From Planctomycetales bacterium (lineage in GTDB: Bacteria > 4484-113), in the NCBI GenBank assembly GCA_030606285.1, contig JAUWGS010000011.1, positions 1 to 64,000 of the forward strand: a stretch of 64,000 nt of DNA, read 5' to 3'. The notes below the pieces were generated by a model that worked only from the letters and a program-made list of their open reading frames with translations, had not been told where the DNA came from and searched no databases. Positions 1-64,000 of the stretch are shown piece after piece (positions within the stretch are counted from its first letter, which is position 1; every line of letters starts with the position of its first letter). The position numbers and the translations under genes are program-made.

Positions 1-1
1 G

Positions 2-74
2 AGCCCATGACCGGATTCGGACCGGTGACCTCGTCCTTACCAAGGAAGCGCTCTACCGCCTGAGCTACATGGGC
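2..74 (-). tRNA. tRNA-Thr (anticodon GGT)
   Basis: The minus strand folds as a tRNA: 7-bp acceptor (GCCCATG with CATGGGC), a standard D arm, anticodon loop TTGGTAA and a T arm with loop TCCGAAT. The discriminator is T at position 2, and the window ends inside a probable encoded CCA. The second pair of the anticodon stem is a T-C mismatch (CTTCC against GGACG), which is unusual for an otherwise regular tRNA. It lies 5 bases after tRNA-Gly in the same transcript. Confidence 0.93.
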
Positions 75-76
75 GC

Positions 77-152
77 TGGAGCGGGAAACGGGGTTCGAAC
101 CCGCGACCCTCAGCTTGGAAGGCTGATGCTCTACCAACTGAGCTACTCCCGC
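77..152 (-). tRNA. tRNA-Gly (anticodon TCC)
   Basis: Full cloverleaf on the minus strand: acceptor GCGGGAG with TTCCCGC, perfect anticodon stem TCAGC/GCTGA around loop CTTCCAA, and T loop TTCGAAC. The discriminator is T at 80 and CCA is encoded at 79-77. It is the middle tRNA of the Tyr-Gly-Thr operon. Confidence 0.95.
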
Positions 153-228
153 CTCTCCCACAAGTTTATTTACCGCTTCTTCAGATTCTGTCGAAAAATG
201 GGCTATTGAATGGCGAAGAGAATATATC

Positions 229-257
229 GTAGAGACGACCCGGCGGGTCGTCTCTAC
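229..257. repeat. 13-bp inverted repeat with 3-base loop
   Basis: GTAGAGACGACCC (229-241) and its exact reverse complement (245-257) flank GGC, between tRNA-Tyr and tRNA-Gly. A partial echo, GTCTCTACGG, follows near 273. No T-run follows on either strand, so it does not look like a classical terminator. Short GTAGAGACG...CGTCTCTAC palindromes of this form occur as dispersed repeats in some bacterial genomes. Here it may be such a repeat or an RNA-processing hairpin between tRNAs. Confidence 0.75.
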
Positions 258-400
258 ATTGAGGCCGGTTCATGTCTCTACGGTCTGATTCAAATTCGGT
301 TGATTGCGATAAGATGACCTGCGAGATTCGATTTTTCACAGAATCTCTTCACATGGATAACCACTGAGCAAATTTGGAAACTGCGGGCCCTCCAGAATAG

Positions 401-482
401 TGGAGGGGGGAGGATTCGAACCTCCGAAGGCGTCGCCAACAGATTTACAGTCTGCCCCCTTTGGCCACTCGGGAACCCCACC
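401..482 (-). tRNA. tRNA-Tyr (anticodon GTA)
   Basis: A class II tRNA with a long variable arm, anticodon loop CTGTAAA and T arm GGAGG-TTCGAAT-CCTCC. The acceptor strands are GGTGGGG and CCCCTCC, leaving a T-T mismatch at pair 3-70. The discriminator is A at 401 and CCA is not encoded. It is the first tRNA of the operon, about 76 bases downstream of the predicted transcription start. Confidence 0.93.
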
Positions 483-526
483 TTTTGTCAATGTGCACGG
501 CTCAAAGCGAGCGCAAGTCGCCGACG

Positions 527-544
527 CGCCATAGCGCTATGGCG
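527..544. repeat. 18-bp perfect palindrome in the tRNA operon leader
   Basis: CGCCATAGCGCTATGGCG reads identically on both strands. It sits between the tRNA promoter (565-593) and tRNA-Tyr, so it would form a hairpin in the leader RNA or could be a protein-binding site. No function can be assigned from sequence alone. Confidence 0.6.
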
Positions 545-564
545 ACGGCGCGCGGCAATACGTA

Positions 565-593
565 AATATAGTCTACCCTACAAGCAGTGTCAA
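565..593 (-). promoter_or_regulatory. Promoter of the Tyr-Gly-Thr tRNA operon
   Basis: On the minus strand, TTGACA (593-588), a 17-base spacer and TATATT (570-565) form a near-consensus sigma-70 type promoter. Transcription would start near 558 and run through all three tRNAs and out of the window. Confidence 0.75.
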
Positions 594-626
594 TTGGGCG
601 GCGGCGCTCCCGCGCGAGATACGGGG

Positions 627-3600
627 CTAGTAATCGCGGCGCGCGAAGACGAGTTCATCCGCCGCCGTACTGTGGTAGACGAACGCCGGTCGGCTGTTGA
701 CGTAAGCGAACGCGGCGGCGCCTGTCAGCTCCGCGTTAGTCGCGGCGACGGTAAAATCCCAGGGGGCGCTTGCGTCGGCTTCAGCGTTAGTCGCGTAACG
801 CACGGTATCCCCCAGGCCCTGAAACACCAGCACGGGCAGCCCGTTGAAGAGGCGCAGGTGCTGCGCGTCACCTCCCATCGCAAAGGGCAAAGACTGCGGG
901 AGCCATTCGCCACGCCCGTTTTCCGCAACGTTGATGGCGTAGCGGATTCCGGCGGCGCCGGTCGTATAGCTGACGGCGGGCCTGCCGTCGTTTACGGTAA
1001 GCGAAGTCGTGCCCGCCTGTGTAAGGCCTGCATCCACGATGTACGCCTCCCACATGCCAATCCCGTCGTTGTCGTTGGCAATAGCGAGTGAGATCTGGCT
1101 GGTTACGCCGTCCGCATAGGAAACGGAAGGACGGCCGGTCTTCAGCACGCGAAGCCAGGGCGAGAGAATCGGATTGGCCGACGCGTACACAGAGATTATC
1201 TGCCAGGCGCCGCTGCCGTCTGACGAACCGCAGCGCGCGTATTCAAGCCGTTGTTCATTGGCGTTGTAGTAGACGACTGAGGGGTGGTTCTGCACGAATC
1301 CCATGAAAACACCGGAGCAATCGCTGCCGGTGGCGCTGACCCGGTAGGAATCCCAGCCGCCCGTGCCGTCGGAGCTCTGGTTGATGATGAAGTGCACCGG
1401 CCCGTCCGAGGACACGCAGGCTATCGCCGGGCGGTCATCCACCTCGGCGATTTCAAGCCCTGATCTGTACGTCATGCCCAGAGGGAGCAAGCTCACGGTC
1501 CAGGTGCCCATGCCGTTTGCGAATTCATTGCGGGCGAAGTACAGGTCGGACGCGGTTTCGCTGCCGGCGCGAAATGCTATGCAGGGGCGTCCCTGGACGT
1601 TGGCAAGCGCGACCTCGTGGCTGCCGCCCGAGTCGGCGGGCACTAAGCTTGTAGGCCAGGGGCTGAGAACCTCCAGATGGGCGTTGAAGGCATAGTCCGC
1701 CGCACCTGCGCCGCTTGTGCCGACGCGGATGAAGTAATCGCTGTCGGACAGCATCAGCCAGCTCAGGCTGAGCGCTTCGGTCTCTCCGGGCGCGGTTGCC
1801 AGCACCGCCTGCGAGCTGTCGAGCAGCTCGACCGTGAGGTTTTCGCCGCCGACCGGAGCCGAAACGTAGACGTCAAAGTACTCGCCCGACTCCGCGTAGA
1901 AAGTGTAGTAATCGTCGTCGTCTCCATCGTAGCCGCCGCTGCCGACGTTGCCTCGGAAGCCGTTCACGGGGAAGGGCGGCAGCGGGTTGGCCTCCGTGGA
2001 GTCGTCGTTGTTCTCCACCTCGTCGTAGTCCGGCGTGGTCACGAAGTATGTGAAGTCGTGGTCCACTGTTCCTTCTGCGCCATCAACCGTGAGCGAACCT
2101 TCGTACTGCCCCGGCTCGCCCATCGTCACCACCGGCAGCGGGCCTTCGTAGTAGGATGGAGTGGCGCCTATTCCGAAAGTCCAGGTGAGTGAAAACGGCG
2201 GTGAGCCTGAAATCCCCGCGCTGAAAGTCTGATCGGTGCCCGTCTCGGCGTACTGCGGATGCAGCCACGTAACCTGCGGCGGCTCGGCGGCAAGAGGGTT
2301 CACATTTATCACCAGCGGATCGCCCAGCTCGTACAGGTGCCTCTCAAGAGCGTCGTCGTAGTAAAACGTGAGCTTCTGCGGATCCGCCGCGCCGGGGTTC
2401 TTCTCCGACACGAAATAGAGCACCGTCATTCCGCCGCCGTTGCCGGTGAATTCGAAGTTGCACAGGTCGCCGCCGGAGCGCTCCGGGATGAAGCCCGAAA
2501 GCGGCGTGACATTGACCTCCACGCTGTTTAAGTAGCTGTTTACCGGATGCGTATGGTAGACCCAGCCTACATCCATATACTGGAAGAAAAACTGGGGCGA
2601 CAAGAAATCCATCATGTCGCCGAACCCTTCCGCCCAGATGCCGTCCTTATCCCAGCAGCCGCCGCCGAAGCCGCCGATGTTGAACGTGGGCCAGTCGGGC
2701 TCGACGACGTTCAGGTCGTAGCCAGTTACCGCGCTGCCGAGTGCTGCGAACGAATACTCCATATCTTCGGCACTGACCAGCACTGTTGTTGTTTCGCCGA
2801 TATTAATGGTGGTCTTGGTGGCGGTGATGTCGATGCGGTTCGCCGGAGGCGGCTCGGTGACACTGAGCATGAAGCTGTAGTCATCCGCACCGTAGTCGTT
2901 GGTGACGGCAAGGGACGCGTTGTAGTTGCCGATCGCGCCAAGCTGCACCTGCGGACTGCGCAGCGTGCTTGTGTCCGGCGTCGCACCGCCGCCGAAGTCC
3001 CAGTCGAAGATGAGTGGCTCAGTGCCGGTGACTGCCGCGCTGAATGTGATGTCTGCGCCCTCGACGCCCTGAGTCGGCGTGACGCTGATTATGTTCGTCG
3101 CATCCCCCGGCACCTGGAAGAAGACAGGAGTGCTGGGCACGCCTTCTGAAGACGCGCTGTTAAGCGGCACGACGCGGTACCACATGCTTTCGGTCGTCGG
3201 CAGCGTGAAGTTGAAGCGCAGGAAGCCCGTGCTGTCCGCCGTACTCTCCACCACCACCACCTGCCCCACCTCGTTTGTGTACGCGCCGCTTTGGGTATCG
3301 CTGCTGCGCACCGAGTAGTGCGCGGCTTCATAATTGAAGTGGATGGCCAGGGGCGTGATATCGGCGATGTCAACCGTGCCGCTGTTGTCCCCGTCGGCGG
3401 CGATGGTTGTCGGCGGGGTTGCGGGTTGCTTGTAGTACATCGCAATCGGCGTGATATCGGAGATGCCAACACTCCCGTTCTGGTCGTAGTCGCCGACGTT
3501 CTTGTAGTGCCAGGTGAGCTCCCAGCCACCCAGGCCGTCCTCCCGGTAGTCAAGGTCGTCTACGATGTTTTCGTCGCCGGTGACCGGCAGGCGTATGAAG

Positions 3601-3866
3601 CTTACCCCGGCGGCATCACGCATTGCGAGGCTGTCTTTCAGCGCGACTTTGAGCTCAAGGAACAACTCCGGGCTTACCCCATCCGGAACGGGCAGCGCGT
3701 TTATCCGGCGGGTTATGTCGCTGAGCGTTTGGGGAACCGGCGCAATGGTGAACGCCGGCGGATTGCTGTGCCGCTTGCCGCACGCGCATAGCGCGAATAC
3801 TAGCGCCATCGCCGTAAGGAGTACCAACACACAGGTTAAAGCTGTGGTTACGCGAGTTTTGCCCAT
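627..3866 (-). CDS. Large lipoprotein: dockerin-like pair, PKD domains, PPC domain, seven-fold propeller-like repeat
   Basis: 1079 residues. A signal peptide ends in a lipobox-like LCAC near residue 29, so an exported lipoprotein is likely. Residues about 126-183 hold two dockerin-like calcium loops (DQNGSVGISDITP and DNSGTVDIADITP). PKD-like domains follow at about 260-335 and 545-605, then a region like the prepeptidase C-terminal (PPC) domain at about 620-715. The last 340 residues contain seven spaced copies of a GRPAVSY-like motif (GRPCIAF, DRPAIAC, NHPSVVY, GRPSVSY, GRPAVSY, GLPVLVF, SRPAFVY), which suggests a seven-bladed propeller. A strong GGGAGGAG site lies 4 bases before the ATG. 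No catalytic motif is visible, so a surface-binding role is an inference. Confidence 0.85.
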   Translation of the reverse strand: MGKTRVTTALTCVLVLLTAMALVFALCACGKRHSNPPAFTIAPVPQTLSDITRRINALPVPDGVSPELFLELKVALKDSLAMRDAAGVSFIRLPVTGDENIVDDLDYREDGLGGWELTWHYKNVGDYDQNGSVGISDITPIAMYYKQPATPPTTIAADGDNSGTVDIADITPLAIHFNYEAAHYSVRSSDTQSGAYTNEVGQVVVVESTADSTGFLRFNFTLPTTESMWYRVVPLNSASSEGVPSTPVFFQVPGDATNIISVTPTQGVEGADITFSAAVTGTEPLIFDWDFGGGATPDTSTLRSPQVQLGAIGNYNASLAVTNDYGADDYSFMLSVTEPPPANRIDITATKTTINIGETTTVLVSAEDMEYSFAALGSAVTGYDLNVVEPDWPTFNIGGFGGGCWDKDGIWAEGFGDMMDFLSPQFFFQYMDVGWVYHTHPVNSYLNSVEVNVTPLSGFIPERSGGDLCNFEFTGNGGGMTVLYFVSEKNPGAADPQKLTFYYDDALERHLYELGDPLVINVNPLAAEPPQVTWLHPQYAETGTDQTFSAGISGSPPFSLTWTFGIGATPSYYEGPLPVVTMGEPGQYEGSLTVDGAEGTVDHDFTYFVTTPDYDEVENNDDSTEANPLPPFPVNGFRGNVGSGGYDGDDDDYYTFYAESGEYFDVYVSAPVGGENLTVELLDSSQAVLATAPGETEALSLSWLMLSDSDYFIRVGTSGAGAADYAFNAHLEVLSPWPTSLVPADSGGSHEVALANVQGRPCIAFRAGSETASDLYFARNEFANGMGTWTVSLLPLGMTYRSGLEIAEVDDRPAIACVSSDGPVHFIINQSSDGTGGWDSYRVSATGSDCSGVFMGFVQNHPSVVYYNANEQRLEYARCGSSDGSGAWQIISVYASANPILSPWLRVLKTGRPSVSYADGVTSQISLAIANDNDGIGMWEAYIVDAGLTQAGTTSLTVNDGRPAVSYTTGAAGIRYAINVAENGRGEWLPQSLPFAMGGDAQHLRLFNGLPVLVFQGLGDTVRYATNAEADASAPWDFTVAATNAELTGAAAFAYVNSRPAFVYHSTAADELVFARRDY

Positions 3867-4056
3867 AATCTCCTCCCCGGCTCGCTCCCCGGACTGGTTA
3901 TCAGAGTATACCTTGTTGCGGGCTTGCTTGCAGCAGGATTGGGATTTATGAGCTCTGCGTTTGACAGAATACTAAAGAGCTGTATACTGACCACTGAGCC
4001 TCGGCTATTCTAAACGTGATACTCGAAGGAAGCGGATTGAGGGTAACTTCCGGGGA

Positions 4057-4944
4057 ATGCGCGTGCTGACAAGGCAGAAAATACTGCTGTCACTGCTCTC
4101 GGGAGCGAAGAAGCCACTGAATTCGACAGTATTCGTAAAGCTGGTCTTCCTTCTCCGCCATGAGACGGAACTGGAGAGTGACCGTACATTCTACGATTTT
4201 GTCCCATATAAGTTTGGCCCTTTCTCATTCGCTATGTACCGAGAGCTGTCTAGCCTGCAACGCTACGGCTATGTAATGCGTGAAAACGAGCGGGTCGCTC
4301 TCGTCGGGCAGATGTCAAACCTCATAAAGGAAAAGGTCCAACAGCTCACGATGTCAGCTCAGCAGTCAGTTAACATAGTACTACGGCAATACGGCAAGAT
4401 GAGCCAGACGGCGCTCGTTAAAGGTGTCTATGCTAAGTACCCGTGGTACGCCATAAGGAGCGAACTAAGCGATTTAAAACCGGCGAGGTCCCGTCGTCTA
4501 AAGAGATGCTCAAAGGCTGTGTATACGGCTGGTTACGAGGGAAAATCGGTTGATTATTTCTTTAATAGCCTTCTTAAGCGAGGTATAGAACTGATTATCG
4601 ATGTGCGTGCGAATGCCATCTCGCGGAGATACGGTTTTTCTAAGCAGCAGTTCGGCGAGATAGCTGGCAGATTGAAGCTTGGATATCAACATCTGCCAAG
4701 TCTCGGTATCCCCAGAACGAATAGATATAACTTAAATGACGATATTTCATATAAGCGCCTTCTAGATAAATATGAACGGGAGATGTTGCCAAAGCATGAG
4801 GAGGAAATAGAGCAGGTTGGCTACCTAATGCAAGGAAGTCCCGCCGTTCTGGTGTGTTTTGAAAAAGACATTGAGCATTGTCACCGCAGTCGGCTGGCTA
4901 TAGCGGTCGCACGAAAAACTGGATTGGACATTTCGCACCTTTAG
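4057..4944 (+). CDS. DUF488-domain protein with N-terminal Panacea/DUF4065-like domain
   Basis: 295 residues. Residues about 153-295 match the DUF488 family: an opening YTAGYEGKSVDYFF, an IDVRANAISRRYGFSK block, and a closing VLVCFEKDIEHCHRSRLA with the paired Cys and CHR. The N-terminal 150 residues look like a winged-helix module, and YKFGPFSFAMYREL resembles the DUF4065/Panacea signature. The biochemical role of DUF488 is not established. Base composition is clearly more AT-rich than the neighbours, consistent with acquisition. The stop is 2 bases before the next start, so the two genes are almost certainly co-translated. Confidence 0.85.
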   Translation: MRVLTRQKILLSLLSGAKKPLNSTVFVKLVFLLRHETELESDRTFYDFVPYKFGPFSFAMYRELSSLQRYGYVMRENERVALVGQMSNLIKEKVQQLTMSAQQSVNIVLRQYGKMSQTALVKGVYAKYPWYAIRSELSDLKPARSRRLKRCSKAVYTAGYEGKSVDYFFNSLLKRGIELIIDVRANAISRRYGFSKQQFGEIAGRLKLGYQHLPSLGIPRTNRYNLNDDISYKRLLDKYEREMLPKHEEEIEQVGYLMQGSPAVLVCFEKDIEHCHRSRLAIAVARKTGLDISHL

Positions 4945-4946
4945 CT

Positions 4947-5777
4947 ATGGCATCTGAGAAGCAGAAACTAAAGGTCTTAATCACAGTTAAAACGTATCCT
5001 ATTCCGTCCAAGAAATACGACGAACTTGTCTGCACTGCGGGCGTGACCGAAAGTGGAGATTTCGTGCGTCTCTATCCAATAAATTTTCGAGACCTGCCGT
5101 TTACTCAGCAGTACAAGAAGTATCAGTGGATTGAAGTAAATGCGGTAAAACACGAGGGGCGGGATGTCCGCAAGGAGAGCTTCAGGCCCTTTTGCGATAC
5201 GTTGAAGCTCATTGGGGAACCGATCCCGAGCAATCCCGGTAATTGGTCAGAACGAGCTAAATACGCTATCGCTAAGAAGGCTCGTTCGATGGAGGATTTG
5301 TCTGACCAACAGAGAGCGGATAGGACATCGCTTGGGATATTCAGACCTAAAAAGATACATGACCTGGTAATCTCAGCGGATGATCCGGAGTGGCCTCCTA
5401 AGTTTCTGCAAGCACTACAGCAACAGCGCTTGTTTGAGCGTCGCCAGAAAACGCTTGTGCCGCCCCGGAAGGTGCCGTTCAAGTTCCACTACTGCTTTGA
5501 ATGCGATGATCCTCGGTGTAAGGCTAATCATCGGATGATGATTGAAGACTGGGAGGTTGGCGCGCTTTTTTGGAGGATGGTGGACAAAGGGGCTTCACAT
5601 AAGGAAGCGTCCGAAGAGGTACGAGAGAAATTCTTGAATGAACTCTGCGGCTCCGACAGAGATACCCATTTCTACGCGGGCACAATCCTCGCACATCCCA
5701 CGAGTTGGGTGGTTATTGGCGTTTTCTGGCCAAAGGTACAAGTGCAAAAGACTGAACCGCCCACTCTATTCAACTGA
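4947..5777 (+). CDS. Conserved protein with a C2CH zinc-knuckle, partner of the DUF488 protein
   Basis: 276 residues. I do not recognise a named family with certainty. It starts with a conserved-looking block (VKTYPIPSKKYDELVCTAG, then VRLYPINFRDLP). Near residue 190 there is a probable metal site, CFECDDPRCKANH (Cys-x2-Cys-x4-Cys-x3-His), followed by MMIEDWEVG. No signal peptide or membrane segment. The start at 4947 is chosen because the block begins right after it and it lies 2 bases after the DUF488 stop. Codon use is AT-richer than the flanks, as in its partner. A nucleic-acid or nucleotide-related role is only a guess. Confidence 0.8.
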   Translation: MASEKQKLKVLITVKTYPIPSKKYDELVCTAGVTESGDFVRLYPINFRDLPFTQQYKKYQWIEVNAVKHEGRDVRKESFRPFCDTLKLIGEPIPSNPGNWSERAKYAIAKKARSMEDLSDQQRADRTSLGIFRPKKIHDLVISADDPEWPPKFLQALQQQRLFERRQKTLVPPRKVPFKFHYCFECDDPRCKANHRMMIEDWEVGALFWRMVDKGASHKEASEEVREKFLNELCGSDRDTHFYAGTILAHPTSWVVIGVFWPKVQVQKTEPPTLFN

Positions 5778-5899
5778 TAGTAAGCCCAATAGAAAATGTT
5801 CTCCGTGCTGTGTCAGAATGGCGATGATTGCAGAACATCTACAGCTCTTAGCCATATAGAGCTAATGTCGTTCATCGGGTATAGGGTGGTATTTGGACG

Positions 5900-6745
5900 A
5901 TGCGCCGGATAATCCTCGCCGACAACATGGACGTGCTCCCAAGCATCCCGGGCGGGTTGGTGAACCTCATCTACATCGATCCCCCGTTCAATACGGGAAA
6001 GCTTCAGGAGCGCACGCGTATAAAAACCGTGCGTGACGAGAAGGGCGGTGACCGCGTGGGTTTCAAGGGGCGGAAGTATCGCACGGAGAAGCTGGGGACG
6101 CAGGCGTTCGCCGACGCGTTTGACGATTTTTTAAAGTTTCTGGAGCCGCGACTGCGGGAAGCGCAGCGGATTCTCGCTGCCGACGGCTCGCTTTTCCTGC
6201 ACCTGGACTACCGCGAAGTGCACTACTGCAAAGTGCTGCTGGACGGCATCTTCGGGCGCGAGTGCTTCCAAAACGAGATTATCTGGGCGTACGATTACGG
6301 CGCGCGCAGTAAAAAACGTTGGTCGCCCAAGCACGACAGCATCCTGTGGTACGTAAAAGACCCGGAGAACTACACCTTCAACTACGACGAAATGGAGCGG
6401 ATTCCATACATGGCGCCGGGGCTGGTGGGAGAAGAAAAAGCCGCACGCGGCAAAACGCCCACGGACGTCTGGTGGCACACCATCGTTCCCACCAAGAGCG
6501 CGGAGCGCACGGGGTACCCGACGCAAAAGCCCCTGGGGATTCTCACGCGCATCGTGAAGGTTCACACTAGGCCGGGCGATCTCGTGATGGACTTTTTCGC
6601 CGGCAGCGGAACGCTGGGCGAGGCAGCGGCGCGGCTGGGGCGCGATTTCATCCTGATTGACATTAGTCTCGACGCGGCGCAGATAATGGCACGACGGCTG
6701 GCGTTCGCCAACCCGGAGTGCGTCGGGTTTAAGGCGCGGAAGTAA
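5900..6745 (+). CDS. DNA methyltransferase, probable N6-adenine, beta-class order
   Basis: 281 residues. The catalytic motif IV DPPFNTG is at residues 27-33, and the AdoMet-binding motif I (DFFAGSGTLGEAA) lies near the C terminus at about 230-242, the order of beta-class amino-methyltransferases. GYPTQKPLGIL just before motif I is typical of the family. No restriction nuclease is adjacent: upstream lies the DUF488 pair (122-base gap) and downstream a PilT-like ATPase, so it may be an orphan methylase or a partner of the DUF488 pair. Its composition is closer to the host than that of the DUF488 pair. Confidence 0.9.
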   Translation: MRRIILADNMDVLPSIPGGLVNLIYIDPPFNTGKLQERTRIKTVRDEKGGDRVGFKGRKYRTEKLGTQAFADAFDDFLKFLEPRLREAQRILAADGSLFLHLDYREVHYCKVLLDGIFGRECFQNEIIWAYDYGARSKKRWSPKHDSILWYVKDPENYTFNYDEMERIPYMAPGLVGEEKAARGKTPTDVWWHTIVPTKSAERTGYPTQKPLGILTRIVKVHTRPGDLVMDFFAGSGTLGEAAARLGRDFILIDISLDAAQIMARRLAFANPECVGFKARK

Positions 6746-6781
6746 GCAGCGGGACGATGCCCGCAGCCAACGGAGGAGACA

Positions 6782-7726
6782 ATGGAACTAAACGATCTGC
6801 TTTTTGAGATGATAAGCTCAAGAGCCATGGACCTGCACCTCGTCGCCGGCAGGCAGCCATACCTGCGCATCGATGGAGTGCTCCAGGGGTACGACGGGGA
6901 GGCGCCGGTACTGCAGCGAGAGACAGTGCTGGAACTGGCTGAGGAGTTCTTCGGCTTCGAGCTTGAGGAGAGCGGCGAGCCGTTCCCGCTTGCTTACACC
7001 AATTCGATAAAGCGCCACGACCGGCGATTCCGGGGGACGGTGCTGGTTAACGATATGTCAGCCAGCCTCATCGTGCGGCTGATGCCTAAGGGCGTGCCGC
7101 CGCTGGAGAAGCTGGGAGTACCGCCGGAGTTTATGAAGATTCTGGAGCTTTCGCGCGGGCTCGTCGTCATCGCCGGCGCCAGTGGCAGCGGGAAGACCAC
7201 AACGCTTTATTCGCTCGCCGACGAGATCAACCGGAGGCACCAGGTGTGCATCTGCATACTCGAAGACGGCGATGGCATTGAACTCACGCCCGCCAAGGCG
7301 CTGGTGCACCAGGTTTCTTACCATCCGCTGGACGGCGCGGCGGAAGCCTACCGCCACGCGATGCTCACGGACGCCGATGTAATCGTGGGGTTCGTTGAGG
7401 ACGAGCACGACCTTATGGCTGCGATAAAGTGCGTCGAGACCGGGCACCTGGTCATCGCCAACTACCACGCGGCGACGGTGGAAGAAGCGCTGGAAAGGCT
7501 AGCGGACTGCGCGATGGCGTTTACGAACGGGGAAGCCCGGCTCGCGGACGCGCTTACAGTGTGCGTGAGCCAGAAGCTCGCGCCCAAGAAGGGCGGTGGG
7601 CGGCGCGCGGTGCTGGAAATTCTGTGGTGCGATGAGGATGTTGCCGCGGTAATCCGCGGGGACGAGCCGCTGGAAAAAGTGGCTGAGCTGCTCCAGCGCA
7701 AGGGCAACCTGGCGCGGGAGGAGTAG
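6782..7726 (+). CDS. PilT-like secretion/pilus ATPase, divergent
   Basis: 314 residues, a little shorter than PilT. The start matches PilT (MDLHLVAGRQPYLRIDGVL), Walker A is GASGSGKTTTL at about 132-142, and a His-box equivalent reads TGHLVIANYHAATVEEA. The Walker B region of PilT (DPDVILVGEMRD) is replaced by DADVIVGFVEDEHD, and the Asp-box reads ILEDGDGIEL. It is therefore a hexameric secretion-ATPase relative, but retraction-motor function is unproven. A GGAGGAG site precedes the ATG. No other pilus gene is in the window. Confidence 0.85.
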   Translation: MELNDLLFEMISSRAMDLHLVAGRQPYLRIDGVLQGYDGEAPVLQRETVLELAEEFFGFELEESGEPFPLAYTNSIKRHDRRFRGTVLVNDMSASLIVRLMPKGVPPLEKLGVPPEFMKILELSRGLVVIAGASGSGKTTTLYSLADEINRRHQVCICILEDGDGIELTPAKALVHQVSYHPLDGAAEAYRHAMLTDADVIVGFVEDEHDLMAAIKCVETGHLVIANYHAATVEEALERLADCAMAFTNGEARLADALTVCVSQKLAPKKGGGRRAVLEILWCDEDVAAVIRGDEPLEKVAELLQRKGNLAREE

Positions 7727-7737
7727 AAGGCAGGATT

Positions 7738-7776
7738 ATGAGCCTTGGACATGCGCTGCGCAAGATAGGCTTTTAG
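7738..7776 (+). other. 12-codon open frame, possible gene remnant
   Basis: ATG...TAG encoding MSLGHALRKIGF, 11 bases after the PilT-like stop and just before the AT-rich restriction-modification cassette. It could be the first codons of a gene cut off when the cassette arrived, or chance. Weak. Confidence 0.2.
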
Positions 7777-7813
7777 GAAGCGCCGAGCACTCGTGTCAGT
7801 CGAATTGCCCTAC

Positions 7814-7840
7814 TTGACAAATGTATTGTTTTGCTATAAT
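7814..7840 (+). promoter_or_regulatory. Promoter of the restriction-modification pair
   Basis: A perfect TTGACA (7814-7819) and a perfect TATAAT (7835-7840) are 15 bases apart, with an extended -10 (TGC before TATAAT). The predicted start, about 7847, is only about 3 bases before the chosen ATG at 7850. Confidence 0.75.
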
Positions 7841-7849
7841 ATCGGTAAG

Positions 7850-8800
7850 ATGAGTTCTACTACAAAGGAAGTGTCATCTCGACGGAAGACGACGGGTGTC
7901 GAGGACCATCCAGAGCCGAGTGGGACAGGTCCGCGTTACATGGAAATAGGCCACCAACGCATATGTGATTGCCCACCTAATCACATCAACTGCCTTACAC
8001 CAAAGGAGTGGATCAAGGCTCAACTGGGCGTATGGCGTTTCAACTACGAAAGTCGAGACATGAGAGATAAGAATTTACATCCAGCTGTCTACCCTATTTC
8101 TCTGGCCGCCAAGTGCATTGAGACTTTCACTCACAGGGGCGAGCTTGTGCTAGACCCGTTTGTTGGCTCAGGAACAACTCTTGTTGCCGCTAACGACCTC
8201 GAACGTAACGCAATTGGCTTCGACATCAAGCTCGAATATGTAGACCTTTGCTACAAGAGATTGTCTGGTAAACTGGGATTTGGCGATGCCCAGCAGATAG
8301 CCGTCAAGGACAATGCGAGGAATGCGCCGCTGCATATACATCCCGAGACTGTTAGACTTGTTCTGACATCTCCTCCATATGCGGACCTCCTTAACAGGAA
8401 GAGGAAGAACAAGAGCAGGCGGGGGAACGAAAGAAAGAACGGGCAGTTCTTGAAAGTTGAGCAGTATTCACAGGACCCCCAAGACCTTGGAACTATGTCA
8501 CCCAAGGATTACGGAAAGGAAATCGCTACTATCTTCAAAGGAATCCTGCCCCTGCTTAGGCCTAAGGCTCACTGCGTTATAAACATCCCAGATATGTGGT
8601 GGCAGAACCAGCGCATCACTCTCCACATAATCATCGTCGAAGCCTTGAGGTCTGTCGGATATGAGCTGAGGAACACAATAATCTGGGACCGCACAAACAT
8701 CGTGAATCGAGTTGGTATATTTGGCTGGCCATCGAATTACATAACGATGGGAACAACTTTTGAGTACCTATTGGATTTTTGGCGACCCCCGGCGGATTGA
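7850..8800 (+). CDS. DNA methyltransferase, probable N4-cytosine, of an MvaI/BcnI-type system
   Basis: 316 residues from the ATG at 7850. Motif I DPFVGSGTT is at about 102-110 and the catalytic motif TSPPY at about 173-177; SPPY is typical of N4-cytosine methyltransferases. The start at 7850 is preferred over an upstream in-frame ATG at 7793 because a consensus promoter lies between them. The downstream gene, 1 base after the stop, is an MvaI/BcnI-family nuclease. Characterised members of that family cut CCWGG or CCSGG and pair with N4-cytosine methylases, which fits. Composition is AT-rich relative to flanking genes. Its partner is broken, so the methylase now probably acts alone. Confidence 0.9.
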   Translation: MSSTTKEVSSRRKTTGVEDHPEPSGTGPRYMEIGHQRICDCPPNHINCLTPKEWIKAQLGVWRFNYESRDMRDKNLHPAVYPISLAAKCIETFTHRGELVLDPFVGSGTTLVAANDLERNAIGFDIKLEYVDLCYKRLSGKLGFGDAQQIAVKDNARNAPLHIHPETVRLVLTSPPYADLLNRKRKNKSRRGNERKNGQFLKVEQYSQDPQDLGTMSPKDYGKEIATIFKGILPLLRPKAHCVINIPDMWWQNQRITLHIIIVEALRSVGYELRNTIIWDRTNIVNRVGIFGWPSNYITMGTTFEYLLDFWRPPAD

Positions 8801-8801
8801 G

Positions 8802-9593
8802 ATGAATTCAGACAGCAAGGAACTTTCGAAGGAGGAGTTCATTGAAGAAGTCAGGAGGATATGTTCCCTGGGCTGGGTGAGAAGCAGTCGATCCCCTTAC
8901 AACGATGGTGCCGTAGGGAACACCTTGGAAGATCTCCTCGGGATACGCGAGAATAACCAGCCGTTCGCCAACACTAAGCACTGGGAGCTGAAGAGCAAGA
9001 GAAAGGTCAAAAGCGGCATGCTTACAATGTTCCACCTAGATCCCTGACCTAGGAAGCCCAGGAGTGTAGAGGCAGTCATGCTCCTGCCAGTTTATGGATG
9101 GCCCCACAAGCGGAAACTTGGTCAAATGGGCTTCAGGTCAACGACATCCGCCCAGCGGTACACGGACAGAGGTTTTACCATTGATGTGGACGACAGCGCG
9201 AAGCGAGTCCTCTTTTCGTTCGATGCGTCAAGGGTGGATAGCAGGCACTCTGAATGGCTTGAGCGCATTCGTCAAGAAGTCGGAACGGGGCAGCTCTCTC
9301 CTCAGCCCTACTGGGCGTTCGACAAGCTGGAAGGCAAGTCAGTCACGAAACTCCAGAATAGCTTATTGGTCCTCGCTGAGGTAAAGAGCGCTAAAGGAGT
9401 CTACTACTACAACTACACCGACCTGTACATACTTGAGGGCTTTAGATTCGACCGCTTCTTGTCGGGTTTAAAGGAAGGCCTTGTTCTGGTGGATTTCGAC
9501 GCAAGTACCGGTCACCGGCATGGCACCAAGTTCAGAACCAAATCGAGCGATTTCTTCGTCTCCCTTTTCGAGAATTCATCAAAAGCAGTGTAG
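8802..9593 (+). pseudogene. MvaI/BcnI-type restriction endonuclease interrupted by an in-frame TGA
   Basis: The first 81 codons carry the family signature: GWVRSSR, NDGAVGNTLEDLLGI, and the catalytic-site block WELKSKRK, ending TMFHLDP. TGA at 9045-9047 follows. The same frame then continues without a stop through PRKPRSVEAV and an ATG at 9078 to 9593, with the rest of the family (LLPVYGWPHK, DRGFTIDVD, PYWAFDKL, VLVDFDASTGHRHGTKFR). There is no frameshift, only one stop codon, as from a CGA-to-TGA change. Read through, the protein would be about 262 residues, a normal family length. Many genes in this window end in TGA, so reassignment is unlikely. The enzyme is probably inactive unless read through. 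Confidence 0.85.
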
Positions 9594-9668
9594 TTATCCA
9601 CCTGAACTTAGAATATAGCGGCCCTGTCCTTCACCAGAACCAGTAATGTACCGAAAAGCGCCCTTGCG

Positions 9669-10385
9669 CTAGCCGCCGCGCGAATACAGGCCGACGAGCT
9701 TGGTCTGGGCGATGATGTGGCCTTCCATCGCGCTTTCAACCACCGCCTTCTTCGCACCGGGCTTAAGGTCAAGCGCAATGTCCAGCGCGTAGAGCTTAAA
9801 GAAATAGCGGTGCGTGCCCGAAGGCGGCGACGGCCCGCCGTACCCGCTGCGACCCCAGCCGTTCGCGCCCTGAACCGCGCCCGCCGGTACGCTGCCAGCT
9901 GCAATCTCGCCGGTATTCGGCGGGATGTTCCACACAATCCAGTGGTCCCACGTGCCTCGCGGCGCGTCCGGGTCGTCCATTATCAGCGCCATGCTGACCG
10001 TGCCGTCCGGTATATCGCTGATGGCCAGCGGCGGGTTCACGTTACGACCGTCGGCGGTGTACTCAGGCGGGATGCTCTCGTTGTCGGCGAATGCACTCGA
10101 AGTTATGCTGAACTTGGTCATAGTCTCATTATACAGCGTGCCGGGAAGTGCCTGGACTTCGTCCGACGGCAGAGTGGCTTCCTCGGCCTGGATGCCGCCT
10201 TCGGGTTCAGCCACCTGTGGCGGGATTATCGTGTCCTTAGTCGGACGGCTGATAAGGGCAATGAAGATAAGGGCTATGAGGATACCTATGATGACTATCC
10301 ACAACGTTGCCCGGCCGCTTTGTGCGGTGTCAAATCCATCTCCGAGCATAGCGTCAGTCCAATTCTCGGTCGGTTTCCTCTCCAC
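9669..10385 (-). CDS. YbhB/YbcL-type PEBP (Raf-kinase-inhibitor-like) protein, membrane-anchored
   Basis: 238 residues. Residues about 26-46 form one hydrophobic segment and the rest is a PEBP domain: the ligand-site motif DDPDAPRGTWDHWIVWNIP near 140, then GGPSPPSGTHRYFFKLYALD. The family binds small anionic ligands, but its bacterial role is unclear. The GTG start at 10385 lies 6 bases after a TATCAT box (10396-10391), as in other apparently leaderless genes here. It diverges from yggS. Confidence 0.9.
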   Translation of the reverse strand: MERKPTENWTDAMLGDGFDTAQSGRATLWIVIIGILIALIFIALISRPTKDTIIPPQVAEPEGGIQAEEATLPSDEVQALPGTLYNETMTKFSITSSAFADNESIPPEYTADGRNVNPPLAISDIPDGTVSMALIMDDPDAPRGTWDHWIVWNIPPNTGEIAAGSVPAGAVQGANGWGRSGYGGPSPPSGTHRYFFKLYALDIALDLKPGAKKAVVESAMEGHIIAQTKLVGLYSRGG

Positions 10386-10437
10386 CTATTATGATACCGT
10401 AAGTTTGGCGATGGCGGGCGCGAGAGAGCCAAGAAAG

Positions 10438-10466
10438 TTGAATGCGCGATGATGTGGGGCTAGAAT
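10438..10466 (+). promoter_or_regulatory. Promoter of yggS, leaderless
   Basis: TTGAAT (10438-10443), 17 bases, TAGAAT (10461-10466). The predicted start falls on the ATG at 10474, so the mRNA would have no leader. Confidence 0.7.
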
Positions 10467-10473
10467 GGGATTT

Positions 10474-11199
10474 ATGCCTGACTTCGATCCAAACGACATC
10501 TCCGCGAAGGCTGAAATCGTGAGGCGTAACGCCAAGCCGGTACTCGAAGCCGCCGAAAGTGCCCCGCAGCGCGTGACGATTGTGGGAATCACAAAGTACG
10601 TTGACGCGAGCTGGTGCTGCGCCGCGGTGGACGCGGGGCTTGCCGAGCTGGGCGAGAACCGGATACTGGAGGGAATCGAGAAGTACGACGCCGTGAGGGC
10701 TACCGGGCGCAAGCTCACGGCGCACCTCGTTGGCCCTATTCAAAGCAACAAGGCGAAGAAAGTTCCGGGAGCATACGACTTCGTGCAGTCGGTGCACCGC
10801 GAGAAGATCGCGCGCCTGCTTGACGCCGAATGCGAGAGCTTGGGGCGGAAGCTTCCGGTGCTGGTCGAGGTCAATATCGACGACGAGCCGCAGAAGGCGG
10901 GCTTGCTGACGGACGAAGTGCTCCCCTTCGTCCGCTGGATGCATGAGAACTGCCCGCGCCTTGCCGTGCGCGGCGTGATGTGCATACCCAGATGGCCCGA
11001 GGGCGGAATTGTGGACGAGGAGTATGAGCGTTCGTCGCGGGTAAGCTTCGCCCGCACGCGCGAGCTATTCGACGAGCTGAGAAACGAGCACGGCTCCGAG
11101 ATTGGCGTGCTTTCAATGGGGATGAGCGCTGATTACGAATGGGCTATCGAAGAAGGCGCGACGATGATCCGGGTGGGCCGTATGTTGTGGGAGGAGTGA
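10474..11199 (+). CDS. yggS: YggS/PROSC-family PLP homeostasis protein
   Basis: 241 residues. An alanine-racemase-like barrel without racemase function that binds pyridoxal 5'-phosphate and buffers its supply. The PLP lysine is K41 in VGITKY. LGENRILEGIEKY, HLVGPIQSNKAKKV and SMGMSADYEWAIEEGATMIRVG are family hallmarks. The start at 10474 is preferred over an ATG at 10465 because the latter overlaps the -10 box TAGAAT. It converges with recF. Confidence 0.93.
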   Translation: MPDFDPNDISAKAEIVRRNAKPVLEAAESAPQRVTIVGITKYVDASWCCAAVDAGLAELGENRILEGIEKYDAVRATGRKLTAHLVGPIQSNKAKKVPGAYDFVQSVHREKIARLLDAECESLGRKLPVLVEVNIDDEPQKAGLLTDEVLPFVRWMHENCPRLAVRGVMCIPRWPEGGIVDEEYERSSRVSFARTRELFDELRNEHGSEIGVLSMGMSADYEWAIEEGATMIRVGRMLWEE

Positions 11200-11213
11200 C
11201 GCTCCGGCGCGGG

Positions 11214-12356
11214 CTATTCCACTTTCGCCCTGACCGGGCGGACGGTGCCGTCGGCGACAGCGAAGAGATGGGGCTTTAACGGCAGGAGGCCCCTTATCTC
11301 GCGGTTGCTCGCCGAAGTTATCACCGTCTGCGGGAAGTCCTTCACGATAGCGAGCAAGTTTGCCTTGCGCTTATCGTCAAGCTCCGAGAGCGCATCGTCC
11401 AGCAGCAGCACGGGCTTTTCGCCCGTGCGCTTGTGGTAGATGCGCGCAAGCGTGAGCATAAGCGCGATGGTTGCGGCACGCACCTGTCCCTGCGACGCGA
11501 AGCTGCCGATGGCTATGTCGCCCAGGTAAAAACGCACGTCGTCGCGGTGCGGCCCCGCCAGCGTGAAGCCGCGCTCGCGCTCCTTATCCGCAATCGCCTT
11601 CAGCCTTTGAGCGTATGCCTCGCGTACGTCCGACAGGCTGACTTCGCGGCTGAGTTTGCCAATGCTCGCGGAGTAGTTTGCGCGCAGGCGGAACTTCTCG
11701 GTGGTTAGCTGGTGATAGTATTCATCCAGGCTGTGCAGCACTTCCCAGAGGAACTTAAGGCGCTCGAAGACGACGCTGCTTCCGGAAAGGCGCAGCGAGT
11801 CAGTGTAGAACTTGAGCAGCGACCGGCTCTCGGAGTCTCCTCGCCCCTGCTGCATCCGCTTCAGCACGCGGTTGCGGCTGAGCCACGCGGTCTTGTAGTT
11901 GGCGAGCTCTTTGCGAAAAGACGGTGAGAACTTGGCGATTTCGCCGTCCCACAGGTCGCGTCGGCGCGCGGGCTCGCCCCAGAGAAGCTCCATTGAGGCC
12001 GGTGAGAACAAATACAGCGGCACGCGCCCCCAGTAGTCCGCCTGCTTGAGCACGGGCGCGCCGTTTACCCGCAAGTACTTCTTGCCGCCAGCGAAGCGGA
12101 CCTCCGCTTCAAGCTGCGCGCCGGTGTCGGAGACGAACCGCCCTTCCACGAACAGCGACTTCGTGCCCCGTTTGAGCAGCGCCGAGTCTCGGTCGGCCCG
12201 GAAGCCCGAAAGGTGCGCCAGGAAGTACAAGCCTTCCAGCAAATTGGTCTTGCCGCTCCCGTTGCCGCCAAGCAAGATGTTCACGCCGGGATGCAGCGTG
12301 AGCTCGACCTCGCTGTAGTTGCGGAAGTTGAGCAGCCTGAGACTCTGGCAGATCAT
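11214..12356 (-). CDS. recF: DNA replication and repair protein RecF
   Basis: 380 residues, normal length. SMC-like ATPase that loads RecA at gaps with RecO and RecR. Walker A GGNGSGKTNLLE at about 30-41, ABC-type signature ASQGQVRAATIALMLT, Walker B PVLLLDDALSELD, N-terminal LRLLNFRNY. Its ATG overlaps the stop of the upstream HAD gene (TAATG), so it is the last gene of a Nudix - lipoprotein - HAD - recF operon and not beside dnaN. recR is also in this window at 58.3 kb. Confidence 0.96.
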   Translation of the reverse strand: MICQSLRLLNFRNYSEVELTLHPGVNILLGGNGSGKTNLLEGLYFLAHLSGFRADRDSALLKRGTKSLFVEGRFVSDTGAQLEAEVRFAGGKKYLRVNGAPVLKQADYWGRVPLYLFSPASMELLWGEPARRRDLWDGEIAKFSPSFRKELANYKTAWLSRNRVLKRMQQGRGDSESRSLLKFYTDSLRLSGSSVVFERLKFLWEVLHSLDEYYHQLTTEKFRLRANYSASIGKLSREVSLSDVREAYAQRLKAIADKERERGFTLAGPHRDDVRFYLGDIAIGSFASQGQVRAATIALMLTLARIYHKRTGEKPVLLLDDALSELDDKRKANLLAIVKDFPQTVITSASNREIRGLLPLKPHLFAVADGTVRPVRAKVE

Positions 12357-13063
12357 TACCTCTCGACCTTCTCCACAACCTGCGGCCAGATGTCCGCAAG
12401 TTCTTCTATGCGGCGGATGGTGAAATCAACGAATGCATCCGAGTCCGCAACGAGCGAGCGCATCTCGTCGTGGAATACGCTGAGCGCCGGAGTGATGTCG
12501 CTTGGCGGCGGGTGGTAGCCCTCGTCCACCCAGACATTTGTCATTCCCAGTTCGTGAGCGGGAGGGAAGTTGAGCATCCGGTCGTCAACGAACACCGCGC
12601 GCTCGCCGGGGAAATCTCCGAGCACCTTTTCGTACGCGTGCGGATGCGGCTTGCCGATGTAGTCCACCGCTTTCAGATCGTAGATTGCGTCAATGCAATC
12701 GAGCACGCCGACTGCTTGCGCGACTTTTTCCGTGTGGGCGCGATTGGCCGACGTCAGTACGACGCGCGGGACATTAACGGCCAGCAGGAATTCGCGCAGC
12801 CGGGGATTGGGCTCAACAAGCGAGTCCACATCATAGCTGTGGACGTATTCCATAAACTCGTCGGGATCCACATTGCGCTCGGCCATCAGCCCCGCTATCG
12901 TTGTCCCGTACTTGCGCAAATATCCCAGCCGGAGCTCGTTCGCTTCCCTCGGCGGTATACCCAGCACGTTTGTGATATAGCCTGCGATGCCGGCGTCGTT
13001 GAGCGCCATCAGATTCGTGGAGGCGGGGTAGAGCGTGTTGTCGCAATCGAGGATTAGTATCAT
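12356..13063 (-). CDS. HAD-superfamily hydrolase, pyrimidine 5'-nucleotidase-like
   Basis: 235 residues. The catalytic DxD is D6/D8 in ILDCDNTLYPAST. LTSANRAHTEKV carries motif II, KPHPHAYEKVL motif III and FVDDRMLNFPPAHELGM motif IV. The opening and cap resemble the yeast SDT1/PHM8-type nucleotidases, so a phosphatase acting on a nucleotide or a similar small molecule is likely. Its start overlaps the lipoprotein stop (ATGA) and its stop overlaps the recF start (TAATG). Confidence 0.88.
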   Translation of the reverse strand: MILILDCDNTLYPASTNLMALNDAGIAGYITNVLGIPPREANELRLGYLRKYGTTIAGLMAERNVDPDEFMEYVHSYDVDSLVEPNPRLREFLLAVNVPRVVLTSANRAHTEKVAQAVGVLDCIDAIYDLKAVDYIGKPHPHAYEKVLGDFPGERAVFVDDRMLNFPPAHELGMTNVWVDEGYHPPPSDITPALSVFHDEMRSLVADSDAFVDFTIRRIEELADIWPQVVEKVER

Positions 13064-14358
13064 TGCGCGTCCTCCCGCGGGGTGATTGTCGCAGGAAAGC
13101 AGCTTACCGGGCCGCCCAAGTCTTCCTGGACGACGATGCCGTACGGGGTCACGAGCTTTGGCATAAACTGGCCGGGTCCGGGGAACTGAGCGATTACGGA
13201 GCCATCGGCGTTGTCGAGCACATAAAAGCAGTGGGAGCGCTCCATGCCCGGCTCGTGCCAGGACGGTTGCGCAACGTCATCCGCACCCACCGATTCCGGC
13301 ACTTCATAGTCCGCCTTCGCCAATAGGCAATTGTCGAAGACGACGAAGACTATGGCGGGAGCTTCAAGATCCCGCACCCATAGCGTTCGTTCAGCGCTCG
13401 GCTGCACGCAGCGCAGGTTACCGTTGATCTCACCGAAGAAAATGTGGTCGGGGTATCCGGCGAGATACTCGTTTGGCCAGCCTTCCAGGGGAAGTTGCCA
13501 TATCGTCGTCAGGTCACGCGGATCGAGCGCAAGCATTTGCGCGTCCAAGGCGCGGAAGATTATGAGTTCACCGTCCAGGATGAAGGGGTACCAGCAGCGG
13601 CTTTCGAGAATGCGCGACGCGACAGGCTCAAGGCTGTCAAGGTCCAGGGAATGCGCGACGGCCTCAAGCCCGAGCAGGAGAATCCTGTCGTTTGCAGCGA
13701 CGGCGGCTATGAGATCCGTGGGCTGGGAGCCAGTGGCCAGTAACTCACCGGTCTCCTGAGCGAAGACTGCGAATTCGCCCCGCTCACCAGCGGCAATGAC
13801 TCGGCCTGCGGCGACCAGCATCTGCTGCAAGGCAAAACCTACTTCTTCCACGCGCAGGAGGCTGCCCGTCAGCGGGTCGTGGAAGCGCACTTCGTCGGTT
13901 CTTCCGCGCATCTCCGCGCCTACGACGAGCGAGTACGGCGTTAGCGCCAGAATCTGATAATCAAAGATCCGGCGTTCCTCGGACGGCGCGGGACGCCTCT
14001 CCCACACCGTGTCGCCCGTAGCCGCATCCAGAGCGCCCAGATAGCCCTCCGAGCCGGCAAAGAAAACGTAGCCGCGCGCGTAGATGTAATCCACGCGCCC
14101 CGCATGCGTGAAGTCGCGGCTCCACAAACGGCGGCTCATATCAAGCTCGGTGAAGGTGGCCGGCAGGTACCAGTTGCGGCTTTCGGTGATATCGTTCTGG
14201 GTCATCGCCAGCGGCCCGAAGCCCTCGCACCAGCGCGGGAATGATGTGGGCGAGGAGGTTTCCTCAGAGGTTCTCGGGCATCCGGCGAACACCGCAAGTG
14301 TCACCAGCAGCGCGGCAAGCGCGGCGGTCACGCTCCAGCCTTTGTGCAGGCTACTCAT
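13060..14358 (-). CDS. Lipoprotein with PQQ-like beta-propeller
   Basis: 432 residues. Signal peptide with lipobox VFAGC near residue 26. The body has spaced PQQ-like blades (DAATGDTVWERR, DLTTIWQLPLEG, SAERTLWVRDLEAP), suggesting a propeller-shaped binding or scaffold protein in the periplasm or on the surface. No BamB-specific feature is clear. It overlaps the Nudix gene by 8 bases and the HAD gene by 4, so expression is coupled to cytoplasmic genes, which is odd for an exported protein. Confidence 0.8.
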   Translation of the reverse strand: MSSLHKGWSVTAALAALLVTLAVFAGCPRTSEETSSPTSFPRWCEGFGPLAMTQNDITESRNWYLPATFTELDMSRRLWSRDFTHAGRVDYIYARGYVFFAGSEGYLGALDAATGDTVWERRPAPSEERRIFDYQILALTPYSLVVGAEMRGRTDEVRFHDPLTGSLLRVEEVGFALQQMLVAAGRVIAAGERGEFAVFAQETGELLATGSQPTDLIAAVAANDRILLLGLEAVAHSLDLDSLEPVASRILESRCWYPFILDGELIIFRALDAQMLALDPRDLTTIWQLPLEGWPNEYLAGYPDHIFFGEINGNLRCVQPSAERTLWVRDLEAPAIVFVVFDNCLLAKADYEVPESVGADDVAQPSWHEPGMERSHCFYVLDNADGSVIAQFPGPGQFMPKLVTPYGIVVQEDLGGPVSCFPATITPREDAQ

Positions 14359-14932
14359 GCTCGGGAAGGAGGTAGCTCTGCGCCAGCATCAACGCCGTGG
14401 GGATCTTTGAGTCCACAAGGCTGTCACCCATCAGGCTCTCCTCCACGAGGTAGTCGAGCAGGCGGTGGCGCGGCTTCAGGAAGACCTCAATAGCCTCGTT
14501 GCCCACACCCCCGCCACGGCCGGTAAGGCGCGCGTTCGTGGCCAGAAAGATGTTGTAGATCTCGTTGGTGATGCCGGGCGTGACGGTGCCGGAGAACATC
14601 ATCTCGAAATCGTCCGCCTCGAACCCGGTTTCTTCCATAAGCTCGCGCCGGGCCGCTTCCACCGGCGGCTCGTCCTGGTCGTCGCAGAGGCCTGCGGGAA
14701 GCTCGATGACTTTCTTGCCCACCGGCGGGCGGAACTGGCGGACGAGCACGACCTCGTCCTTGGGCGTGCAGGCAAGGATGTGAACCGTGTTCGGATGCCG
14801 GCGCTGGACGGAGTAGTAAGGGCGGTCGCCGGAGCGTCCCTGGACGGTGTGCTCCAGCACATCGAAATACTTACACTCCCAGAGCTTCTTGGTGTCCTTT
14901 ATGGTGCGCTTGGGTGTCCGACGCTTACTCAT
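14351..14932 (-). CDS. Nudix hydrolase, ADP-ribose pyrophosphatase type
   Basis: 193 residues from the ATG at 14932. The Nudix box ends EAARRELMEETGFEAD with the metal-binding REL-EE core. The initial glycine is one residue further from the first Glu than the strict G-x5-E spacing. YYSVQRRHPNTVHILAC and VRQFRPPVGKKVIELPAG are as in ADP-ribose/nucleoside-diphosphate-sugar hydrolases. The start is chosen because GGTGAG lies 6 bases upstream; an in-frame GTG at 14965 would add 11 residues without a site. First gene of the recF operon. Confidence 0.92.
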   Translation of the reverse strand: MSKRRTPKRTIKDTKKLWECKYFDVLEHTVQGRSGDRPYYSVQRRHPNTVHILACTPKDEVVLVRQFRPPVGKKVIELPAGLCDDQDEPPVEAARRELMEETGFEADDFEMMFSGTVTPGITNEIYNIFLATNARLTGRGGGVGNEAIEVFLKPRHRLLDYLVEESLMGDSLVDSKIPTALMLAQSYLLPEHE

Positions 14933-15032
14933 AGCCATCTCACCGGAAGCACGAGTCCCGAGCACCGAAATCGAAATCTACAGCTCGCGGACGGTCACAG
15001 ATTCGCGTGCATCCGCTAGAATCATAACCCTA

Positions 15033-16223
15033 ATGGAGGCAAATTTCCACATCGCCGATCGGCGCGGGCTCGGGCTGCTTCGGTTTGCCCAATCCACCGT
15101 CGGGACACTGCTCGCCCCGGCGTACCGCGCCGCATTCAACTCCCGCCGCCGCCGGTATCTTGCTTTGCGCGCTCCCGTTGCGGGCGCGCCGGTAATCGCC
15201 GTCGGCAACATCGCAATGGGCGGCAGCGGTAAAACTCCGGTGTGCTGCGCTCTGTACGCCAAGGCGCGCAAGGCGAAGCGGCGGGGCGCAATTGTGTTGA
15301 AGCTGGGCAAGGACCGGCGGCATTTTTTAGACGAGCTGCTCATCTACGCGTTGCGCCTAACGTCGATGGACGCGGCACCGCCCCGGGTGAAGCGCGACGA
15401 GCAAAGCCTCGTGGTGGACCTGCCTTCGGGAGTCGTCTGCGCGCACCATAACAAGATGGCGGGCATAAAGGCGATGGCGACGCGGGAAGATGTGGATTTC
15501 GTCATCGTGGACGATGCGCACCAGCTCTACAGCCTGCAGCCAGCGCTTTCAATCTGCCTGCTGCACCCGGATGACGCAAAGGAGCGCCTTTTTCCGCGCG
15601 GGCTGCTGCGAGAAGAGCTTGAGGCTGCCGGCAGGGCGGATTTCGTGCTCGTGCGGGAAGATGGATTCAGCGGGAGTGTGCCTGTCGAGACGCACGGGAC
15701 GTTCAGCCTGCAGGAGCGCGCTGTGCTGCCGGTGGCCGATCTGATGACGCCATGGGTGGAGATGGGATCCACCGAGCGGATGGGCGCGGGCGCCGGGCCG
15801 CATGGCTCAGGCGTGGCGTTCGCCGGCATCGGCAGGCCGGAGAGTTTCGAGGAGTCACTGCGAAAACTGGGGATGAAGCTCGCCGTTGCAGCGCGGTTCC
15901 CGGACCACCACGAATACTCCGCAGCCGACCTGCACTGGCTGCGCAAGCTGGCCGATGAAAAGAGCGCGGGGCATTTCATCACCACCGAAAAGGACGGATG
16001 CCGCCTGCTGCCGCTGATGCTGCGCGCGCGTTACGCGGAAGGATACAACGTGTGCTGGCCCGCGGGACTGCTGCCACAGCCATCGGTTTACCTGCCGAAC
16101 CTCATCGTCGCGCTTGAAGAGATATGGCCGAGGATGTTTTTTGCGCGCGTCAACGCAGCGCTCCCCGACGACCTGGTAAACCGCTTCCTGGAAGTCATCG
16201 GCGCATCCGGCGCGGGGAAGTGA
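15033..16223 (+). CDS. lpxK: Divergent LpxK-like tetraacyldisaccharide 4'-kinase
   Basis: 396 residues. LpxK phosphorylates the lipid A disaccharide at the inner membrane. The N-terminal Walker A VGNIAMGGSGKTP (about 57-69) is characteristic, and RFPDHHEYSAADL and HFITTEKDGCRLL near the C terminus also match. Two usually conserved motifs are altered: the SRGYG region reads LKLGKDRRH and the DDGFQ motif reads DDAHQ. It may be a working but divergent enzyme or a relative with another lipid substrate. The ATG follows TAGAAT (15017-15022) by 11 bases. Confidence 0.8.
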   Translation: MEANFHIADRRGLGLLRFAQSTVGTLLAPAYRAAFNSRRRRYLALRAPVAGAPVIAVGNIAMGGSGKTPVCCALYAKARKAKRRGAIVLKLGKDRRHFLDELLIYALRLTSMDAAPPRVKRDEQSLVVDLPSGVVCAHHNKMAGIKAMATREDVDFVIVDDAHQLYSLQPALSICLLHPDDAKERLFPRGLLREELEAAGRADFVLVREDGFSGSVPVETHGTFSLQERAVLPVADLMTPWVEMGSTERMGAGAGPHGSGVAFAGIGRPESFEESLRKLGMKLAVAARFPDHHEYSAADLHWLRKLADEKSAGHFITTEKDGCRLLPLMLRARYAEGYNVCWPAGLLPQPSVYLPNLIVALEEIWPRMFFARVNAALPDDLVNRFLEVIGASGAGK

Positions 16224-16255
16224 GCCATCCAGCACAGCTTTGATACAATCGCAGC

Positions 16256-17128
16256 GTGGCGGCGAAGGGAATCCTCTATCTCGTCGGGACGCCCATCGGC
16301 AATCTGGCGGACGTGACGCTGCGCGCGCTGGAGACGCTGGCGGCGTGCGACGTCATTTACTGCGAGGACACGCGGGTGTCGCGCCGGCTGCTTGCGCATC
16401 ACGGCATCAGCAAGCCCACGTCTTCGTTCCACGAGTACAGCGACGCGAGAGTCGTTGAGCGCATCCGGCGCGACCTCAAAGCGGGCAAGAAGGTGGGGTA
16501 CGTTACCGACGCGGGAATGCCCGGCGTATCCGACCCGGGGCCGCAGCTCGTCGCGATGTGTATGGAGGAGGGGCTGGAAGTTGACGTGATACCCGGGCCG
16601 TCGGCGTTGGCAGCGGCACTGGCGCACCTGCCGGTGCAGCCGCAGAGGTTCACCTTTATGGCCTTTCCCGGCAAGAAGCACGCGCAGCTCCGTAAGTTCG
16701 CCAAAGAGATTGCAGGAATGGGCCATCCGGCGGTGGTATTCGTCGGCCCGCACGACCTGGCGAAGCTCGCCGATGCTGCGGAAGGCGTGCTGAATCCTGA
16801 GACACGCGTGCTTTTCTGCCGCGAGATGACGAAGATGTTTCAGGAGGTCCGGTTCATCGGGCTCGGCGAGCTGAAGGAGCTGTCCGCAAAGGGAACGCGG
16901 GGCGAGATTACGCTCATCTTCGTGCCGCCGAAGATCGAGCCGAGCGCGGAAAGCCAAGCCGAGCCGCGCGTGACACTTGCCGACGCCGCGGACAGCCTGG
17001 CGAAGCTGGGGCTTTCGGGGCGCGACCGCATCAGGACGCTGAAATCGCTGTTCCCGGGGCAAAAGGAAGCGGTGCGGCGCGCTGTGTATAATACTGAGGC
17101 CGAACCGCCAAACGGCGAAGGCGATTAG
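16256..17128 (+). CDS. rsmI: 16S rRNA (cytidine-2'-O)-methyltransferase RsmI
   Basis: 290 residues. Uses AdoMet to 2'-O-methylate a cytidine in the 16S decoding region. YLVGTPIGNLADVTLRALE, CEDTRVSRRLL, DAGMPGVSDPG and VFVGPHDLAKLADA are family motifs. The GTG start follows TACAAT (16244-16249) by exactly 7 bases, suggesting a leaderless mRNA. The stop is 3 bases before the next gene. Confidence 0.95.
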   Translation: MAAKGILYLVGTPIGNLADVTLRALETLAACDVIYCEDTRVSRRLLAHHGISKPTSSFHEYSDARVVERIRRDLKAGKKVGYVTDAGMPGVSDPGPQLVAMCMEEGLEVDVIPGPSALAAALAHLPVQPQRFTFMAFPGKKHAQLRKFAKEIAGMGHPAVVFVGPHDLAKLADAAEGVLNPETRVLFCREMTKMFQEVRFIGLGELKELSAKGTRGEITLIFVPPKIEPSAESQAEPRVTLADAADSLAKLGLSGRDRIRTLKSLFPGQKEAVRRAVYNTEAEPPNGEGD

Positions 17129-17131
17129 GAT

Positions 17132-18292
17132 ATGGTGAAAGTCGTCGGCAAATGGGTGAAAAGGCGCAGCCCGCGCCTGATGCCCGACGAGTCCGCGCCC
17201 ACTGAACCGCAGGCTCCCGGCAGGACGGCGCCACGGGAGCTCGTCATCCTCGTAGTGCTGGGGCTTGCCGTCATCGTGGCATTTTCGGCGGCTTTTGTGC
17301 GTGTGCAAACGGATCGCGGAATCCGGCTGTGGATGCTCAACCACGGCCCGGACCAGCTTGTCGTGGTGAACCCAGACACGGGAGAGGTGGAGAAGGAGCT
17401 GCTCGTGGCTGACGGGCTGCAGCAGGTCGTTTTCAACCACAGCAAAGACACCGCTTTCGTCGCTAATGTGGTGGATATCAGCAACCGGGTAACGCTCATT
17501 GACACGCGCAGCTACCTGAAGTCCGAGCAGATAATCGTGGACGGTGTGCCGCAGGGACTGGCCGTGTTCCCCGACAACGAGCACCTGGCAGTCATCACGG
17601 GTAGCAAGACGGACTTCATGGCCGGCGGGTTCGACGTGCTCGACCTCACCCAGCAGTCGGCCGCTGACCCCCAGCGCAAGCGCGCGGTCTACCGCGAACG
17701 CAACCTTGTCCTTACGGCGTTCATCGCCGTGGACGAGTACGGCGAGAACATCTATTGCCTCGACGCCAAAGCCAGCCACGTCTTCATCTTCAACATGGAC
17801 GAGCGTAAGCTCGTCCGCACGGTTGACATCGGCGCGGCCCCGATGGGGCTGCTCTACCCCGACTGGGGGGATTACTTCTTCGTCTCGTCGATCAAGGACA
17901 AGGCCATTACAGTCCTGCGAAAGGCGCGAGACCCGCAGGACGTTGAGATTGCGGGGAAGGTTAAGTACGGGCGCTTCCGGCACATGGCATTGAGCCGCGA
18001 CGGCAGGCTGCTTTATGCTCCGGTCTACGAGCTGAGGGAAATCGCGGTGATAGACGTCGAGGCGCTGGAAGTCGTCAAGACGTTTAAGATGGACGAAGGA
18101 TGCAGCCTCATCGCAGTGAGTCCGATGGGCGACGACATATACGCCGTGGGCTTCAGCACGGGCAAGGTCTACGTTATGGACGCCGAAAGCGGCGTACTTA
18201 AACGTGCCATCACAACGCACGGCGAGTTCCGGGACATCAAGGTCATTCTGGAGTCGGACAAACCGCCGCTGAAGGCGGGATCTGCGAGGTAA
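17132..18292 (+). CDS. Membrane-anchored YVTN/YncE-like beta-propeller protein
   Basis: 386 residues. A cytoplasmic N-terminal 36 residues, one membrane segment (about 37-58), then a propeller outside: QLVVVNPDTGEVEKEL, VTLIDTRSYLKSEQ, VFIFNMDERKLVRTVD, IAVIDVEALEVVKTF, VYVMDAESGVLKRA. Each is a YVTN-type blade ending in a residue-swap strand. No enzyme motif is seen. It is followed by two small membrane genes with 15-base and overlapping spacing, so the three may form one complex. Confidence 0.8.
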   Translation: MVKVVGKWVKRRSPRLMPDESAPTEPQAPGRTAPRELVILVVLGLAVIVAFSAAFVRVQTDRGIRLWMLNHGPDQLVVVNPDTGEVEKELLVADGLQQVVFNHSKDTAFVANVVDISNRVTLIDTRSYLKSEQIIVDGVPQGLAVFPDNEHLAVITGSKTDFMAGGFDVLDLTQQSAADPQRKRAVYRERNLVLTAFIAVDEYGENIYCLDAKASHVFIFNMDERKLVRTVDIGAAPMGLLYPDWGDYFFVSSIKDKAITVLRKARDPQDVEIAGKVKYGRFRHMALSRDGRLLYAPVYELREIAVIDVEALEVVKTFKMDEGCSLIAVSPMGDDIYAVGFSTGKVYVMDAESGVLKRAITTHGEFRDIKVILESDKPPLKAGSAR

Positions 18293-18307
18293 GCCGGGGA
18301 GAGTTCC

Positions 18308-18790
18308 GTGGACCCTTTGTGTCAAGCAGCATTACTGGTCACCAGCCCCGCCGCGAAGGCGGTCGCTTTAGTTCTGCTGGTGGCCTTTTTCGTGGTTGCC
18401 ATCGCCGTCGTGCCCCTGGAGTTTAGCTTCTACCGGTCGCTGCAGCGGCAGCCGTTCGGCACCGCGGTGGCGCTGGAGATCATCATCTCGGTGGACATCG
18501 TGGCGCTGCTTGCCGGCGTCGTTTTGGACTGGTACGCCACACCACGGGGAATGATCCTGCTGCTCTCCCTGATGATCGTCCTGCTCCTGCTCACCATGTG
18601 GTTTGTGTACTGGCGGTACCGGCTCATATCGGCGTTGTACTCGCGTGCCACCCTGAAGTCGCAGGAAGAGCTGCGCCGGCTGCTCAATGACATTGCGGAG
18701 GCCAGGGAGCGGTCCAAGCGTGCTCCGGGCGACGACGAGAAGGACGGTGGCTCCGGAGAAGAACCGACTGAGGAGCGGGATGATGACTGA
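18308..18790 (+). CDS. Small membrane protein, three transmembrane segments, acidic C-terminal tail
   Basis: 160 residues, not recognised. GTG start with GGGGAGAG 4 bases upstream. Hydrophobic segments at about 18-37, 50-74 and 80-100, then a charged helix and a C-terminal tail rich in Asp, Glu and Lys. Its last 11 bases overlap the start of the next gene. Confidence 0.75.
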   Translation: MDPLCQAALLVTSPAAKAVALVLLVAFFVVAIAVVPLEFSFYRSLQRQPFGTAVALEIIISVDIVALLAGVVLDWYATPRGMILLLSLMIVLLLLTMWFVYWRYRLISALYSRATLKSQEELRRLLNDIAEARERSKRAPGDDEKDGGSGEEPTEERDDD

Positions 18791-19334
18791 AGCCCTCATC
18801 ATCATACAGCTGCGCAGTGAAGCCTTCTCGCGGGGCATGACCATCATCGCCGTTTCGCTGTTCTTCATCCTCCTAATGACCTTTGTGGCCTTCTACATCG
18901 TGCGGATGGTCAACCGGAGCTTGAGGGAGGACAACCCGGAGTTTGGCAAAGACGCAGTTATGCGCAAGCGCGCCGAGCTGCTGGCGATGGCCAAGAAGAA
19001 GCAGGTGGACCGCAAGCGCACCGAAGAGATGGCGGCAAAGGTCGCGGCGGGAACGAGCGGGGATGACCAGGAACCCTCGCCTGAGCAGACGCGGAAGAGC
19101 GCGCAGGAAGCGGCACGCGACAAGCTGAAACAGTCCGCTGCGGAAGCCCTGGGCTCAAGCTGCCCCCACTGCCATATCGCTATGGCCGCAGATGAATCTC
19201 TTGTGGTCTGCCCGGCCTGCCTGACGGTTCAGCACCGGGTGTGCTTCGACCTTTCGGGCTGCATCAACGGCTGCGCGATTGACTATATCTACGAGTATCC
19301 GTCAGGGGCGTTCAGGGATTTGGGAGAGCGTTAG
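18780..19334 (+). CDS. Membrane protein with C-terminal prokaryotic RING-type zinc finger
   Basis: 184 residues. One membrane segment (about 20-45), a long charged coiled-coil-like linker, then a cysteine-rich end: CPHCHIAMA...VVCPACLTVQHRVC...SGCINGC. This pattern resembles the Prok-RING family 1, which is linked by gene context to prokaryotic ubiquitin-like and membrane-signalling systems. ATG at 18780 or 18783; both overlap the previous gene. No ubiquitin-like gene is near, so the partner is unknown. Confidence 0.78.
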   Translation: MMTEALIIIQLRSEAFSRGMTIIAVSLFFILLMTFVAFYIVRMVNRSLREDNPEFGKDAVMRKRAELLAMAKKKQVDRKRTEEMAAKVAAGTSGDDQEPSPEQTRKSAQEAARDKLKQSAAEALGSSCPHCHIAMAADESLVVCPACLTVQHRVCFDLSGCINGCAIDYIYEYPSGAFRDLGER

Positions 19335-20257
19335 TTCCCACTTTGGGGCGCGCTCTCCAGCCGCATGCCTTTGAACGTGATTATCAGGGGAACGATGCCA
19401 TCCGGCACGAGGTTCTCGTCAAACGCACCCCCGCCAACGTCCACAATCTCCAGCTTCTCGCCGGTGTCGTGCAGAACGGGGTCGAATTCCAGCGATATTG
19501 TCGTTGCGGAGCCTGAAGCTGTAACTCGAGGACCGTAGGTATTGATGACATCGAGCGTGAACCGTCGCAGATCAATCAAGTCCTGGCGTTCCACGTGGGC
19601 GATAACAACCGGCGGCAACGGGCGCGGGAACGTCACAATCGTCTGGCCGAAGAACCCCTGCGCCGACGGGTGCATCGAGACTCCATCCAGCAGGCCGGTT
19701 TCCACCGCCAGCCGGTTCACGAGCCTTTCAGTCACCTCGCCGTTTTCGTAGTTAGCGAGCAGTTTCACGACGAAGTCTTCCGCCCGCAGGTTGGGAAACA
19801 CGAGCGCGTAGACCGGCTGTCCTCCGTCCACACCCAATTCCCGCCCGAGGCTGGGGAGGTAGACCGACTGCACCGCATCGGGGCCTTCCGGATACCGGGC
19901 AATGAAACCCTTTTCCTTAACCATATACTCCCGGTACGAGTTCACGGCAAACAGGAGCCCGACAAATACAAGCGCAAACAGAGCCAGCGTGGCCGTGATG
20001 CGCGGGTAGTTCAGCCGGTAGTGGGAACGCAGGTCGCCGTTCCGCACCCGCATCATCAGCTCGCGCCGGAAACGGTCGCTGACTCCGCTAATAGTGGGGA
20101 AGCACTGCATGTACAGCTTCATGCGGCGTTGTTTCAGGTATTCGCGCTCGCAGGCAGCGCACTTCCGGCGATGCTCGTTGAACTGCGCCAGTCGGGTACC
20201 CTCAAGGGCACCGTCAAGCTCTTCACAGATTATCCGCCTGAATTCTTTGCAGTCCAT
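19331..20257 (-). CDS. Anti-sigma factor with zinc-binding ZAS domain
   Basis: 308 residues. The N terminus carries a zinc anti-sigma signature (HRRKCAAC at about 29-36), followed at about 95-115 by one membrane segment and a large extracytoplasmic domain of about 190 residues that I do not recognise. Its start overlaps the sigma-factor stop (TAATG), the classic sigma/anti-sigma pair. It presumably holds the sigma factor at the membrane until an envelope signal releases it. Its last 4 bases overlap the stop region of the convergent RING gene. Confidence 0.88.
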   Translation of the reverse strand: MDCKEFRRIICEELDGALEGTRLAQFNEHRRKCAACEREYLKQRRMKLYMQCFPTISGVSDRFRRELMMRVRNGDLRSHYRLNYPRITATLALFALVFVGLLFAVNSYREYMVKEKGFIARYPEGPDAVQSVYLPSLGRELGVDGGQPVYALVFPNLRAEDFVVKLLANYENGEVTERLVNRLAVETGLLDGVSMHPSAQGFFGQTIVTFPRPLPPVVIAHVERQDLIDLRRFTLDVINTYGPRVTASGSATTISLEFDPVLHDTGEKLEIVDVGGGAFDENLVPDGIVPLIITFKGMRLESAPQSGN

Positions 20258-20868
20258 TACAGAGTCACCTGGCGGCGAACCATCTCGCGGGCTCGGTTCA
20301 GCCTGCTCTTTACGGTACCCATACTCACGCCGAGTATGGCTGAAATTTCATCGTACGATAGCTCGTTCACCTCGCGCATAATCAGCACGTCACGGTACAT
20401 GGGCGGCAGCTGGCGCACGACGTCCATTATCTCCTCGACGACTCGCCTGTGTTCATCGGAGCGGGCCGGGTCCTTCGCATCGTCGGACAGGCGCGCGATC
20501 ATATCAAAGGACCTGCCCGAATCGTCGGTGCGCTCCGGCAGCTCGATGAAGAACCGGCCCACCAGCGACCGGCGCCGCTGGTGCGTGCGGATGTAGTTGA
20601 GCGCAACCTTGTAAAGCCAAGTTTCGAAGCTCGCCTGGCCCCGGTAGCGCCCGATGAACTTGAACACCCGCAGGAAGACCTCTTGGGCGATGTCCTCGAT
20701 TTCGTCCGTGCTGCCAAGGTGCTGGTACACAACGGTGAATACAAACCGCTGGTACCTGGCGACCAGTTCGTCGAAAGCCTCCAGCGTGCCCGACTGGCAC
20801 CGCGCGATAAGCTCGTCCACCTCCGGGGAGTTGTACGAGCCGGCTTTCTGAGCCGCCATCACTTCCAT
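20257..20868 (-). CDS. ECF-type RNA polymerase sigma factor
   Basis: 203 residues. Region 2 at about 25-95 (DEIEDIAQEVFLRVFKFI and FETWLYKVALNYI), a longer than usual linker, and region 4 at about 140-198 (LSYDEISAILGVSMGTVKSR). AAGGAT precedes the ATG. Pairs with the overlapping anti-sigma gene. Target promoters cannot be read from this window. Confidence 0.92.
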   Translation of the reverse strand: MEVMAAQKAGSYNSPEVDELIARCQSGTLEAFDELVARYQRFVFTVVYQHLGSTDEIEDIAQEVFLRVFKFIGRYRGQASFETWLYKVALNYIRTHQRRRSLVGRFFIELPERTDDSGRSFDMIARLSDDAKDPARSDEHRRVVEEIMDVVRQLPPMYRDVLIMREVNELSYDEISAILGVSMGTVKSRLNRAREMVRRQVTL

Positions 20869-20974
20869 GCCACATCCTTAGACCGCACGAACTGCGGAAG
20901 GTTCCTGATTCTAACAGATGCAGCGCGGGAGGAGGCGCGAAAGGTGGGTTGCGGACCGCGCGGGCGCGGTTATG

Positions 20975-22366
20975 TCACCGCGCGTCGCCGACCCAGTATA
21001 GGCGCTCTTCCCACGGGTCGCCGTCAGGATCGCGCCCGCTGACAACGAGGTTGCCTTCGTTGTCCATGCACCACACCTGCTCGACCTCCAATTCCTCCGG
21101 CGCGGAAAACTCCCATTTCGTGCTGCCGTCTGCGTTGATAGCGAAAATGATGTTGCGCGGTTGCATCGAATCCACCTGGCTCATACTCGCGAGGATGTAG
21201 CCCATTTCCATGTAGCCGGAGCCCATATAGACCGTGCCCGCAGCGTCCACAATGGGCGCGCCTTCGAAGTGCTCGTCACGCCGCCAGAGCAGCTCACCGG
21301 ACGAGTTCAGCGCAATCAGCGCGGTAGCATAGGTCTCCGTCTCTTCCATCAGTGTCACATAGATGTTGCCCTCCGGGCCGAGGGCTGGCGGCCAGCCTTC
21401 CCATGGCGTTGGCCCTTCTTCCCACGGGCGGTCACCAACGAACGGAGAGTAAGTCCAGAGCTCGGAACCGTCAGGTGCGTAAGCATAAACTCCATACAAG
21501 TCAACAACGTATATGGTCCCGTCCTGTGCCACGACCGGAGGCGAAGCGTCCCAGGCAGCCACCATCAGCGGACTGCTGTAGTAGGTGGAGACAACCTGCT
21601 CCCAGAGAATTTCGCTTGTGGCGGTGTCAATCTTCATTACCGTAGGGCCCTCGTGCTCAAAGGTCATGCCGAACGGCAGAGTCGCAACAATATCGCCGTC
21701 AGGAGCTATCGCCTGTACCGGCATGAGGTCAGAACTTCCCAACGGGATTCGCCAACGTTCATCGCCACTCGCGGTCAACGCGAGAAATGCGAAATCATCT
21801 CCTGCAACGTCACCGCAGAAGTAGATCGAGCCGTTGTCGTCCACCGTGGGGCAGCCGAACACATATTCCACCGGGAACTCCCATAACAGCTGACCGTCAG
21901 CTGAGTAGCATTGGACGGCCTCGGTACTGTCCCAACCGGGCTCTTGCCCAATGGCAACGAGATACCCATCAGTTGTCACCCCCACTGGCAGGTGCTCGCC
22001 AGCTTCCTCCCGCTCAAGAATCCACAGCGGCTCCCCATTCCTTACGGCACCCAAACTTGCGTCCTCGCCGTAGAGCACATACGCAGTATTGTCGCTTGCG
22101 AATATCGGGTCGAACAGCGCCGCTCCCCATCCCGGAACGCTGAAGAGAATCTGCGGGTTCTGCGGGCCGACGACGCCACTGCACGCTGTGCGCCGCGTGT
22201 CGTGGCGGTAGGTGTACCAATCGCCCTGGGTGACGGTTGGCGAAGGCGGTGTGGGCGTAGGCTTAGGAGGTTGCGGCACCGGTTTTGGCGGGCCTTCCCC
22301 TCCGCAGGTTGAAAGCGCCACTACGAGCGCGATTACAGCAAGCGCCAAACTTAACCTTGAACGCAT
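20975..22366 (-). CDS. Lipoprotein with PQQ-like propeller and proline-rich linker
   Basis: 463 residues. Lipobox ALSTC near residue 21, then a Pro/Lys-rich spacer (about 27-45) and repeated PQQ-type blades (NGEPLWILERE, DGQLLWEFPVEYV, SGDERWRIPLGSS, DGSELWTYSPF, SGELLWRRDEHF, DGSTKWEFSAPEEL). Probably exported and binding rather than catalytic. GAGGGG lies 6 bases before the ATG. It is a second PQQ lipoprotein besides the one at 13-14 kb but is not closely similar to it. Confidence 0.83.
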   Translation of the reverse strand: MRSRLSLALAVIALVVALSTCGGEGPPKPVPQPPKPTPTPPSPTVTQGDWYTYRHDTRRTACSGVVGPQNPQILFSVPGWGAALFDPIFASDNTAYVLYGEDASLGAVRNGEPLWILEREEAGEHLPVGVTTDGYLVAIGQEPGWDSTEAVQCYSADGQLLWEFPVEYVFGCPTVDDNGSIYFCGDVAGDDFAFLALTASGDERWRIPLGSSDLMPVQAIAPDGDIVATLPFGMTFEHEGPTVMKIDTATSEILWEQVVSTYYSSPLMVAAWDASPPVVAQDGTIYVVDLYGVYAYAPDGSELWTYSPFVGDRPWEEGPTPWEGWPPALGPEGNIYVTLMEETETYATALIALNSSGELLWRRDEHFEGAPIVDAAGTVYMGSGYMEMGYILASMSQVDSMQPRNIIFAINADGSTKWEFSAPEELEVEQVWCMDNEGNLVVSGRDPDGDPWEERLYWVGDAR

Positions 22367-22521
22367 AATTAACCCCTCTTTCTGAGTGGTCTTCCCTCAT
22401 CACGATTCTACCCCTTCAGACAGGAACTGAATAGGCTTATTACGGGAACTCACAAACAGGAAGGTTCCCTGCGCGTCGCATACTCTCGCTTGGCGATATG
22501 GGGCGGTGCGTCTACAATTAG

Positions 22522-24600
<2,079 letters not shown>

Positions 24601-24603
24601 AGC

Positions 24604-24993
24604 CTACAGCGAACTCGACACGAGTCTCTCGAAGTCCTTAAAGCTGAGTTCAGCGGTTTCGCGCCGTCTCTTCTCCAATCTGGGCATCCTTTCCTTTCCT
24701 TCGGTAGTCTGGATATACAAGTCGGTATCTCTCACAGCGGAAATGGCTGATAGATGTGCGCGCGTGTCCGCGTCAACCGCTCCGCTGAAGACAATCTTGA
24801 CTTCTCCACCAAGCAGATCGCGCAGAATTCTGACCGCTTCGTCCAGGAACGACACAGTGTACACGCGGGAATCTAGAACCAACACAACATCCTGCTGGCG
24901 ATCGCGCTTGCCCAGTTTATCCGCAATCGAGCGGGCCGCTCTCGCGCCATCGTCACGAGATAGAGCACTCTCAGTTGACAGGTCGAACTCCAT
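24604..24993 (-). CDS. STAS-like DUF4325-type protein
   Basis: 129 residues. SRDDGARAARSI and VVLVLDSRVYTVSFLDEAVRIL match the STAS-like DUF4325 pattern (a beta strand, then SFLDE). It starts 23 bases inside the end of the ATPase gene. STAS and GHKL-ATPase partners usually form partner-switching pairs, which suggests it is the antagonist or target of the neighbour. AT-richer than ligA. Confidence 0.7.
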   Translation of the reverse strand: MEFDLSTESALSRDDGARAARSIADKLGKRDRQQDVVLVLDSRVYTVSFLDEAVRILRDLLGGEVKIVFSGAVDADTRAHLSAISAVRDTDLYIQTTEGKERMPRLEKRRRETAELSFKDFERLVSSSL

Positions 24994-25807
24994 CGTCCAC
25001 CTCCATCAGCACAACTCCTATTTGGAGTCCCGGCAGGTCATACGGTAGCGGGCCTTTTTTCATCTGGCCCTTATAGGCTCCGAGGTACCCGCATCCGCTG
25101 GCCATTATAAGTATACCTTGTTCTTTGAGAATCCATTCCACAAGCTGGTCCAAACCATACCCCCCACCAGACGCGCGTGTGCTAACCCCGGACCTTGCAG
25201 CTTCTTCAATCCAATCTTGAACACTGGCGAAGCTTTCCTCCGTGTACTGGCCGCTTCGCAGCAAGGACGACCTGATGCCACAGCCAAGGTCGCCGAATGT
25301 AAAGTGGTATTCACGCAGGTTGGGATAGTATTGACAGTGGAAGAACCCATCTCTCGATACGGAGTGGTGGATGAAGTTGTGGGCTAATTCAAGCACGTGG
25401 TTTGAGACGACGCTTGTATTGAGCGCAACACGATTATCCCGATTATCAAGCAAAGCCTTGATTTTGACTGCAAGCTGTCTTGCCTGAGCTTCGTCATTGC
25501 TGATGGGAACTATGTCATTGAGAGAACTCTGGTTCACCAGCCCCATCCTAACAGCCGCATCAGGTAAGCTCTGCCGGATGAAGCGTTCATTGAAGTGCTG
25601 CCCGTCCAGGTAACTCCGAACTTGAGTACGGCTAGGCGGACTCCAGTTGATGCGTAGACCTTTGCGGCCGGCGTTGAGCGCAGCGAGGCCGAGATAAACT
25701 AGCGCAAAGGACTTGATGAACGTGACCCGCGAGCAGTCCAACGTGACAGTATCTTCGGTCGCAGAAGCGTTAGCCAAGAAGCTAAACACGTTCAAGTAGA
25801 GTTCCAT
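24971..25807 (-). CDS. STAS-like plus GHKL-ATPase protein (anti-sigma-kinase type)
   Basis: 278 residues. The N-terminal 60 residues look like a STAS-type segment (VTLDCSRVTFIKSFALVYLG). The C-terminal part has a GHKL ATP site: N box ELAHNFIHHS (E140, N144), G1 DLGCG (173-177), G2 GGGYGL (214-219). There is no phospho-acceptor histidine region, so it is a partner-switching kinase/ATPase rather than a sensor kinase. It overlaps the DUF4325 gene by 23 bases. The pair sits between ligA and a relic ligA end, so it looks inserted. Confidence 0.8.
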   Translation of the reverse strand: MELYLNVFSFLANASATEDTVTLDCSRVTFIKSFALVYLGLAALNAGRKGLRINWSPPSRTQVRSYLDGQHFNERFIRQSLPDAAVRMGLVNQSSLNDIVPISNDEAQARQLAVKIKALLDNRDNRVALNTSVVSNHVLELAHNFIHHSVSRDGFFHCQYYPNLREYHFTFGDLGCGIRSSLLRSGQYTEESFASVQDWIEEAARSGVSTRASGGGYGLDQLVEWILKEQGILIMASGCGYLGAYKGQMKKGPLPYDLPGLQIGVVLMEVDDGVRPVN

Positions 25808-25832
25808 TTCCCGTGCCCTTGATTATCGCACA

Positions 25833-25940
25833 TCAGAATTGCCCGTTTGGAAGAGCTGCGAGAAGCGCTGAAGGGGGACGATTTCCCGGAGAATGGAGAA
25901 CTCGCGGCGCGCTGGCGGGAGTTTGCAGCGGGGAGCTAGG
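25833..25940 (+). pseudogene. Relic 3' end of a second ligA copy
   Basis: An open stretch of 36 codons ending in TAG. Its last 28 residues (ELREALKGDDFP, then NGELAARWREFAAGS) align without gaps to the ligA tail ([12 protein letters not shown], then [14 protein letters not shown]), about 14 of 27 identical and most others similar. An in-frame TGA stands just upstream and there is no start, so it is a fragment. It is GC-rich like the host and overlaps the end of the DUF4405 gene by 5 bases. It appears to be the original or alternative end of ligA left behind on the far side of the STAS/ATPase pair. Confidence 0.75.
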
Positions 25941-26364
25941 TTCCGTCCGGTGGCGTTTCCGCAGGCGTAATGAGGTGCGCAACAGACTCAGCCATCTCGC
26001 GCTCGTGCTTTTCGCCGCCGCCCGGCACCAGCGTGGGCTGGACTACAAACGGCGCGGCCAGAGCCGCCAGCGCGAGGATGAGCAGCGCAATGAGCCCGGG
26101 TGCCCACGCGCGCTTCCAGTAGTGCGGCGTGGTCACGCGCATCCACGACCAGTGCAGCCACAGGTGCAGCGCGACGCCAATAAGCAGCGCGACCGCCACC
26201 CAGAAGTGCCATACACCCCATCCGTGGCGGTCCATACCGAGAAGCAGCAGCGCCCCGCCCGTTCCCGGCGGCATGGTGAACTTAATAAGGAATCCGCTGA
26301 ATAGCAGGAATGCCATCAGCAAATAAATAATCACGTCAATCCAGAAGTTGAGTGTTCGTTTCAT
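25936..26364 (-). CDS. DUF4405 membrane protein (cytochrome b561-like)
   Basis: 142 residues. Transmembrane segments at about 8-30, 45-70 and 88-110. GLDRHxW/H-rich hallmarks are present: GMDRHGWGVWHFWVAVALL and VALHLWLHWSW, with histidines that could bind haem. A TATAAT box on the minus strand (26402-26397) lies 33 bases before the ATG. Downstream of a cinA-like gene by 141 bases. Confidence 0.82.
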   Translation of the reverse strand: MKRTLNFWIDVIIYLLMAFLLFSGFLIKFTMPPGTGGALLLLGMDRHGWGVWHFWVAVALLIGVALHLWLHWSWMRVTTPHYWKRAWAPGLIALLILALAALAAPFVVQPTLVPGGGEKHEREMAESVAHLITPAETPPDGT

Positions 26365-26505
26365 GGGTCGAATCCGGTTTATTCCGGTGTCGGAGGATTA
26401 TAGCCTAGGTGGCGGGCATCGAACAACCGAGAGAGCAGGTGCAACCGCAGACGGTTTCATAGCACGTATCGGCGACGAACTCACAGCGAGAGATGCCGGG
26501 GCGAA

Positions 26506-27009
26506 CTAATGGCGGCGGAGTTTGACGAAGCCCTTGAGCTCGTTTAGCACGGTAAGAACCGTCTGGTGGCGGATTGCCGCGCGGGTGCCCTCAAAGCTGT
26601 ACATCTCGAGCCGGTCGTTCTCGCCGTCGAGGTAGCACACGAACACCGTGCCCACCGGCTTTTCAGGTGAGCCGCCGGACGGCCCGGCGATGCCGGTGAT
26701 GGCGACGGAGATTTCGGCACCTGTGCTTTCCTTAACTCCGGTGGCCATCTGCCGTGCGACCTCCTCGTTGACCGCCCCTTGCTGCAACAGGAGGTCGGGG
26801 TCGACACCGAGGAGCACGGTCTTGACATCGTTGGCGTACGATATCACGCCGCCGAGATACATATCCGAGCTGCCGGGCAGGCTCGTAATCGCAGCGCCCA
26901 GCAGCCCGCCAGTGCAGGACTCCGCCGAAGCGAGAGTTTTGCCCATACTGAGAAACGCCGCAAATACCTCCTCTGCGGCTTGGTGAAGCTCCTTATGCAC
27001 TTCGCACAT
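26506..27009 (-). CDS. CinA C-terminal family protein (nicotinamide-nucleotide amidase, PncC-like)
   Basis: 167 residues. Deamidates NMN to nicotinate mononucleotide in the pyridine nucleotide cycle. ASAESCTGGLLGAAITSLPGSS, VISYANDVKTVLLGV and ITGIAGPSGGSPEKPVGTV are family motifs, including the catalytic ESCTGG. It is a stand-alone C-terminal domain without the N-terminal COG1058 part. The start at 27009 is 6 bases after GGAGG; an adjacent ATG at 27012 is possible. Confidence 0.93.
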   Translation of the reverse strand: MCEVHKELHQAAEEVFAAFLSMGKTLASAESCTGGLLGAAITSLPGSSDMYLGGVISYANDVKTVLLGVDPDLLLQQGAVNEEVARQMATGVKESTGAEISVAITGIAGPSGGSPEKPVGTVFVCYLDGENDRLEMYSFEGTRAAIRHQTVLTVLNELKGFVKLRRH

Positions 27010-27158
27010 CATTATCCTCCCGCCGGTTTGGCAGGATTCCATCATACTACGAATCGCGCAGATGTGCGCACAAGATTCACTGTGACGTTTCATCCGAAAG
27101 GTTGTGGCCTAAGTGAAAAGACAGAGCTCCTCATAAGTGAGAGCGCCAGGCCCTATGC

Positions 27159-27164
27159 TATAAT
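27159..27164 (+). promoter_or_regulatory. Extended -10 box of lon
   Basis: TATAAT preceded by TGC, 18 bases before the lon ATG. The leader would be only about 11 bases with no clear ribosome-binding site. Confidence 0.55.
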
Positions 27165-27182
27165 CCAAATTCGAACGCGACT

Positions 27183-29696
27183 ATGGCCGAACAACCGGAA
27201 GAGCATGCCGCAGCTCAAGAGCCGATGCCGGATCGGCTGCCAGTGCTGGCGCTGAAAAATGTAGTGGTTTTCCCCAACCTCGTGCTACCGATTCACGTCT
27301 CGCGCGAGAAGTCGGTCTCCGCAATCGACGAGGTCTTTGAAGGGCGCAAGCTCATCGGGTTGCTGACGCAGCGCGACGAAACCGTAGAAGAGCCCGCAGC
27401 TAAGGACCTTTACCGGGTCGGGACCATCGGGCTGATCCTGCGCAAGCTCGTGCTGCCCGAAGGCGGGGCGCGCATCCTGGTTCAGGGCATGTCGCGTTTC
27501 GCCGTGAAGAAGTACCTCAAGAGCGACCCGTACTTCGAGGTGGAGATCGACACAATCGAGGAGAGTAAGCCCGAGGGCCTGAAGGTGCAGGCACTGATGC
27601 GGTCTGCGCTGGAACGGTTCAAGGAGTTTGTCAATCTCTCGCGCTCGCTGCCAACCGAGATACTCGTCGCCGCCAACAATATCCGCGAACCGGCGATGCT
27701 CGCCGACTTCCTGGCGACGCACATCAACGTAAAACTTGATGAAAAGCAGAACATTCTCGAAACGTTTAGCTCTGAGGAGCGCCTGAAGCTGGTCAACGGC
27801 TTTCTGTCCCGAGAGGTTCAATTGCTCAATATGAGCAACGAGATCCAGTCGCAGGTGCAGGAAGAAGTCGGCAAGAGCCAGCGCGAGTTCTTCCTGCGGG
27901 AACAGCTCAAAGCGATACAGCGCGAGCTGGGTGAGTTCGACAGTAAGGAAGTCGAACGCGGCAAGTACGAGGAGCGAATCAAGGCCGCGGAGATGCCGGA
28001 GGATGTGGAGAAGAAGGCCTCCGAGGAGCTGGAGCGGCTGCAGCGCCTGCATCCTGAATCGGCGGAAGGTGGCGTCATTCGCACCTACCTCGATACTCTG
28101 TGCGACCTCCCCTGGAACAAAACCACCCAGGACGAGAAGGATATCGGCAAAGCCCATCGCATTCTGGACAATGACCATTACGGCCTTGAAGAGATCAAGG
28201 AACGCCTGCTTGAATTCCTCGGCGTGCTGAAGATGACCCAGTCGCTGAAGGGGCCTATTTTATGTTTCGTCGGCCCGCCGGGCACGGGCAAGACCAGTTT
28301 GGGCAAGAGCATCGCGCGCGCGCTGGGCCGCAAGTTCATGCGGATGAGCCTGGGCGGGATCCGGGACGAAGCCGAGATTCGGGGGCACCGGCGAACCTAC
28401 GTGGGCGCGCTGCCCGGACGCATTATCCAGGGCATCCGCTCAGCCGGCACAAGGAACCCGGTCTTCATGCTCGACGAAATAGATAAGGTGGGCATGGATT
28501 TTCGGGGCGACCCCAGTTCCGCGCTGCTCGAAGCGCTCGACCCGGAGCAGAATAACGCCTTCTCCGACCACTACCTGGAGGTTGCATTCGATCTCTCACA
28601 GGTGCTGTTTATAACGACCGCCAATTTGCTCGACACCATCCCGCCGCCACTGCTGGATCGAATGGAAGTCATCCGGCTAAGCGGCTATACGGAGCTGGAG
28701 AAGATTGAAATCGCCCGCCGGTTCCTGCTGCCCAAGGAGCTTACGAACCATGGGCTGGCCAAGGCGCAGCTTAGCATCAACAAGCCCATGCTCCGCTCAA
28801 TCATCCTCAACTACACGCGGGAAGCCGGCGTGCGCAACCTCGAACGCGAGCTGGCCAAGGTCTGCCGCAAGCTTGCGCTTAAGATCGCGTCCGGCAAGAA
28901 GAAAAAGGAGAAACTGGACTCGCTTGCCAAGCTCGAAAGCTACCTCGGAGTGCGCAAGTTCGACATCTCCGAGGAACGGATAAAGGACCAGGTTGGCGTT
29001 GCCACCGGTGTGGTCTGGACCAGCGTGGGCGGCGACATCCAGGTCATTGAGACGGCAAAGATGCCGGGCAAAGGCGGGTTGATTCTCACCGGCTACCTGG
29101 GCGATGTGATGAAGGAGAGCTGCCAGGCGGCAATGACCTACCTGCGCAGCAATGCAGGAGAGCTGGGCATCGGTATGGACGATCTCACCAAAGTTGACGT
29201 GCACATACACTTCCCGGCGGGTGCCATCCCCAAGGACGGCCCCTCAGCGGGCATCACGGTGGCGGCGGCGCTCATCTCACTGTTCTCCGGCGTGAAGACG
29301 AAATCGAATCTCGCGATGACCGGCGAGATAACGCTTAAAGGCCGCGTACTGCCTGTGGGCGGACTCAAGGAGAAGCTTCTGGGTGCTAAGCGCGCGGGAA
29401 TCCGCAACGTAATCGTGCCGGAGCGCAACCGCAAGGACATCAAGGAAGTCCCACCTGAAATCACTCACAAGATGAAGTTTGAGTTTGTCAGGCACTTGGA
29501 CGACGTACTCAGCGTTGCGTTCGTTACCGACCCGCGCAAAGGCACCGGCAAGAAGCCGAAAGCGCCCCGCAAAACGAGGGCGTCGAAGCCTGCAGCGAAA
29601 AAGCCCGCTGCGAAGAAGCGAAAGACCAAGCGCACGAAGCCCACCCGAACCAGAGCAAAGTCCAAGCCGCGAGCCGCTAAAAGCTCGCGCCATTAG
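27183..29696 (+). CDS. lon: ATP-dependent Lon protease with long basic C-terminal tail
   Basis: 837 residues. N-terminal LON domain, AAA+ module with Walker A GPPGTGKTSLGK (about 364-375) and Walker B VFMLDEIDKVG, then the protease domain with catalytic Ser in PKDGPSAG (about 688) and Lys in VGGLKEKLLGA (about 730). Degrades damaged and regulatory proteins. The last 50 or so residues (from about 785) are an extra Lys/Arg/Pro/Ala tail with repeats such as KPAAKKPAAKK, like histone H1 or AlgP tails and not part of normal Lon. It may bind DNA or RNA. Confidence 0.96.
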   Translation: MAEQPEEHAAAQEPMPDRLPVLALKNVVVFPNLVLPIHVSREKSVSAIDEVFEGRKLIGLLTQRDETVEEPAAKDLYRVGTIGLILRKLVLPEGGARILVQGMSRFAVKKYLKSDPYFEVEIDTIEESKPEGLKVQALMRSALERFKEFVNLSRSLPTEILVAANNIREPAMLADFLATHINVKLDEKQNILETFSSEERLKLVNGFLSREVQLLNMSNEIQSQVQEEVGKSQREFFLREQLKAIQRELGEFDSKEVERGKYEERIKAAEMPEDVEKKASEELERLQRLHPESAEGGVIRTYLDTLCDLPWNKTTQDEKDIGKAHRILDNDHYGLEEIKERLLEFLGVLKMTQSLKGPILCFVGPPGTGKTSLGKSIARALGRKFMRMSLGGIRDEAEIRGHRRTYVGALPGRIIQGIRSAGTRNPVFMLDEIDKVGMDFRGDPSSALLEALDPEQNNAFSDHYLEVAFDLSQVLFITTANLLDTIPPPLLDRMEVIRLSGYTELEKIEIARRFLLPKELTNHGLAKAQLSINKPMLRSIILNYTREAGVRNLERELAKVCRKLALKIASGKKKKEKLDSLAKLESYLGVRKFDISEERIKDQVGVATGVVWTSVGGDIQVIETAKMPGKGGLILTGYLGDVMKESCQAAMTYLRSNAGELGIGMDDLTKVDVHIHFPAGAIPKDGPSAGITVAAALISLFSGVKTKSNLAMTGEITLKGRVLPVGGLKEKLLGAKRAGIRNVIVPERNRKDIKEVPPEITHKMKFEFVRHLDDVLSVAFVTDPRKGTGKKPKAPRKTRASKPAAKKPAAKKRKTKRTKPTRTRAKSKPRAAKSSRH

Positions 29697-29801
29697 TCTG
29701 TTACAGTCCTCATCTCCCCCGAATCGCGAAGCCATACCCCGTCCGGAGGCACGTAAAACCCGTCACCGCTATGCTAGAATGCGCCGCGGAGGGTAACTTC
29801 T

Positions 29802-30161
29802 ATGGCTAGCATCATTCTCATCGCACTGGGTGTTCTCGTTGGAGTCCTGGCAGGCATTGTCGGCCTCGGTGGAGGCTTTGTTGTCGTGCCGCTTCTGCGA
29901 TACTATTACGGCTTCTCGCAGACCGCGGCCCAGGGCACGAGCCTGGCGATGCTCCTGCCGCCCATCGGCATTCTGGCGGCATGGCAGTACTGGAAGGCAG
30001 GCCAGATGAACATCCCGGTGGCGATGCTGCTGGCCTTGGGCTTCATTGTTGGCGGATATCTGGGAGGCGCGGTGGCGATTAAGCTGCCGGTGCTGACGCT
30101 CCAGCGCGTCTTCGGCGCATTCTTCTTGCTGGTTTCGCTTCGGATGCTGCTGGGGAAATAG
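29802..30161 (+). CDS. TSUP (TauE/SafE)-family permease, half-size
   Basis: 119 residues with four membrane segments. GIVGLGGGFVVVPLL, AQGTSLAMLLPP and LGGAVAIKLP are the family repeat motifs. Most members have two such halves (about 250 residues), so this is a half-size form that would need to dimerise. A GGAGGG site precedes the ATG, and an extended -10 TAGAAT lies at 29775-29780. The substrate (sulfonates, sulfite or organic anions in relatives) is unknown. Confidence 0.85.
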   Translation: MASIILIALGVLVGVLAGIVGLGGGFVVVPLLRYYYGFSQTAAQGTSLAMLLPPIGILAAWQYWKAGQMNIPVAMLLALGFIVGGYLGGAVAIKLPVLTLQRVFGAFFLLVSLRMLLGK

Positions 30162-30193
30162 GCCTGTTTTCTTGCGCCAGCAAACATTTGATG

Positions 30194-30199
30194 TATAAT
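30194..30199 (+). promoter_or_regulatory. -10 box of tRNA-Ala
   Basis: A TATAAT box follows a weak TTGCGC at about 16 bases and lies about 12 bases before the tRNA-Ala 5' end. Confidence 0.55.
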
Positions 30200-30211
30200 T
30201 ATAGAAGTTTC

Positions 30212-30283
30212 GGGGATATAGCTCAGTGGTAGAGCGTTCGGTTCGCATCCGAAAGGTCGGGGGTTCGAATCCCCCTATCTCCA
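30212..30283 (+). tRNA. tRNA-Ala (anticodon CGC)
   Basis: Cloverleaf with acceptor GGGGATA/TATCTCC, anticodon stem TTCGG/CCGAA with loop TTCGCAT, and T arm GGGGG-TTCGAAT-CCCCC. Discriminator A; CCA is not encoded. Confidence 0.95.
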
Positions 30284-30377
30284 TAGTTGGGGACGGCGAC
30301 ATCGCTCACCGGTGCGTGGGCGTGATTCGCTGCCGGAAGTATGATGGTGGCATGAGCAGGCTACCACGAGGCTGGTT

Positions 30378-30857
30378 ATGGAATTAGGACGAAACGAAAC
30401 AACTGAAGGCCGAAGGCCCGTTACGCCTATCGTCTCGAAGGACGCCGCCAAAGAACTGGAGCTGCGGATGGCGCGTTTCGCGATGACGGTGAGGAGAATG
30501 TGCGTCGACGTTGAGATCGATTCGGGCGTGGGACAGGTCATCAGAGAACACCTGCTCCACTACAGCACCGCCGCCAAGGACAATGCGCGACTGGCGTTCG
30601 CGTCTAAGAGCAAGGCCAAGAGACGGCAGCTCCTGGACGAGGCCAGACAGCAGGTTTATATGGTTCTACACTGGCTCGGACAGTTTGACAGCTCGGGCGA
30701 CCTGGTATCGAACGGTGCCAGAACCTGCCAGGTGTCGGGAACCGGTATTGCAATGGATCTCGCTGCGATGCTCGGAGAGGCTGGGGAGCGAACAATCGGA
30801 GCCGAAGTGGAAGGCGAGCGGGAAGCGCTTCGCAACAGGCAACTGAGCGACATTTAG
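30378..30857 (+). CDS. Helical protein, possibly four-helix-bundle (S23/IVS-like)
   Basis: 159 residues, not firmly recognised. ELRMARFAMTVRRM, then GQVIREHLLHYSTAAKDNARLA and ARQQVYMVLHWLGQF, recall the four-helix-bundle proteins encoded in 23S intervening sequences, with the pattern that normally reads RSxTSIGANYxEA. It lies 94 bases after tRNA-Ala. No signal peptide. Low certainty about the family. Confidence 0.6.
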   Translation: MELGRNETTEGRRPVTPIVSKDAAKELELRMARFAMTVRRMCVDVEIDSGVGQVIREHLLHYSTAAKDNARLAFASKSKAKRRQLLDEARQQVYMVLHWLGQFDSSGDLVSNGARTCQVSGTGIAMDLAAMLGEAGERTIGAEVEGEREALRNRQLSDI

Positions 30858-30981
30858 GCAAACACCGCGCTCTGAAACGCACTGGGGACGTGTGCGATAT
30901 CCGTGGTGCAGAAAGTTCCTTGCTGGCAGACACATTGAAAACCTGCGCCGCACCCTGGTCCGGCAATTGTTGCCCGGATGC

Positions 30982-31010
30982 TTTACTGAGGCCACAGTGT
31001 GGGGTATAAT
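30982..31010 (+). promoter_or_regulatory. Promoter of rho
   Basis: TTTACT (30982-30987), 17 bases, then TATAAT (31005-31010). This leaves a leader of about 118 bases before the rho ATG. Long rho leaders are often used for autogenous attenuation. No other gene lies between 30858 and 31133. Confidence 0.65.
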
Positions 31011-31133
31011 GCAATCGCCTCAAGGAATTCCGCCCCGGCGAGAACTTGCTCTGGAATCGTTGCCGGCGGTCGTGAAAATTTCCTGAAACCATATTCCGTT
31101 TGCCGATAGGCGAACAACAGAGGTGCATGAGCT

Positions 31134-32819
31134 ATGGCTAAAACACATAGCCGAGAAGAACTTGAATCGCTTACAGTTTCGCAACTCAGAAAGCTGGCGA
31201 AGGACGCCGGTCTGAAGAACTACACGAAGATGCGCAAAGGCGAACTTGTCGAGCAACTGTCGCCGCCAGCGGAAAAGCATCCGAGGCGGGTCATCGCACA
31301 ATTTGAGTCGCTACCCGCCAACGTGGATCTTGAATCAGACGGCGTGCGCACCAAGACACCGCCCGAGACCGGACTCTCCCCCGGCCTGCGGGGCAACTCC
31401 GGCCGCCCTCCCGTCCGTCTGGACTCCAATCTTAACTCCGGCGTCGAGATAGCCCGGGGGGCAGGCGGTGTCGCTCCCCGCCGGCCGCTGAAAGAGGAAA
31501 CGATGCGCGCGCGGGGCTCCCGGGCGCGATCGCGCAGCACTGAGCTGCACAAGAATGTGGAGATGATCAGGCCGCCCTCTAAGGAGACCGCCAGTCTGGT
31601 CAAGGAGGACCATGATACACGGCGCCGCGAGTCGCGATCCGCGAAGCGGCGTGATCGGGGCCAGGAGCCGCGCGACGCGTCGTCAATGCAGAGCGACCTT
31701 GATCAGTCCTACTTCCAGAAGGGCGTGCTCGACATCGTATCCGACAGCAACTACGGCTTCATCCGGCAGCGGGCCTTCCATATGGGTGCCGACGATATCT
31801 ACATCTCCATGTCGCAGATCAAGAAGTTCAGCTTGCGCAACGGAGACGTGGTGAGCGGGTACGTGCGTCCTCCACGCGACGGCGAGCGCTATCCCAGTAT
31901 GGTCAAGATCGAGGCGATCAACGACCGGCCGCCAGACGAGAGCAGAAACCGAGTCGCGTTCGAATCCCTCACGCCCGTCTATCCCGACCATCGCCTGTTC
32001 CTTGAAAGCGACCCCAAGGACGTCTCCACCCGCCTGATTGACCTCTTCGCTCCGGTGGGGCTGGGAACCCGCGGCATCATCGTCGCCAAGCCCAAAGCCG
32101 GCAAGACGATAATGCTCAAGAAAATCGCCAACTCCATCGCGCAGAACCATCCGGACGTTGACCTCATCGCGCTGCTGATCGACGAACGGCCAGAGGAGGT
32201 CACGGACTTCGAGCGTACGATCAAGGGAGAGGTCATTTCCTCCACCTTCGACGAGAAGCCGGAGCACCACATTCAGGTCGCGGAAATGGTGATAGAGTAC
32301 GCCAAACGCAAGGTTGAGATTGGCCGCAATGTGGTCATCCTGCTGGATTCGCTTACGCGAATGGCGCGGGCGTACAACCTTACCTGCCCGCCGTCAGGTA
32401 AGACGCTGTCGGGCGGACTGGATCCGAATTCGCTCTATAAGCCCAAGACCTTCCTCGGCGCCGCGCGCAACATGGAAGACGGGGGTTCCCTGACCATTCT
32501 AGCCACGGCTCTCATCGAGACCGGTTCGCGTCTTGACGACATCATCTTTGAGGAGTTCAAGGGCACGGCCAACATGGAGCTCCACCTTTCGCGGGAACTC
32601 GCCGACAAGCGGATCTTCCCGGCTATCGACATTATGCGAAGCGGCACCCGCCATGAAGAGCTGCTCTACAACCCGGACGAGCTGGAAGTGGTCTGGCGTC
32701 TGCGCAAGATGGTTGCCGACATGGAGGAAGCCGAGCGGATGAACCGCTTGATTACCAAGCTGCTCCAGACCAAGGGTAATCTCGAACTGTTGTTCCAGAT
32801 ACGAAAAGCCACCGAGTAG
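31134..32819 (+). CDS. rho: Transcription termination factor Rho with large charged N-terminal insert
   Basis: 561 residues against about 420 in E. coli. Residues about 1-40 are the Rho N-terminal helical domain ([19 protein letters not shown]), about 45-185 an Arg/Ser-rich low-complexity insert, about 190-255 the RNA-binding OB fold ([18 protein letters not shown]), then the RecA-like motor with P loop KPKAGKT (about 319-325), Walker [17 protein letters not shown] and Q/R-loop regions. Hexameric RNA-dependent helicase that ends transcription. Similar inserts occur in some actinobacterial and other Rho proteins and bind extra RNA. Confidence 0.97.
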
Positions 32820-32941
32820 GCTCCAGCGCATCGCAGGAATTCCACTGCTGCGCCCGCAGACGAAGGCGCTGTCGCACGTGCATCCCTCACACCCAAGTTC
32901 GCAAATCGCGCCGCCACCAGGCCTTGCTGTATACTTCGCGT

Positions 32942-33337
32942 ATGCAGGAGATACCGATAAAGACGCAAGCGCGGGAGGACATAGTGGACATCACGCGCCA
33001 GGTGGCTTCCGCTGTCGCGGAAAGCGGCGTGAAGGACGGGGTGTGCCACCTCAACTGTCTTCACACTACTGCCGCTATTACTATCAACGAGAATGCGGAC
33101 CCGGACGTGAAGGCGGACCTTCTGATGGCGCTGCGCAATCTCGTTCAGGATGGCTGGCCTTACGCGCACGCGGAAGGGAACAGCCCGGCGCACGTGAAAT
33201 CCTCGCTGGTCGGCGCATCGCTTGCGATTCCCATCTCAGGCGGAAGGCTCGTCTTAGGCACCTGGCAGGGGATAATCTTCTGCGAATTTGACGGCCCGCG
33301 CTCCCGGCGGGTAACGGTTACGGTTGTGGGCGTGTAG
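32942..33337 (+). CDS. YjbQ/UPF0047 family protein
   Basis: 131 residues. LNCLHTTAAITINENADPDV and HVKSSLVGASLAIPISGGRLVLGTWQ are the family signature (conserved His, Glu, Asn). Members can show weak thiamin-phosphate synthase activity, but the physiological role is open. The ATG lies exactly 7 bases after TATACT (32930-32935), so a leaderless mRNA is likely. Ten bases before the SpoIIM-like gene. Confidence 0.92.
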   Translation: MQEIPIKTQAREDIVDITRQVASAVAESGVKDGVCHLNCLHTTAAITINENADPDVKADLLMALRNLVQDGWPYAHAEGNSPAHVKSSLVGASLAIPISGGRLVLGTWQGIIFCEFDGPRSRRVTVTVVGV

Positions 33338-33347
33338 CCATACAGCG

Positions 33348-34403
33348 ATGAACGACCAGCCAGCCAATCCGTACGTTCGGCTGAAGGAGCTTCTAGAGCT
33401 GAAGCGCGCCAGCAAGCTCACGTTTGAGCAGTCGCGCGAACTGCTTTCGCTGCACGAGAGGGCATCGGCGGACCTGTCGCTGACCAGCGAGGCCGACGCA
33501 GCGGAGCAGGCTTCGCTCAAGGCGCTGGTTGCGGAGAGCTTCAACGAGGTTTACGGGTCGCTGCCGTTCTACCGGCGCCAGCCGCTGGAGTTCCTGCGCG
33601 TCTTTTACCACCGGACACCGCGCGTACTCTACAAGTACCGCCTGTACTTCTGGCTCATCCTGCTGGTGACGCTGGTGTCCGCGGCAGGCGGCACTCTAAC
33701 CGTGCTTTCCGGTGACGACTATACGCCTAAGCTGATATTCGGGACGGAGCTGGCAGGATTCTTCCAGAGTACTGTGGAAAGCGACGGAAGCTGGGCACTT
33801 GCGGCGGACATCCCGGCACCGCTCAGGCCTATGTCTGGCGTGCTGATTACATTTCACAACATCCAGATCGCATTCCTCTGCTTTCTCGTCGGTATCCTGC
33901 TGGCATACCTGACGCTCATCATCGTCTTCTACAACGGTTATCTGCTGGGCTACATTTCCGCATTGTACGTCTACACCGGTGTGCTCGTGGACAATACGGA
34001 ACTCGGATGGTACTTCATCGCGGGAGTTGCGCCCCACGGAGTGCTGGAGATACCGGCCATACTCCTGGCCGCAACTGCGGGGCTGGCGGTAGGCGCTTCG
34101 TGGATGTTCCCTGGCCGGCGCACGCGCAAGACCGCTCTGGCCGAAACGACGCACGAAGTCTTCCTGCTGGTCGGCGCAGCGGCCCTGCTCCTCGTGGTCG
34201 CGGGCCTTATTGAGGCATTCATCACACCGCTGGGCGGCGGCATTGTCGTGGACCGGATGTTCTCGACGCTCAATGAGCGGATGCAGATCTACGTTGGCAA
34301 GATCGTGTTCAGCGTTTTATTGCTCGCGGCGTTCGTCCAGTGGCTGTCCGGCGGCTGGGCCGAAGCGCGACGGGCCGATTTAGCATCACGGGAAAAGGGT
34401 TAG
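33348..34403 (+). CDS. Stage II sporulation protein M-like membrane protein
   Basis: 351 residues. A soluble N-terminal helical part (about 1-90), then about five to six membrane segments. [28 protein letters not shown] and [22 protein letters not shown] match the SpoIIM/DUF95 family (the N..Q, NG and HG.LE motifs). The family is widespread in non-sporulating bacteria, and no other sporulation gene is here, so a sporulation role should not be inferred. The ATG at 33348 is preferred over an in-frame one at 33324 inside the yjbQ end. Confidence 0.87.
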
Positions 34404-34415
34404 AATAGAACTGCC

Positions 34416-34500
34416 GGAGGGGTGGCCGAGTGGACGAAGGCGGTGGTCTTGAAAACCACTGAGCAGCAATGCTCCGGGGGTTCGAATCCCTCCCCCTCCG
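34416..34500 (+). tRNA. tRNA-Ser (anticodon TGA)
   Basis: Class II tRNA: acceptor GGAGGGG/CCCCTCC, anticodon loop CTTGAAA in stem TGGT/ACCA, a long variable arm, T loop TTCGAAT and discriminator G. CCA is not encoded. It starts 12 bases after the SpoIIM-like stop. Confidence 0.95.
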
Positions 34501-34662
34501 TGATACGCCAACCCGCGCCCATAAACGGCAGGCCCGACCGGCCTGTGTGACTCGTGGAAGCGATGATGACCGCCGGGCGCTGTGCTTCAGTCGTGCCAGG
34601 TTTGCGGGCTTAGGTCATTGCGCATCTGCACTGTCCAGCACCGAGCGCACCTTTCCCTTGAA

Positions 34663-34685
34663 GACGCGAGAGCTTCTCTCGCGTC
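34663..34685 (-). terminator. Hairpin after the first hybrid kinase
   Basis: A 10-bp perfect stem (GACGCGAGAG with CTCTCGCGTC) and a 3-base loop, 8 bases beyond the kinase stop codon on the minus strand. It is followed by only TTC, so it would be a weak intrinsic terminator or a 3'-end stabiliser. The same hairpin could end readthrough from tRNA-Ser on the other strand. Confidence 0.55.
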
Positions 34686-34693
34686 GGACGCAG

Positions 34694-36466
34694 CTAGTCC
34701 GCCCCAAGCACTTCCCGCACCTTGCGCGCAAGGGCGTCAGCCGTGAAAGGCTTGGGAAGAAAAGCCAGCCCCGGCCCCGGAACGCCATGGCGGACGATGG
34801 TGTCATCCGCGTAACCGGATATAAAAAGCGCTTTCATCTTGGGTCGCATGGGTGCAAGGCGTTTCGCCAGCGTATGTCCATCGAGGTCAGGCAGGATGAC
34901 ATCAGACAGCAGCAAGTGGATTGGCGCTTCGTGTTTCTCACTTATCTTCAGTGCCTCTTCGCTGCTACTTGTCTCCAGCACACTGTAACCGCTGCTCTGG
35001 AGAATCCTGCACACGATGTCTCTCACAGCTCCATCGTCTTCCACGACCAGCACAGTCTCCGAGCCGTAGGTTGGCTCAGCAGCAGCCACTTCCAGATCCG
35101 CAACTTCAGCGGGCTCTTCCACTCTGGGCAGATAGATGCCAACAGTAGAGCCGGCGCCAAGCTCAGTGAAGACATTCATGCTGCCCCCGCTCTGCTTGAC
35201 AATGCCATAGACCATTGAAAGCCCCATGCCAAGCCCTTCTCCCTTCTTTTTAGTAGTGAAGAAGGGCTCGAAAATCCTGGATAATGTTTCATCGTCCATT
35301 CCGACCCCGGTGTCCCTCACCGCAAGCATCACATAAGAACCCGGCTCCACTCCTGGATGCTCGCCGGCGTATTTCGCGTCCAAATAGATGCTTCTGGTCT
35401 CAATGACGAGCCTGCCTCCCTCGGGCATTGCCTCGCGGGCGTTGATGGCGAGGTTCATTATCACTTGCTCTATCCGGGCCGGATCTGCCTTCACTCGTCC
35501 CGTGTCAGGCTCAACATGCGTGACCAGCTCTATGTCCTCGCCTATAACACGCTTGAGTATCTCACGCATACGGGACACAAGGTCGCTGAGTTCAAACACG
35601 ATGGGCTGCATCACCTGTTTGCGGCTGAACGCCAGGAGATGGCCTGTGAGCAGAGCTGCCCTGTCTCCTGCGCTCTTTATTACTTCAATCTCCTTGCGCA
35701 TGGGATCATGCTCCTCCATTGCGGAGAGCAGAAGGTCGCTGTATCCGATGATTGCGGTCACCAGATTGTTGAAGTCATGTGCGATTCCCGCTGCCAACCG
35801 GCCAAGCGCATCCATCTTCTGGGACTCCTGGAGCTGAACCTCCAGGTGCTTGCGCTCCGTTATGTCCTCCATGAAGGTGATATCCTCATCAGAGCCCGAG
35901 ATGAGTTCGGTGGTTATCACCACATCTCGACGCTGTCTGCCTTTTGTCACTATCGCGCTTTCGTATCGAGTCGGAACATCCTCACCCTTCCGCCGTCCTT
36001 CGTGATATCTCAATACGTCGTCAACCGCATCGGCAGCCATCAGGTCTGTCGCTCTCATTCCGCCGGTGAGTTCCTCTTCCGAGTAACCCGTCAGCTCCTG
36101 AAACTTCCGATTGGCCAACAGTATCCTGCCGTCCTGCGCAGCTTTCGCCATCGGAAGAGCTGATTGCTCAAAGAGGTCGCGGTATTTCTGTTCACTCTCT
36201 TTCAGCGCCTTTTCCGCTTCGCGCTCCATCATAATGGCTTCCCGTTGAGTTCGGGAAAGCGTACGCGTAAGCAGCAGTGTTGCCGAAGAAAGAGCAAACA
36301 TAACAAACGCAACCAGAGCGCCGATTATCCGAGCCTGCTCCGGCTGCTCAACAAAGACACGGATGTCCACGCGGGGAATGAGCAGCAGGGTAAAGACGAC
36401 GAAGCTGACAGCCCAGATGAGCAGAATGCCCCAGATTAAGAATCTCACACGTAGATTAGGCTTCAT
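34694..36466 (-). CDS. Hybrid sensor histidine kinase (2 TM - PAS - HisKA - HATPase - receiver)
   Basis: 590 residues. Two membrane helices (about 9-31, 47-68) with almost no periplasmic domain, a PAS domain (about 92-205), phospho-acceptor His in AAGIAHDFNNLVTAIIGYS, HATPase boxes (NLAINAREAM, DTGVGM, GLGMGLSMVYG), and a C-terminal receiver with Asp in LLLSDVILPDLDG. The receiver probably takes the phosphate back from the kinase core or passes it on. The HDFNN type without a separate output points to phosphorelay. It is a shorter paralogue of the next gene. Confidence 0.93.
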   Translation of the reverse strand: MKPNLRVRFLIWGILLIWAVSFVVFTLLLIPRVDIRVFVEQPEQARIIGALVAFVMFALSSATLLLTRTLSRTQREAIMMEREAEKALKESEQKYRDLFEQSALPMAKAAQDGRILLANRKFQELTGYSEEELTGGMRATDLMAADAVDDVLRYHEGRRKGEDVPTRYESAIVTKGRQRRDVVITTELISGSDEDITFMEDITERKHLEVQLQESQKMDALGRLAAGIAHDFNNLVTAIIGYSDLLLSAMEEHDPMRKEIEVIKSAGDRAALLTGHLLAFSRKQVMQPIVFELSDLVSRMREILKRVIGEDIELVTHVEPDTGRVKADPARIEQVIMNLAINAREAMPEGGRLVIETRSIYLDAKYAGEHPGVEPGSYVMLAVRDTGVGMDDETLSRIFEPFFTTKKKGEGLGMGLSMVYGIVKQSGGSMNVFTELGAGSTVGIYLPRVEEPAEVADLEVAAAEPTYGSETVLVVEDDGAVRDIVCRILQSSGYSVLETSSSEEALKISEKHEAPIHLLLSDVILPDLDGHTLAKRLAPMRPKMKALFISGYADDTIVRHGVPGPGLAFLPKPFTADALARKVREVLGAD

Positions 36467-36538
36467 AGTTCATCAGCCTCCAGGTATGCACATGGGCGCT
36501 GAGATAATTGAAGTATCGCAGTCCTCCAGCCGTCACTC

Positions 36539-39328
36539 CTACTCATCCAGCACCTCGCGGACCTTTCGCAACAGGCCGTCGGGCGTGAACGGCTTCTGCA
36601 GGTAGCTGGCAGCGTCGGGGACTCTGCCGTTCTGGAATATCGCGGCATCAGCGTAGCCGGACATATAGATCACATGAAGGTCGCTTCTCGAAGCCTGCAG
36701 ACGTTCAGCCAGTTCCTTGCCGTTCATTCCGGGCATAACCACATCCGTTAGAAGCAGGTGTATCGGGCTGTCGTGCTGCTCGGACACAATGAGAGCCTCG
36801 GCGCCGTGTTGGGCAGTGAGCACCTTGTAGCTCTTCTGCTCCAGCACCTGCCGGGCCAGCTCTCTGACGACTTCTTCGTCCTCCACCAGCAGGATAGTCT
36901 CCGAGCCGGCTGGAATCTCGGGTGCCTCCTCTTTGTCGCGAACAGCGGCGCGCTCCCCCTTGACCACTGGCCAATAGACCTTGAATGTTGTGCCTTTCCC
37001 GGGTTCGCTATAAACCCAGATGTTTCCCTTGTTTTGTTTGACAATACCGTAGACGGTGGATAATCCAAGGCCGGTTCCCGAACCAGCTTCCTTCGTAGTG
37101 AAGAACGGTTCAAAAACGCGCTTTTGGGTTTCTTTGTCCATCCCGTGCCCGGTGTCGGTCACTGCCAGCATCACGTATTCGCCGGGCAGCATGCTTAGGT
37201 GAGCATTGGCGTACTCGGCATCCAGTTCAACGTTTGCGGTTTCGATAACCAGTTGACCGCCGTCAGGCATCGCGTCCCTGGCGTTTACGACAAGATTCAT
37301 TATCACTTGTTCGATCTGACCGGGATCGATCCGGACGCTGCCCAGATTCGAGTCAAGAACGACGACAAGCTCAATGTCCTCGCCTATCACGCGATGGAGC
37401 ATCTTCTCCATCTCCACCACGATATCGTTAACGTTCAGCACCGTGGGTTCGCGCACCTGTTTGCGGCTGAATGCCAGAAGCTGGCTTGTCAGCCTTTCAG
37501 CCTTCTGCGCGGCATCGGAGATGGCCTGGGTGTGGCTCCTCAAGCGCTCATCTCCCAGATTATGCAGAAGCATCTCTGAGTAACCCAGTATCACCGTGAG
37601 AAGGTTATTGAAATCGTGGGCGACTCCGCCGGCGAGACGCCCAACCGCCTCCAGCTTCTGCGCGTGCATGAACTGCTCTTGAAGCTGCTTCCGCTCGGTG
37701 ATATCCTCGTGCACCCCCAGCACGCCGACAATCTCGCCGTTTTCGTCCTTGACTGGTGTCTTCACTGTATGGACAAAGATCTCCTGTCCGTTATGGACGC
37801 GCTTTTCCTCAATCTCCTCCATTTCGCCGGATTCCATAATTCGCCAGTCATCCGTCCGGTACTTGTCGGCCAGCTCCCTCGGGTAGAAATCATAATCGGT
37901 CTTTCCGACAACCGCTTCTGGGCTTATCTCCAAATCGCGGGCATAGTTCTCATTGCAGGACACATAGACAGACTTCGCGTCTTTGAGGAATATCTTCTGC
38001 GGTATGTTCTCAACCAGCGTTCGGTACTTCCTTTCGCTCTCTCTCAGTACCTTGTCCGCCCGCTTGCGCTCGGTGATGTCGCGTGCTGAACCGATGAGAC
38101 CGACGAACTCTCCGTCCTCATCCTTGAGAATTGCAGTCGTCATGTAGGTGGGGAACGTGGAGCCGTCTTTTCTGACATGCCCGACCTCACCTTCGTGCTT
38201 GCCCTTGAGAAGGACCTGCTCGTTGAAGGGCTCCACTTCCTCTCTGAGTTGTCTTTCATTATGAAAGACGCTCAGGTGCTTGCCAATTAGTTCATCTCGC
38301 TCGTAGCCGTGCATCTCCGCCCAGGCTCGGTTGGCGAAGGCAATGTGGCCGTCCATGTCTGCGACCGCCATCCCGTCACCTGCCTGCTCAGCAACGCTGC
38401 TGAGCAGCCGCAGACGCTCCTCAGCTTGCTTGCGCTCTTCCTCAGTCTCGAGACTGTGCAGCGCATAGGCAATGTCTCCGACAACTTCCCGGAACAAGTC
38501 CTGCTCCTCCTCGTCATCGACATACTTGGCGGGAATGGAGGCTGAAAGCAGGCCGTAGACCTTGCCGCCGTGTTCCAGGCGGGCGGTCATCCCTACCCGG
38601 CCTTCGTAACTGGGAGCCAGCGGACAATCAGCGCAGGAAACTGGCGGGTCTGCAACTACGACCGGGTCAGGCTGCGTAAGCGCTTGCCGGCCACAGGCGG
38701 GAATCTCACCGCGCTGCAGGCACTCGACTATCGGCTCAAAAGCCTCACCCAGGCCAGCCTCAGCGCTCGTCACCAGCCCATCCGACTCTTCCAGCAGGGC
38801 AATCCAAGCGTTGTGGAATCCACGGGCTTCCACAAGGCATTCGCACGCGCCCTGAAGTAAACGGTCGCGGTCCTTCTCCGTGACAATGAGCTGGTTGACA
38901 TTCCGGATGGCGCCCAACACGAGATTGAGATGCCGGACCTTCTCTTCGCTCTCCCGCAGCTCTTGCCCCTTCTTCGCCTCCCGCTCGACCATCGCCGCGA
39001 CCACAACTGCAACCACCACCAGCATCAGCACCCGCGCGTAATCGTTGGCGGTCACCACTTCCAGTCTCAGGAAAACGTGGCTAGTAAGCAGCGCTGCCGC
39101 CAGAAATCCGGCAACAAGCAAGCCTTTCCTTTTCCACCACAGTACCGCCAGAAGAGCCGGAATATAGAAGAAATGGGTGAAGACGAAGCAGGTGCCGACT
39201 ACTATATGGAAATAGTACGTCAGAGCGCAACTGGCGACCACAAGGGCCGCGACCGCCACGACCTTTTGTCTCTCCTTTTGTGTTGCAGGTTGCATCCCTA
39301 CTACCTCGCTTTGCTGAGAGCGCTGCAT
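36539..39328 (-). CDS. Hybrid sensor histidine kinase (TM - GAF - PAS - PAS - HisKA - HATPase - receiver)
   Basis: 929 residues. About four hydrophobic segments in the first 110 residues, a GAF domain (about 140-300) with a cysteine cluster CADCPLAP, two PAS domains (about 305-550), His in AGGVAHDFNNLLTVILGYS, HATPase (NLVVNARDAM, DTGHGM, GTGLGLSTVYG) and a receiver with Asp in LLLTDVVMPGMNG. The kinase core and receiver closely resemble the downstream 590-residue protein, 72 bases away, so they arose by duplication. An alternative start is the ATG at 39295. Confidence 0.93.
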   Translation of the reverse strand: MQRSQQSEVVGMQPATQKERQKVVAVAALVVASCALTYYFHIVVGTCFVFTHFFYIPALLAVLWWKRKGLLVAGFLAAALLTSHVFLRLEVVTANDYARVLMLVVVAVVVAAMVEREAKKGQELRESEEKVRHLNLVLGAIRNVNQLIVTEKDRDRLLQGACECLVEARGFHNAWIALLEESDGLVTSAEAGLGEAFEPIVECLQRGEIPACGRQALTQPDPVVVADPPVSCADCPLAPSYEGRVGMTARLEHGGKVYGLLSASIPAKYVDDEEEQDLFREVVGDIAYALHSLETEEERKQAEERLRLLSSVAEQAGDGMAVADMDGHIAFANRAWAEMHGYERDELIGKHLSVFHNERQLREEVEPFNEQVLLKGKHEGEVGHVRKDGSTFPTYMTTAILKDEDGEFVGLIGSARDITERKRADKVLRESERKYRTLVENIPQKIFLKDAKSVYVSCNENYARDLEISPEAVVGKTDYDFYPRELADKYRTDDWRIMESGEMEEIEEKRVHNGQEIFVHTVKTPVKDENGEIVGVLGVHEDITERKQLQEQFMHAQKLEAVGRLAGGVAHDFNNLLTVILGYSEMLLHNLGDERLRSHTQAISDAAQKAERLTSQLLAFSRKQVREPTVLNVNDIVVEMEKMLHRVIGEDIELVVVLDSNLGSVRIDPGQIEQVIMNLVVNARDAMPDGGQLVIETANVELDAEYANAHLSMLPGEYVMLAVTDTGHGMDKETQKRVFEPFFTTKEAGSGTGLGLSTVYGIVKQNKGNIWVYSEPGKGTTFKVYWPVVKGERAAVRDKEEAPEIPAGSETILLVEDEEVVRELARQVLEQKSYKVLTAQHGAEALIVSEQHDSPIHLLLTDVVMPGMNGKELAERLQASRSDLHVIYMSGYADAAIFQNGRVPDAASYLQKPFTPDGLLRKVREVLDE

Positions 39329-39438
39329 TGCGGCTCTCAGTTATGACGCCTGGCAGCGACTTCGCGACCGCTCATGACCGCGAACAGCCACCCCGCAACA
39401 CCTACCTCCTGAAGGCGGATTGCCCATTACTGTAACAT

Positions 39439-39467
39439 AATATAGCTTATTAGATACTACCAGTCAA
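39439..39467 (-). promoter_or_regulatory. Promoter of the hybrid-kinase operon
   Basis: On the minus strand, TTGACT (39467-39462), 17 bases and TATATT (39444-39439) precede the 929-residue kinase by about 105 bases. The 275-base spacer to the GIY-YIG gene holds nothing else that I can name. Confidence 0.65.
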
Positions 39468-39603
39468 ATCAGCGCCGATTATTAGCTTCCGATGGCAGGA
39501 TTGCGCCCTACTGCGCCGCATAGAGGCGTTTGGCGCGACCAGGCAGCGCTCGCCTGCCGCCGGCTAAGCCGTCGGCTGCCAGTTCCAGATTGGACACCAG
39601 TGT

Positions 39604-39891
39604 TTACGCCACGCTTGCGTGCTTGTTGTTGAAGGGTGGATTGAAGTCCGTGATAATCGGTCGAGCGATCTCCCTTCTGTGCTCCCTGGTGGTGTTCGTT
39701 GGGTGCACGAGCACGTGAGTTGCATTGGCCATTAGCCAGGCATCTTTCTTGGGATGGCTGGCGAGAGTATCGCCCAGGTTCTTGGTTTCACCCACGTACA
39801 GAACGTCGTACTTCTGGTTCGCAACCCGGTACGTAAGCACGACAAATACACACTCAGTGTTTTCAAGTTTCTCACTAAACGCATAGAGCAT
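39604..39891 (-). CDS. Small GIY-YIG-like protein
   Basis: 95 residues. VFVVLTYRVANQKYDVLYVGETKNLGDTL resembles the GIY-YIG core (YVGxTxNL), followed by SHPKKDAW and a C-terminal ITDFNPPFN as in minimal GIY-YIG proteins. The expected downstream Arg and Glu are only loosely present (REHRREIARPI), so nuclease activity is uncertain. The ATG at 39891 is chosen because AGGAGGT lies 5 bases upstream; an earlier in-frame start at 39951 has none. Confidence 0.68.
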   Translation of the reverse strand: MLYAFSEKLENTECVFVVLTYRVANQKYDVLYVGETKNLGDTLASHPKKDAWLMANATHVLVHPTNTTREHRREIARPIITDFNPPFNNKHASVA

Positions 39892-40038
39892 ACGCCACCT
39901 CCTAAGGCAGACAGATTCTATGTGCCCGACAGCTACGCTCATATCAGACAAGGCTGGTCTTATTGTGCGATTTGTGGCAATTCTACTGTAGGACTATGGG
40001 CAAGAGACTGGAGAAAACGTGCCAGCCCAGGTGCACAC

Positions 40039-40671
40039 TTAGTCCACCAGGCGGTTCTCAATGGCGTAGCGGATTAGGTCCGCGTTGGATTCCATCCCCA
40101 TCTTGTCCAGAATGCGTCGCCGATATGTGCTGACAGTTTTTTTATTGATACACAGTTCCTTGGATATTGCTGTTATCGTCTTGCCAGAAGCTTTCATGCG
40201 CAGCACCTGAAACTCGCGGTCTGAGAGCGCTTCGTGAGGGACGGCCTTAGCCTCGGGTCCCAGGTCGAAGGCCAGCTTCTCCGCGAGCCTAGGGCTGATA
40301 TACCTGCCGCCCTGAGCTATCTTCTGTATCGTCGCGACCAGCTCGTTTGGCGCGGCATCCTTCGTCATATACCCAGACGCGCCCGCCCGCAGCACGCGCA
40401 CGGCGTATTGCTCCTCGGGACGGACGGTGAGCACCAATACTGGGGTCTGCGGATGCTGGGCTTTCATCTGCTTCAAAACCTCCAAGCCGCTCATGTCGGG
40501 CAGGCTGATATCGAGCACGACCACGTCGTAGTGTTGAGACTCCATGATCTCCAGAGCTTCCTCGCCTGTCTTGGCTTCGCCAGCGACGACCATCCCCGGC
40601 GTCTCCGCAAGGATTTGTTTCAGTCCTTCACGAACCACGGCGTGGTCGTCAACTATGAGAACCTTGGTCAT
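40039..40671 (-). CDS. NarL/FixJ-type response regulator
   Basis: 210 residues. Receiver with phosphorylation site D54 (VVVLDISLPDMSG) and acidic pocket VDDH at 8-9; C-terminal LuxR-type helix-turn-helix (LSDREFQVLRMKASGKTITAISKELCINKKTVSTYRRRI). A DNA-binding regulator activated by phosphorylation, perhaps by the nearby kinases. It is divergent from the LexA-like repressor, and its promoter (40728-40756) lies in an operator-rich spacer. Confidence 0.93.
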   Translation of the reverse strand: MTKVLIVDDHAVVREGLKQILAETPGMVVAGEAKTGEEALEIMESQHYDVVVLDISLPDMSGLEVLKQMKAQHPQTPVLVLTVRPEEQYAVRVLRAGASGYMTKDAAPNELVATIQKIAQGGRYISPRLAEKLAFDLGPEAKAVPHEALSDREFQVLRMKASGKTITAISKELCINKKTVSTYRRRILDKMGMESNADLIRYAIENRLVD

Positions 40672-40714
40672 TTGGCATCCCCACCCACTGAAGGCTCGTC
40701 CGCCGACTCGTGCG

Positions 40715-40755
40715 TGACAAATATAAGCTTATAACGAACTAATCTGTATTTGTCA
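40715..40755. promoter_or_regulatory. Response-regulator promoter overlapped by nested inverted repeats (operator candidate)
   Basis: TGACAAATA (40715-40723) and TATTTGTCA (40747-40755) form a 9-bp inverted repeat. Inside it is the 12-bp palindrome TATAAGCTTATA (40722-40733). On the minus strand the same bases form a promoter: ATGACA (40756-40751), 17 bases, TATAAG (40733-40728). A bound repressor would therefore cover both promoter boxes. Further TGACAA copies are at 40857 and 40894, near the repressor gene start, and AAGCTAGCTT is at 40821-40830. Confidence 0.6.
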
Positions 40756-40936
40756 TGAATAGATGCTGATTCGCTGGCCGTTTCCACGATATCAACATAC
40801 CATTTATGCTCAATGCTGTCAAGCTAGCTTATATTACGCTGTATGATGAATCAATGTGACAAGCAGCATCTACTTGCTAACCGTGAGAATATATGACAAA
40901 ATAGACCGACCGTGAAAGGAGGCGTCTATCTATCTC

Positions 40937-41755
40937 ATGGAGAGCCAACCTATGAAAAAAAAGCAGCGGCTATCAAAGAAAAAGAGCGGTGGCTTAACTA
41001 AGCTGCCGTACCGCGAGTTCGGGAAGCTGCTCCGCACCTTGCGTCTGAAAATGGGGCTGAGTCAGGTTGATATAGCTAAACACCTCGCCCTTAACTCGAG
41101 CTACGTTTCAAGACTGGAGTACGGTGAACGAAGACCTTCGCCAAAGGTACTGAAGAAGATGAGTGAGCTAACGGGATACGGGCTGGACAGCCTTCTCGTA
41201 GTGTGCGGCCTATCAGAGGATAACGGCACAGACAGGGAGGCCACATACGAGAGAATGGTCAGTCTGCGAAAAGAGGTCGAGGAACTCAGGCGGCGCGTGG
41301 GCCAAATCGCCCAGGGGCAGATGATAAAAAGAGCCTCCCAGGACCGTAGCGTCAAGCTGAGAGCCGTACCGTTGTTCGACGTCGTGCCTGCAGGGATATT
41401 GCTACCGGCAGCTGAAGAGAGGACCGGATCTGCTGCGGCGCTGAAGCTGCCCGAAAGTGAACTCAAGGAGCACCCCCATGCGTTCGCTTTGGTCGCAACC
41501 GGGGACTCGATGATCGACGCGGGGATCCTCGAAGGCGATGTCATAGTTATCTCACCCACTGCCGAAGTAAAGAGTGGGGACACTGCGGTGGTGGCTCTGC
41601 GAGACCACGACATCTCGCTCAAGACCGTCTACTTCGAGGACGGCAAGGTGATACTGCACGCCGCAAACAGGGACTATCGCCCGGTTGTTCTCGATTATCC
41701 CGGCGATGTGGAGATTATCGGCAAGGCGATACTGATCTGGCGCAAGTTGGGCTAG
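40937..41755 (+). CDS. LexA-like self-cleaving repressor (XRE helix-turn-helix plus S24 peptidase)
   Basis: 272 residues. Basic N-terminal tail, XRE-type helix-turn-helix (about 28-80: LRLKMGLSQVDIAKHLALNSSYVSRLEYG), a short coiled coil (about 100-125), then an S24 peptidase with Ser191 in TGDSM and Lys229 in ISLK. A cleavage bond Ala152-Gly153 is in VVPAGI. Such proteins silence genes until RecA-type signals cause autocleavage. AAGGAGG lies 14 bases before this ATG, rather far; the ATG at 40952 is further still. No phage genes surround it. Confidence 0.92.
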   Translation: MESQPMKKKQRLSKKKSGGLTKLPYREFGKLLRTLRLKMGLSQVDIAKHLALNSSYVSRLEYGERRPSPKVLKKMSELTGYGLDSLLVVCGLSEDNGTDREATYERMVSLRKEVEELRRRVGQIAQGQMIKRASQDRSVKLRAVPLFDVVPAGILLPAAEERTGSAAALKLPESELKEHPHAFALVATGDSMIDAGILEGDVIVISPTAEVKSGDTAVVALRDHDISLKTVYFEDGKVILHAANRDYRPVVLDYPGDVEIIGKAILIWRKLG

Positions 41756-41845
41756 CGGCATTCCGTCGACCATGCGGTCGCGTGATTCCACCTCATCCCG
41801 AATAGACGGAATGAGATCCAGTCTCGCGTGCAGCTTAGATTACCC

Positions 41846-42277
41846 TCAGTCTCCGAAGATGGCTGTTATCGCGTCTGCCCGCTCGGTGTCCCTTTGAGAG
41901 TGCGCAACCACGCAATCGTGGTAGGTCGGCAGCTCGCAGTCAATCGGATACCCGAGAGTGGGCGGAGGCTTGTCGTAGTCATCGGGGGTTAAATAGAGAA
42001 TCTGGGCCTCTAGCGTCTGCTCAACGCTGCTGATGACGCTGGTTGCCTGCGCCTTGGTTGCGAACGCAGGCGGAATCAAGGGTACAGTTTGCGATCCCAG
42101 CCCCGTTGCCAGATCAGCTTTGTCCTGAGCCACCAGCAGGGCAAAGTCAGCCGCCGTCTTAGCAGCAGGATCCTGCGTGGTCGTGAAGGCTTCGTCGTCC
42201 GGCGCCCGATCAATGGCGTCTAGCACCTGAGCGCTGGATTTCGACACAAGATCGCGGAGTTCCTCATTAACTGACAT
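41846..42277 (-). CDS. Hypothetical protein
   Basis: 143 residues, not recognised. Mostly helical, acidic, no signal peptide or membrane segment. The end (PTYHDCVVAHSQRDTERADAI) has a His/Asp pattern that faintly recalls the DinB fold, but this is not enough for a call. Its start overlaps the end of the TPR gene by 11 bases, so they are translated together. Confidence 0.65.
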   Translation of the reverse strand: MSVNEELRDLVSKSSAQVLDAIDRAPDDEAFTTTQDPAAKTAADFALLVAQDKADLATGLGSQTVPLIPPAFATKAQATSVISSVEQTLEAQILYLTPDDYDKPPPTLGYPIDCELPTYHDCVVAHSQRDTERADAITAIFGD

Positions 42278-43025
42278 GTTTCTTTTTCCCCCTATTTCGT
42301 TGTGAGTATGCTTCCGACCGGTCTCTCCATTCCTGGAGTCCGTCGCACTTCCACTTCTGCACCTCTTTCAGCTTGCGGGCTTTAGAGCGGAGCTTCTCCG
42401 CCTCTTCTTCCCGGTGCTGATGTTTGAGGAATTCAGATAAGTCCTCAAGAACCACGATGTCATTCGAATCTAAGGTAAGGCACTGGCGGAACCTCTCTTC
42501 GGCCTCCGCGAGCCGTCCCATCTCTACAAGGACTCGGGTGCAGGTGTGTAGGGCACCGACAGAATCAGGCTTTATTTCCAAGGCGATCAGCACCTCTGCC
42601 TCGGCTTCCTCAAGCCTGCCCAGCCGCAGGTACAAGTCTCCCAGGTTGTTGTGGGGATTGAAGTAGTTCTCTATCTCTAGCGCCTGACGATAGGCCGCCT
42701 CGCTTTCTTCGTATTGCCCCATCAGGCAGAGTACAACTCCGAGGTTGTTATATGCGTGGCAGTAGTCAGGCTTCAGCTCGATCGCGAGGCGGTAGTACTC
42801 GACTGCTTCCTCGTACTTCCCATGCTCATGGAGATTCCGCGCAAGGTTATAGTGTGCCATGTAGTGGTGACGGCCACCACCAAAGCTGAGTACCCACCGG
42901 TACAGCTTACGCACTATGGGCCAGTGCCTTCTCGGCGTGTCAATGAAGCTGATTGCCCGGTCGAATAGCACCTGCTCTTGCGCGGAGAAACCAGATTTGG
43001 TGTTCTTCTTGGACAGACTACCCAC
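42267..43025 (-). CDS. TPR-repeat protein
   Basis: 252 residues. At least five tetratricopeptide repeats from about 50 to 215 (HYNLARNLHEHGKYEEAVEYY, AYNNLGVVLCLMGQYEESEAAY, PHNNLGDLYLRLGRLEEAE, and so on), then a basic helical tail. A protein-interaction scaffold without signal peptide. GTG start at 43025 with a weak GGGAG-type site close to it, so the exact start is uncertain. TAAAAT about 50 bases upstream may be the -10 box. Confidence 0.85.
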   Translation of the reverse strand: MGSLSKKNTKSGFSAQEQVLFDRAISFIDTPRRHWPIVRKLYRWVLSFGGGRHHYMAHYNLARNLHEHGKYEEAVEYYRLAIELKPDYCHAYNNLGVVLCLMGQYEESEAAYRQALEIENYFNPHNNLGDLYLRLGRLEEAEAEVLIALEIKPDSVGALHTCTRVLVEMGRLAEAEERFRQCLTLDSNDIVVLEDLSEFLKHQHREEEAEKLRSKARKLKEVQKWKCDGLQEWRDRSEAYSQRNRGKKKHVS

Positions 43026-43238
43026 TCCCGTAGACGCGGCAGGTCACACCATTTTACCATAGGTGCGCTCTGTACCATTGGCATCCGATGGCAGAATTCT
43101 ACTATCGTGCATAAGCGCGGTAGAGCTGAGAGGGATGCGTGTTTAGTCGGCAGCCCGCGCACCCAAGCGAAGCGTGTGTGGGAAACGCGCGCCTGCGGAG
43201 TGGCGCGGACGCCTTATTTCCTGTAGAATTTGGGCGCT

Positions 43239-43595
43239 ATGCAGACGGAAGGATATTTGTTCGTAGCGATTGTCCGCGACCTGTCGCACCTGGAGGAACT
43301 CCTTGCGTCGGTGATGGAAGCTGGCGTGAGCGGGGTCACTATATTCAATACGCGCGGGATCTCCAAAGCCTCCTTTCACCGGACGGTCAGCGAGTTCTCG
43401 ATTGCCGGGGTGATGAGTTCGCTCTTCACGTCCGAGAAGCCGGAAACGAGTGTGCTGATGGTCCTGGTTGAGAGCCGCGAGATGGTCGACGAGCTCTGTC
43501 GTCGCGTGGAGTCCATTGCGAGCGAAATGGACAAGCCCGGCAGCGGTATTCACTTTGCGGTGCCGGTGACGCACCTGCGGGGGCTGCAAGAATAG
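43239..43595 (+). CDS. P-II/GlnB-like small regulatory protein
   Basis: 118 residues. A ferredoxin-like fold pattern related to PII proteins: GYLFVAIVRDLSHLEELLASVMEAGVSGVTIFNTRG and, at the end, GIHFAVPVTHLRGL. The T-loop tyrosine and ATP-site motifs of true GlnB are not evident, so it belongs to the uncharacterised PII-like group. The ATG follows TAGAAT (43224-43229) by 10 bases. It is 39 bases before the M6 protease gene. Confidence 0.75.
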   Translation: MQTEGYLFVAIVRDLSHLEELLASVMEAGVSGVTIFNTRGISKASFHRTVSEFSIAGVMSSLFTSEKPETSVLMVLVESREMVDELCRRVESIASEMDKPGSGIHFAVPVTHLRGLQE

Positions 43596-43634
43596 CTGAC
43601 GCTTCCCTGAGGTATCACACGGAGGACATCATCT

Positions 43635-46600
43635 GTGACGAATGATTCGTTTATTCGGGCCGGATACGTTGCGCTGACAGCGCTGCTGACTGCGGCGCTG
43701 ACCGTGTCAGTTGTCGCATCCTGTGGGAACCGATCGCTTACGAATTCGCTCTCTGATGCGGCCGATGACGCGTTGCGGACGACGGTTTCGGGCGTTGACA
43801 CACCGGCAGCGCCTCCGGAGGGCTTCGCGACAGTGAAGCGTGACGGCCCCTACTGGGGGCCGTACCGCCTCCCTGGAGGACGGATGGTATACACAGCGGA
43901 CACCATCCGCGAGTACCACCTTGAAGGCATTGTTGAGCCGGGCGTCTATGGCCCAGGCGATCCTGATCCGCTGGCCGCCCTGGGCGCAATCGCGGGCAGA
44001 GACAAAGCGGCTTCGGCGCCGCCGAACATGGACCACGACGGCCTTGCGAGTCCAACCACCGGCAACGTGAAGATGCTAATTCTCAAGGTTAGCTGGTCGG
44101 CTACTCCCACCCAGCCGATTGCGTCCAAGTCCTACGTGGAAGATAAGTTCCTCGATAACACGGCGGATGGCAACATCAGCGTTAAGGAGTTCTACTACGA
44201 CCAGTCGTGGGGTGCGCTGGACATGACGGGCGATGTCTATCCGGCCGGAGAGGACGACGCCTATGAGATTTCGGGGATGCCGCAATGGTCGGGCTCTCTA
44301 GTTCATCTTACAACAAACCAGGCGAAGGAGCTGTTGACCCTTGCAGACCCGGACGTGGATTTCAGCCAGTACGACTACGACAGCAACGGCTATGTTGACG
44401 CGCTGGCCATCGTCTACCAGCGCTTTGGGAACAACAAGGTGAGCCGGGAGCATGTGGGCTTCTTGCCCAGCGGGCCGTACTACCCGTCTGATTTCACCAA
44501 GGATGGCACTAAGGTTCTCCGCGGGGCGTTCATAGACTACACGTCAATCTGCACCTATAACGACGGGAACTACGCGTGGTGGGATTACACGCCGCATCAC
44601 GAGCACGGTCACCTGCTCGGCCTGCCCGACCTCTACGACTACGGAGGGGATTACGCTGGACGCAACAACCCGGGGCCAGATGGTGACGAGAGCGCCGGCT
44701 GCGGGTTCTGGGCGATAATGAGCGGAGGCAATTACACATTGCCCGTTCAGAACATCTGCGCGCCGCACAAGTACTGCCTGGGCTGGACGGACGCACAGAT
44801 GGTGACGGAAAACCTAAAGGATTACCGGCTCGCATCAGTTCTTGACAGCCCGGACAACGTGCTACGCGTGTGGAAGGACGGCGCCGAAGAGCAGGAATAC
44901 TTCGTCCTGGAGAACAACGCGACTACCAACCGTCACTACATCTGGTACGACCCTCCGGAATACGAGTGGTACCCCGCCCCCAGCGACATCTATCCGCAGC
45001 AGATGAGCCTGCTCAATCTGAATCCGGGGTTGCTCATCTGGCACGTGGACGAGCGTGTCTGGTACGAGGAATACATCTTTGACGACATCGGCAAGTGGGG
45101 CTTTGGCTGCAACGACCACGAGGAGCGCAAGTTCATCGACCTGGAGGAGAGCACCGCAACTTACATGCTTCCCTACGGCGACGGCGAGGTGGTGGACGAT
45201 GAAGGCTACATGGGCGGCAAGTACGACCCCTGGCCGGCGACCTACGACAGCGTAACCTATAACCGTATCGCCCCTTACACGACGCCGGATACGAATGCAT
45301 ACGTGGACTTCCCGGAGACGGGCAGCAACGAGACCGGAATAGTCATCTGCAACATCGAGCGCGACGGAAGCGACGTATTGCTCGATATCAGCATCGGCGC
45401 TCCGTACGTACACTTCCCGCCGCCTAGACCGTTCGTGCTCTCGGGCACCGCGACCATCGAGCCCAACGAGGTGGAGAACACGGAGGAGCTGGAGTACTTC
45501 GTTGACGGCGAATCGTACGCCGTTTTCACCGAAGCGCCCTGGGGAATCGAACTGGACACGACCGACATTGAGTATGGAACGATTGATGTGCGCGTGGAGG
45601 CGCGGGGAGTTCTGCCCGAACTCGTCTCGGAGCAGGAGTTTACTTATGTGGTGGACAACACCGGCGGCGATTATCCAGTGACGGTGTTGTTTGAGAGCGA
45701 AGACAACACTCTGGCGTCCTGGGCCAGCGCCTCTTCGGGAGCGTTCGAGCGACACGACAATGGCTACGAAAGCAGCCACAGCTTCGGCGTGCACAGCGAC
45801 GAGCCGCCGGACTATCCGAACAATCTCACCGCCATGGCCGTACTCCCGCTGGTCGACCTGCCGGACACGCCTAGCCCGACATTGACCGTGCAGACGCACT
45901 ACAACCTGGAAGATGGCGCCGACATCGCGTCGGTGGTCATAAGCACGGACTACTTCAACGAGGACTGGACGCAGCTCGACCTGCGCAGCGGCGAGGATGC
46001 AGCTTTCACCGGCTTTGCAGGCGACTGGACAGGCAGGCATATCTCCATAAGCGACTGGGCGGGGCAGAGCGTGCATATCGGGTTCCTGCTGGAAACGGAC
46101 ACCGACGGCGTGGGCGAAGATGGGGAACAGCCCGCCGGCTGGTGGCTGGATCAGATAGTCGTCGCCTTCAACTGGGCTGAGTCGGTGCCGAGTATCACTT
46201 CAACCGGCCTGCCAGACCCAGTGGAAGTTGGCGTGGTGTTTGATCGACCAGAGCTATCACTCGCCGTCGGAACCGCCAACGGCGCCATCACACTGGAGTA
46301 CAGCCTATACACCGCTAGCGGCGTTATCAGCGGTGAGGTGAGCGGCCCGCCGTTTGAGGAGGACATCGACATATCAGCGCTCCCCAACCAATACGCCCTG
46401 CTGGAACTTCAGGTATTCGACGATATAGACGTGAGCAGTCCCCGGCTGGAAGTGCCGGTGTGGATTTACAATATGCAGGGAGACATAGACGGCGACGGGC
46501 TGGTAGGCATAGGCGACCGAGACGCGCTGGTCGGTCTGCTTGGAATGACGTCTTCCGATCCTGCGTTTCTCCCGTGGTACGACACCAATGACGACGGTGT

Positions 46601-46652
46601 GGTAAGCGAAGCGGATCTCGCCGCTGTCGGCTATTTCTGGAGCGGTTCCTAG
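43635..46652 (+). CDS. Exported M6-family (immune inhibitor A-type) metalloprotease with dockerin-like end
   Basis: 1005 residues. Lipobox VVASC near residue 30 marks a lipoprotein. The M6 catalytic site HEHGHLLGLPD (HExxHxxGxxD) is near residue 321. The C-terminal about 390 residues (from APYVHFPPPRPFVLSG) form a module that recurs in the next gene, ending in a dockerin-like pair (DIDGDGLVGIGDRDALVGLL and DTNDDGVVSEADLAAVGYF). Zinc-dependent and acting outside the cell. GTG start with ACGGAGGA upstream. Confidence 0.9.
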   Translation: MTNDSFIRAGYVALTALLTAALTVSVVASCGNRSLTNSLSDAADDALRTTVSGVDTPAAPPEGFATVKRDGPYWGPYRLPGGRMVYTADTIREYHLEGIVEPGVYGPGDPDPLAALGAIAGRDKAASAPPNMDHDGLASPTTGNVKMLILKVSWSATPTQPIASKSYVEDKFLDNTADGNISVKEFYYDQSWGALDMTGDVYPAGEDDAYEISGMPQWSGSLVHLTTNQAKELLTLADPDVDFSQYDYDSNGYVDALAIVYQRFGNNKVSREHVGFLPSGPYYPSDFTKDGTKVLRGAFIDYTSICTYNDGNYAWWDYTPHHEHGHLLGLPDLYDYGGDYAGRNNPGPDGDESAGCGFWAIMSGGNYTLPVQNICAPHKYCLGWTDAQMVTENLKDYRLASVLDSPDNVLRVWKDGAEEQEYFVLENNATTNRHYIWYDPPEYEWYPAPSDIYPQQMSLLNLNPGLLIWHVDERVWYEEYIFDDIGKWGFGCNDHEERKFIDLEESTATYMLPYGDGEVVDDEGYMGGKYDPWPATYDSVTYNRIAPYTTPDTNAYVDFPETGSNETGIVICNIERDGSDVLLDISIGAPYVHFPPPRPFVLSGTATIEPNEVENTEELEYFVDGESYAVFTEAPWGIELDTTDIEYGTIDVRVEARGVLPELVSEQEFTYVVDNTGGDYPVTVLFESEDNTLASWASASSGAFERHDNGYESSHSFGVHSDEPPDYPNNLTAMAVLPLVDLPDTPSPTLTVQTHYNLEDGADIASVVISTDYFNEDWTQLDLRSGEDAAFTGFAGDWTGRHISISDWAGQSVHIGFLLETDTDGVGEDGEQPAGWWLDQIVVAFNWAESVPSITSTGLPDPVEVGVVFDRPELSLAVGTANGAITLEYSLYTASGVISGEVSGPPFEEDIDISALPNQYALLELQVFDDIDVSSPRLEVPVWIYNMQGDIDGDGLVGIGDRDALVGLLGMTSSDPAFLPWYDTNDDGVVSEADLAAVGYFWSGS

Positions 46653-46760
46653 TTTAGGAGATAGCAGCAGACAACCGCGGCACATGCTGCTTTAGCTATA
46701 GGGGAGTCCCAGCATTTCGTGGTTCCCCTTGCCGCTATCCCTCGTTGGTGGTTTAATGAT

Positions 46761-46785
46761 ACAGCCTTTCGCATTATGAGGCTGT
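46761..46785 (+). promoter_or_regulatory. Hairpin just upstream of the S8 protease ribosome-binding site
   Basis: ACAGCCT (46761-46767) pairs with AGGCTGT (46779-46785), 2 bases before GGAGGA. It could mask or present the start region, or be chance. The 149-base gap after the M6 gene holds nothing else clear. Confidence 0.35.
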
Positions 46786-46801
46786 TTGGAGGATTCGCCT
46801 A

Positions 46802-49543
46802 ATGGCAAAAGCTGGTTTTGGTCGTGCCGGGCTCACTGCACTGGCATTGTTTCTCGTTGTGGCACTTATAACACTGGCCACCGCCTCGTGCGGCGGACGG
46901 TCGCTGGTCAGGTCGCTTGCGGATTCACTTGAAGATAGGGTGCGGCTGACGACGGAGGAGACCGGCGAGATGTCGTTTCCACTGCCATCGCCGGAGAACA
47001 ACTTCCGCACCGACGGCCTGACACCGGGCGAGAACTACTACATCGACCGGTTCTTGGTGAATTTCGCGCACGGCGCAAAGGGAAGCAGCACTGCGCCGCA
47101 GGTGACGGACTACAACGCAGACTCGGTACTCTACCGGAACACCGCAATCATCCCGCTGGCGCGGCAGATACGCGACGCCTACGGCGTCGAACTCTACGCC
47201 GAAGCGTATTGCGGCGATATAAACTTCGCGGCGTACCGGATACCGGACGGGAGCGACGCCCGGCCGGTTATGGAGCAGGTGCTTGCGGAGTATTCTGCGC
47301 AGGTCGTCTGCGTGGAGTATGACGGCATCGCGTATCCGGCACACACGCCAAACGACACCCTCTTCGGTGCGTTGTGGGGCATGAGGACGATAAACGCTGA
47401 CGATGCCTGGGATTACGAGAAAGGCGACCCGAATGTCCTGGTAGCGGTGATTGACACGGGCATCCGTTACTCAGGAAACACCCTTTCCGACCGCCCAAAC
47501 CACCCCGACCTGGTGGACAACACTATCCATCCGCCCGACCTCTGGCCGTCCGAGAATTTCGACCTCCACCAAGATGACAAGATACCTAACGACAGATCCG
47601 GTCACGGCACCCATGTTGCGGGAACCATCGCAGCGGTGGGTGACAATAACACAGGCGTAGTGGGCGTGGCTTATCAGTGTTCAATTGTCCCGATACGCGT
47701 GTTTGGCGCTTATGGCGGGTGCCCGGTGACCGAAGTCGTGGCAGCCATCGGCCTTGCTGTCGATGCGGTTGGCGCTGACGTAATCAATATGAGCCTGGGT
47801 AGTCATTCCAATGTGTGGGTTCTGAAGAACGCGTGTAATTACGCTGAAGACCACGGGGCTTTCCTGGTTGCTGCTGCGGGTAACGATGATGTGACCACAA
47901 AGGAATATCCAGGGGCCTACGACTCTGTAGTCTGTGTGGGCGCCACCAAGAAGAGCGACGACAGGGCGAGCTACAGCAACTACGGCACATGGGTGGACAT
48001 CGCTGCACCCGGCGGGGAATGGCCTCCAGATGCGAACATGATAGCCTCCTGCACATATATCCCGGATCATCCCGAATACTACTACGAGTATAAGCAGGGT
48101 ACCAGTATGGCCACGCCGCACGTGGCGGGCGCGGCGGCGCTTTTGAGGAGCTACGCGCCGTCGCTTACGAATGCGGAGATCAAGGCCGCACTGGTTAATA
48201 GCGGGCCGATACTCCCGTCTGGCCAGTGGGGCAACAACGACCTTCACCTGCTGGACGTGTACGGTGCGCTTTCCACAGTACTCAAGCCCACGGTTAGCTT
48301 CCCGATGCCTTCGCCGCTCATCGTGACCGACACTCTCGCCATCGAGCCTGACGTGGTGGAAAACGCCGACCTAGTGGAATACTACGTGGACGGCGAGCCA
48401 TGGGGGACTTTCACCGAGGCGCCCTGGGGCATCGAGGTTGACACGAGCGACATCGAATACGGCAATGTTGAGGTCACGGTCATCGCGACCCGCGACAGCC
48501 CGCTACTCGTCGTCCAGCAGGACCTGACGTACATCGTGGACAACAGCGGCGGCATTTTCCCCAAGACGTACCTGTTCGAGAGCGAAAGCGACGTGCTGGC
48601 TTCGTGGACGAGCGATGACGGCGGTGCGTTCGAGCGGCTGAGCACGGGTTTCGAGAGCAGCTACAGCTTCGGTGTGCACAGCTACGAGCCGCCGGATTAT
48701 CCGGCCGGCCTCACCGCCATCAGCGTGCTCCCGCTGCTGAACCTGCCTACCGGGCCGCCCAACCCGACGCTTACGCTGAGGATGCGCTACAACCTGGAAG
48801 ACAGCGCGGACATCGGGAGAGTATTCATCAGCACCGACTACTTCAACACCGACTGGAATGAGCTTGACCTGCGCAGCGGGGACGACGCGGTCTTCACCGG
48901 ATACGAGGGTGACTGGGTGAGCAAGCACATCTCTATCAGCGACTGGGCGGGGCAGAGCGTGCACATCGGATTCATGCTGGAGACGGACAGTGGCGGCGTG
49001 GGCGCAGACCCGGGACAGCCGGCGGGATGGTGGCTGGACCAAATAATCGCTGCGACGCTATGGGCGGAATCGGTGCCGCTAATTACTGAAACGGGCCTGG
49101 AGGATCCGACCAGAGTCGGCACGGTCATCGATGTGCCGCAGCTTTCGTTCTCCGCCAGCGCGATCAACGGCGCCGTCACGCTCGAATACAACCTGCGCAC
49201 AACGAACGGAACCGTCAGCGGTGAACTGGAAGGGCCGCCGTTTGAGGATGACATTGACATTTCGTCGCTGCCCAACCAGGTCGCTACGCTGGAGCTGCAG
49301 GCGTTTGACGACCGGGGAGTTTGCAGCCCGATGCTCGAAGTGCCGGTGTGGGTGTACAACCTGATCGGCGATGTGGACGGCGACGGGTCAGTCGGCCAGA
49401 GCGACCGCGACTCGCTGGTCGGGTTGCTCGGCTTGACGCCGGCGAGTCCCTTATACCGGCCGTGGTACGACACCAATGCAAACGGCGCGGTTGACGAAGC
49501 GGACCTTGCAGCCGTCGGGTATTTCTGGGGCAGCTCGATGTGA
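46802..49543 (+). CDS. Exported subtilisin-like (S8) serine protease with dockerin-like end
   Basis: 913 residues. Lipobox-like ATASC near residue 30. Propeptide-like region about 70-190, then the catalytic triad: Asp in AVIDTGIRY (about 217), His in GHGTHVAGT (about 267), Ser in GTSMATPHVAGAAALL (about 434), with an oxyanion Asn in VAAAGND. From about 500 on, the protein repeats the C-terminal module of the M6 protease (GTFTEAPWGIEVDT, SISDWAGQSVHIGFMLETD, GWWLDQI) and ends in the same dockerin-like pair (DVDGDGSVGQSDRDSLVG and DTNANGAVDEADLAAVGYF). GGAGGA lies before the ATG. Confidence 0.92.
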   Translation: MAKAGFGRAGLTALALFLVVALITLATASCGGRSLVRSLADSLEDRVRLTTEETGEMSFPLPSPENNFRTDGLTPGENYYIDRFLVNFAHGAKGSSTAPQVTDYNADSVLYRNTAIIPLARQIRDAYGVELYAEAYCGDINFAAYRIPDGSDARPVMEQVLAEYSAQVVCVEYDGIAYPAHTPNDTLFGALWGMRTINADDAWDYEKGDPNVLVAVIDTGIRYSGNTLSDRPNHPDLVDNTIHPPDLWPSENFDLHQDDKIPNDRSGHGTHVAGTIAAVGDNNTGVVGVAYQCSIVPIRVFGAYGGCPVTEVVAAIGLAVDAVGADVINMSLGSHSNVWVLKNACNYAEDHGAFLVAAAGNDDVTTKEYPGAYDSVVCVGATKKSDDRASYSNYGTWVDIAAPGGEWPPDANMIASCTYIPDHPEYYYEYKQGTSMATPHVAGAAALLRSYAPSLTNAEIKAALVNSGPILPSGQWGNNDLHLLDVYGALSTVLKPTVSFPMPSPLIVTDTLAIEPDVVENADLVEYYVDGEPWGTFTEAPWGIEVDTSDIEYGNVEVTVIATRDSPLLVVQQDLTYIVDNSGGIFPKTYLFESESDVLASWTSDDGGAFERLSTGFESSYSFGVHSYEPPDYPAGLTAISVLPLLNLPTGPPNPTLTLRMRYNLEDSADIGRVFISTDYFNTDWNELDLRSGDDAVFTGYEGDWVSKHISISDWAGQSVHIGFMLETDSGGVGADPGQPAGWWLDQIIAATLWAESVPLITETGLEDPTRVGTVIDVPQLSFSASAINGAVTLEYNLRTTNGTVSGELEGPPFEDDIDISSLPNQVATLELQAFDDRGVCSPMLEVPVWVYNLIGDVDGDGSVGQSDRDSLVGLLGLTPASPLYRPWYDTNANGAVDEADLAAVGYFWGSSM

Positions 49544-49560
49544 CGAGTCGCCGGACTCGT
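49543..49560 (+). terminator. Hairpin at the end of the S8 protease gene
   Basis: ACGAGTC (49543-49549) pairs with GACTCGT (49554-49560) around GCCG, beginning at the last base of the stop codon. There is only a weak T-rich stretch afterwards, so Rho or RNA stability may matter more than intrinsic termination. Confidence 0.4.
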
Positions 49561-49647
49561 AGCTCCTTGATATTGTCTGAGTGTTTCGTTGATAAGGCGC
49601 GTAGAACTCGCCGTCAGTGTGTGCAGCGTTCTTAATACCAAAACCCC

Positions 49648-49676
49648 TTGTCACGCAGTGGTGGTGAATTTAGAAT
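49648..49676 (+). promoter_or_regulatory. Promoter of dnaB
   Basis: TTGTCA (49648-49653), 17 bases, TAGAAT (49671-49676), giving a leader of about 95 bases. The rest of the 233-base gap has no recognised feature apart from the hairpin at its left end. Confidence 0.6.
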
Positions 49677-49776
49677 GAGACGCGAACGGGGGATTAGCCG
49701 ACAGTCCGGGGAGAGGGCGTCTTCCAGTGTAATTGAGTATCCGTGATGCCGCACGCGAAAGGACAACACGCCGACT

Positions 49777-51195
49777 GTGGATGTTCAACCGGATAGCCTT
49801 GAATTCCTGAAACGTGTACCGCCGCACTCCCGCGAGCTTGAAGAGGCGGTGCTATCGGCAGTCTTGCAGGAACCGCAGGACGCGATGGCTGCCGCGATGG
49901 AGCTGCTGACCCGCGATACCTTCTACCTGGAAGCGCATCAGGCTATCTGGGATGCGATGGTGAGACTCCACACGCGGGGCATTCCACCCGACCACGTCGC
50001 TGTTGTCGCGGAGCTGCGCGAACTCGACCGGCTGGACATTGTCGGCGGCGAGACTTACGTGTACCGAGTCCTCGCCGCGGTCCCAAACGCATCGGCGGTT
50101 GAGGCGCACTCCCAGGTGCTCAACGAAAAGTACCTGCTCCGCAGCCTAATCAAGGAATGCAACGAGATTATCGGGCGCGCCTACGAACAAGGGCAGGATG
50201 TACAGGACCTGCTGGACTACGCCGAACGCCAGATACTTCAAATTGACCTGCGCATGGCCACCGGCAGGTTCGCCGGCATCAACGACGCCATCCGCTGCTT
50301 CTGGGACACCTTTGAGACGGAAGAGGTTGCCGGCCCGGACGGCGAGACGCGCACGACACTGAAAAAGATGCGGGGAATCACCACTGGCTACGGCGACCTG
50401 GATCGCGTCCTCGGCGGGTTCAAGAATGGCGACTTGATAATCGTTGCCGCGCGCCCCGGTGTCGGCAAGACGGCGCTTCTCATGAACTTCGCGCACCGGA
50501 TGGCCATCAACGGGAAGCGCGTCGCTATGTTCTCTCTGGAAATGGGCAAGGAGCAACTGGCAATGCGCCTGCTGTCCATCGCGTCGAGCATACCCACCGA
50601 GCGCATCGACCAGGGGGACTTCAGCGAGGACGAGCTTGCACGCCTGGGCATCGCCTACGACGCCCTGGCCGAGCTTCCCATCTATATTGACGACGCATCA
50701 ACGCTCAACATCCGCGCCCTGCGCAACCGCGCCCGCCGCATAGTGCAGCAGCAAAAGGCTGACATAATCATGCTGGACTACTTGCAGATGATGGACGGGA
50801 TGAGACCGGGCGGGGACGCCGGCAGAGTCCAGGAGGTCTCGGAGATTTCGCGCGGGATGAAGCAGATTGCGCGCGAGCTGCACGTCCCCTTCATCGCCTG
50901 CTCCCAGCTTTCGCGGCAGACCGAGCGCCGCGAGAGTAAGCGCCCGATGCTCTCAGACCTGCGCGAGAGCGGGAGCATCGAGCAGGACGCCGACGTGGTC
51001 ATCCTGATGTACCGCGGAGATTACTACGAGCGGCAGAAGGGCGAAGCCCTGGGCATCTCAGCGGCATCCAAAGTCGAGATTAACATCGCCAAGCACCGCA
51101 ACGGCCCCACGGGATTCCTGAACCTGACCTACCTCAGGCCATTCACCAGGTTTGAAGCCTACTCCGGCGAGGACGTTGTGCTGCCCGATTTCTGA
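49777..51195 (+). CDS. dnaB: Replicative DNA helicase DnaB
   Basis: 472 residues. N-terminal DnaG-interacting domain (VPPHSRELEEAVLSAVL, VAVVAELRELDRLDIVGGETY), linker helix, RecA-like motor with Walker A ARPGVGKTALL (about 224-234), MFSLEMGKEQLAMRLL, Walker B ADIIMLDYLQMM and arginine-finger region SQLSRQTERRESKRPMLSDL. Hexameric 5'-3' helicase at the fork. No intein. GTG start without a strong site. Fourteen bases before purD. Confidence 0.96.
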   Translation: MDVQPDSLEFLKRVPPHSRELEEAVLSAVLQEPQDAMAAAMELLTRDTFYLEAHQAIWDAMVRLHTRGIPPDHVAVVAELRELDRLDIVGGETYVYRVLAAVPNASAVEAHSQVLNEKYLLRSLIKECNEIIGRAYEQGQDVQDLLDYAERQILQIDLRMATGRFAGINDAIRCFWDTFETEEVAGPDGETRTTLKKMRGITTGYGDLDRVLGGFKNGDLIIVAARPGVGKTALLMNFAHRMAINGKRVAMFSLEMGKEQLAMRLLSIASSIPTERIDQGDFSEDELARLGIAYDALAELPIYIDDASTLNIRALRNRARRIVQQQKADIIMLDYLQMMDGMRPGGDAGRVQEVSEISRGMKQIARELHVPFIACSQLSRQTERRESKRPMLSDLRESGSIEQDADVVILMYRGDYYERQKGEALGISAASKVEINIAKHRNGPTGFLNLTYLRPFTRFEAYSGEDVVLPDF

Positions 51196-51209
51196 ATGGA
51201 GGATTCACC

Positions 51210-52541
51210 TTGAATATCCTGGTTGTTGGCAACGGCGGACGCGAGTGCGCCATGGCGAACGCGCTGCTGCTCTCCCCCAAAGTAGGTGAGCTGTGTATCA
51301 CACCTGCAAACTGGGGCGTACGCGACCCATTCGATGAGAACAGAGTCCGCCGGGAAGAGCTGAACGTGATGGACCTAGACGGCCTGTTGAGGCTCGCAGA
51401 GGAGAGCGAGACGGACCTCACGGTCGTCGGCCCGGAGAATCCGCTCGCGGCGGGAATAGTCGACGCTTTCCGCCAGCGGGGGTTGCGCATAGTCGGGCCT
51501 GACCGCAAGGCGGCACGCCTTGAAGCGGAGAAGAGCTTCGCCAAGGATTTCATGCTGCGGCACGGGATTCCAACTGGTGGGGCCGAAGTGTTCACTGACT
51601 TCGAGGAAGCCGCAAAACACCTGGACGGCGCAGCATATCCGCTGGTGCTGAAAGCGGACGGCCTCGCCGCCGGCAAGGGCGTTATCATCTGTCCGGACCG
51701 GGAGACCGCCCGCGCAACGCTTGAGCAGATGATGGTCGAGGACAAGTTCAAGGGCGCGGGGAAGAAGGTGCTCGTCGAGGAGTGTCTTACCGGCCCGGAG
51801 ATTTCGTTTTTCTGCTTCTTCGATGGCACTACGGCCGTGCCCATGCCGCCGGTTTCCGACTACAAGCGCCTGAAGGACGGAGACGAGGGTCCTAACACCG
51901 GAGGGATGGGCTGTATGTGCCCTTCGCCATACGCCACGCCGGAAGTCGTGGCCGAATGGCGGGAGAAGGTGCTGCAACCCTTCGTCAAGGGATGCCAGGA
52001 AGACGGCTTCGACTACCGGGGAGTTATCTACTTCGGCACGATGGTGACGGACGACGGGCTGAAGGTGCTGGAATTCAACGTGCGGATGGGCGATCCCGAG
52101 GCGCAGGCGCAGATGCCGCTGCTGCAAAACGACTTCGTAGATGTGCTGGCGGCGATGGAGAGCGGGACGCTGGATGCACTACGCGCCAGCTTCAGCGACG
52201 AGGCGACCGTTACCGTGGTGCTGGCCAGCGCCAACTACCCGTTCGGGAGTTCGCCTCCCGCGCGCATCGAAGGACTGGAGCGAATCGCGCAGTTCAACAA
52301 CGGCGGCGGCACTCCGAACGGGAGCATCTTCAAGCGGCTGCCGCGAGTGAGCGTGTTCTTCGCGGGTGTTGGGCGGCAGGCTGACGACGACGAAGTTCTG
52401 CTGGCAAGCGGCGGGCGGGTGCTTGCGGTTACCGCGCGGGGGAACGGCCTTTCGGAGGCCAGGCGCCTGGCATACGAAGCCGTGGGCAACATCCACTTCG
52501 AAGGCGCCCAGTACCGCACCGACATCGCGCTGTTGAGATAG
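51210..52541 (+). CDS. purD: Phosphoribosylamine-glycine ligase PurD
   Basis: 443 residues. Makes glycinamide ribonucleotide from phosphoribosylamine, glycine and ATP in purine synthesis. VVGNGGRECAMANAL, VVGPENPLAAGIVDAF, LKADGLAAGKGVIIC and GPNTGGMGCMCPSPY are ATP-grasp/PurD motifs. GGAGGATTC precedes the start. No other pur genes are near. Confidence 0.96.
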   Translation: MNILVVGNGGRECAMANALLLSPKVGELCITPANWGVRDPFDENRVRREELNVMDLDGLLRLAEESETDLTVVGPENPLAAGIVDAFRQRGLRIVGPDRKAARLEAEKSFAKDFMLRHGIPTGGAEVFTDFEEAAKHLDGAAYPLVLKADGLAAGKGVIICPDRETARATLEQMMVEDKFKGAGKKVLVEECLTGPEISFFCFFDGTTAVPMPPVSDYKRLKDGDEGPNTGGMGCMCPSPYATPEVVAEWREKVLQPFVKGCQEDGFDYRGVIYFGTMVTDDGLKVLEFNVRMGDPEAQAQMPLLQNDFVDVLAAMESGTLDALRASFSDEATVTVVLASANYPFGSSPPARIEGLERIAQFNNGGGTPNGSIFKRLPRVSVFFAGVGRQADDDEVLLASGGRVLAVTARGNGLSEARRLAYEAVGNIHFEGAQYRTDIALLR

Positions 52542-52544
52542 CAG

Positions 52545-55500
52545 ATGGAGAAGCTCTTTGGCCAACTGGACGCGCTGATTGATGAGGCGGTTCGCCTCAC
52601 CAACGAAATCAAGGAAGCGGCGCGCATTGCCGAAAACGAAGCCGAGTTCCACCGCCGGGTGGTGAATGCGCTTGAACGGATTGCCGAGGAGCACAAACTC
52701 AGGGCGGAGCTGCGGCAGGAGCGGTTCGTCCTGAACACCGGTAGGATGGACGCGAACTTCTCGCACCTCATTCTGGAGTTCAAGTTCAGCAAGGGCGGCG
52801 TCCTCGGCGCGGACATTGAAAGCCCAGAGACCAAGAGGGCTGTATCTCAGCTTGAGGGGTACTTGGATGCCTTCCACCATGAGCAGCTCAAGCTTACTAG
52901 TCATCCTGCTAAGTCCCAGTTGTATGGCGTCCTGCTGGACGGCTATCGTATCGTGTTCGTCCGCTGGGCCGACCATTTCGGCTGGGTCGTGGACCCGCCG
53001 GCCGAGGTCAATCCCATATCGGTGGAGAAGCTGCTCAGGATTCTCGCAGCCTCCGCCTACGGCAAAGCGCTGACTCCGGAGAACCTGGTCAAGGACTTTG
53101 GCGCTGGCTCTAAACATGCGAAGAGGATGGGGTCAATCCTGTACGCCACGGTAGTGGACGACCCCAGCGCGCTCGCTGGCTGCATCTACAACCAGTGGAA
53201 AACCTTTTTCAGCGAGACTTGCGGCTACGAGGAAGGCTCCGCCAAACTCAAGCGCAAGCGTACGCTTCAGAAGTTCTGCGCGGATATGGGCGTGCCCTAT
53301 CGCGGTGTGGACATCGGCAAGCTCATATTCGCGGTTCATACCTACTACGCTTTCCTCATCAAGCTCATTGCCTATGCCGTGCTGGTGTCCAAGAAAACCA
53401 ACGGCGGCAATCCGCTTGCTGATTACCCTATTTCAACCAACGAGGAGTTGCACCAAAGGCTGAAAGATCTTGAGACCGGCCATGGATTCACGAGCTACTG
53501 GGGGATACGCAACTTCCCGGAGGACCCGTTCTTCACCTGGTACTTGCTAACGTGGAACGACGAGCTTGCTGATGCGATTCGCCGTCTGGGGTCCGCCTTG
53601 AGCGAGTATGACCCCACGACTTTCCGCCAGAAGCCCGAAGCGGCGCGCGACCTGTTGAAGAAGCTGTACCAGTACTTGATCCCCGGCGACATCCGCCACG
53701 ACCTGGGCGAGTATTACACGCCGGACTGGCTGGCGGAACTCACGCTCGATCGCACAGGCTTCAAGGGCGGGATGCGCGAGAAGCTTCTCGACCCGGCCTG
53801 CGGTTCGGGTACCTTCCTCGCATTAGCCATCAAGCGTAAGATAGACACCTGTCGCAATAAAGAGAAGCTGAGCGACGAAACGATACTTAAAGCCATTCTG
53901 GAAACCGTCAAGGGCATAGACCTCAACCCGCTGGCGGTGACGGCTGCCAGGGCGAACTATATCTTCGCCATTGACGAGCTCTTAGCCCACTATCCGTTCC
54001 AGCGAGAAATCCCCGTCTACCTTGCGGATTCGATATACCCGCCGAAGTCCTCCACCGACATCAGAAAGCCTAACGTACGCACCTTCCACACGGTAGTCGG
54101 CGAGTTCGACTTCCCGATTGCCGTCCGCACCGAAGCCGGAATGAGCTACGTGGCACAGTTTCTGCACGACCATGTCCGCGACGACCATTCCTTCGAGAGC
54201 TTCATTCAGAAGTTGATACTGAGCCGGGGCTACGTTGACGAAGACCTGTTCAATAACGGCGGCGACGTGGCCGCGGAGAACGTGGAGATCTTCCGCGACA
54301 TATACGAGCGGCTTTGCGAGCTTAAAAGGCAGAAGCGCGACAGCATCTGGGCGACCATCATTAAGAACGCCTATATGCCACTGTTCCTCAAGGACTTCGG
54401 CTACATTGCCGGCAATCCGCCCTGGGTGAACTGGGAAAGCTTGCCGGATAAGTATCGCCGCGAGACAATGCACCTATGGGCCGATTGCGGACTCTGGCGG
54501 CTAAAGAAAAAGGGCGGGATGGAGACTATTCTCGGAAAGAGCAAGCGCGACCTTTCCACGCTGATGCTATATGAATCGATGCGACGTTACCTGAAGGATG
54601 GTGGAAGACTGGGCTTCGTAATCACGCAATCAGTCTTCAAGACCGGTGCCGCTCAGGGATTCCGACACTTCGAGTTTCCGACGCAAGACCCGCTTGGGCC
54701 CGGAAAAGTGAACCTCAGCGTCGAATCCGCCGACGACTTTTGCGACTTCCAGCCCTTCGAAGCCGCGACCAATCGCACGGCGATGATTGTCCTGCGGCGG
54801 GGAATACCGATGGCTTATCCGATGAAGCACTACACCGTCTGGCAGAAGAAGCCCGGAAAGCGCATCCGGCCTGATTCCACGCTGGATGAAGTAAAGAAAG
54901 CAACCCGCAGGCTGCCGTATCACGCCAAGCCGGTAAGTACGAAGGATAAAACCTCATCGTGGATTACCGCGCGGCCCAAAGCGCTTGAAGCGCTCAAGAA
55001 GGTGCTGGGCCAGTCCGATTATCAAGCCCGAGCGGGCGTATACTCCGGCGGCCTAAACGCCGTTTACTGGCTCAAAGATGTTGAGCCAGCAGGCAAAGAC
55101 CCGCGTACCGGCAAGAAGCTTGTCCGTGCTTTAAACCTTACTAAGGGCAGCAAGAGCGGTGTACATCAACTCCGCGACCCGGTGCTGCTGGAAGAGGAAC
55201 TGGTCTATCCGCTGCTGCGGGGGCGGGACGTGAAGCGCTGGCAGGCGGAGCCTTCGGCGTGGATATTGATGGTGCAGGACCCTAAGACCCGCCGGGGGAT
55301 TGATGAAGACGTAATGCAGCGGGAGTACCCCCATGCGTGGAGCTACCTGAAACGCTTCGAGGATGAGCTTCGGCAACGCGCGGCATTCAAGCGCTATTTC
55401 ACCCGTAAGGAGAAGAAATCCGGCAAGGTGACCGAAACCGGCCCCTTCTACTCGATGTTCAATGTGGGCGAATACAGCTTCGCGAAATATAAGGTCGCGT

Positions 55501-55952
55501 GGAGAGAACAAGCCTCTCGAACGGAGTGCTGCTATATAACAGGAATGAAAGACATCTTACCTCTGCCAGACCACAAGTCGATGTTAGTCGCCTGCAAGAA
55601 CGCTCGCGAGGCGCATTACTTAGCTGCAATTATCAATTCAACTGCCTCTAACCTAGCGGTCCTTTCGTACGCTATTGGTGTGCAGTTTGATACTCACCTA
55701 ATCCAGAATGTGCGGATTGCCCAGTTTCAGCCGAAGAAAACTATCCATCGCCAGCTCGCGGAGCTATCCGAAAAGGCACACAAGCTGGCGGACGACGAGG
55801 AGTGGCAGGAGCTTGCCGAAGTAGAAGACCAGATTGACCTGCTCGTGGCGAAGCTCTATGGCATCAAGGACGATGAGCTTGAAGAGATAAAACGCAACCT
55901 GCGCGAACTCAAGAAAGAAGACCTGAAGACGGGCAAGCTGTTCCCGAAGTAG
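52545..55952 (+). CDS. Single-chain type IIG (Eco57I-like) restriction-modification enzyme
   Basis: 1135 residues. The N terminus has a PD-(D/E)xK-type nuclease motif (D69...E78-F-K80 in MDANFSHLILEFK). Then an N6-adenine methyltransferase: motif I LDPACGSGTFLALA (about 414-427), acidic loop GIDLNPLAVTAARANY, and motif IV NPPWVNW (about 624). The last 300 residues look like a TaqI-type target-recognition domain, with a helical end. One protein would therefore both modify and cut. No BREX or DISARM partner lies beside it. The ATG is 3 bases after the purD stop, so it is probably expressed with purD. Confidence 0.88.
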   Translation: MEKLFGQLDALIDEAVRLTNEIKEAARIAENEAEFHRRVVNALERIAEEHKLRAELRQERFVLNTGRMDANFSHLILEFKFSKGGVLGADIESPETKRAVSQLEGYLDAFHHEQLKLTSHPAKSQLYGVLLDGYRIVFVRWADHFGWVVDPPAEVNPISVEKLLRILAASAYGKALTPENLVKDFGAGSKHAKRMGSILYATVVDDPSALAGCIYNQWKTFFSETCGYEEGSAKLKRKRTLQKFCADMGVPYRGVDIGKLIFAVHTYYAFLIKLIAYAVLVSKKTNGGNPLADYPISTNEELHQRLKDLETGHGFTSYWGIRNFPEDPFFTWYLLTWNDELADAIRRLGSALSEYDPTTFRQKPEAARDLLKKLYQYLIPGDIRHDLGEYYTPDWLAELTLDRTGFKGGMREKLLDPACGSGTFLALAIKRKIDTCRNKEKLSDETILKAILETVKGIDLNPLAVTAARANYIFAIDELLAHYPFQREIPVYLADSIYPPKSSTDIRKPNVRTFHTVVGEFDFPIAVRTEAGMSYVAQFLHDHVRDDHSFESFIQKLILSRGYVDEDLFNNGGDVAAENVEIFRDIYERLCELKRQKRDSIWATIIKNAYMPLFLKDFGYIAGNPPWVNWESLPDKYRRETMHLWADCGLWRLKKKGGMETILGKSKRDLSTLMLYESMRRYLKDGGRLGFVITQSVFKTGAAQGFRHFEFPTQDPLGPGKVNLSVESADDFCDFQPFEAATNRTAMIVLRRGIPMAYPMKHYTVWQKKPGKRIRPDSTLDEVKKATRRLPYHAKPVSTKDKTSSWITARPKALEALKKVLGQSDYQARAGVYSGGLNAVYWLKDVEPAGKDPRTGKKLVRALNLTKGSKSGVHQLRDPVLLEEELVYPLLRGRDVKRWQAEPSAWILMVQDPKTRRGIDEDVMQREYPHAWSYLKRFEDELRQRAAFKRYFTRKEKKSGKVTETGPFYSMFNVGEYSFAKYKVAWREQASRTECCYITGMKDILPLPDHKSMLVACKNAREAHYLAAIINSTASNLAVLSYAIGVQFDTHLIQNVRIAQFQPKKTIHRQLAELSEKAHKLADDEEWQELAEVEDQIDLLVAKLYGIKDDELEEIKRNLRELKKEDLKTGKLFPK

Positions 55953-55976
55953 CCTCGCTGCAAGATGCAGGGGATG

Positions 55977-56423
55977 TCAGGGGTCGTCTGCGGGTGCTGC
56001 GGCGAACGAGCGGAGGAAGGCGATGTAGGCGTCAGGCAGGCGGAAGTTCGTTGCGCCCTCCACAATCTTTTCCAGGTAGCCTGCACGCGGCGGGCCGGGC
56101 GCGTCGCCGCCTTCGCTTTCGTCAATGTAGGTTACGCATTTAACTTCGCCGCGCTCGGGCAGCTCCACATCTACCATCCGGCGGCGGTACCAATCCGGCA
56201 CGCCTTCATAGCCGTCGAGCGCTTTCAGGTGCTCGTCGGTTAGCTCCCATGCCACTCCCTGGACGCTGCCCGCTTCCTCAACGACGATGGTAGCGACGCC
56301 GCGCGAATTGATTAGAAATCGCCAGCCGCGCAGCAGCCCGGTGGCGACGAACTTCGCGCCCGGGCAGCGCTGCTCCATCTGCCGGGAGAGCATATTCGAG
56401 CCGTATGCGAAGTAGAGCGCCAC
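55977..56423 (-). CDS. Gamma-glutamylcyclotransferase/AIG2-like protein
   Basis: 148 residues. Opens with FAYGSNML, the glycine-rich substrate loop of the GGCT fold. LRGWRFLINSRGVATIV and VWELTDEHLKALDGYEGVPDWYRR follow, with Glu in the catalytic place. Probably acts on gamma-glutamyl or gamma-glutamylamine compounds. It converges on the restriction-modification gene with a 24-base gap. Confidence 0.9.
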   Translation of the reverse strand: MALYFAYGSNMLSRQMEQRCPGAKFVATGLLRGWRFLINSRGVATIVVEEAGSVQGVAWELTDEHLKALDGYEGVPDWYRRRMVDVELPERGEVKCVTYIDESEGGDAPGPPRAGYLEKIVEGATNFRLPDAYIAFLRSFAAAPADDP

Positions 56424-56447
56424 AGTGTGAGTTTAGCATGAGCCATG

Positions 56448-57206
56448 CTAAGGATATTGAACGCTTGCTGGCCATCTAAACTGCCACACGTTGAACTTCC
56501 TTTCACGCACGCGGGTTCCACTAGTCAGAACCGGCCTGCCCAACTTGGATTCGAGTGCCTTTACAAACTGGAACTTCGCAGTATCTTTGGAAAAACCTAC
56601 ATTAGCAGCTCTTGTTGCCCCTGCCAGTACATCTGCCAGTTGCAGTAAACGATAACGCTTGGAGTTGACCTCGGACACACTTATGACCTGAGGGTGGCCA
56701 GAATTCGCTGTACATCTTTTCTTAAGGTAGGAATTACAGACCGATATAAGAGTGGGTATCCGTCTAGGATCAGCCCACGGCTTCTGGTCAAGCCATACCT
56801 TGAAAGTATCTTCCGGCATGGTCCATTTGAGAGACTCCAGGTCTAACTTTATATTGCGAGTGAGAAAGAAGTAGTAGAGCTTGTAAAATCCGAGCTGATA
56901 GCTGCCCGTGTTGAATTTCTGAATGAACCGTCTGTAATCGGATGAACTCGTATCAGCGACCAAGCACCTGAAAGCAACATGCTTGCTTGCGAAAAACCAG
57001 CCTAAAAGGGCTTCATATCTATCAATGTTCGACCAGCAGATTTTCCTCCATTTCAGTTCGCCGAGAAGTCCCGAAGTGGTAGCCAGCTGATCTAAGCCCC
57101 GCTCCGCTTGTTCGCGAAACTTGCCCGGTACCCACAAGCTGCCGTATGCAAGGGAATCACTTGACTCGGGCACACCACTTTCATCGGCAAGTATATGAAT
57201 ACGCAT
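56448..57206 (-). CDS. DUF3800-domain protein
   Basis: 252 residues from the ATG at 57206. Starts MRIHILADESGVPESSDS, the DxSG-type opening of DUF3800, with LADTSSSDYRRFI and VNSKRYRLLQLADVLAGA later, the latter matching the conserved LQxADxxAG end. The family is thought to have an RNase H-like fold but its activity is not established. The start codon is only 15 bases after the tRNA-like element, with no ribosome-binding site in between. AT-richer than neighbours, so probably acquired. Confidence 0.85.
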   Translation of the reverse strand: MRIHILADESGVPESSDSLAYGSLWVPGKFREQAERGLDQLATTSGLLGELKWRKICWSNIDRYEALLGWFFASKHVAFRCLVADTSSSDYRRFIQKFNTGSYQLGFYKLYYFFLTRNIKLDLESLKWTMPEDTFKVWLDQKPWADPRRIPTLISVCNSYLKKRCTANSGHPQVISVSEVNSKRYRLLQLADVLAGATRAANVGFSKDTAKFQFVKALESKLGRPVLTSGTRVRERKFNVWQFRWPASVQYP

Positions 57207-57221
57207 AGTCACTGGCACAAT

Positions 57222-57289
57222 TGGAGGCGGGGGGAGTCGAACCCCCAAGCTTCAGTTTTGGAGACTGTGCTTGTCACCGGACCGCCCCC
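57222..57289 (-). tRNA. tRNA-Trp-like element (anticodon CCA) with reduced D arm
   Basis: Minus strand: acceptor GGGGGCG/CGCCTCC (7 pairs, one G-T), T arm GGGGG-TTCGACT-CCCCC, discriminator A at 222, anticodon loop CTCCAAA on a 4-bp stem (CAGT/ACTG, with an A-A mismatch as fifth pair). Positions 8-26 span only 14 bases instead of about 19; at best a 3-bp D stem GTC/GAC with loop CGGT forms. Total 68 bases, so it is a degenerate tRNA, a pseudo-tRNA or a mimic. A TATAAT box (57307-57302) lies about 13 bases upstream. Bases 57275-57260 are exactly complementary to the 5' end of the small RNA upstream. Confidence 0.55.
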
Positions 57290-57301
57290 GCGTGCTCCTT
57301 C

Positions 57302-57307
57302 ATTATA
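57302..57307 (-). promoter_or_regulatory. -10 box of the tRNA-Trp-like element
   Basis: TATAAT on the minus strand, directly after the T-run of the upstream terminator. Predicted start near 57295, 6 bases before the acceptor stem. Confidence 0.5.
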
Positions 57308-57310
57308 TAG

Positions 57311-57333
57311 AAAAAGGGCACCTTTCGGTGCCC
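57311..57333 (-). terminator. Intrinsic terminator of the candidate small RNA
   Basis: A 7-bp stem GGGCACC/GGTGCCC with a GAAA loop (minus strand) followed by TTTTTC, a textbook Rho-independent terminator. It stands between the candidate small RNA and the tRNA-like element, so the two would be separate transcripts. Confidence 0.8.
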
Positions 57334-57373
57334 TCCTGAAGCCTGTCCGCATAAAGCGACAAGCACAGTCTCC
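57311..57373 (-). ncRNA. Candidate small RNA complementary to the tRNA-Trp-like element
   Basis: TATAAT (57385-57380) predicts a start at 57373, and the terminator ends it at 57311, about 63 bases. The first 16 bases (GGAGACTGTGCTTGTC) are the exact reverse complement of 57275-57260, covering the D and anticodon arms of the tRNA-like element up to the second anticodon base. CTTGTCGC can also pair with GCGGACAGG in the RNA itself (one bulge), so self-folding and antisense pairing would compete. No known RNA family is recognised. Confidence 0.5.
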
Positions 57374-57579
57374 GCAAATATTATAACACAAATCTGGGAT
57401 TCCGGGGAATATATTCGACTTCCCAAGAGGTATTCGCGACTTGCAGTAGAAATTAAAGCGGAGTCTGATTCTCCGAGTACATCGAGCTTCGCGAGCAGAT
57501 CTGAGACCGGAGTGATCTGGAGTCGGATGACGGGGCCGAGCTGCTGGAGATTATCCTGGCGATAGTGGATCGAAGGCAT

Positions 57580-57840
57580 TTATGGCTGGATGAGTAGCGA
57601 GGTTATTGTTACCGGCTCTTCTTCTTCGGTAATCAGCTTAACGAGAAAGGGCACGTTTCCAAGCCGCAAGTAGCCTTCTTTAACGGCGTCCTTACGGGAA
57701 TTGAAGATCCCAAGGAGCTCGTCACCTTTTATCAAAACATATCGGCCTTCAGCTTTCACCAGAAGGTCGGGCTTGTGCTCTTCGAAGTATTTTATCTCGC
57801 AACCGAATACGTCGTTGACGCTTTCTCCCGAAATATCCAC
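57580..57840 (-). CDS. Small conserved-looking protein, unknown function
   Basis: 86 residues from a GTG at 57840. IKYFEEHKPDLLVKAEGRYVLIKGDELLGIFNSRKDAVKEG has the look of the small proteins that begin with a helix and a GKYVxIKG strand and are often found alone. No motif for catalysis. A TATAAT box (57855-57850) lies 10 bases before the GTG, so the mRNA would have almost no leader. It is divergent from ybaB. Confidence 0.7.
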   Translation of the reverse strand: MDISGESVNDVFGCEIKYFEEHKPDLLVKAEGRYVLIKGDELLGIFNSRKDAVKEGYLRLGNVPFLVKLITEEEEPVTITSLLIQP

Positions 57841-57887
57841 CGTGTTTTGATTATAACAGATTGCCCTGCCTGCCACTGCGCCTGTGC

Positions 57888-57893
57888 TAAAAT
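57888..57893 (+). promoter_or_regulatory. Extended -10 box of ybaB
   Basis: TAAAAT preceded by TGTGC, 11 bases before the ybaB ATG; the leader would be about 4 bases. Confidence 0.5.
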
Positions 57894-57903
57894 CCCTGAC
57901 GCG

Positions 57904-58260
57904 ATGAAAATGGACATGAACAAGCTGTTGGCCGACATGCAGAAAATGCAAAAGCAGGTGCAGGAGCGGATTCAGGAGATTGAGCAGGAACTCTCTGCCG
58001 AGACCGTCGTAGGCAGCGCAGGCGGCGGGCTGGTTGAGATCGAGCTGAACGGCCACCGCGAGCTTGTGCGCGTGAGCGTGAAACCTGAAGCGCTCGAAGA
58101 TGCGAGCGAGAACATCGAGAACCTGGAGGACCTCGTCTACGCCGCGCTAAACTCCGCGCTTACGCAGGCGCGCGAGCTTTACGAGCGCAAAATGAGCGAG
58201 GCCACCGGCGGAATGGACCTGGGAGGTCTTATGGGAGACCTGCCACACGGTATCGGCTAA
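57904..58260 (+). CDS. ybaB: YbaB/EbfC nucleoid-associated protein
   Basis: 118 residues. DNA-binding dimer; MNKLLADMQKMQKQVQERIQEIEQELSAE and VVGSAGGGLVEIELNGHRELVRVSV are hallmarks. As in many bacteria it is followed directly by recR (19-base gap). It starts after a TAAAAT box with virtually no leader. Confidence 0.94.
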   Translation: MKMDMNKLLADMQKMQKQVQERIQEIEQELSAETVVGSAGGGLVEIELNGHRELVRVSVKPEALEDASENIENLEDLVYAALNSALTQARELYERKMSEATGGMDLGGLMGDLPHGIG

Positions 58261-58279
58261 CAGACGCACGGAGCGGACA

Positions 58280-58900
58280 ATGCTGCCAGAAGCGCTGAGC
58301 CAACTGATACAGCTTCTCTCCCAGCTTCCCGGCCTGGGACCGCGCAGTGCGCAGCGCATCGCGCTCTACCTCCTGGAGCAGGACGAGGCTTACCTCAAGC
58401 AGCTTGCGGAAAGCATCGGCGCTGCAAAGAACATGGTAGAGGTCTGCCCCCGCTGTGGCGGCTTCTCCGCCGGCGGGAAGTGCGCGTTCTGCGCCGATGA
58501 GTCGCGGGATTCCTCGCTACTTTGCGTGGTCGCGGACCCGCTGGACATCTACCCCATTGAGAGCACCGGCGGCTTTAACGGCTATTACTTCGTCCTCGGC
58601 GGGCTGGTGGATCCGCTTAAGGGAAGGATGCTGGAAAGCCTGCGGACGCCGGAACTGAGGGCGCGGCTCAATGAGGGCGGGATCAAGGAAGTTCTGCTGG
58701 CGCTGGATTTCTCGTTCGAAGGCGAAGCCACATCAACGGTGCTGGTCGAGGAACTGGGCACCGAGGGCGTCAAGTTCACCCGGCTGGCGCGCGGGCTTCC
58801 GGTTGGCGCGGAGATAGACTACGCTGACGAAGACACGCTGAGCCAGGCGTTGAAGTACCGCCGCGAAATCGAGCCGGCTGGAGAACACCCGGATGAGTGA
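58280..58900 (+). CDS. recR: Recombination protein RecR
   Basis: 206 residues. Helix-hairpin-helix (LSQLPGLGPRSAQRIALYLL), Cys4 zinc finger (CPRCGGFSAGGKCAFC at about 54-69) and a Toprim domain (LLCVVADPLDIYPIESTGGFNGYYFVLGG). Works with RecF and RecO in gap repair. Overlaps lipA by 8 bases. Confidence 0.96.
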   Translation: MLPEALSQLIQLLSQLPGLGPRSAQRIALYLLEQDEAYLKQLAESIGAAKNMVEVCPRCGGFSAGGKCAFCADESRDSSLLCVVADPLDIYPIESTGGFNGYYFVLGGLVDPLKGRMLESLRTPELRARLNEGGIKEVLLALDFSFEGEATSTVLVEELGTEGVKFTRLARGLPVGAEIDYADEDTLSQALKYRREIEPAGEHPDE

Positions 58901-59774
58901 GCAGCCGCGCAGGCCGCACTGGCTGCGCGTCAAAGCCCTTGATCCAAAAACCCGCAAGCTGATGTCGCGGACGCTCGCGGGGCTGCATACGGTGTGCGAG
59001 GAGGCGAACTGCCCCAACATCGGCGAGTGTTTCACGCGCGGCACGGCGACTTTCATGATTATGGGGGATATCTGCACGCGCAACTGCGCCTTTTGCATGG
59101 TGGAGCACGGGGAGCCGGAGCCGCTTGATCCGGGAGAACCGGCTAGGCTGGCTGACGCAGCCGCAAAGCTCATGCTCAAGCATGTTGTCGTGACAAGCGT
59201 CACCAGGGATGACTTGACCGACGGAGGCGCGGCGCACTTTGTCGCGTGCACCGAGGAGCTGCGACGCCTGGAGCCTGCGCCTTCGGTGGAATTACTTACG
59301 CCCGACTTCATGGGCGACCCGGACGCGCTGGAGACGGTGCTGGCGGCGCGGCCAGAGGTCTTCAACCACAACGTTGAGACTGTCCCGCGCCTGTACGCCA
59401 AGGTACGGCCGGAGGCTGATTACGGAAGGTCGGTCGGCGTCCTGGCACAGGCCTGCCGTTTTGCCCCAATGGAAAACAGCCCCAGGACGCTCGTAAAGAG
59501 CGGACTGATGGTCGGGCTGGGCGAGACGTTCGACGAGGTTGTGGTGGTCCTGGGCGATCTGCGCAAGGCGGGCGTTGATCTAGTGACCATCGGGCAGTAC
59601 CTAAAGCCCCGGAGCGCAGGCGGGCATTGCGACGTGGCGCGCTACGTCGAGCCGGCGGAGTTTGAGGCCTACTCGGAGATTGCCCGTGATATGGGCTTTG
59701 CCGGTGTCGCCAGCGGCCCGCTCGTGCGCAGCTCGTATCGCGCAGGGGAGCAGTTCGGGAAAGCCAGGTCGTAG
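58893..59774 (+). CDS. lipA: Lipoyl synthase LipA
   Basis: 293 residues. Radical-SAM enzyme inserting two sulfurs into octanoyl groups on lipoyl domains. The auxiliary-cluster cysteines are in CEEANCPNIGEC, the radical-SAM cluster in CTRNCAFC, and the C-terminal serine in GPLVRSSYRAGEQ. It overlaps recR; a free-standing lipoyl domain, its possible substrate, is 1.3 kb away on the other strand. Confidence 0.96.
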   Translation: MSEQPRRPHWLRVKALDPKTRKLMSRTLAGLHTVCEEANCPNIGECFTRGTATFMIMGDICTRNCAFCMVEHGEPEPLDPGEPARLADAAAKLMLKHVVVTSVTRDDLTDGGAAHFVACTEELRRLEPAPSVELLTPDFMGDPDALETVLAARPEVFNHNVETVPRLYAKVRPEADYGRSVGVLAQACRFAPMENSPRTLVKSGLMVGLGETFDEVVVVLGDLRKAGVDLVTIGQYLKPRSAGGHCDVARYVEPAEFEAYSEIARDMGFAGVASGPLVRSSYRAGEQFGKARS

Positions 59775-59787
59775 CTTGCAGAGGTTC

Positions 59788-61134
59788 TCAATCGAAGAAC
59801 GGCAAGGGATTTTCCGGCGGCGCAAGGCGCTCAACGCCCCTCATGTATCTTTGCAGCGGTTCGGGCACCGCTACCGACCCGTCTTCGAGCTGGTTGTTCT
59901 CCAGCAGCGCAATCACGATTCGCGGCAGCGCCAGGCCGGACGCGTTGAGCATATGCACGAACTCGGGCTTGGCCTTTGCATCGCGCCTGAAACGGATGTT
60001 TGCGCGGCGCGCCTGGAAGTCGCTGGTGTTAGAGGCCGAACTCACCTCCAGCCATTCGCCTGAGACAGCGGAGTACACATCCAAGTCATAGGTCTTCGCC
60101 GAAGCGAACGTCATATCGCCCGTCGGCAGCAGCACGCGGCGGTACGGCAGCTCCAGCAGCTCAAGGATATGCTCCGCTTCCCCGGTCATCCGTTCCAGCG
60201 CGTCGTCGCTTTCCTCGGGCGCGCAGAGCACGACCAGCTCAACCTTGTCGAACTCGTGCACGCGCCTGAGCCCCCGCGCTTCGTGGCCGTAGTGCCCGGC
60301 TTCGACCCGCCAGCACGGGGTGTACGCTACGAGCTTTACCGGAAGCGCGTCCGGCGGCAGTATGCAGCCGCCATAGTAGTTGCATACCGGCACTTCCGCC
60401 GTCGGAATAAGGTAGTAATCGGGCTGCCCGCCGGGGTCGTGCACCACCTGCTCCAGCGGCGTGAACACGTGGTACATCTCCTCCTTGAACTTCGGGAGCT
60501 GTCCGGTGCCGTACGGCGCTTCGGGCTTGACTATGAAGGGCGGGCGCATTTCCCGGTAGCCGTGCTCGCTGATGTGGACATCAAGCATCAGATTTATCAG
60601 CGCGCGCTGGAGTTCCGCGCCCAGGCCAACATAGAACTGGAAGCCTGAACCCGAGATGCGCCCCGCCGCCGCGAAGTCAACCAAGTTCAGACTCGCAGCG
60701 AGTTCCACATGGTCCTTGCCTTTGAACGCCAGGCTGCGCTGCTCGCCGTGCTCCTTAATTAGCTGCCGTGCATCCTCGCCGCCCACAGGAACCGAATCGT
60801 CCGGCAGGTTGGGCAGCGTGCCTAGCAGGCTGATGCGCTCGTCCTGAAGGGCGTTGAAGCGCGCCTCGACTGCGGCGGTTTTTTCGTTTACGGCCTTGAC
60901 GGACTCCTTCTTCTCGTCCGCCTGCGCCGCATCTCCGGCCTGCATCAGCTTGCCAATTTCTTTGGATAGCTCCTTGCGTTCGCGCCGGAGATCGTCCAGC
61001 TCGACCTGAGTCTTGCGCTCTTCGGTGTCGAGTTCAAAAATCCGGTCGACGACGGCGGGATACTCCTCGCCGCGCGTGGCGAGCTTCGCTTTGACGAGTT
61101 CCGGATCGTCGCGCAGCTTTTTTCTATCCAGCAT
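59788..61134 (-). CDS. serS: Seryl-tRNA synthetase
   Basis: 448 residues. N-terminal coiled-coil arm that grips the tRNA-Ser variable arm (about 30-110), class II core with motif 2 TPCWRVEAGHYGHEARGLRRVHEFDKVELV and motif 3 LNASGLALPRIVIALLENNQ. The start overlaps the lipoyl-domain gene by 11 bases. It converges on lipA with a 13-base gap. A tRNA-Ser gene is in this window at 34.4 kb. Confidence 0.95.
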   Translation of the reverse strand: MLDRKKLRDDPELVKAKLATRGEEYPAVVDRIFELDTEERKTQVELDDLRRERKELSKEIGKLMQAGDAAQADEKKESVKAVNEKTAAVEARFNALQDERISLLGTLPNLPDDSVPVGGEDARQLIKEHGEQRSLAFKGKDHVELAASLNLVDFAAAGRISGSGFQFYVGLGAELQRALINLMLDVHISEHGYREMRPPFIVKPEAPYGTGQLPKFKEEMYHVFTPLEQVVHDPGGQPDYYLIPTAEVPVCNYYGGCILPPDALPVKLVAYTPCWRVEAGHYGHEARGLRRVHEFDKVELVVLCAPEESDDALERMTGEAEHILELLELPYRRVLLPTGDMTFASAKTYDLDVYSAVSGEWLEVSSASNTSDFQARRANIRFRRDAKAKPEFVHMLNASGLALPRIVIALLENNQLEDGSVAVPEPLQRYMRGVERLAPPENPLPFFD

Positions 61135-61375
61135 AGATGTATCCCAGCAAGTCCCCTTCTTTCACCGCACCTTCGGTCACCAGCGTTTCACCTAGCACAC
61201 CCGACGCTTCGGCCTCGAAGACCACTGAAGCCTTATCCGCTTCCACCTCAAACAGCTCGTCGCCCTTAGACACCTTGGCGCCCGGCTCGATCAGCCATGC
61301 ACCGAACGCAATCTCGTCGCTTTTCATGCCGATTGGGAGAAGTGTAATGGGTATGCGTTCCACATCCGGCTCCAA
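61124..61375 (-). CDS. Free-standing lipoyl/biotinyl carrier domain
   Basis: 83 residues, a complete carrier fold and nothing else. The modified lysine is K48 in EVEADKASVVFEAEASG; DKA is typical of lipoylated E2 domains rather than the biotin MKM. In larger complexes this domain is part of an E2; here it stands alone, 14 bases after a free B12-binding protein and overlapping serS by 11 bases. It may serve a glycine-cleavage-like or 2-oxoacid system encoded elsewhere. Confidence 0.9.
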   Translation of the reverse strand: MEPDVERIPITLLPIGMKSDEIAFGAWLIEPGAKVSKGDELFEVEADKASVVFEAEASGVLGETLVTEGAVKEGDLLGYIYAG

Positions 61376-61389
61376 TAGCCGCTTCCAGC

Positions 61390-61842
61390 CTACGCGCCTG
61401 AGGCGGCCTCGTCACGCTGCGCCACCAGCGTGCGGATCGTCTCGATGATACTGTCGGTGGGCGTTCCCGGCCCCATTACCGATGCGACGCCGGCGTCCAG
61501 AAGAGTGGACACGTCGTCTTCTGGGATGATGCCACCAGCCATCACGATAATGTCCGAGGCACCGTGTTCTTTCAGCAGCTGCATCACTCGCGGGACGAGC
61601 GCCATATGCGCACCTGAGAGAATGGAGAGCGCACAGACATCGGCGTCCTCCTGCACGCAGGTGTTCACTATGTCTTCTGGCGTCTGGTGCAGGCCGGTAT
61701 ACACGACCTCCATCCCCGCATCGCGCAGCGCACGCGCTATCACGCGAGCGCCCCGGTCGTGCCCGTCAAGCCCCGGCTTGGCGACGACCACGCGGATAAT
61801 CTTCCGGGATTTGCCCTTCGCAGTATGCTCAGCGACCATCAC
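61390..61842 (-). CDS. Cobalamin-binding protein, methylmalonyl-CoA mutase C-terminal type
   Basis: 150 residues. KPGLDGHDRGARVIARALRDAGMEVVYTG carries the DxHxxG cobalt-ligand motif, followed by SILSGAH and GGIIPEDD, and GPGTPTDSIIETI at the end. It equals the small B12 domain of the mutase as a separate subunit; the catalytic subunit is not in the window. The GTG at 61842 lies 9 bases, and the ATG at 61839 12 bases, after an extended -10 TGCTATAAT (61856-61851). Confidence 0.93.
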   Translation of the reverse strand: MMVAEHTAKGKSRKIIRVVVAKPGLDGHDRGARVIARALRDAGMEVVYTGLHQTPEDIVNTCVQEDADVCALSILSGAHMALVPRVMQLLKEHGASDIIVMAGGIIPEDDVSTLLDAGVASVMGPGTPTDSIIETIRTLVAQRDEAASGA

Positions 61843-61913
61843 AACTTCTGATTATAGCAAAGAGATGCACCAACAGGAGTGCGCAGTGCGTTCTCAGCGC
61901 GTTGCAGGAGACT

Positions 61914-64000
61914 CTAGCCGCCGACGAACTGCTGAACGCGCTTGTAGGTTTCAGCAAGCCGCTTCTGGTAGTACGGGATGTTCACATCCGGCGCTCCGGG
62001 ATTATACTCGCCTACAAGTTTCGCCACCTCATAAGCCTTGACTTTCGCGCTGTCGCCGCTGATGTAATAGCTGACCGGGTCGCCGGGCTTGAAGCGGTCG
62101 GGGTTGCGCAGAGCGACTTCGTACTGCGCCTGCCGGCCTCGGCGCGTGGTCTCGAGCTTCTTCCTATACGTGGCAAGCGAGTCCACAAGGATCGCGGTCT
62201 TCGCCAGCTTCCTGACCGGCATATCGCCTTCGCTCAGGTCGTGCTTCACTTCCTCGTACAGCCGTTCCATTTCGTCCGCCCGGTCTTCCAGTATAAGGCG
62301 GATGCTGTCCTCGATGAAGCGGCGCAGGAACGGTTCCAGGCCGCGCGATTTCATCCCGCTGCCCTTGATGGTCAGTTCGCCGTCGGACGAAAGCAGCGCG
62401 TAGTTCTTCACCTTGTAAGAGAGCATTGCGTCATACTCCCCGCCAAGCTCCACCGAGATTCCCTCCGGCATCTGGTCGTCAATTTTTTGCGTAAACTTAT
62501 CGTAGCCGCCCGGCCGGCGGAATTCCTCCGGCGGCTCTAAGTAAATTCCGTCCGTGTCCACTTCGATGATGCGTCCGCCAAGTTCCTCCACAACCAGAGC
62601 CATCGTCTTGACTGTCTCCTGCCCCAGCCGGGTCACTTCCTCCGCGGCATTAAGGTCGGCGAAGCTCATCCGTGCGGTGCCCAGGTAACCGTAGAAGCTG
62701 TTGATGATTATCTTGAACGCTCCCTGCCGCGCGTCCAGTTGCGAAAACTCGCGCGGGTCACTGAGCGATTTCAGCTTCTGCTTGATTGCCAGCCGCTGGG
62801 TAAGAAGCTCGCGCAGCACCTTTTCAAACACGCCGAGGCGGTCGCCTTGCGGGAACAATCCGTGCGTGAGAATGAGTGAGGGGTAAAGGCTTGCGATATC
62901 CACGTTTATCACCGGACGCACGACTCCGGTAACGCGCACGTCGGTGTAGCCGCCGGGGAACATGCGGCCTTCCGCGGGATATGGCACAGCGGACGCTTTA
63001 CTGAAATATTCGCGCAGGAGCAGGCTGTTTATCTTGGTTGCGTTTCCCTTGATGACGCTGTCTTCCAGGCTGTAGGGCAGCATCCGGCTCAAGTGGAAGT
63101 AGTTCTGCACCAGCGTGGCCGCCACGTCTGCGGTCTCGTCAAGCGCCGCCGCCGTGTTGGGCTCTTCGCGCTCGCTTTCACGCAGGCCGAGGTAAGCTGC
63201 GAGATACGGCAGGTCGTAGCTGTCCATCTCGCGCTTGAAAATGTCGTAGCCCTGAGCGAGGATCCAGGTGTCCAGCAGGCTTCGGCCGAAAACGCGCAGG
63301 AGGGGAAACTCCAGCCGCCTTTCCGCAAGCGGCATCGTGTAACGCTCGCTCCACGCCTCGCGCCCGCCGCGACCAAGGTTGAATGGGACCTTGGCCTTCC
63401 TGGCGCGCGCGAGGAGGAAGGACAGAATGTGCTTGTAAAGGTTGTGGCCGCATATCACATCGGGGTCGAACTCCTGCACCACCTCGACGAATTTACCCAG
63501 CAGTTTGCTCTCGCCCAGCGTCTCGCCGTCCAGAAGCACTGTGCTATCGCCACACTTCAGGCCGAGTTCAAGGATCCGGTGTTCCTTGTTCTTGGGGTCG
63601 GCCAGCTCATTGCTGACGTTTAGCTTAAGCTCCAGGTGCAGCGTGCGGACATCCGCCCAATCCATGCCGAGGAAATGTGTCGCGCCGGTCGCGAGCATAC
63701 GCTGATGAGCGAACTCCTTTACCTCATAGTAGGGCTGCTGGGCGAAGTCTCTCCTGTGAGACCGGTAATAGGATGCCATCTCTTTGAGGGCGTTTGTGTA
63801 CTCGTCACAGCTTGAGAATCTCGCGAGCATATTGAATCCCGCTTCGCCCGAAAGCTCCACGGTTTCGCAATCCACTTCGGCGCGCTCGATAATCTCGTGC
63901 CCGTCCAGATAGAGGTAAGGCGCGAACGCGGCTGTTTCCTCCGTCACGCGGTTGCCTTCCCGGCGGTAGATGTGGATAGTGCTGGTCGCGGTGTCGCAGT
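61914..64000 (-). CDS. Family-B DNA polymerase, N terminus cut by the window edge
   Basis: At least 695 residues; the frame stays open to position 64000 (reading TIHIYRREGNRV before the GTG at 63947), so the true start is outside. Polymerase motifs are intact: DIASLYPSLIL (motif A), KIIINSFYGYLG (motif B) and VDTDGIYL (motif C, with Gly where Ser is usual). The exonuclease region is present but key acids look lost: Exo I reads LHLEL instead of a DxE, and Exo II reads HNLYKHILSFL without the usual Asp. It is therefore probably a polymerase without proofreading. Bacterial family-B enzymes such as Pol II serve in repair or bypass. Confidence 0.92.
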   Translation of the reverse strand, partial: CDTATSTIHIYRREGNRVTEETAAFAPYLYLDGHEIIERAEVDCETVELSGEAGFNMLARFSSCDEYTNALKEMASYYRSHRRDFAQQPYYEVKEFAHQRMLATGATHFLGMDWADVRTLHLELKLNVSNELADPKNKEHRILELGLKCGDSTVLLDGETLGESKLLGKFVEVVQEFDPDVICGHNLYKHILSFLLARARKAKVPFNLGRGGREAWSERYTMPLAERRLEFPLLRVFGRSLLDTWILAQGYDIFKREMDSYDLPYLAAYLGLRESEREEPNTAAALDETADVAATLVQNYFHLSRMLPYSLEDSVIKGNATKINSLLLREYFSKASAVPYPAEGRMFPGGYTDVRVTGVVRPVINVDIASLYPSLILTHGLFPQGDRLGVFEKVLRELLTQRLAIKQKLKSLSDPREFSQLDARQGAFKIIINSFYGYLGTARMSFADLNAAEEVTRLGQETVKTMALVVEELGGRIIEVDTDGIYLEPPEEFRRPGGYDKFTQKIDDQMPEGISVELGGEYDAMLSYKVKNYALLSSDGELTIKGSGMKSRGLEPFLRRFIEDSIRLILEDRADEMERLYEEVKHDLSEGDMPVRKLAKTAILVDSLATYRKKLETTRRGRQAQYEVALRNPDRFKPGDPVSYYISGDSAKVKAYEVAKLVGEYNPGAPDVNIPYYQKRLAETYKRVQQFVGG

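Follow-up and report, generated by a model that had tools for sequence, protein, structure and literature searches.

Structured RNAs located beside DUF3800 genes are a known kind of arrangement (PMC10910872, PMC11701678). An RNase H fold has been stated for RlfA, a DUF3800 protein of phage P1 (PMC3710099), and was likewise ascribed to a CRISPR-linked DUF3800 (PMC10910872). DUF3800 is also found among the accessories of some class 2 CRISPR loci (PMC12669027), and for plaque formation by P1, rlfA and rlfB both scored as nonessential (PMC10695390). Outside this family, the ncRNA RCd22 neutralises the AbiF protein through direct binding (PMC12373285). DUF3800 proteins are widespread; they occur in some CRISPR loci as well as in phages, plasmids, and defence islands.

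The locus described here shares with the Rfam motifs DUF3800-I (RF02969) and DUF3800-IX (RF02968) a small structured RNA that adjoins a DUF3800 gene; in contrast to those motifs, its RNA resembles a tRNA, immediately precedes the gene, and is accompanied by a complementary second RNA. As in the AbiF/RCd22 system, an ncRNA, the proposed partner, is located ahead of a defence-type gene. However, AbiF is not a DUF3800 protein, no antisense RNA is described for it, and in our locus toxicity and RNA–protein binding are both putative. Small structured antisense RNAs that act on folded targets are known from c4 of phages P1 and P7, and from RNAI. The common trait is that two complementary segments act (or, in our case, would act) on a folded target that is made next door; yet the targets of c4 and RNAI are not tRNA-like, and the small RNA considered here has a predicted promoter and a terminator of its own, upstream of its target and on the same strand. 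The initial annotation of the locus knew of no described system with this layout. This holds for the layout itself, since a tRNA-like/antisense RNA pair so arranged was not found in the literature searched, but not for structured RNAs near DUF3800 genes, of which DUF3800-I and DUF3800-IX are known examples.

A minus-strand locus conserved in a second genus

The window, i.e., the whole stretch of DNA that was analysed, comprises 64,000 nt of contig JAUWGS010000011.1 of assembly GCA_030606285.1, and all positions given are window positions (Table 1). Each of the parts named in the initial annotation, namely two TATAAT hexamers, a predicted 63-base RNA, a terminator, a tRNA-like element, and a DUF3800 gene, is present on the minus strand. 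The predicted small RNA start, GGAGAC at 57373, reads GGAGACTGTGCTTGTC and is located 7 nt after TGTTATAAT, with six bases in between. By sequence reading, a good −35 element was not seen at the TGTTATAAT promoter, and none was seen for the second TATAAT. The terminator of the small RNA was absent from the list produced by a consensus terminator scanner for the window.

The tRNA-like RNA ends 15 nt before the in-frame ATG at 57206, which had been taken as the DUF3800 start, and 9 nt before a GTG at 57212. The homologous start is probably this GTG, as it aligns with the ATG of the orthologue described below. The reported lack of a ribosome-binding site is correct for the window; it is not a kept trait, because the orthologue has AGGA before its start codon, as well as a longer gap before the start.

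Table 1. Positions of features at the locus and in its surroundings.
Feature	Positions	Strand	Basis and remarks
Extended −10 promoter of the small RNA, TGTTATAAT	57388–57380	minus	Read directly; promoter function putative
Predicted 63-nt small RNA: 5′ tail GGAGA, 12-bp hairpin, terminator	57373–57311	minus	Fold, conservation
X′ in the small RNA, 16 nt exactly complementary to X	57373–57358	minus	Identical in 4484_113
Y′ in the small RNA, 10 nt complementary to Y	57345–57336	minus	One G-U here; perfect in 4484_113
Intrinsic terminator of the small RNA, GGGCACC-GAAA-GGTGCCC-TTTTT	57335–57311	minus	Fold; compensatory pair change vs. 4484_113
TATAAT, a second −10 hexamer and likely the promoter for tRNA-like RNA and DUF3800	57307–57302	minus	Conservation; function putative
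D-armless tRNA-like RNA, 68 nt	57289–57222	minus	67/68 identical in 4484_113; tmRNA model 31.7 bits
X in the tRNA-like RNA, target of X′	57275–57260	minus	D-loop 3′ end, anticodon-arm 5′ strand, and C32–C35
Y in the tRNA-like RNA (anticodon-arm 3′ strand), target of Y′	57255–57246	minus	
DUF3800 gene (RlfA/PDC-M04A-type)	56448–57212	minus	Probable start GTG 57212, in-frame ATG 57206, stop at 56448
Type IIG restriction enzyme-methyltransferase	52545–55952	plus	PADLOC PDLC03630, 1066 bits; context, not part of the RNA pair
Unit missing from the same locus of a congener	56439–57880		blastn: alignments end at 56438, resume at 57881

A blastn search of 97 genomes revealed one further copy of the locus, on contig MVCR01000089.1 of Planctomycetales bacterium 4484_113, which belongs to the same family and to a different genus. 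The gene order is the same in both (ybaB, small RNA, tRNA-like RNA, DUF3800, restriction enzyme), and in 4484_113 the 3′ end of the restriction enzyme gene also adjoins DUF3800. The tRNA-like RNA is identical in the two genera at 67 of its 68 positions, and the part of the small RNA upstream of the terminator at 36 of 38; the 21-nt linker is mostly diverged, TATAATG being almost its only kept part, and the DUF3800 proteins are 63% identical. The promoter of the small RNA reads TGGTATAAT in 4484_113 and is found at the same place and with the same −10/+1 spacing, while the bases that follow it diverge. One pair of the terminator stem is A-U here and G-C in 4484_113, a compensatory change between the two copies. 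Thus, a structured RNA beside a DUF3800 gene is present at the same locus in two genera, which supports the view that the layout is a conserved unit. The initial annotation had proposed that genomes lacking an upstream complement would speak against its reading; the sole orthologous locus keeps the complement.

In a congener of the analysed genome, the genes that flank the unit are joined directly, i.e., the site is empty. A relative of the restriction enzyme was not found in the congener genome, which is 88% complete. A small ORF (57580–57807, minus strand, ~75 aa) is located between ybaB and the promoter of the small RNA in the window and has no match in Pfam or PADLOC; it is missing from both 4484_113 and the empty site of the congener.

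The tRNA-like RNA and its complementary small RNA

The predicted fold of the tRNA-like RNA consists of a 7-bp acceptor, a D loop that lacks a stem, a lengthened anticodon arm interrupted by a small internal loop, and a 5-bp T arm. The D stem of a canonical tRNA is thus absent from the predicted fold, and the anticodon arm is extended instead. The anticodon loop is CUCCAAA; the acceptor contains G3-U70 and A73, which are the determinants of alanine identity. The element is not called by ARAGORN and is not among the 47 matches to the Rfam tRNA model (RF00005) in its own genome, and a canonical tRNA-Trp was rejected on these grounds. The tmRNA model (RF00023) gave 31.7 bits (E = 5e-10), below its cut-off of 47. 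The T arm is identical (17/17) to that of the tmRNA of the same genome, and the acceptor departs from that of the tmRNA only at pair 6–67, where C-G replaces U-A in a compensated change, with G3-U70 and A73 kept. The anticodon arm most resembles that of the host's tRNA-Trp, which has GTCTCCAAAAC in common with the element. The designation “tRNA-Trp-like”, used in the initial annotation, is therefore apt for the anticodon loop, but not for the acceptor and T arm, which are tmRNA/tRNA-Ala-like. CCA is not encoded in the element; the same is true for most tRNA genes of the genome.

Judged from sequence and predicted fold, the most fitting description of the RNA is that of a miniature tRNA-like domain of the tmRNA type with a tRNA-Trp-type anticodon hairpin. 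It shares with tmRNA the stemless D loop, the G3-U70/A73 acceptor, and a T arm that the host's own tmRNA has in identical form, but whereas tmRNA is ~366 nt long and contains a tag frame and pseudoknots, the element is 68 nt long, has neither, and carries a tRNA-like anticodon hairpin. A normal tmRNA is encoded elsewhere in the genome, on another contig. A permuted or two-piece tmRNA was rejected, since the acceptor strands are in the normal order and the RF04321 model gave only 11.7 bits. No Rfam DUF3800 RNA family was detected at the locus by cmscan up to E = 10 (the comparison being with Rfam-curated motifs), and other Rfam families yielded weak matches only in the same search.

The initial annotation reported that the first 16 bases of the small RNA are exactly complementary to the D/anticodon arm of the tRNA-like element, and held that such a match cannot be due to chance. 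The complement (X′:X) is indeed exact, and on the target it runs, more precisely, from the D-loop 3′ end through the full 5′ strand of the anticodon arm to C32–C35 of the loop. X:X′ is the sole inverted repeat of at least 13 bp at a spacing of 30–300 nt in the 64-kb window (shuffled windows contained 0–4 chance inverted repeats of at least 12 bp), and it recurs letter for letter in the second genus; both observations argue against chance. A second complement had been missed, namely that between the 3′ arm of the small RNA hairpin (Y′) and the anticodon-arm 3′ strand (Y). Across the two copies available (n = 2), X and X′ are invariant, and Y′ carries one change with which pairing is kept.

In its predicted fold, the small RNA has an unpaired 5′ tail (GGAGA), a 12-bp hairpin, and the terminator (z = −5.1 in the window and −4.1 in 4484_113). 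According to the predictions, each of the two RNAs forms hairpins of its own; the tail of the small RNA is free, and the complement of this tail is located inside the anticodon loop. The predicted energy gain upon cofolding of the two was −16.5 kcal/mol, and −17.2 kcal/mol for the pair from 4484_113. The best value for the small RNA against 31 tRNAs of the same genome was −3.8 kcal/mol, and the value against the tmRNA was −3.0 kcal/mol; with 300 shuffled small RNAs, the gain was at most 11.7 kcal/mol. Pairing is thus strongly favoured and specific in the cofold prediction, and the two RNAs have the extended conserved complementarity and the favourable, specific predicted duplex expected of an antisense pair. 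Base-pairing between them is very likely, given the complementarity to both strands of one arm, a tail available for starting the interaction, separate putative promoters, and near-perfect conservation. In a read-through transcript, the two parts would make one long hairpin (z = −6.5). Transcription attenuation through X:X′ pairing was considered and discarded, since X lies behind the terminator and would thus be made too late to act.

The DUF3800 gene and possible roles of the RNA pair

The DUF3800 protein scored 26.2 bits with the Pfam DUF3800 profile (cut-off 21) and 124.7 bits with the PADLOC PDC-M04A profile, for which RlfA of phage P1 scored 317.6 bits. It is 28% identical to P1 RlfA; the DES and QLAD motifs are present, with D8-E9-S10 and Q189/D192 aligning with RlfA. 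An AlphaFold model built from three sequences was of low confidence (pLDDT 48). An rlfB/PDC-M04B gene was not found downstream of the window gene, where the next gene encodes a gamma-glutamylcyclotransferase. In all ten closer homologues tested, the gene directly downstream is PDC-M04B; three other, weaker-scoring homologues also lack an rlfB-type neighbour. The locus therefore has the DUF3800 subfamily in common with rlfAB of phage P1 and PADLOC PDC-M04, but differs in that rlfB follows the closer homologues and not the window gene, and in that no such RNA is annotated at P1 rlfA. RlfB (PDC-M04B), which directly follows the RlfA-type DUF3800 in the homologue loci and in phage P1, represents a family that Pfam does not match. 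The analysed genome also contains a complete rlfAB-like pair, PDC-M04A with PDC-M04B (contig C3:8217–8909; segment positions 2193–2627).

A second DUF3800 gene of the genome (contig C26:79219–79827; segment positions 1501–2109) has a DUF3800-IX RNA at its 3′ side. This RNA (RF02968, 52.7 bits) is located 20 bp downstream of the gene on the opposite strand (segment positions 2129–2194, minus), behind TGGTATAAT. It is a 67-nt three-way junction, and thus of about the same length as the tRNA-like RNA of the window.

Since the pair formed by the small RNA and the tRNA-like RNA is conserved almost letter for letter in a related genus, it very likely represents a genuine RNA switch that has not been described before. 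With regard to its role, we tentatively favour, at somewhat less than an even chance, a small and dispensable unit of a defence island. Within this unit, the dedicated antisense small RNA would control the tRNA-like RNA, which would form the leader of the DUF3800 nuclease gene and probably also be a partner of the nuclease. The unit is located, beside the type IIG restriction enzyme, in a small defence-type island and may have a role in defence. In this proposal, the second promoter would give rise to a transcript that opens with the tRNA-like RNA and runs on into DUF3800. RNase P and RNase Z might cut out the tRNA-like part, whose predicted fold resembles the upper half of tmRNA joined to a tRNA-Trp-like anticodon arm. 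The upstream promoter would produce the 63-nt hairpin RNA, whose GGAGA tail would dock on the anticodon loop (UCUCC). In the strand exchange that might follow, both arms of the small RNA would pair with both strands of the anticodon arm, which would be opened. The folded tRNA-like RNA may be a partner or a brake of DUF3800, or may mark and separate the DUF3800 leader, and the small RNA would set the share of the tRNA-like RNA that is folded. Transcription, processing, RNA–protein contact, and the direction of regulation are putative steps of this scheme.

We are less sure that DUF3800 is served by the tRNA-like RNA than that the two RNAs pair; the former is suggested by the adjacency of RNA and gene, by their joint presence and absence, by the missing rlfB, and by the precedent of structured RNAs at DUF3800 genes. 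The lack of an rlfB partner leaves room for an RNA partner of DUF3800. Against our favoured reading stand the number of examples, which is two, with the 16-mer the same in both, and the existence of other DUF3800 genes without the pair; the two RNAs may act on a target other than DUF3800, or the DUF3800 gene may simply be carried along. A partner or brake of DUF3800 is ranked first among the possible roles and pure leader control second; a decoy or sponge, an RNA-only toxin–antidote pair, and a relic are ranked lower.

Purely cis-acting control is an unlikely competitor. The tRNA-like fold would then be a processing site or roadblock in the DUF3800 leader, where an RNase P/Z cut leaves no ribosome-binding site, and the small RNA would prevent or permit folding, in a manner similar to that of antisense RNAs acting on leaders, with no further job for the tRNA-like RNA. 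The closeness of the tRNA-like RNA to the probable GTG and the lack of a ribosome-binding site in the window fit such control, as does the precedent of P1 c4, an antisense RNA with two complementary segments that derives from an upstream RNA. However, the 67/68 identity, which includes tRNA-specific tertiary positions, exceeds the needs of a roadblock, the start of the 4484_113 orthologue is preceded by a ribosome-binding site and by a longer gap, and the small RNA would hardly touch the acceptor and T stem, which are the parts mainly read by RNase P and RNase Z.

It is also conceivable, though again unlikely, that a tmRNA-derived alanine-type tRNA mimic with a Trp-like anticodon is itself the active species, as a toxin, an antitoxin, or a guide of DUF3800, and is unzipped through its anticodon by a dedicated antisense RNA. 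A defence-island system of this type, in which a tRNA-like RNA has an antisense RNA of its own, would be undescribed in the literature searched.

We consider it quite improbable that the tRNA-like RNA is a sponge for a small RNA whose true target is another RNA, such as the tRNA-Trp anticodon loop, or a bait for an anticodon nuclease of phage or host. The anticodon loop of the genome's tRNA-Trp does share GUCUCC, GTCTCCAAAAC is common to tRNA-Trp and the element, and copies of X with 1–2 mismatches are present elsewhere in the genome. However, the predicted pairing of the small RNA with tRNA-Trp is weak (−2.2 kcal/mol), and the genome-wide near-matches may be due to chance.

The prospects are poorer still for an RNA-only pair resembling a toxin–antitoxin system, in which the tRNA-like RNA is charged by AlaRS or bound by SmpB/EF-Tu, its CCA anticodon disturbs translation (by placing alanine at UGG or by trapping ribosomes), and the small RNA masks the anticodon. 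In its favour, the acceptor is of the type of the host's own tRNA-Ala and tmRNA, with the 6–67 pair compensated, the U33-CCA-A37 loop is intact, the T loop and the D-loop GG are kept, most of the host's tRNA genes also lack an encoded CCA, and the small RNA pairs, by prediction, with C32–C35. The absence of a D stem and the internal loop in the anticodon arm speak against it; such a role would also leave the constant company of DUF3800 unexplained, and we know of no example of a toxic tRNA of this kind.

The least probable reading is that of a relic, i.e., an integration scar or a pseudo-tRNA/tmRNA fragment with an inverted duplication and no present function. Integrative elements commonly attach at the tmRNA 3′ end, the T arm together with the 3′ acceptor strand agrees with that end of the host's tmRNA at 24 of 25 positions, and the locus is a presence/absence site; yet the near-identity across genera beside a diverged linker, the presence and compensation of the 5′ acceptor strand, the location of the host's tmRNA on another contig, and the absence of an integrase-like gene from the ORF list near the element all argue against it. 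An integration scar in a tmRNA gene is, specifically, unlikely in view of the tmRNA being on the other contig and of the empty-site comparison.

The locus is a minimal case, with a single protein, a partner-like RNA mimicking tRNA/tmRNA, and an antisense RNA that points to the anticodon arm as the part that matters, and the relation between DUF3800 and RNA would be testable with a construct of less than 1 kb.

Search for further copies

A 20-mer from the anticodon arm was searched for in ~85,000 species genomes, where it was present only in 4484_113 and in one chance match inside a reading frame, and in IMG/VR viral contigs, where there was no match. A covariance model of the whole element, applied to 385 genomes, recovered the two known copies only (189 and 182 bits); the next-best 18 loci, all scoring 42 bits or less, were checked and are genuine tRNAs. 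The initial annotation had proposed a search for DUF3800 genes that are preceded by a truncated tRNA. At the other DUF3800 loci searched, two more in the same genome included, neither a tRNA-like RNA nor a comparable inverted repeat was found.

A blastn search of phages and plasmids returned partial matches only. Among the plasmid matches that were examined and set aside, three from Thermus are ordinary tRNA-Trp genes, one from Thermus is a tmRNA, and two are located between tuf and secE, the usual place of tRNA-Trp. The ordinary tRNA-Trp gene of the three Thermus plasmids is not listed by PLSDB. The plasmid record of Thermus sp. NEB1569 (56 kb) contains, according to ARAGORN, a full tmRNA gene at positions 1085–1428 of the extracted segment, which adjoins an MNT/HEPN-type gene pair (nucleotidyltransferase, DUF86).
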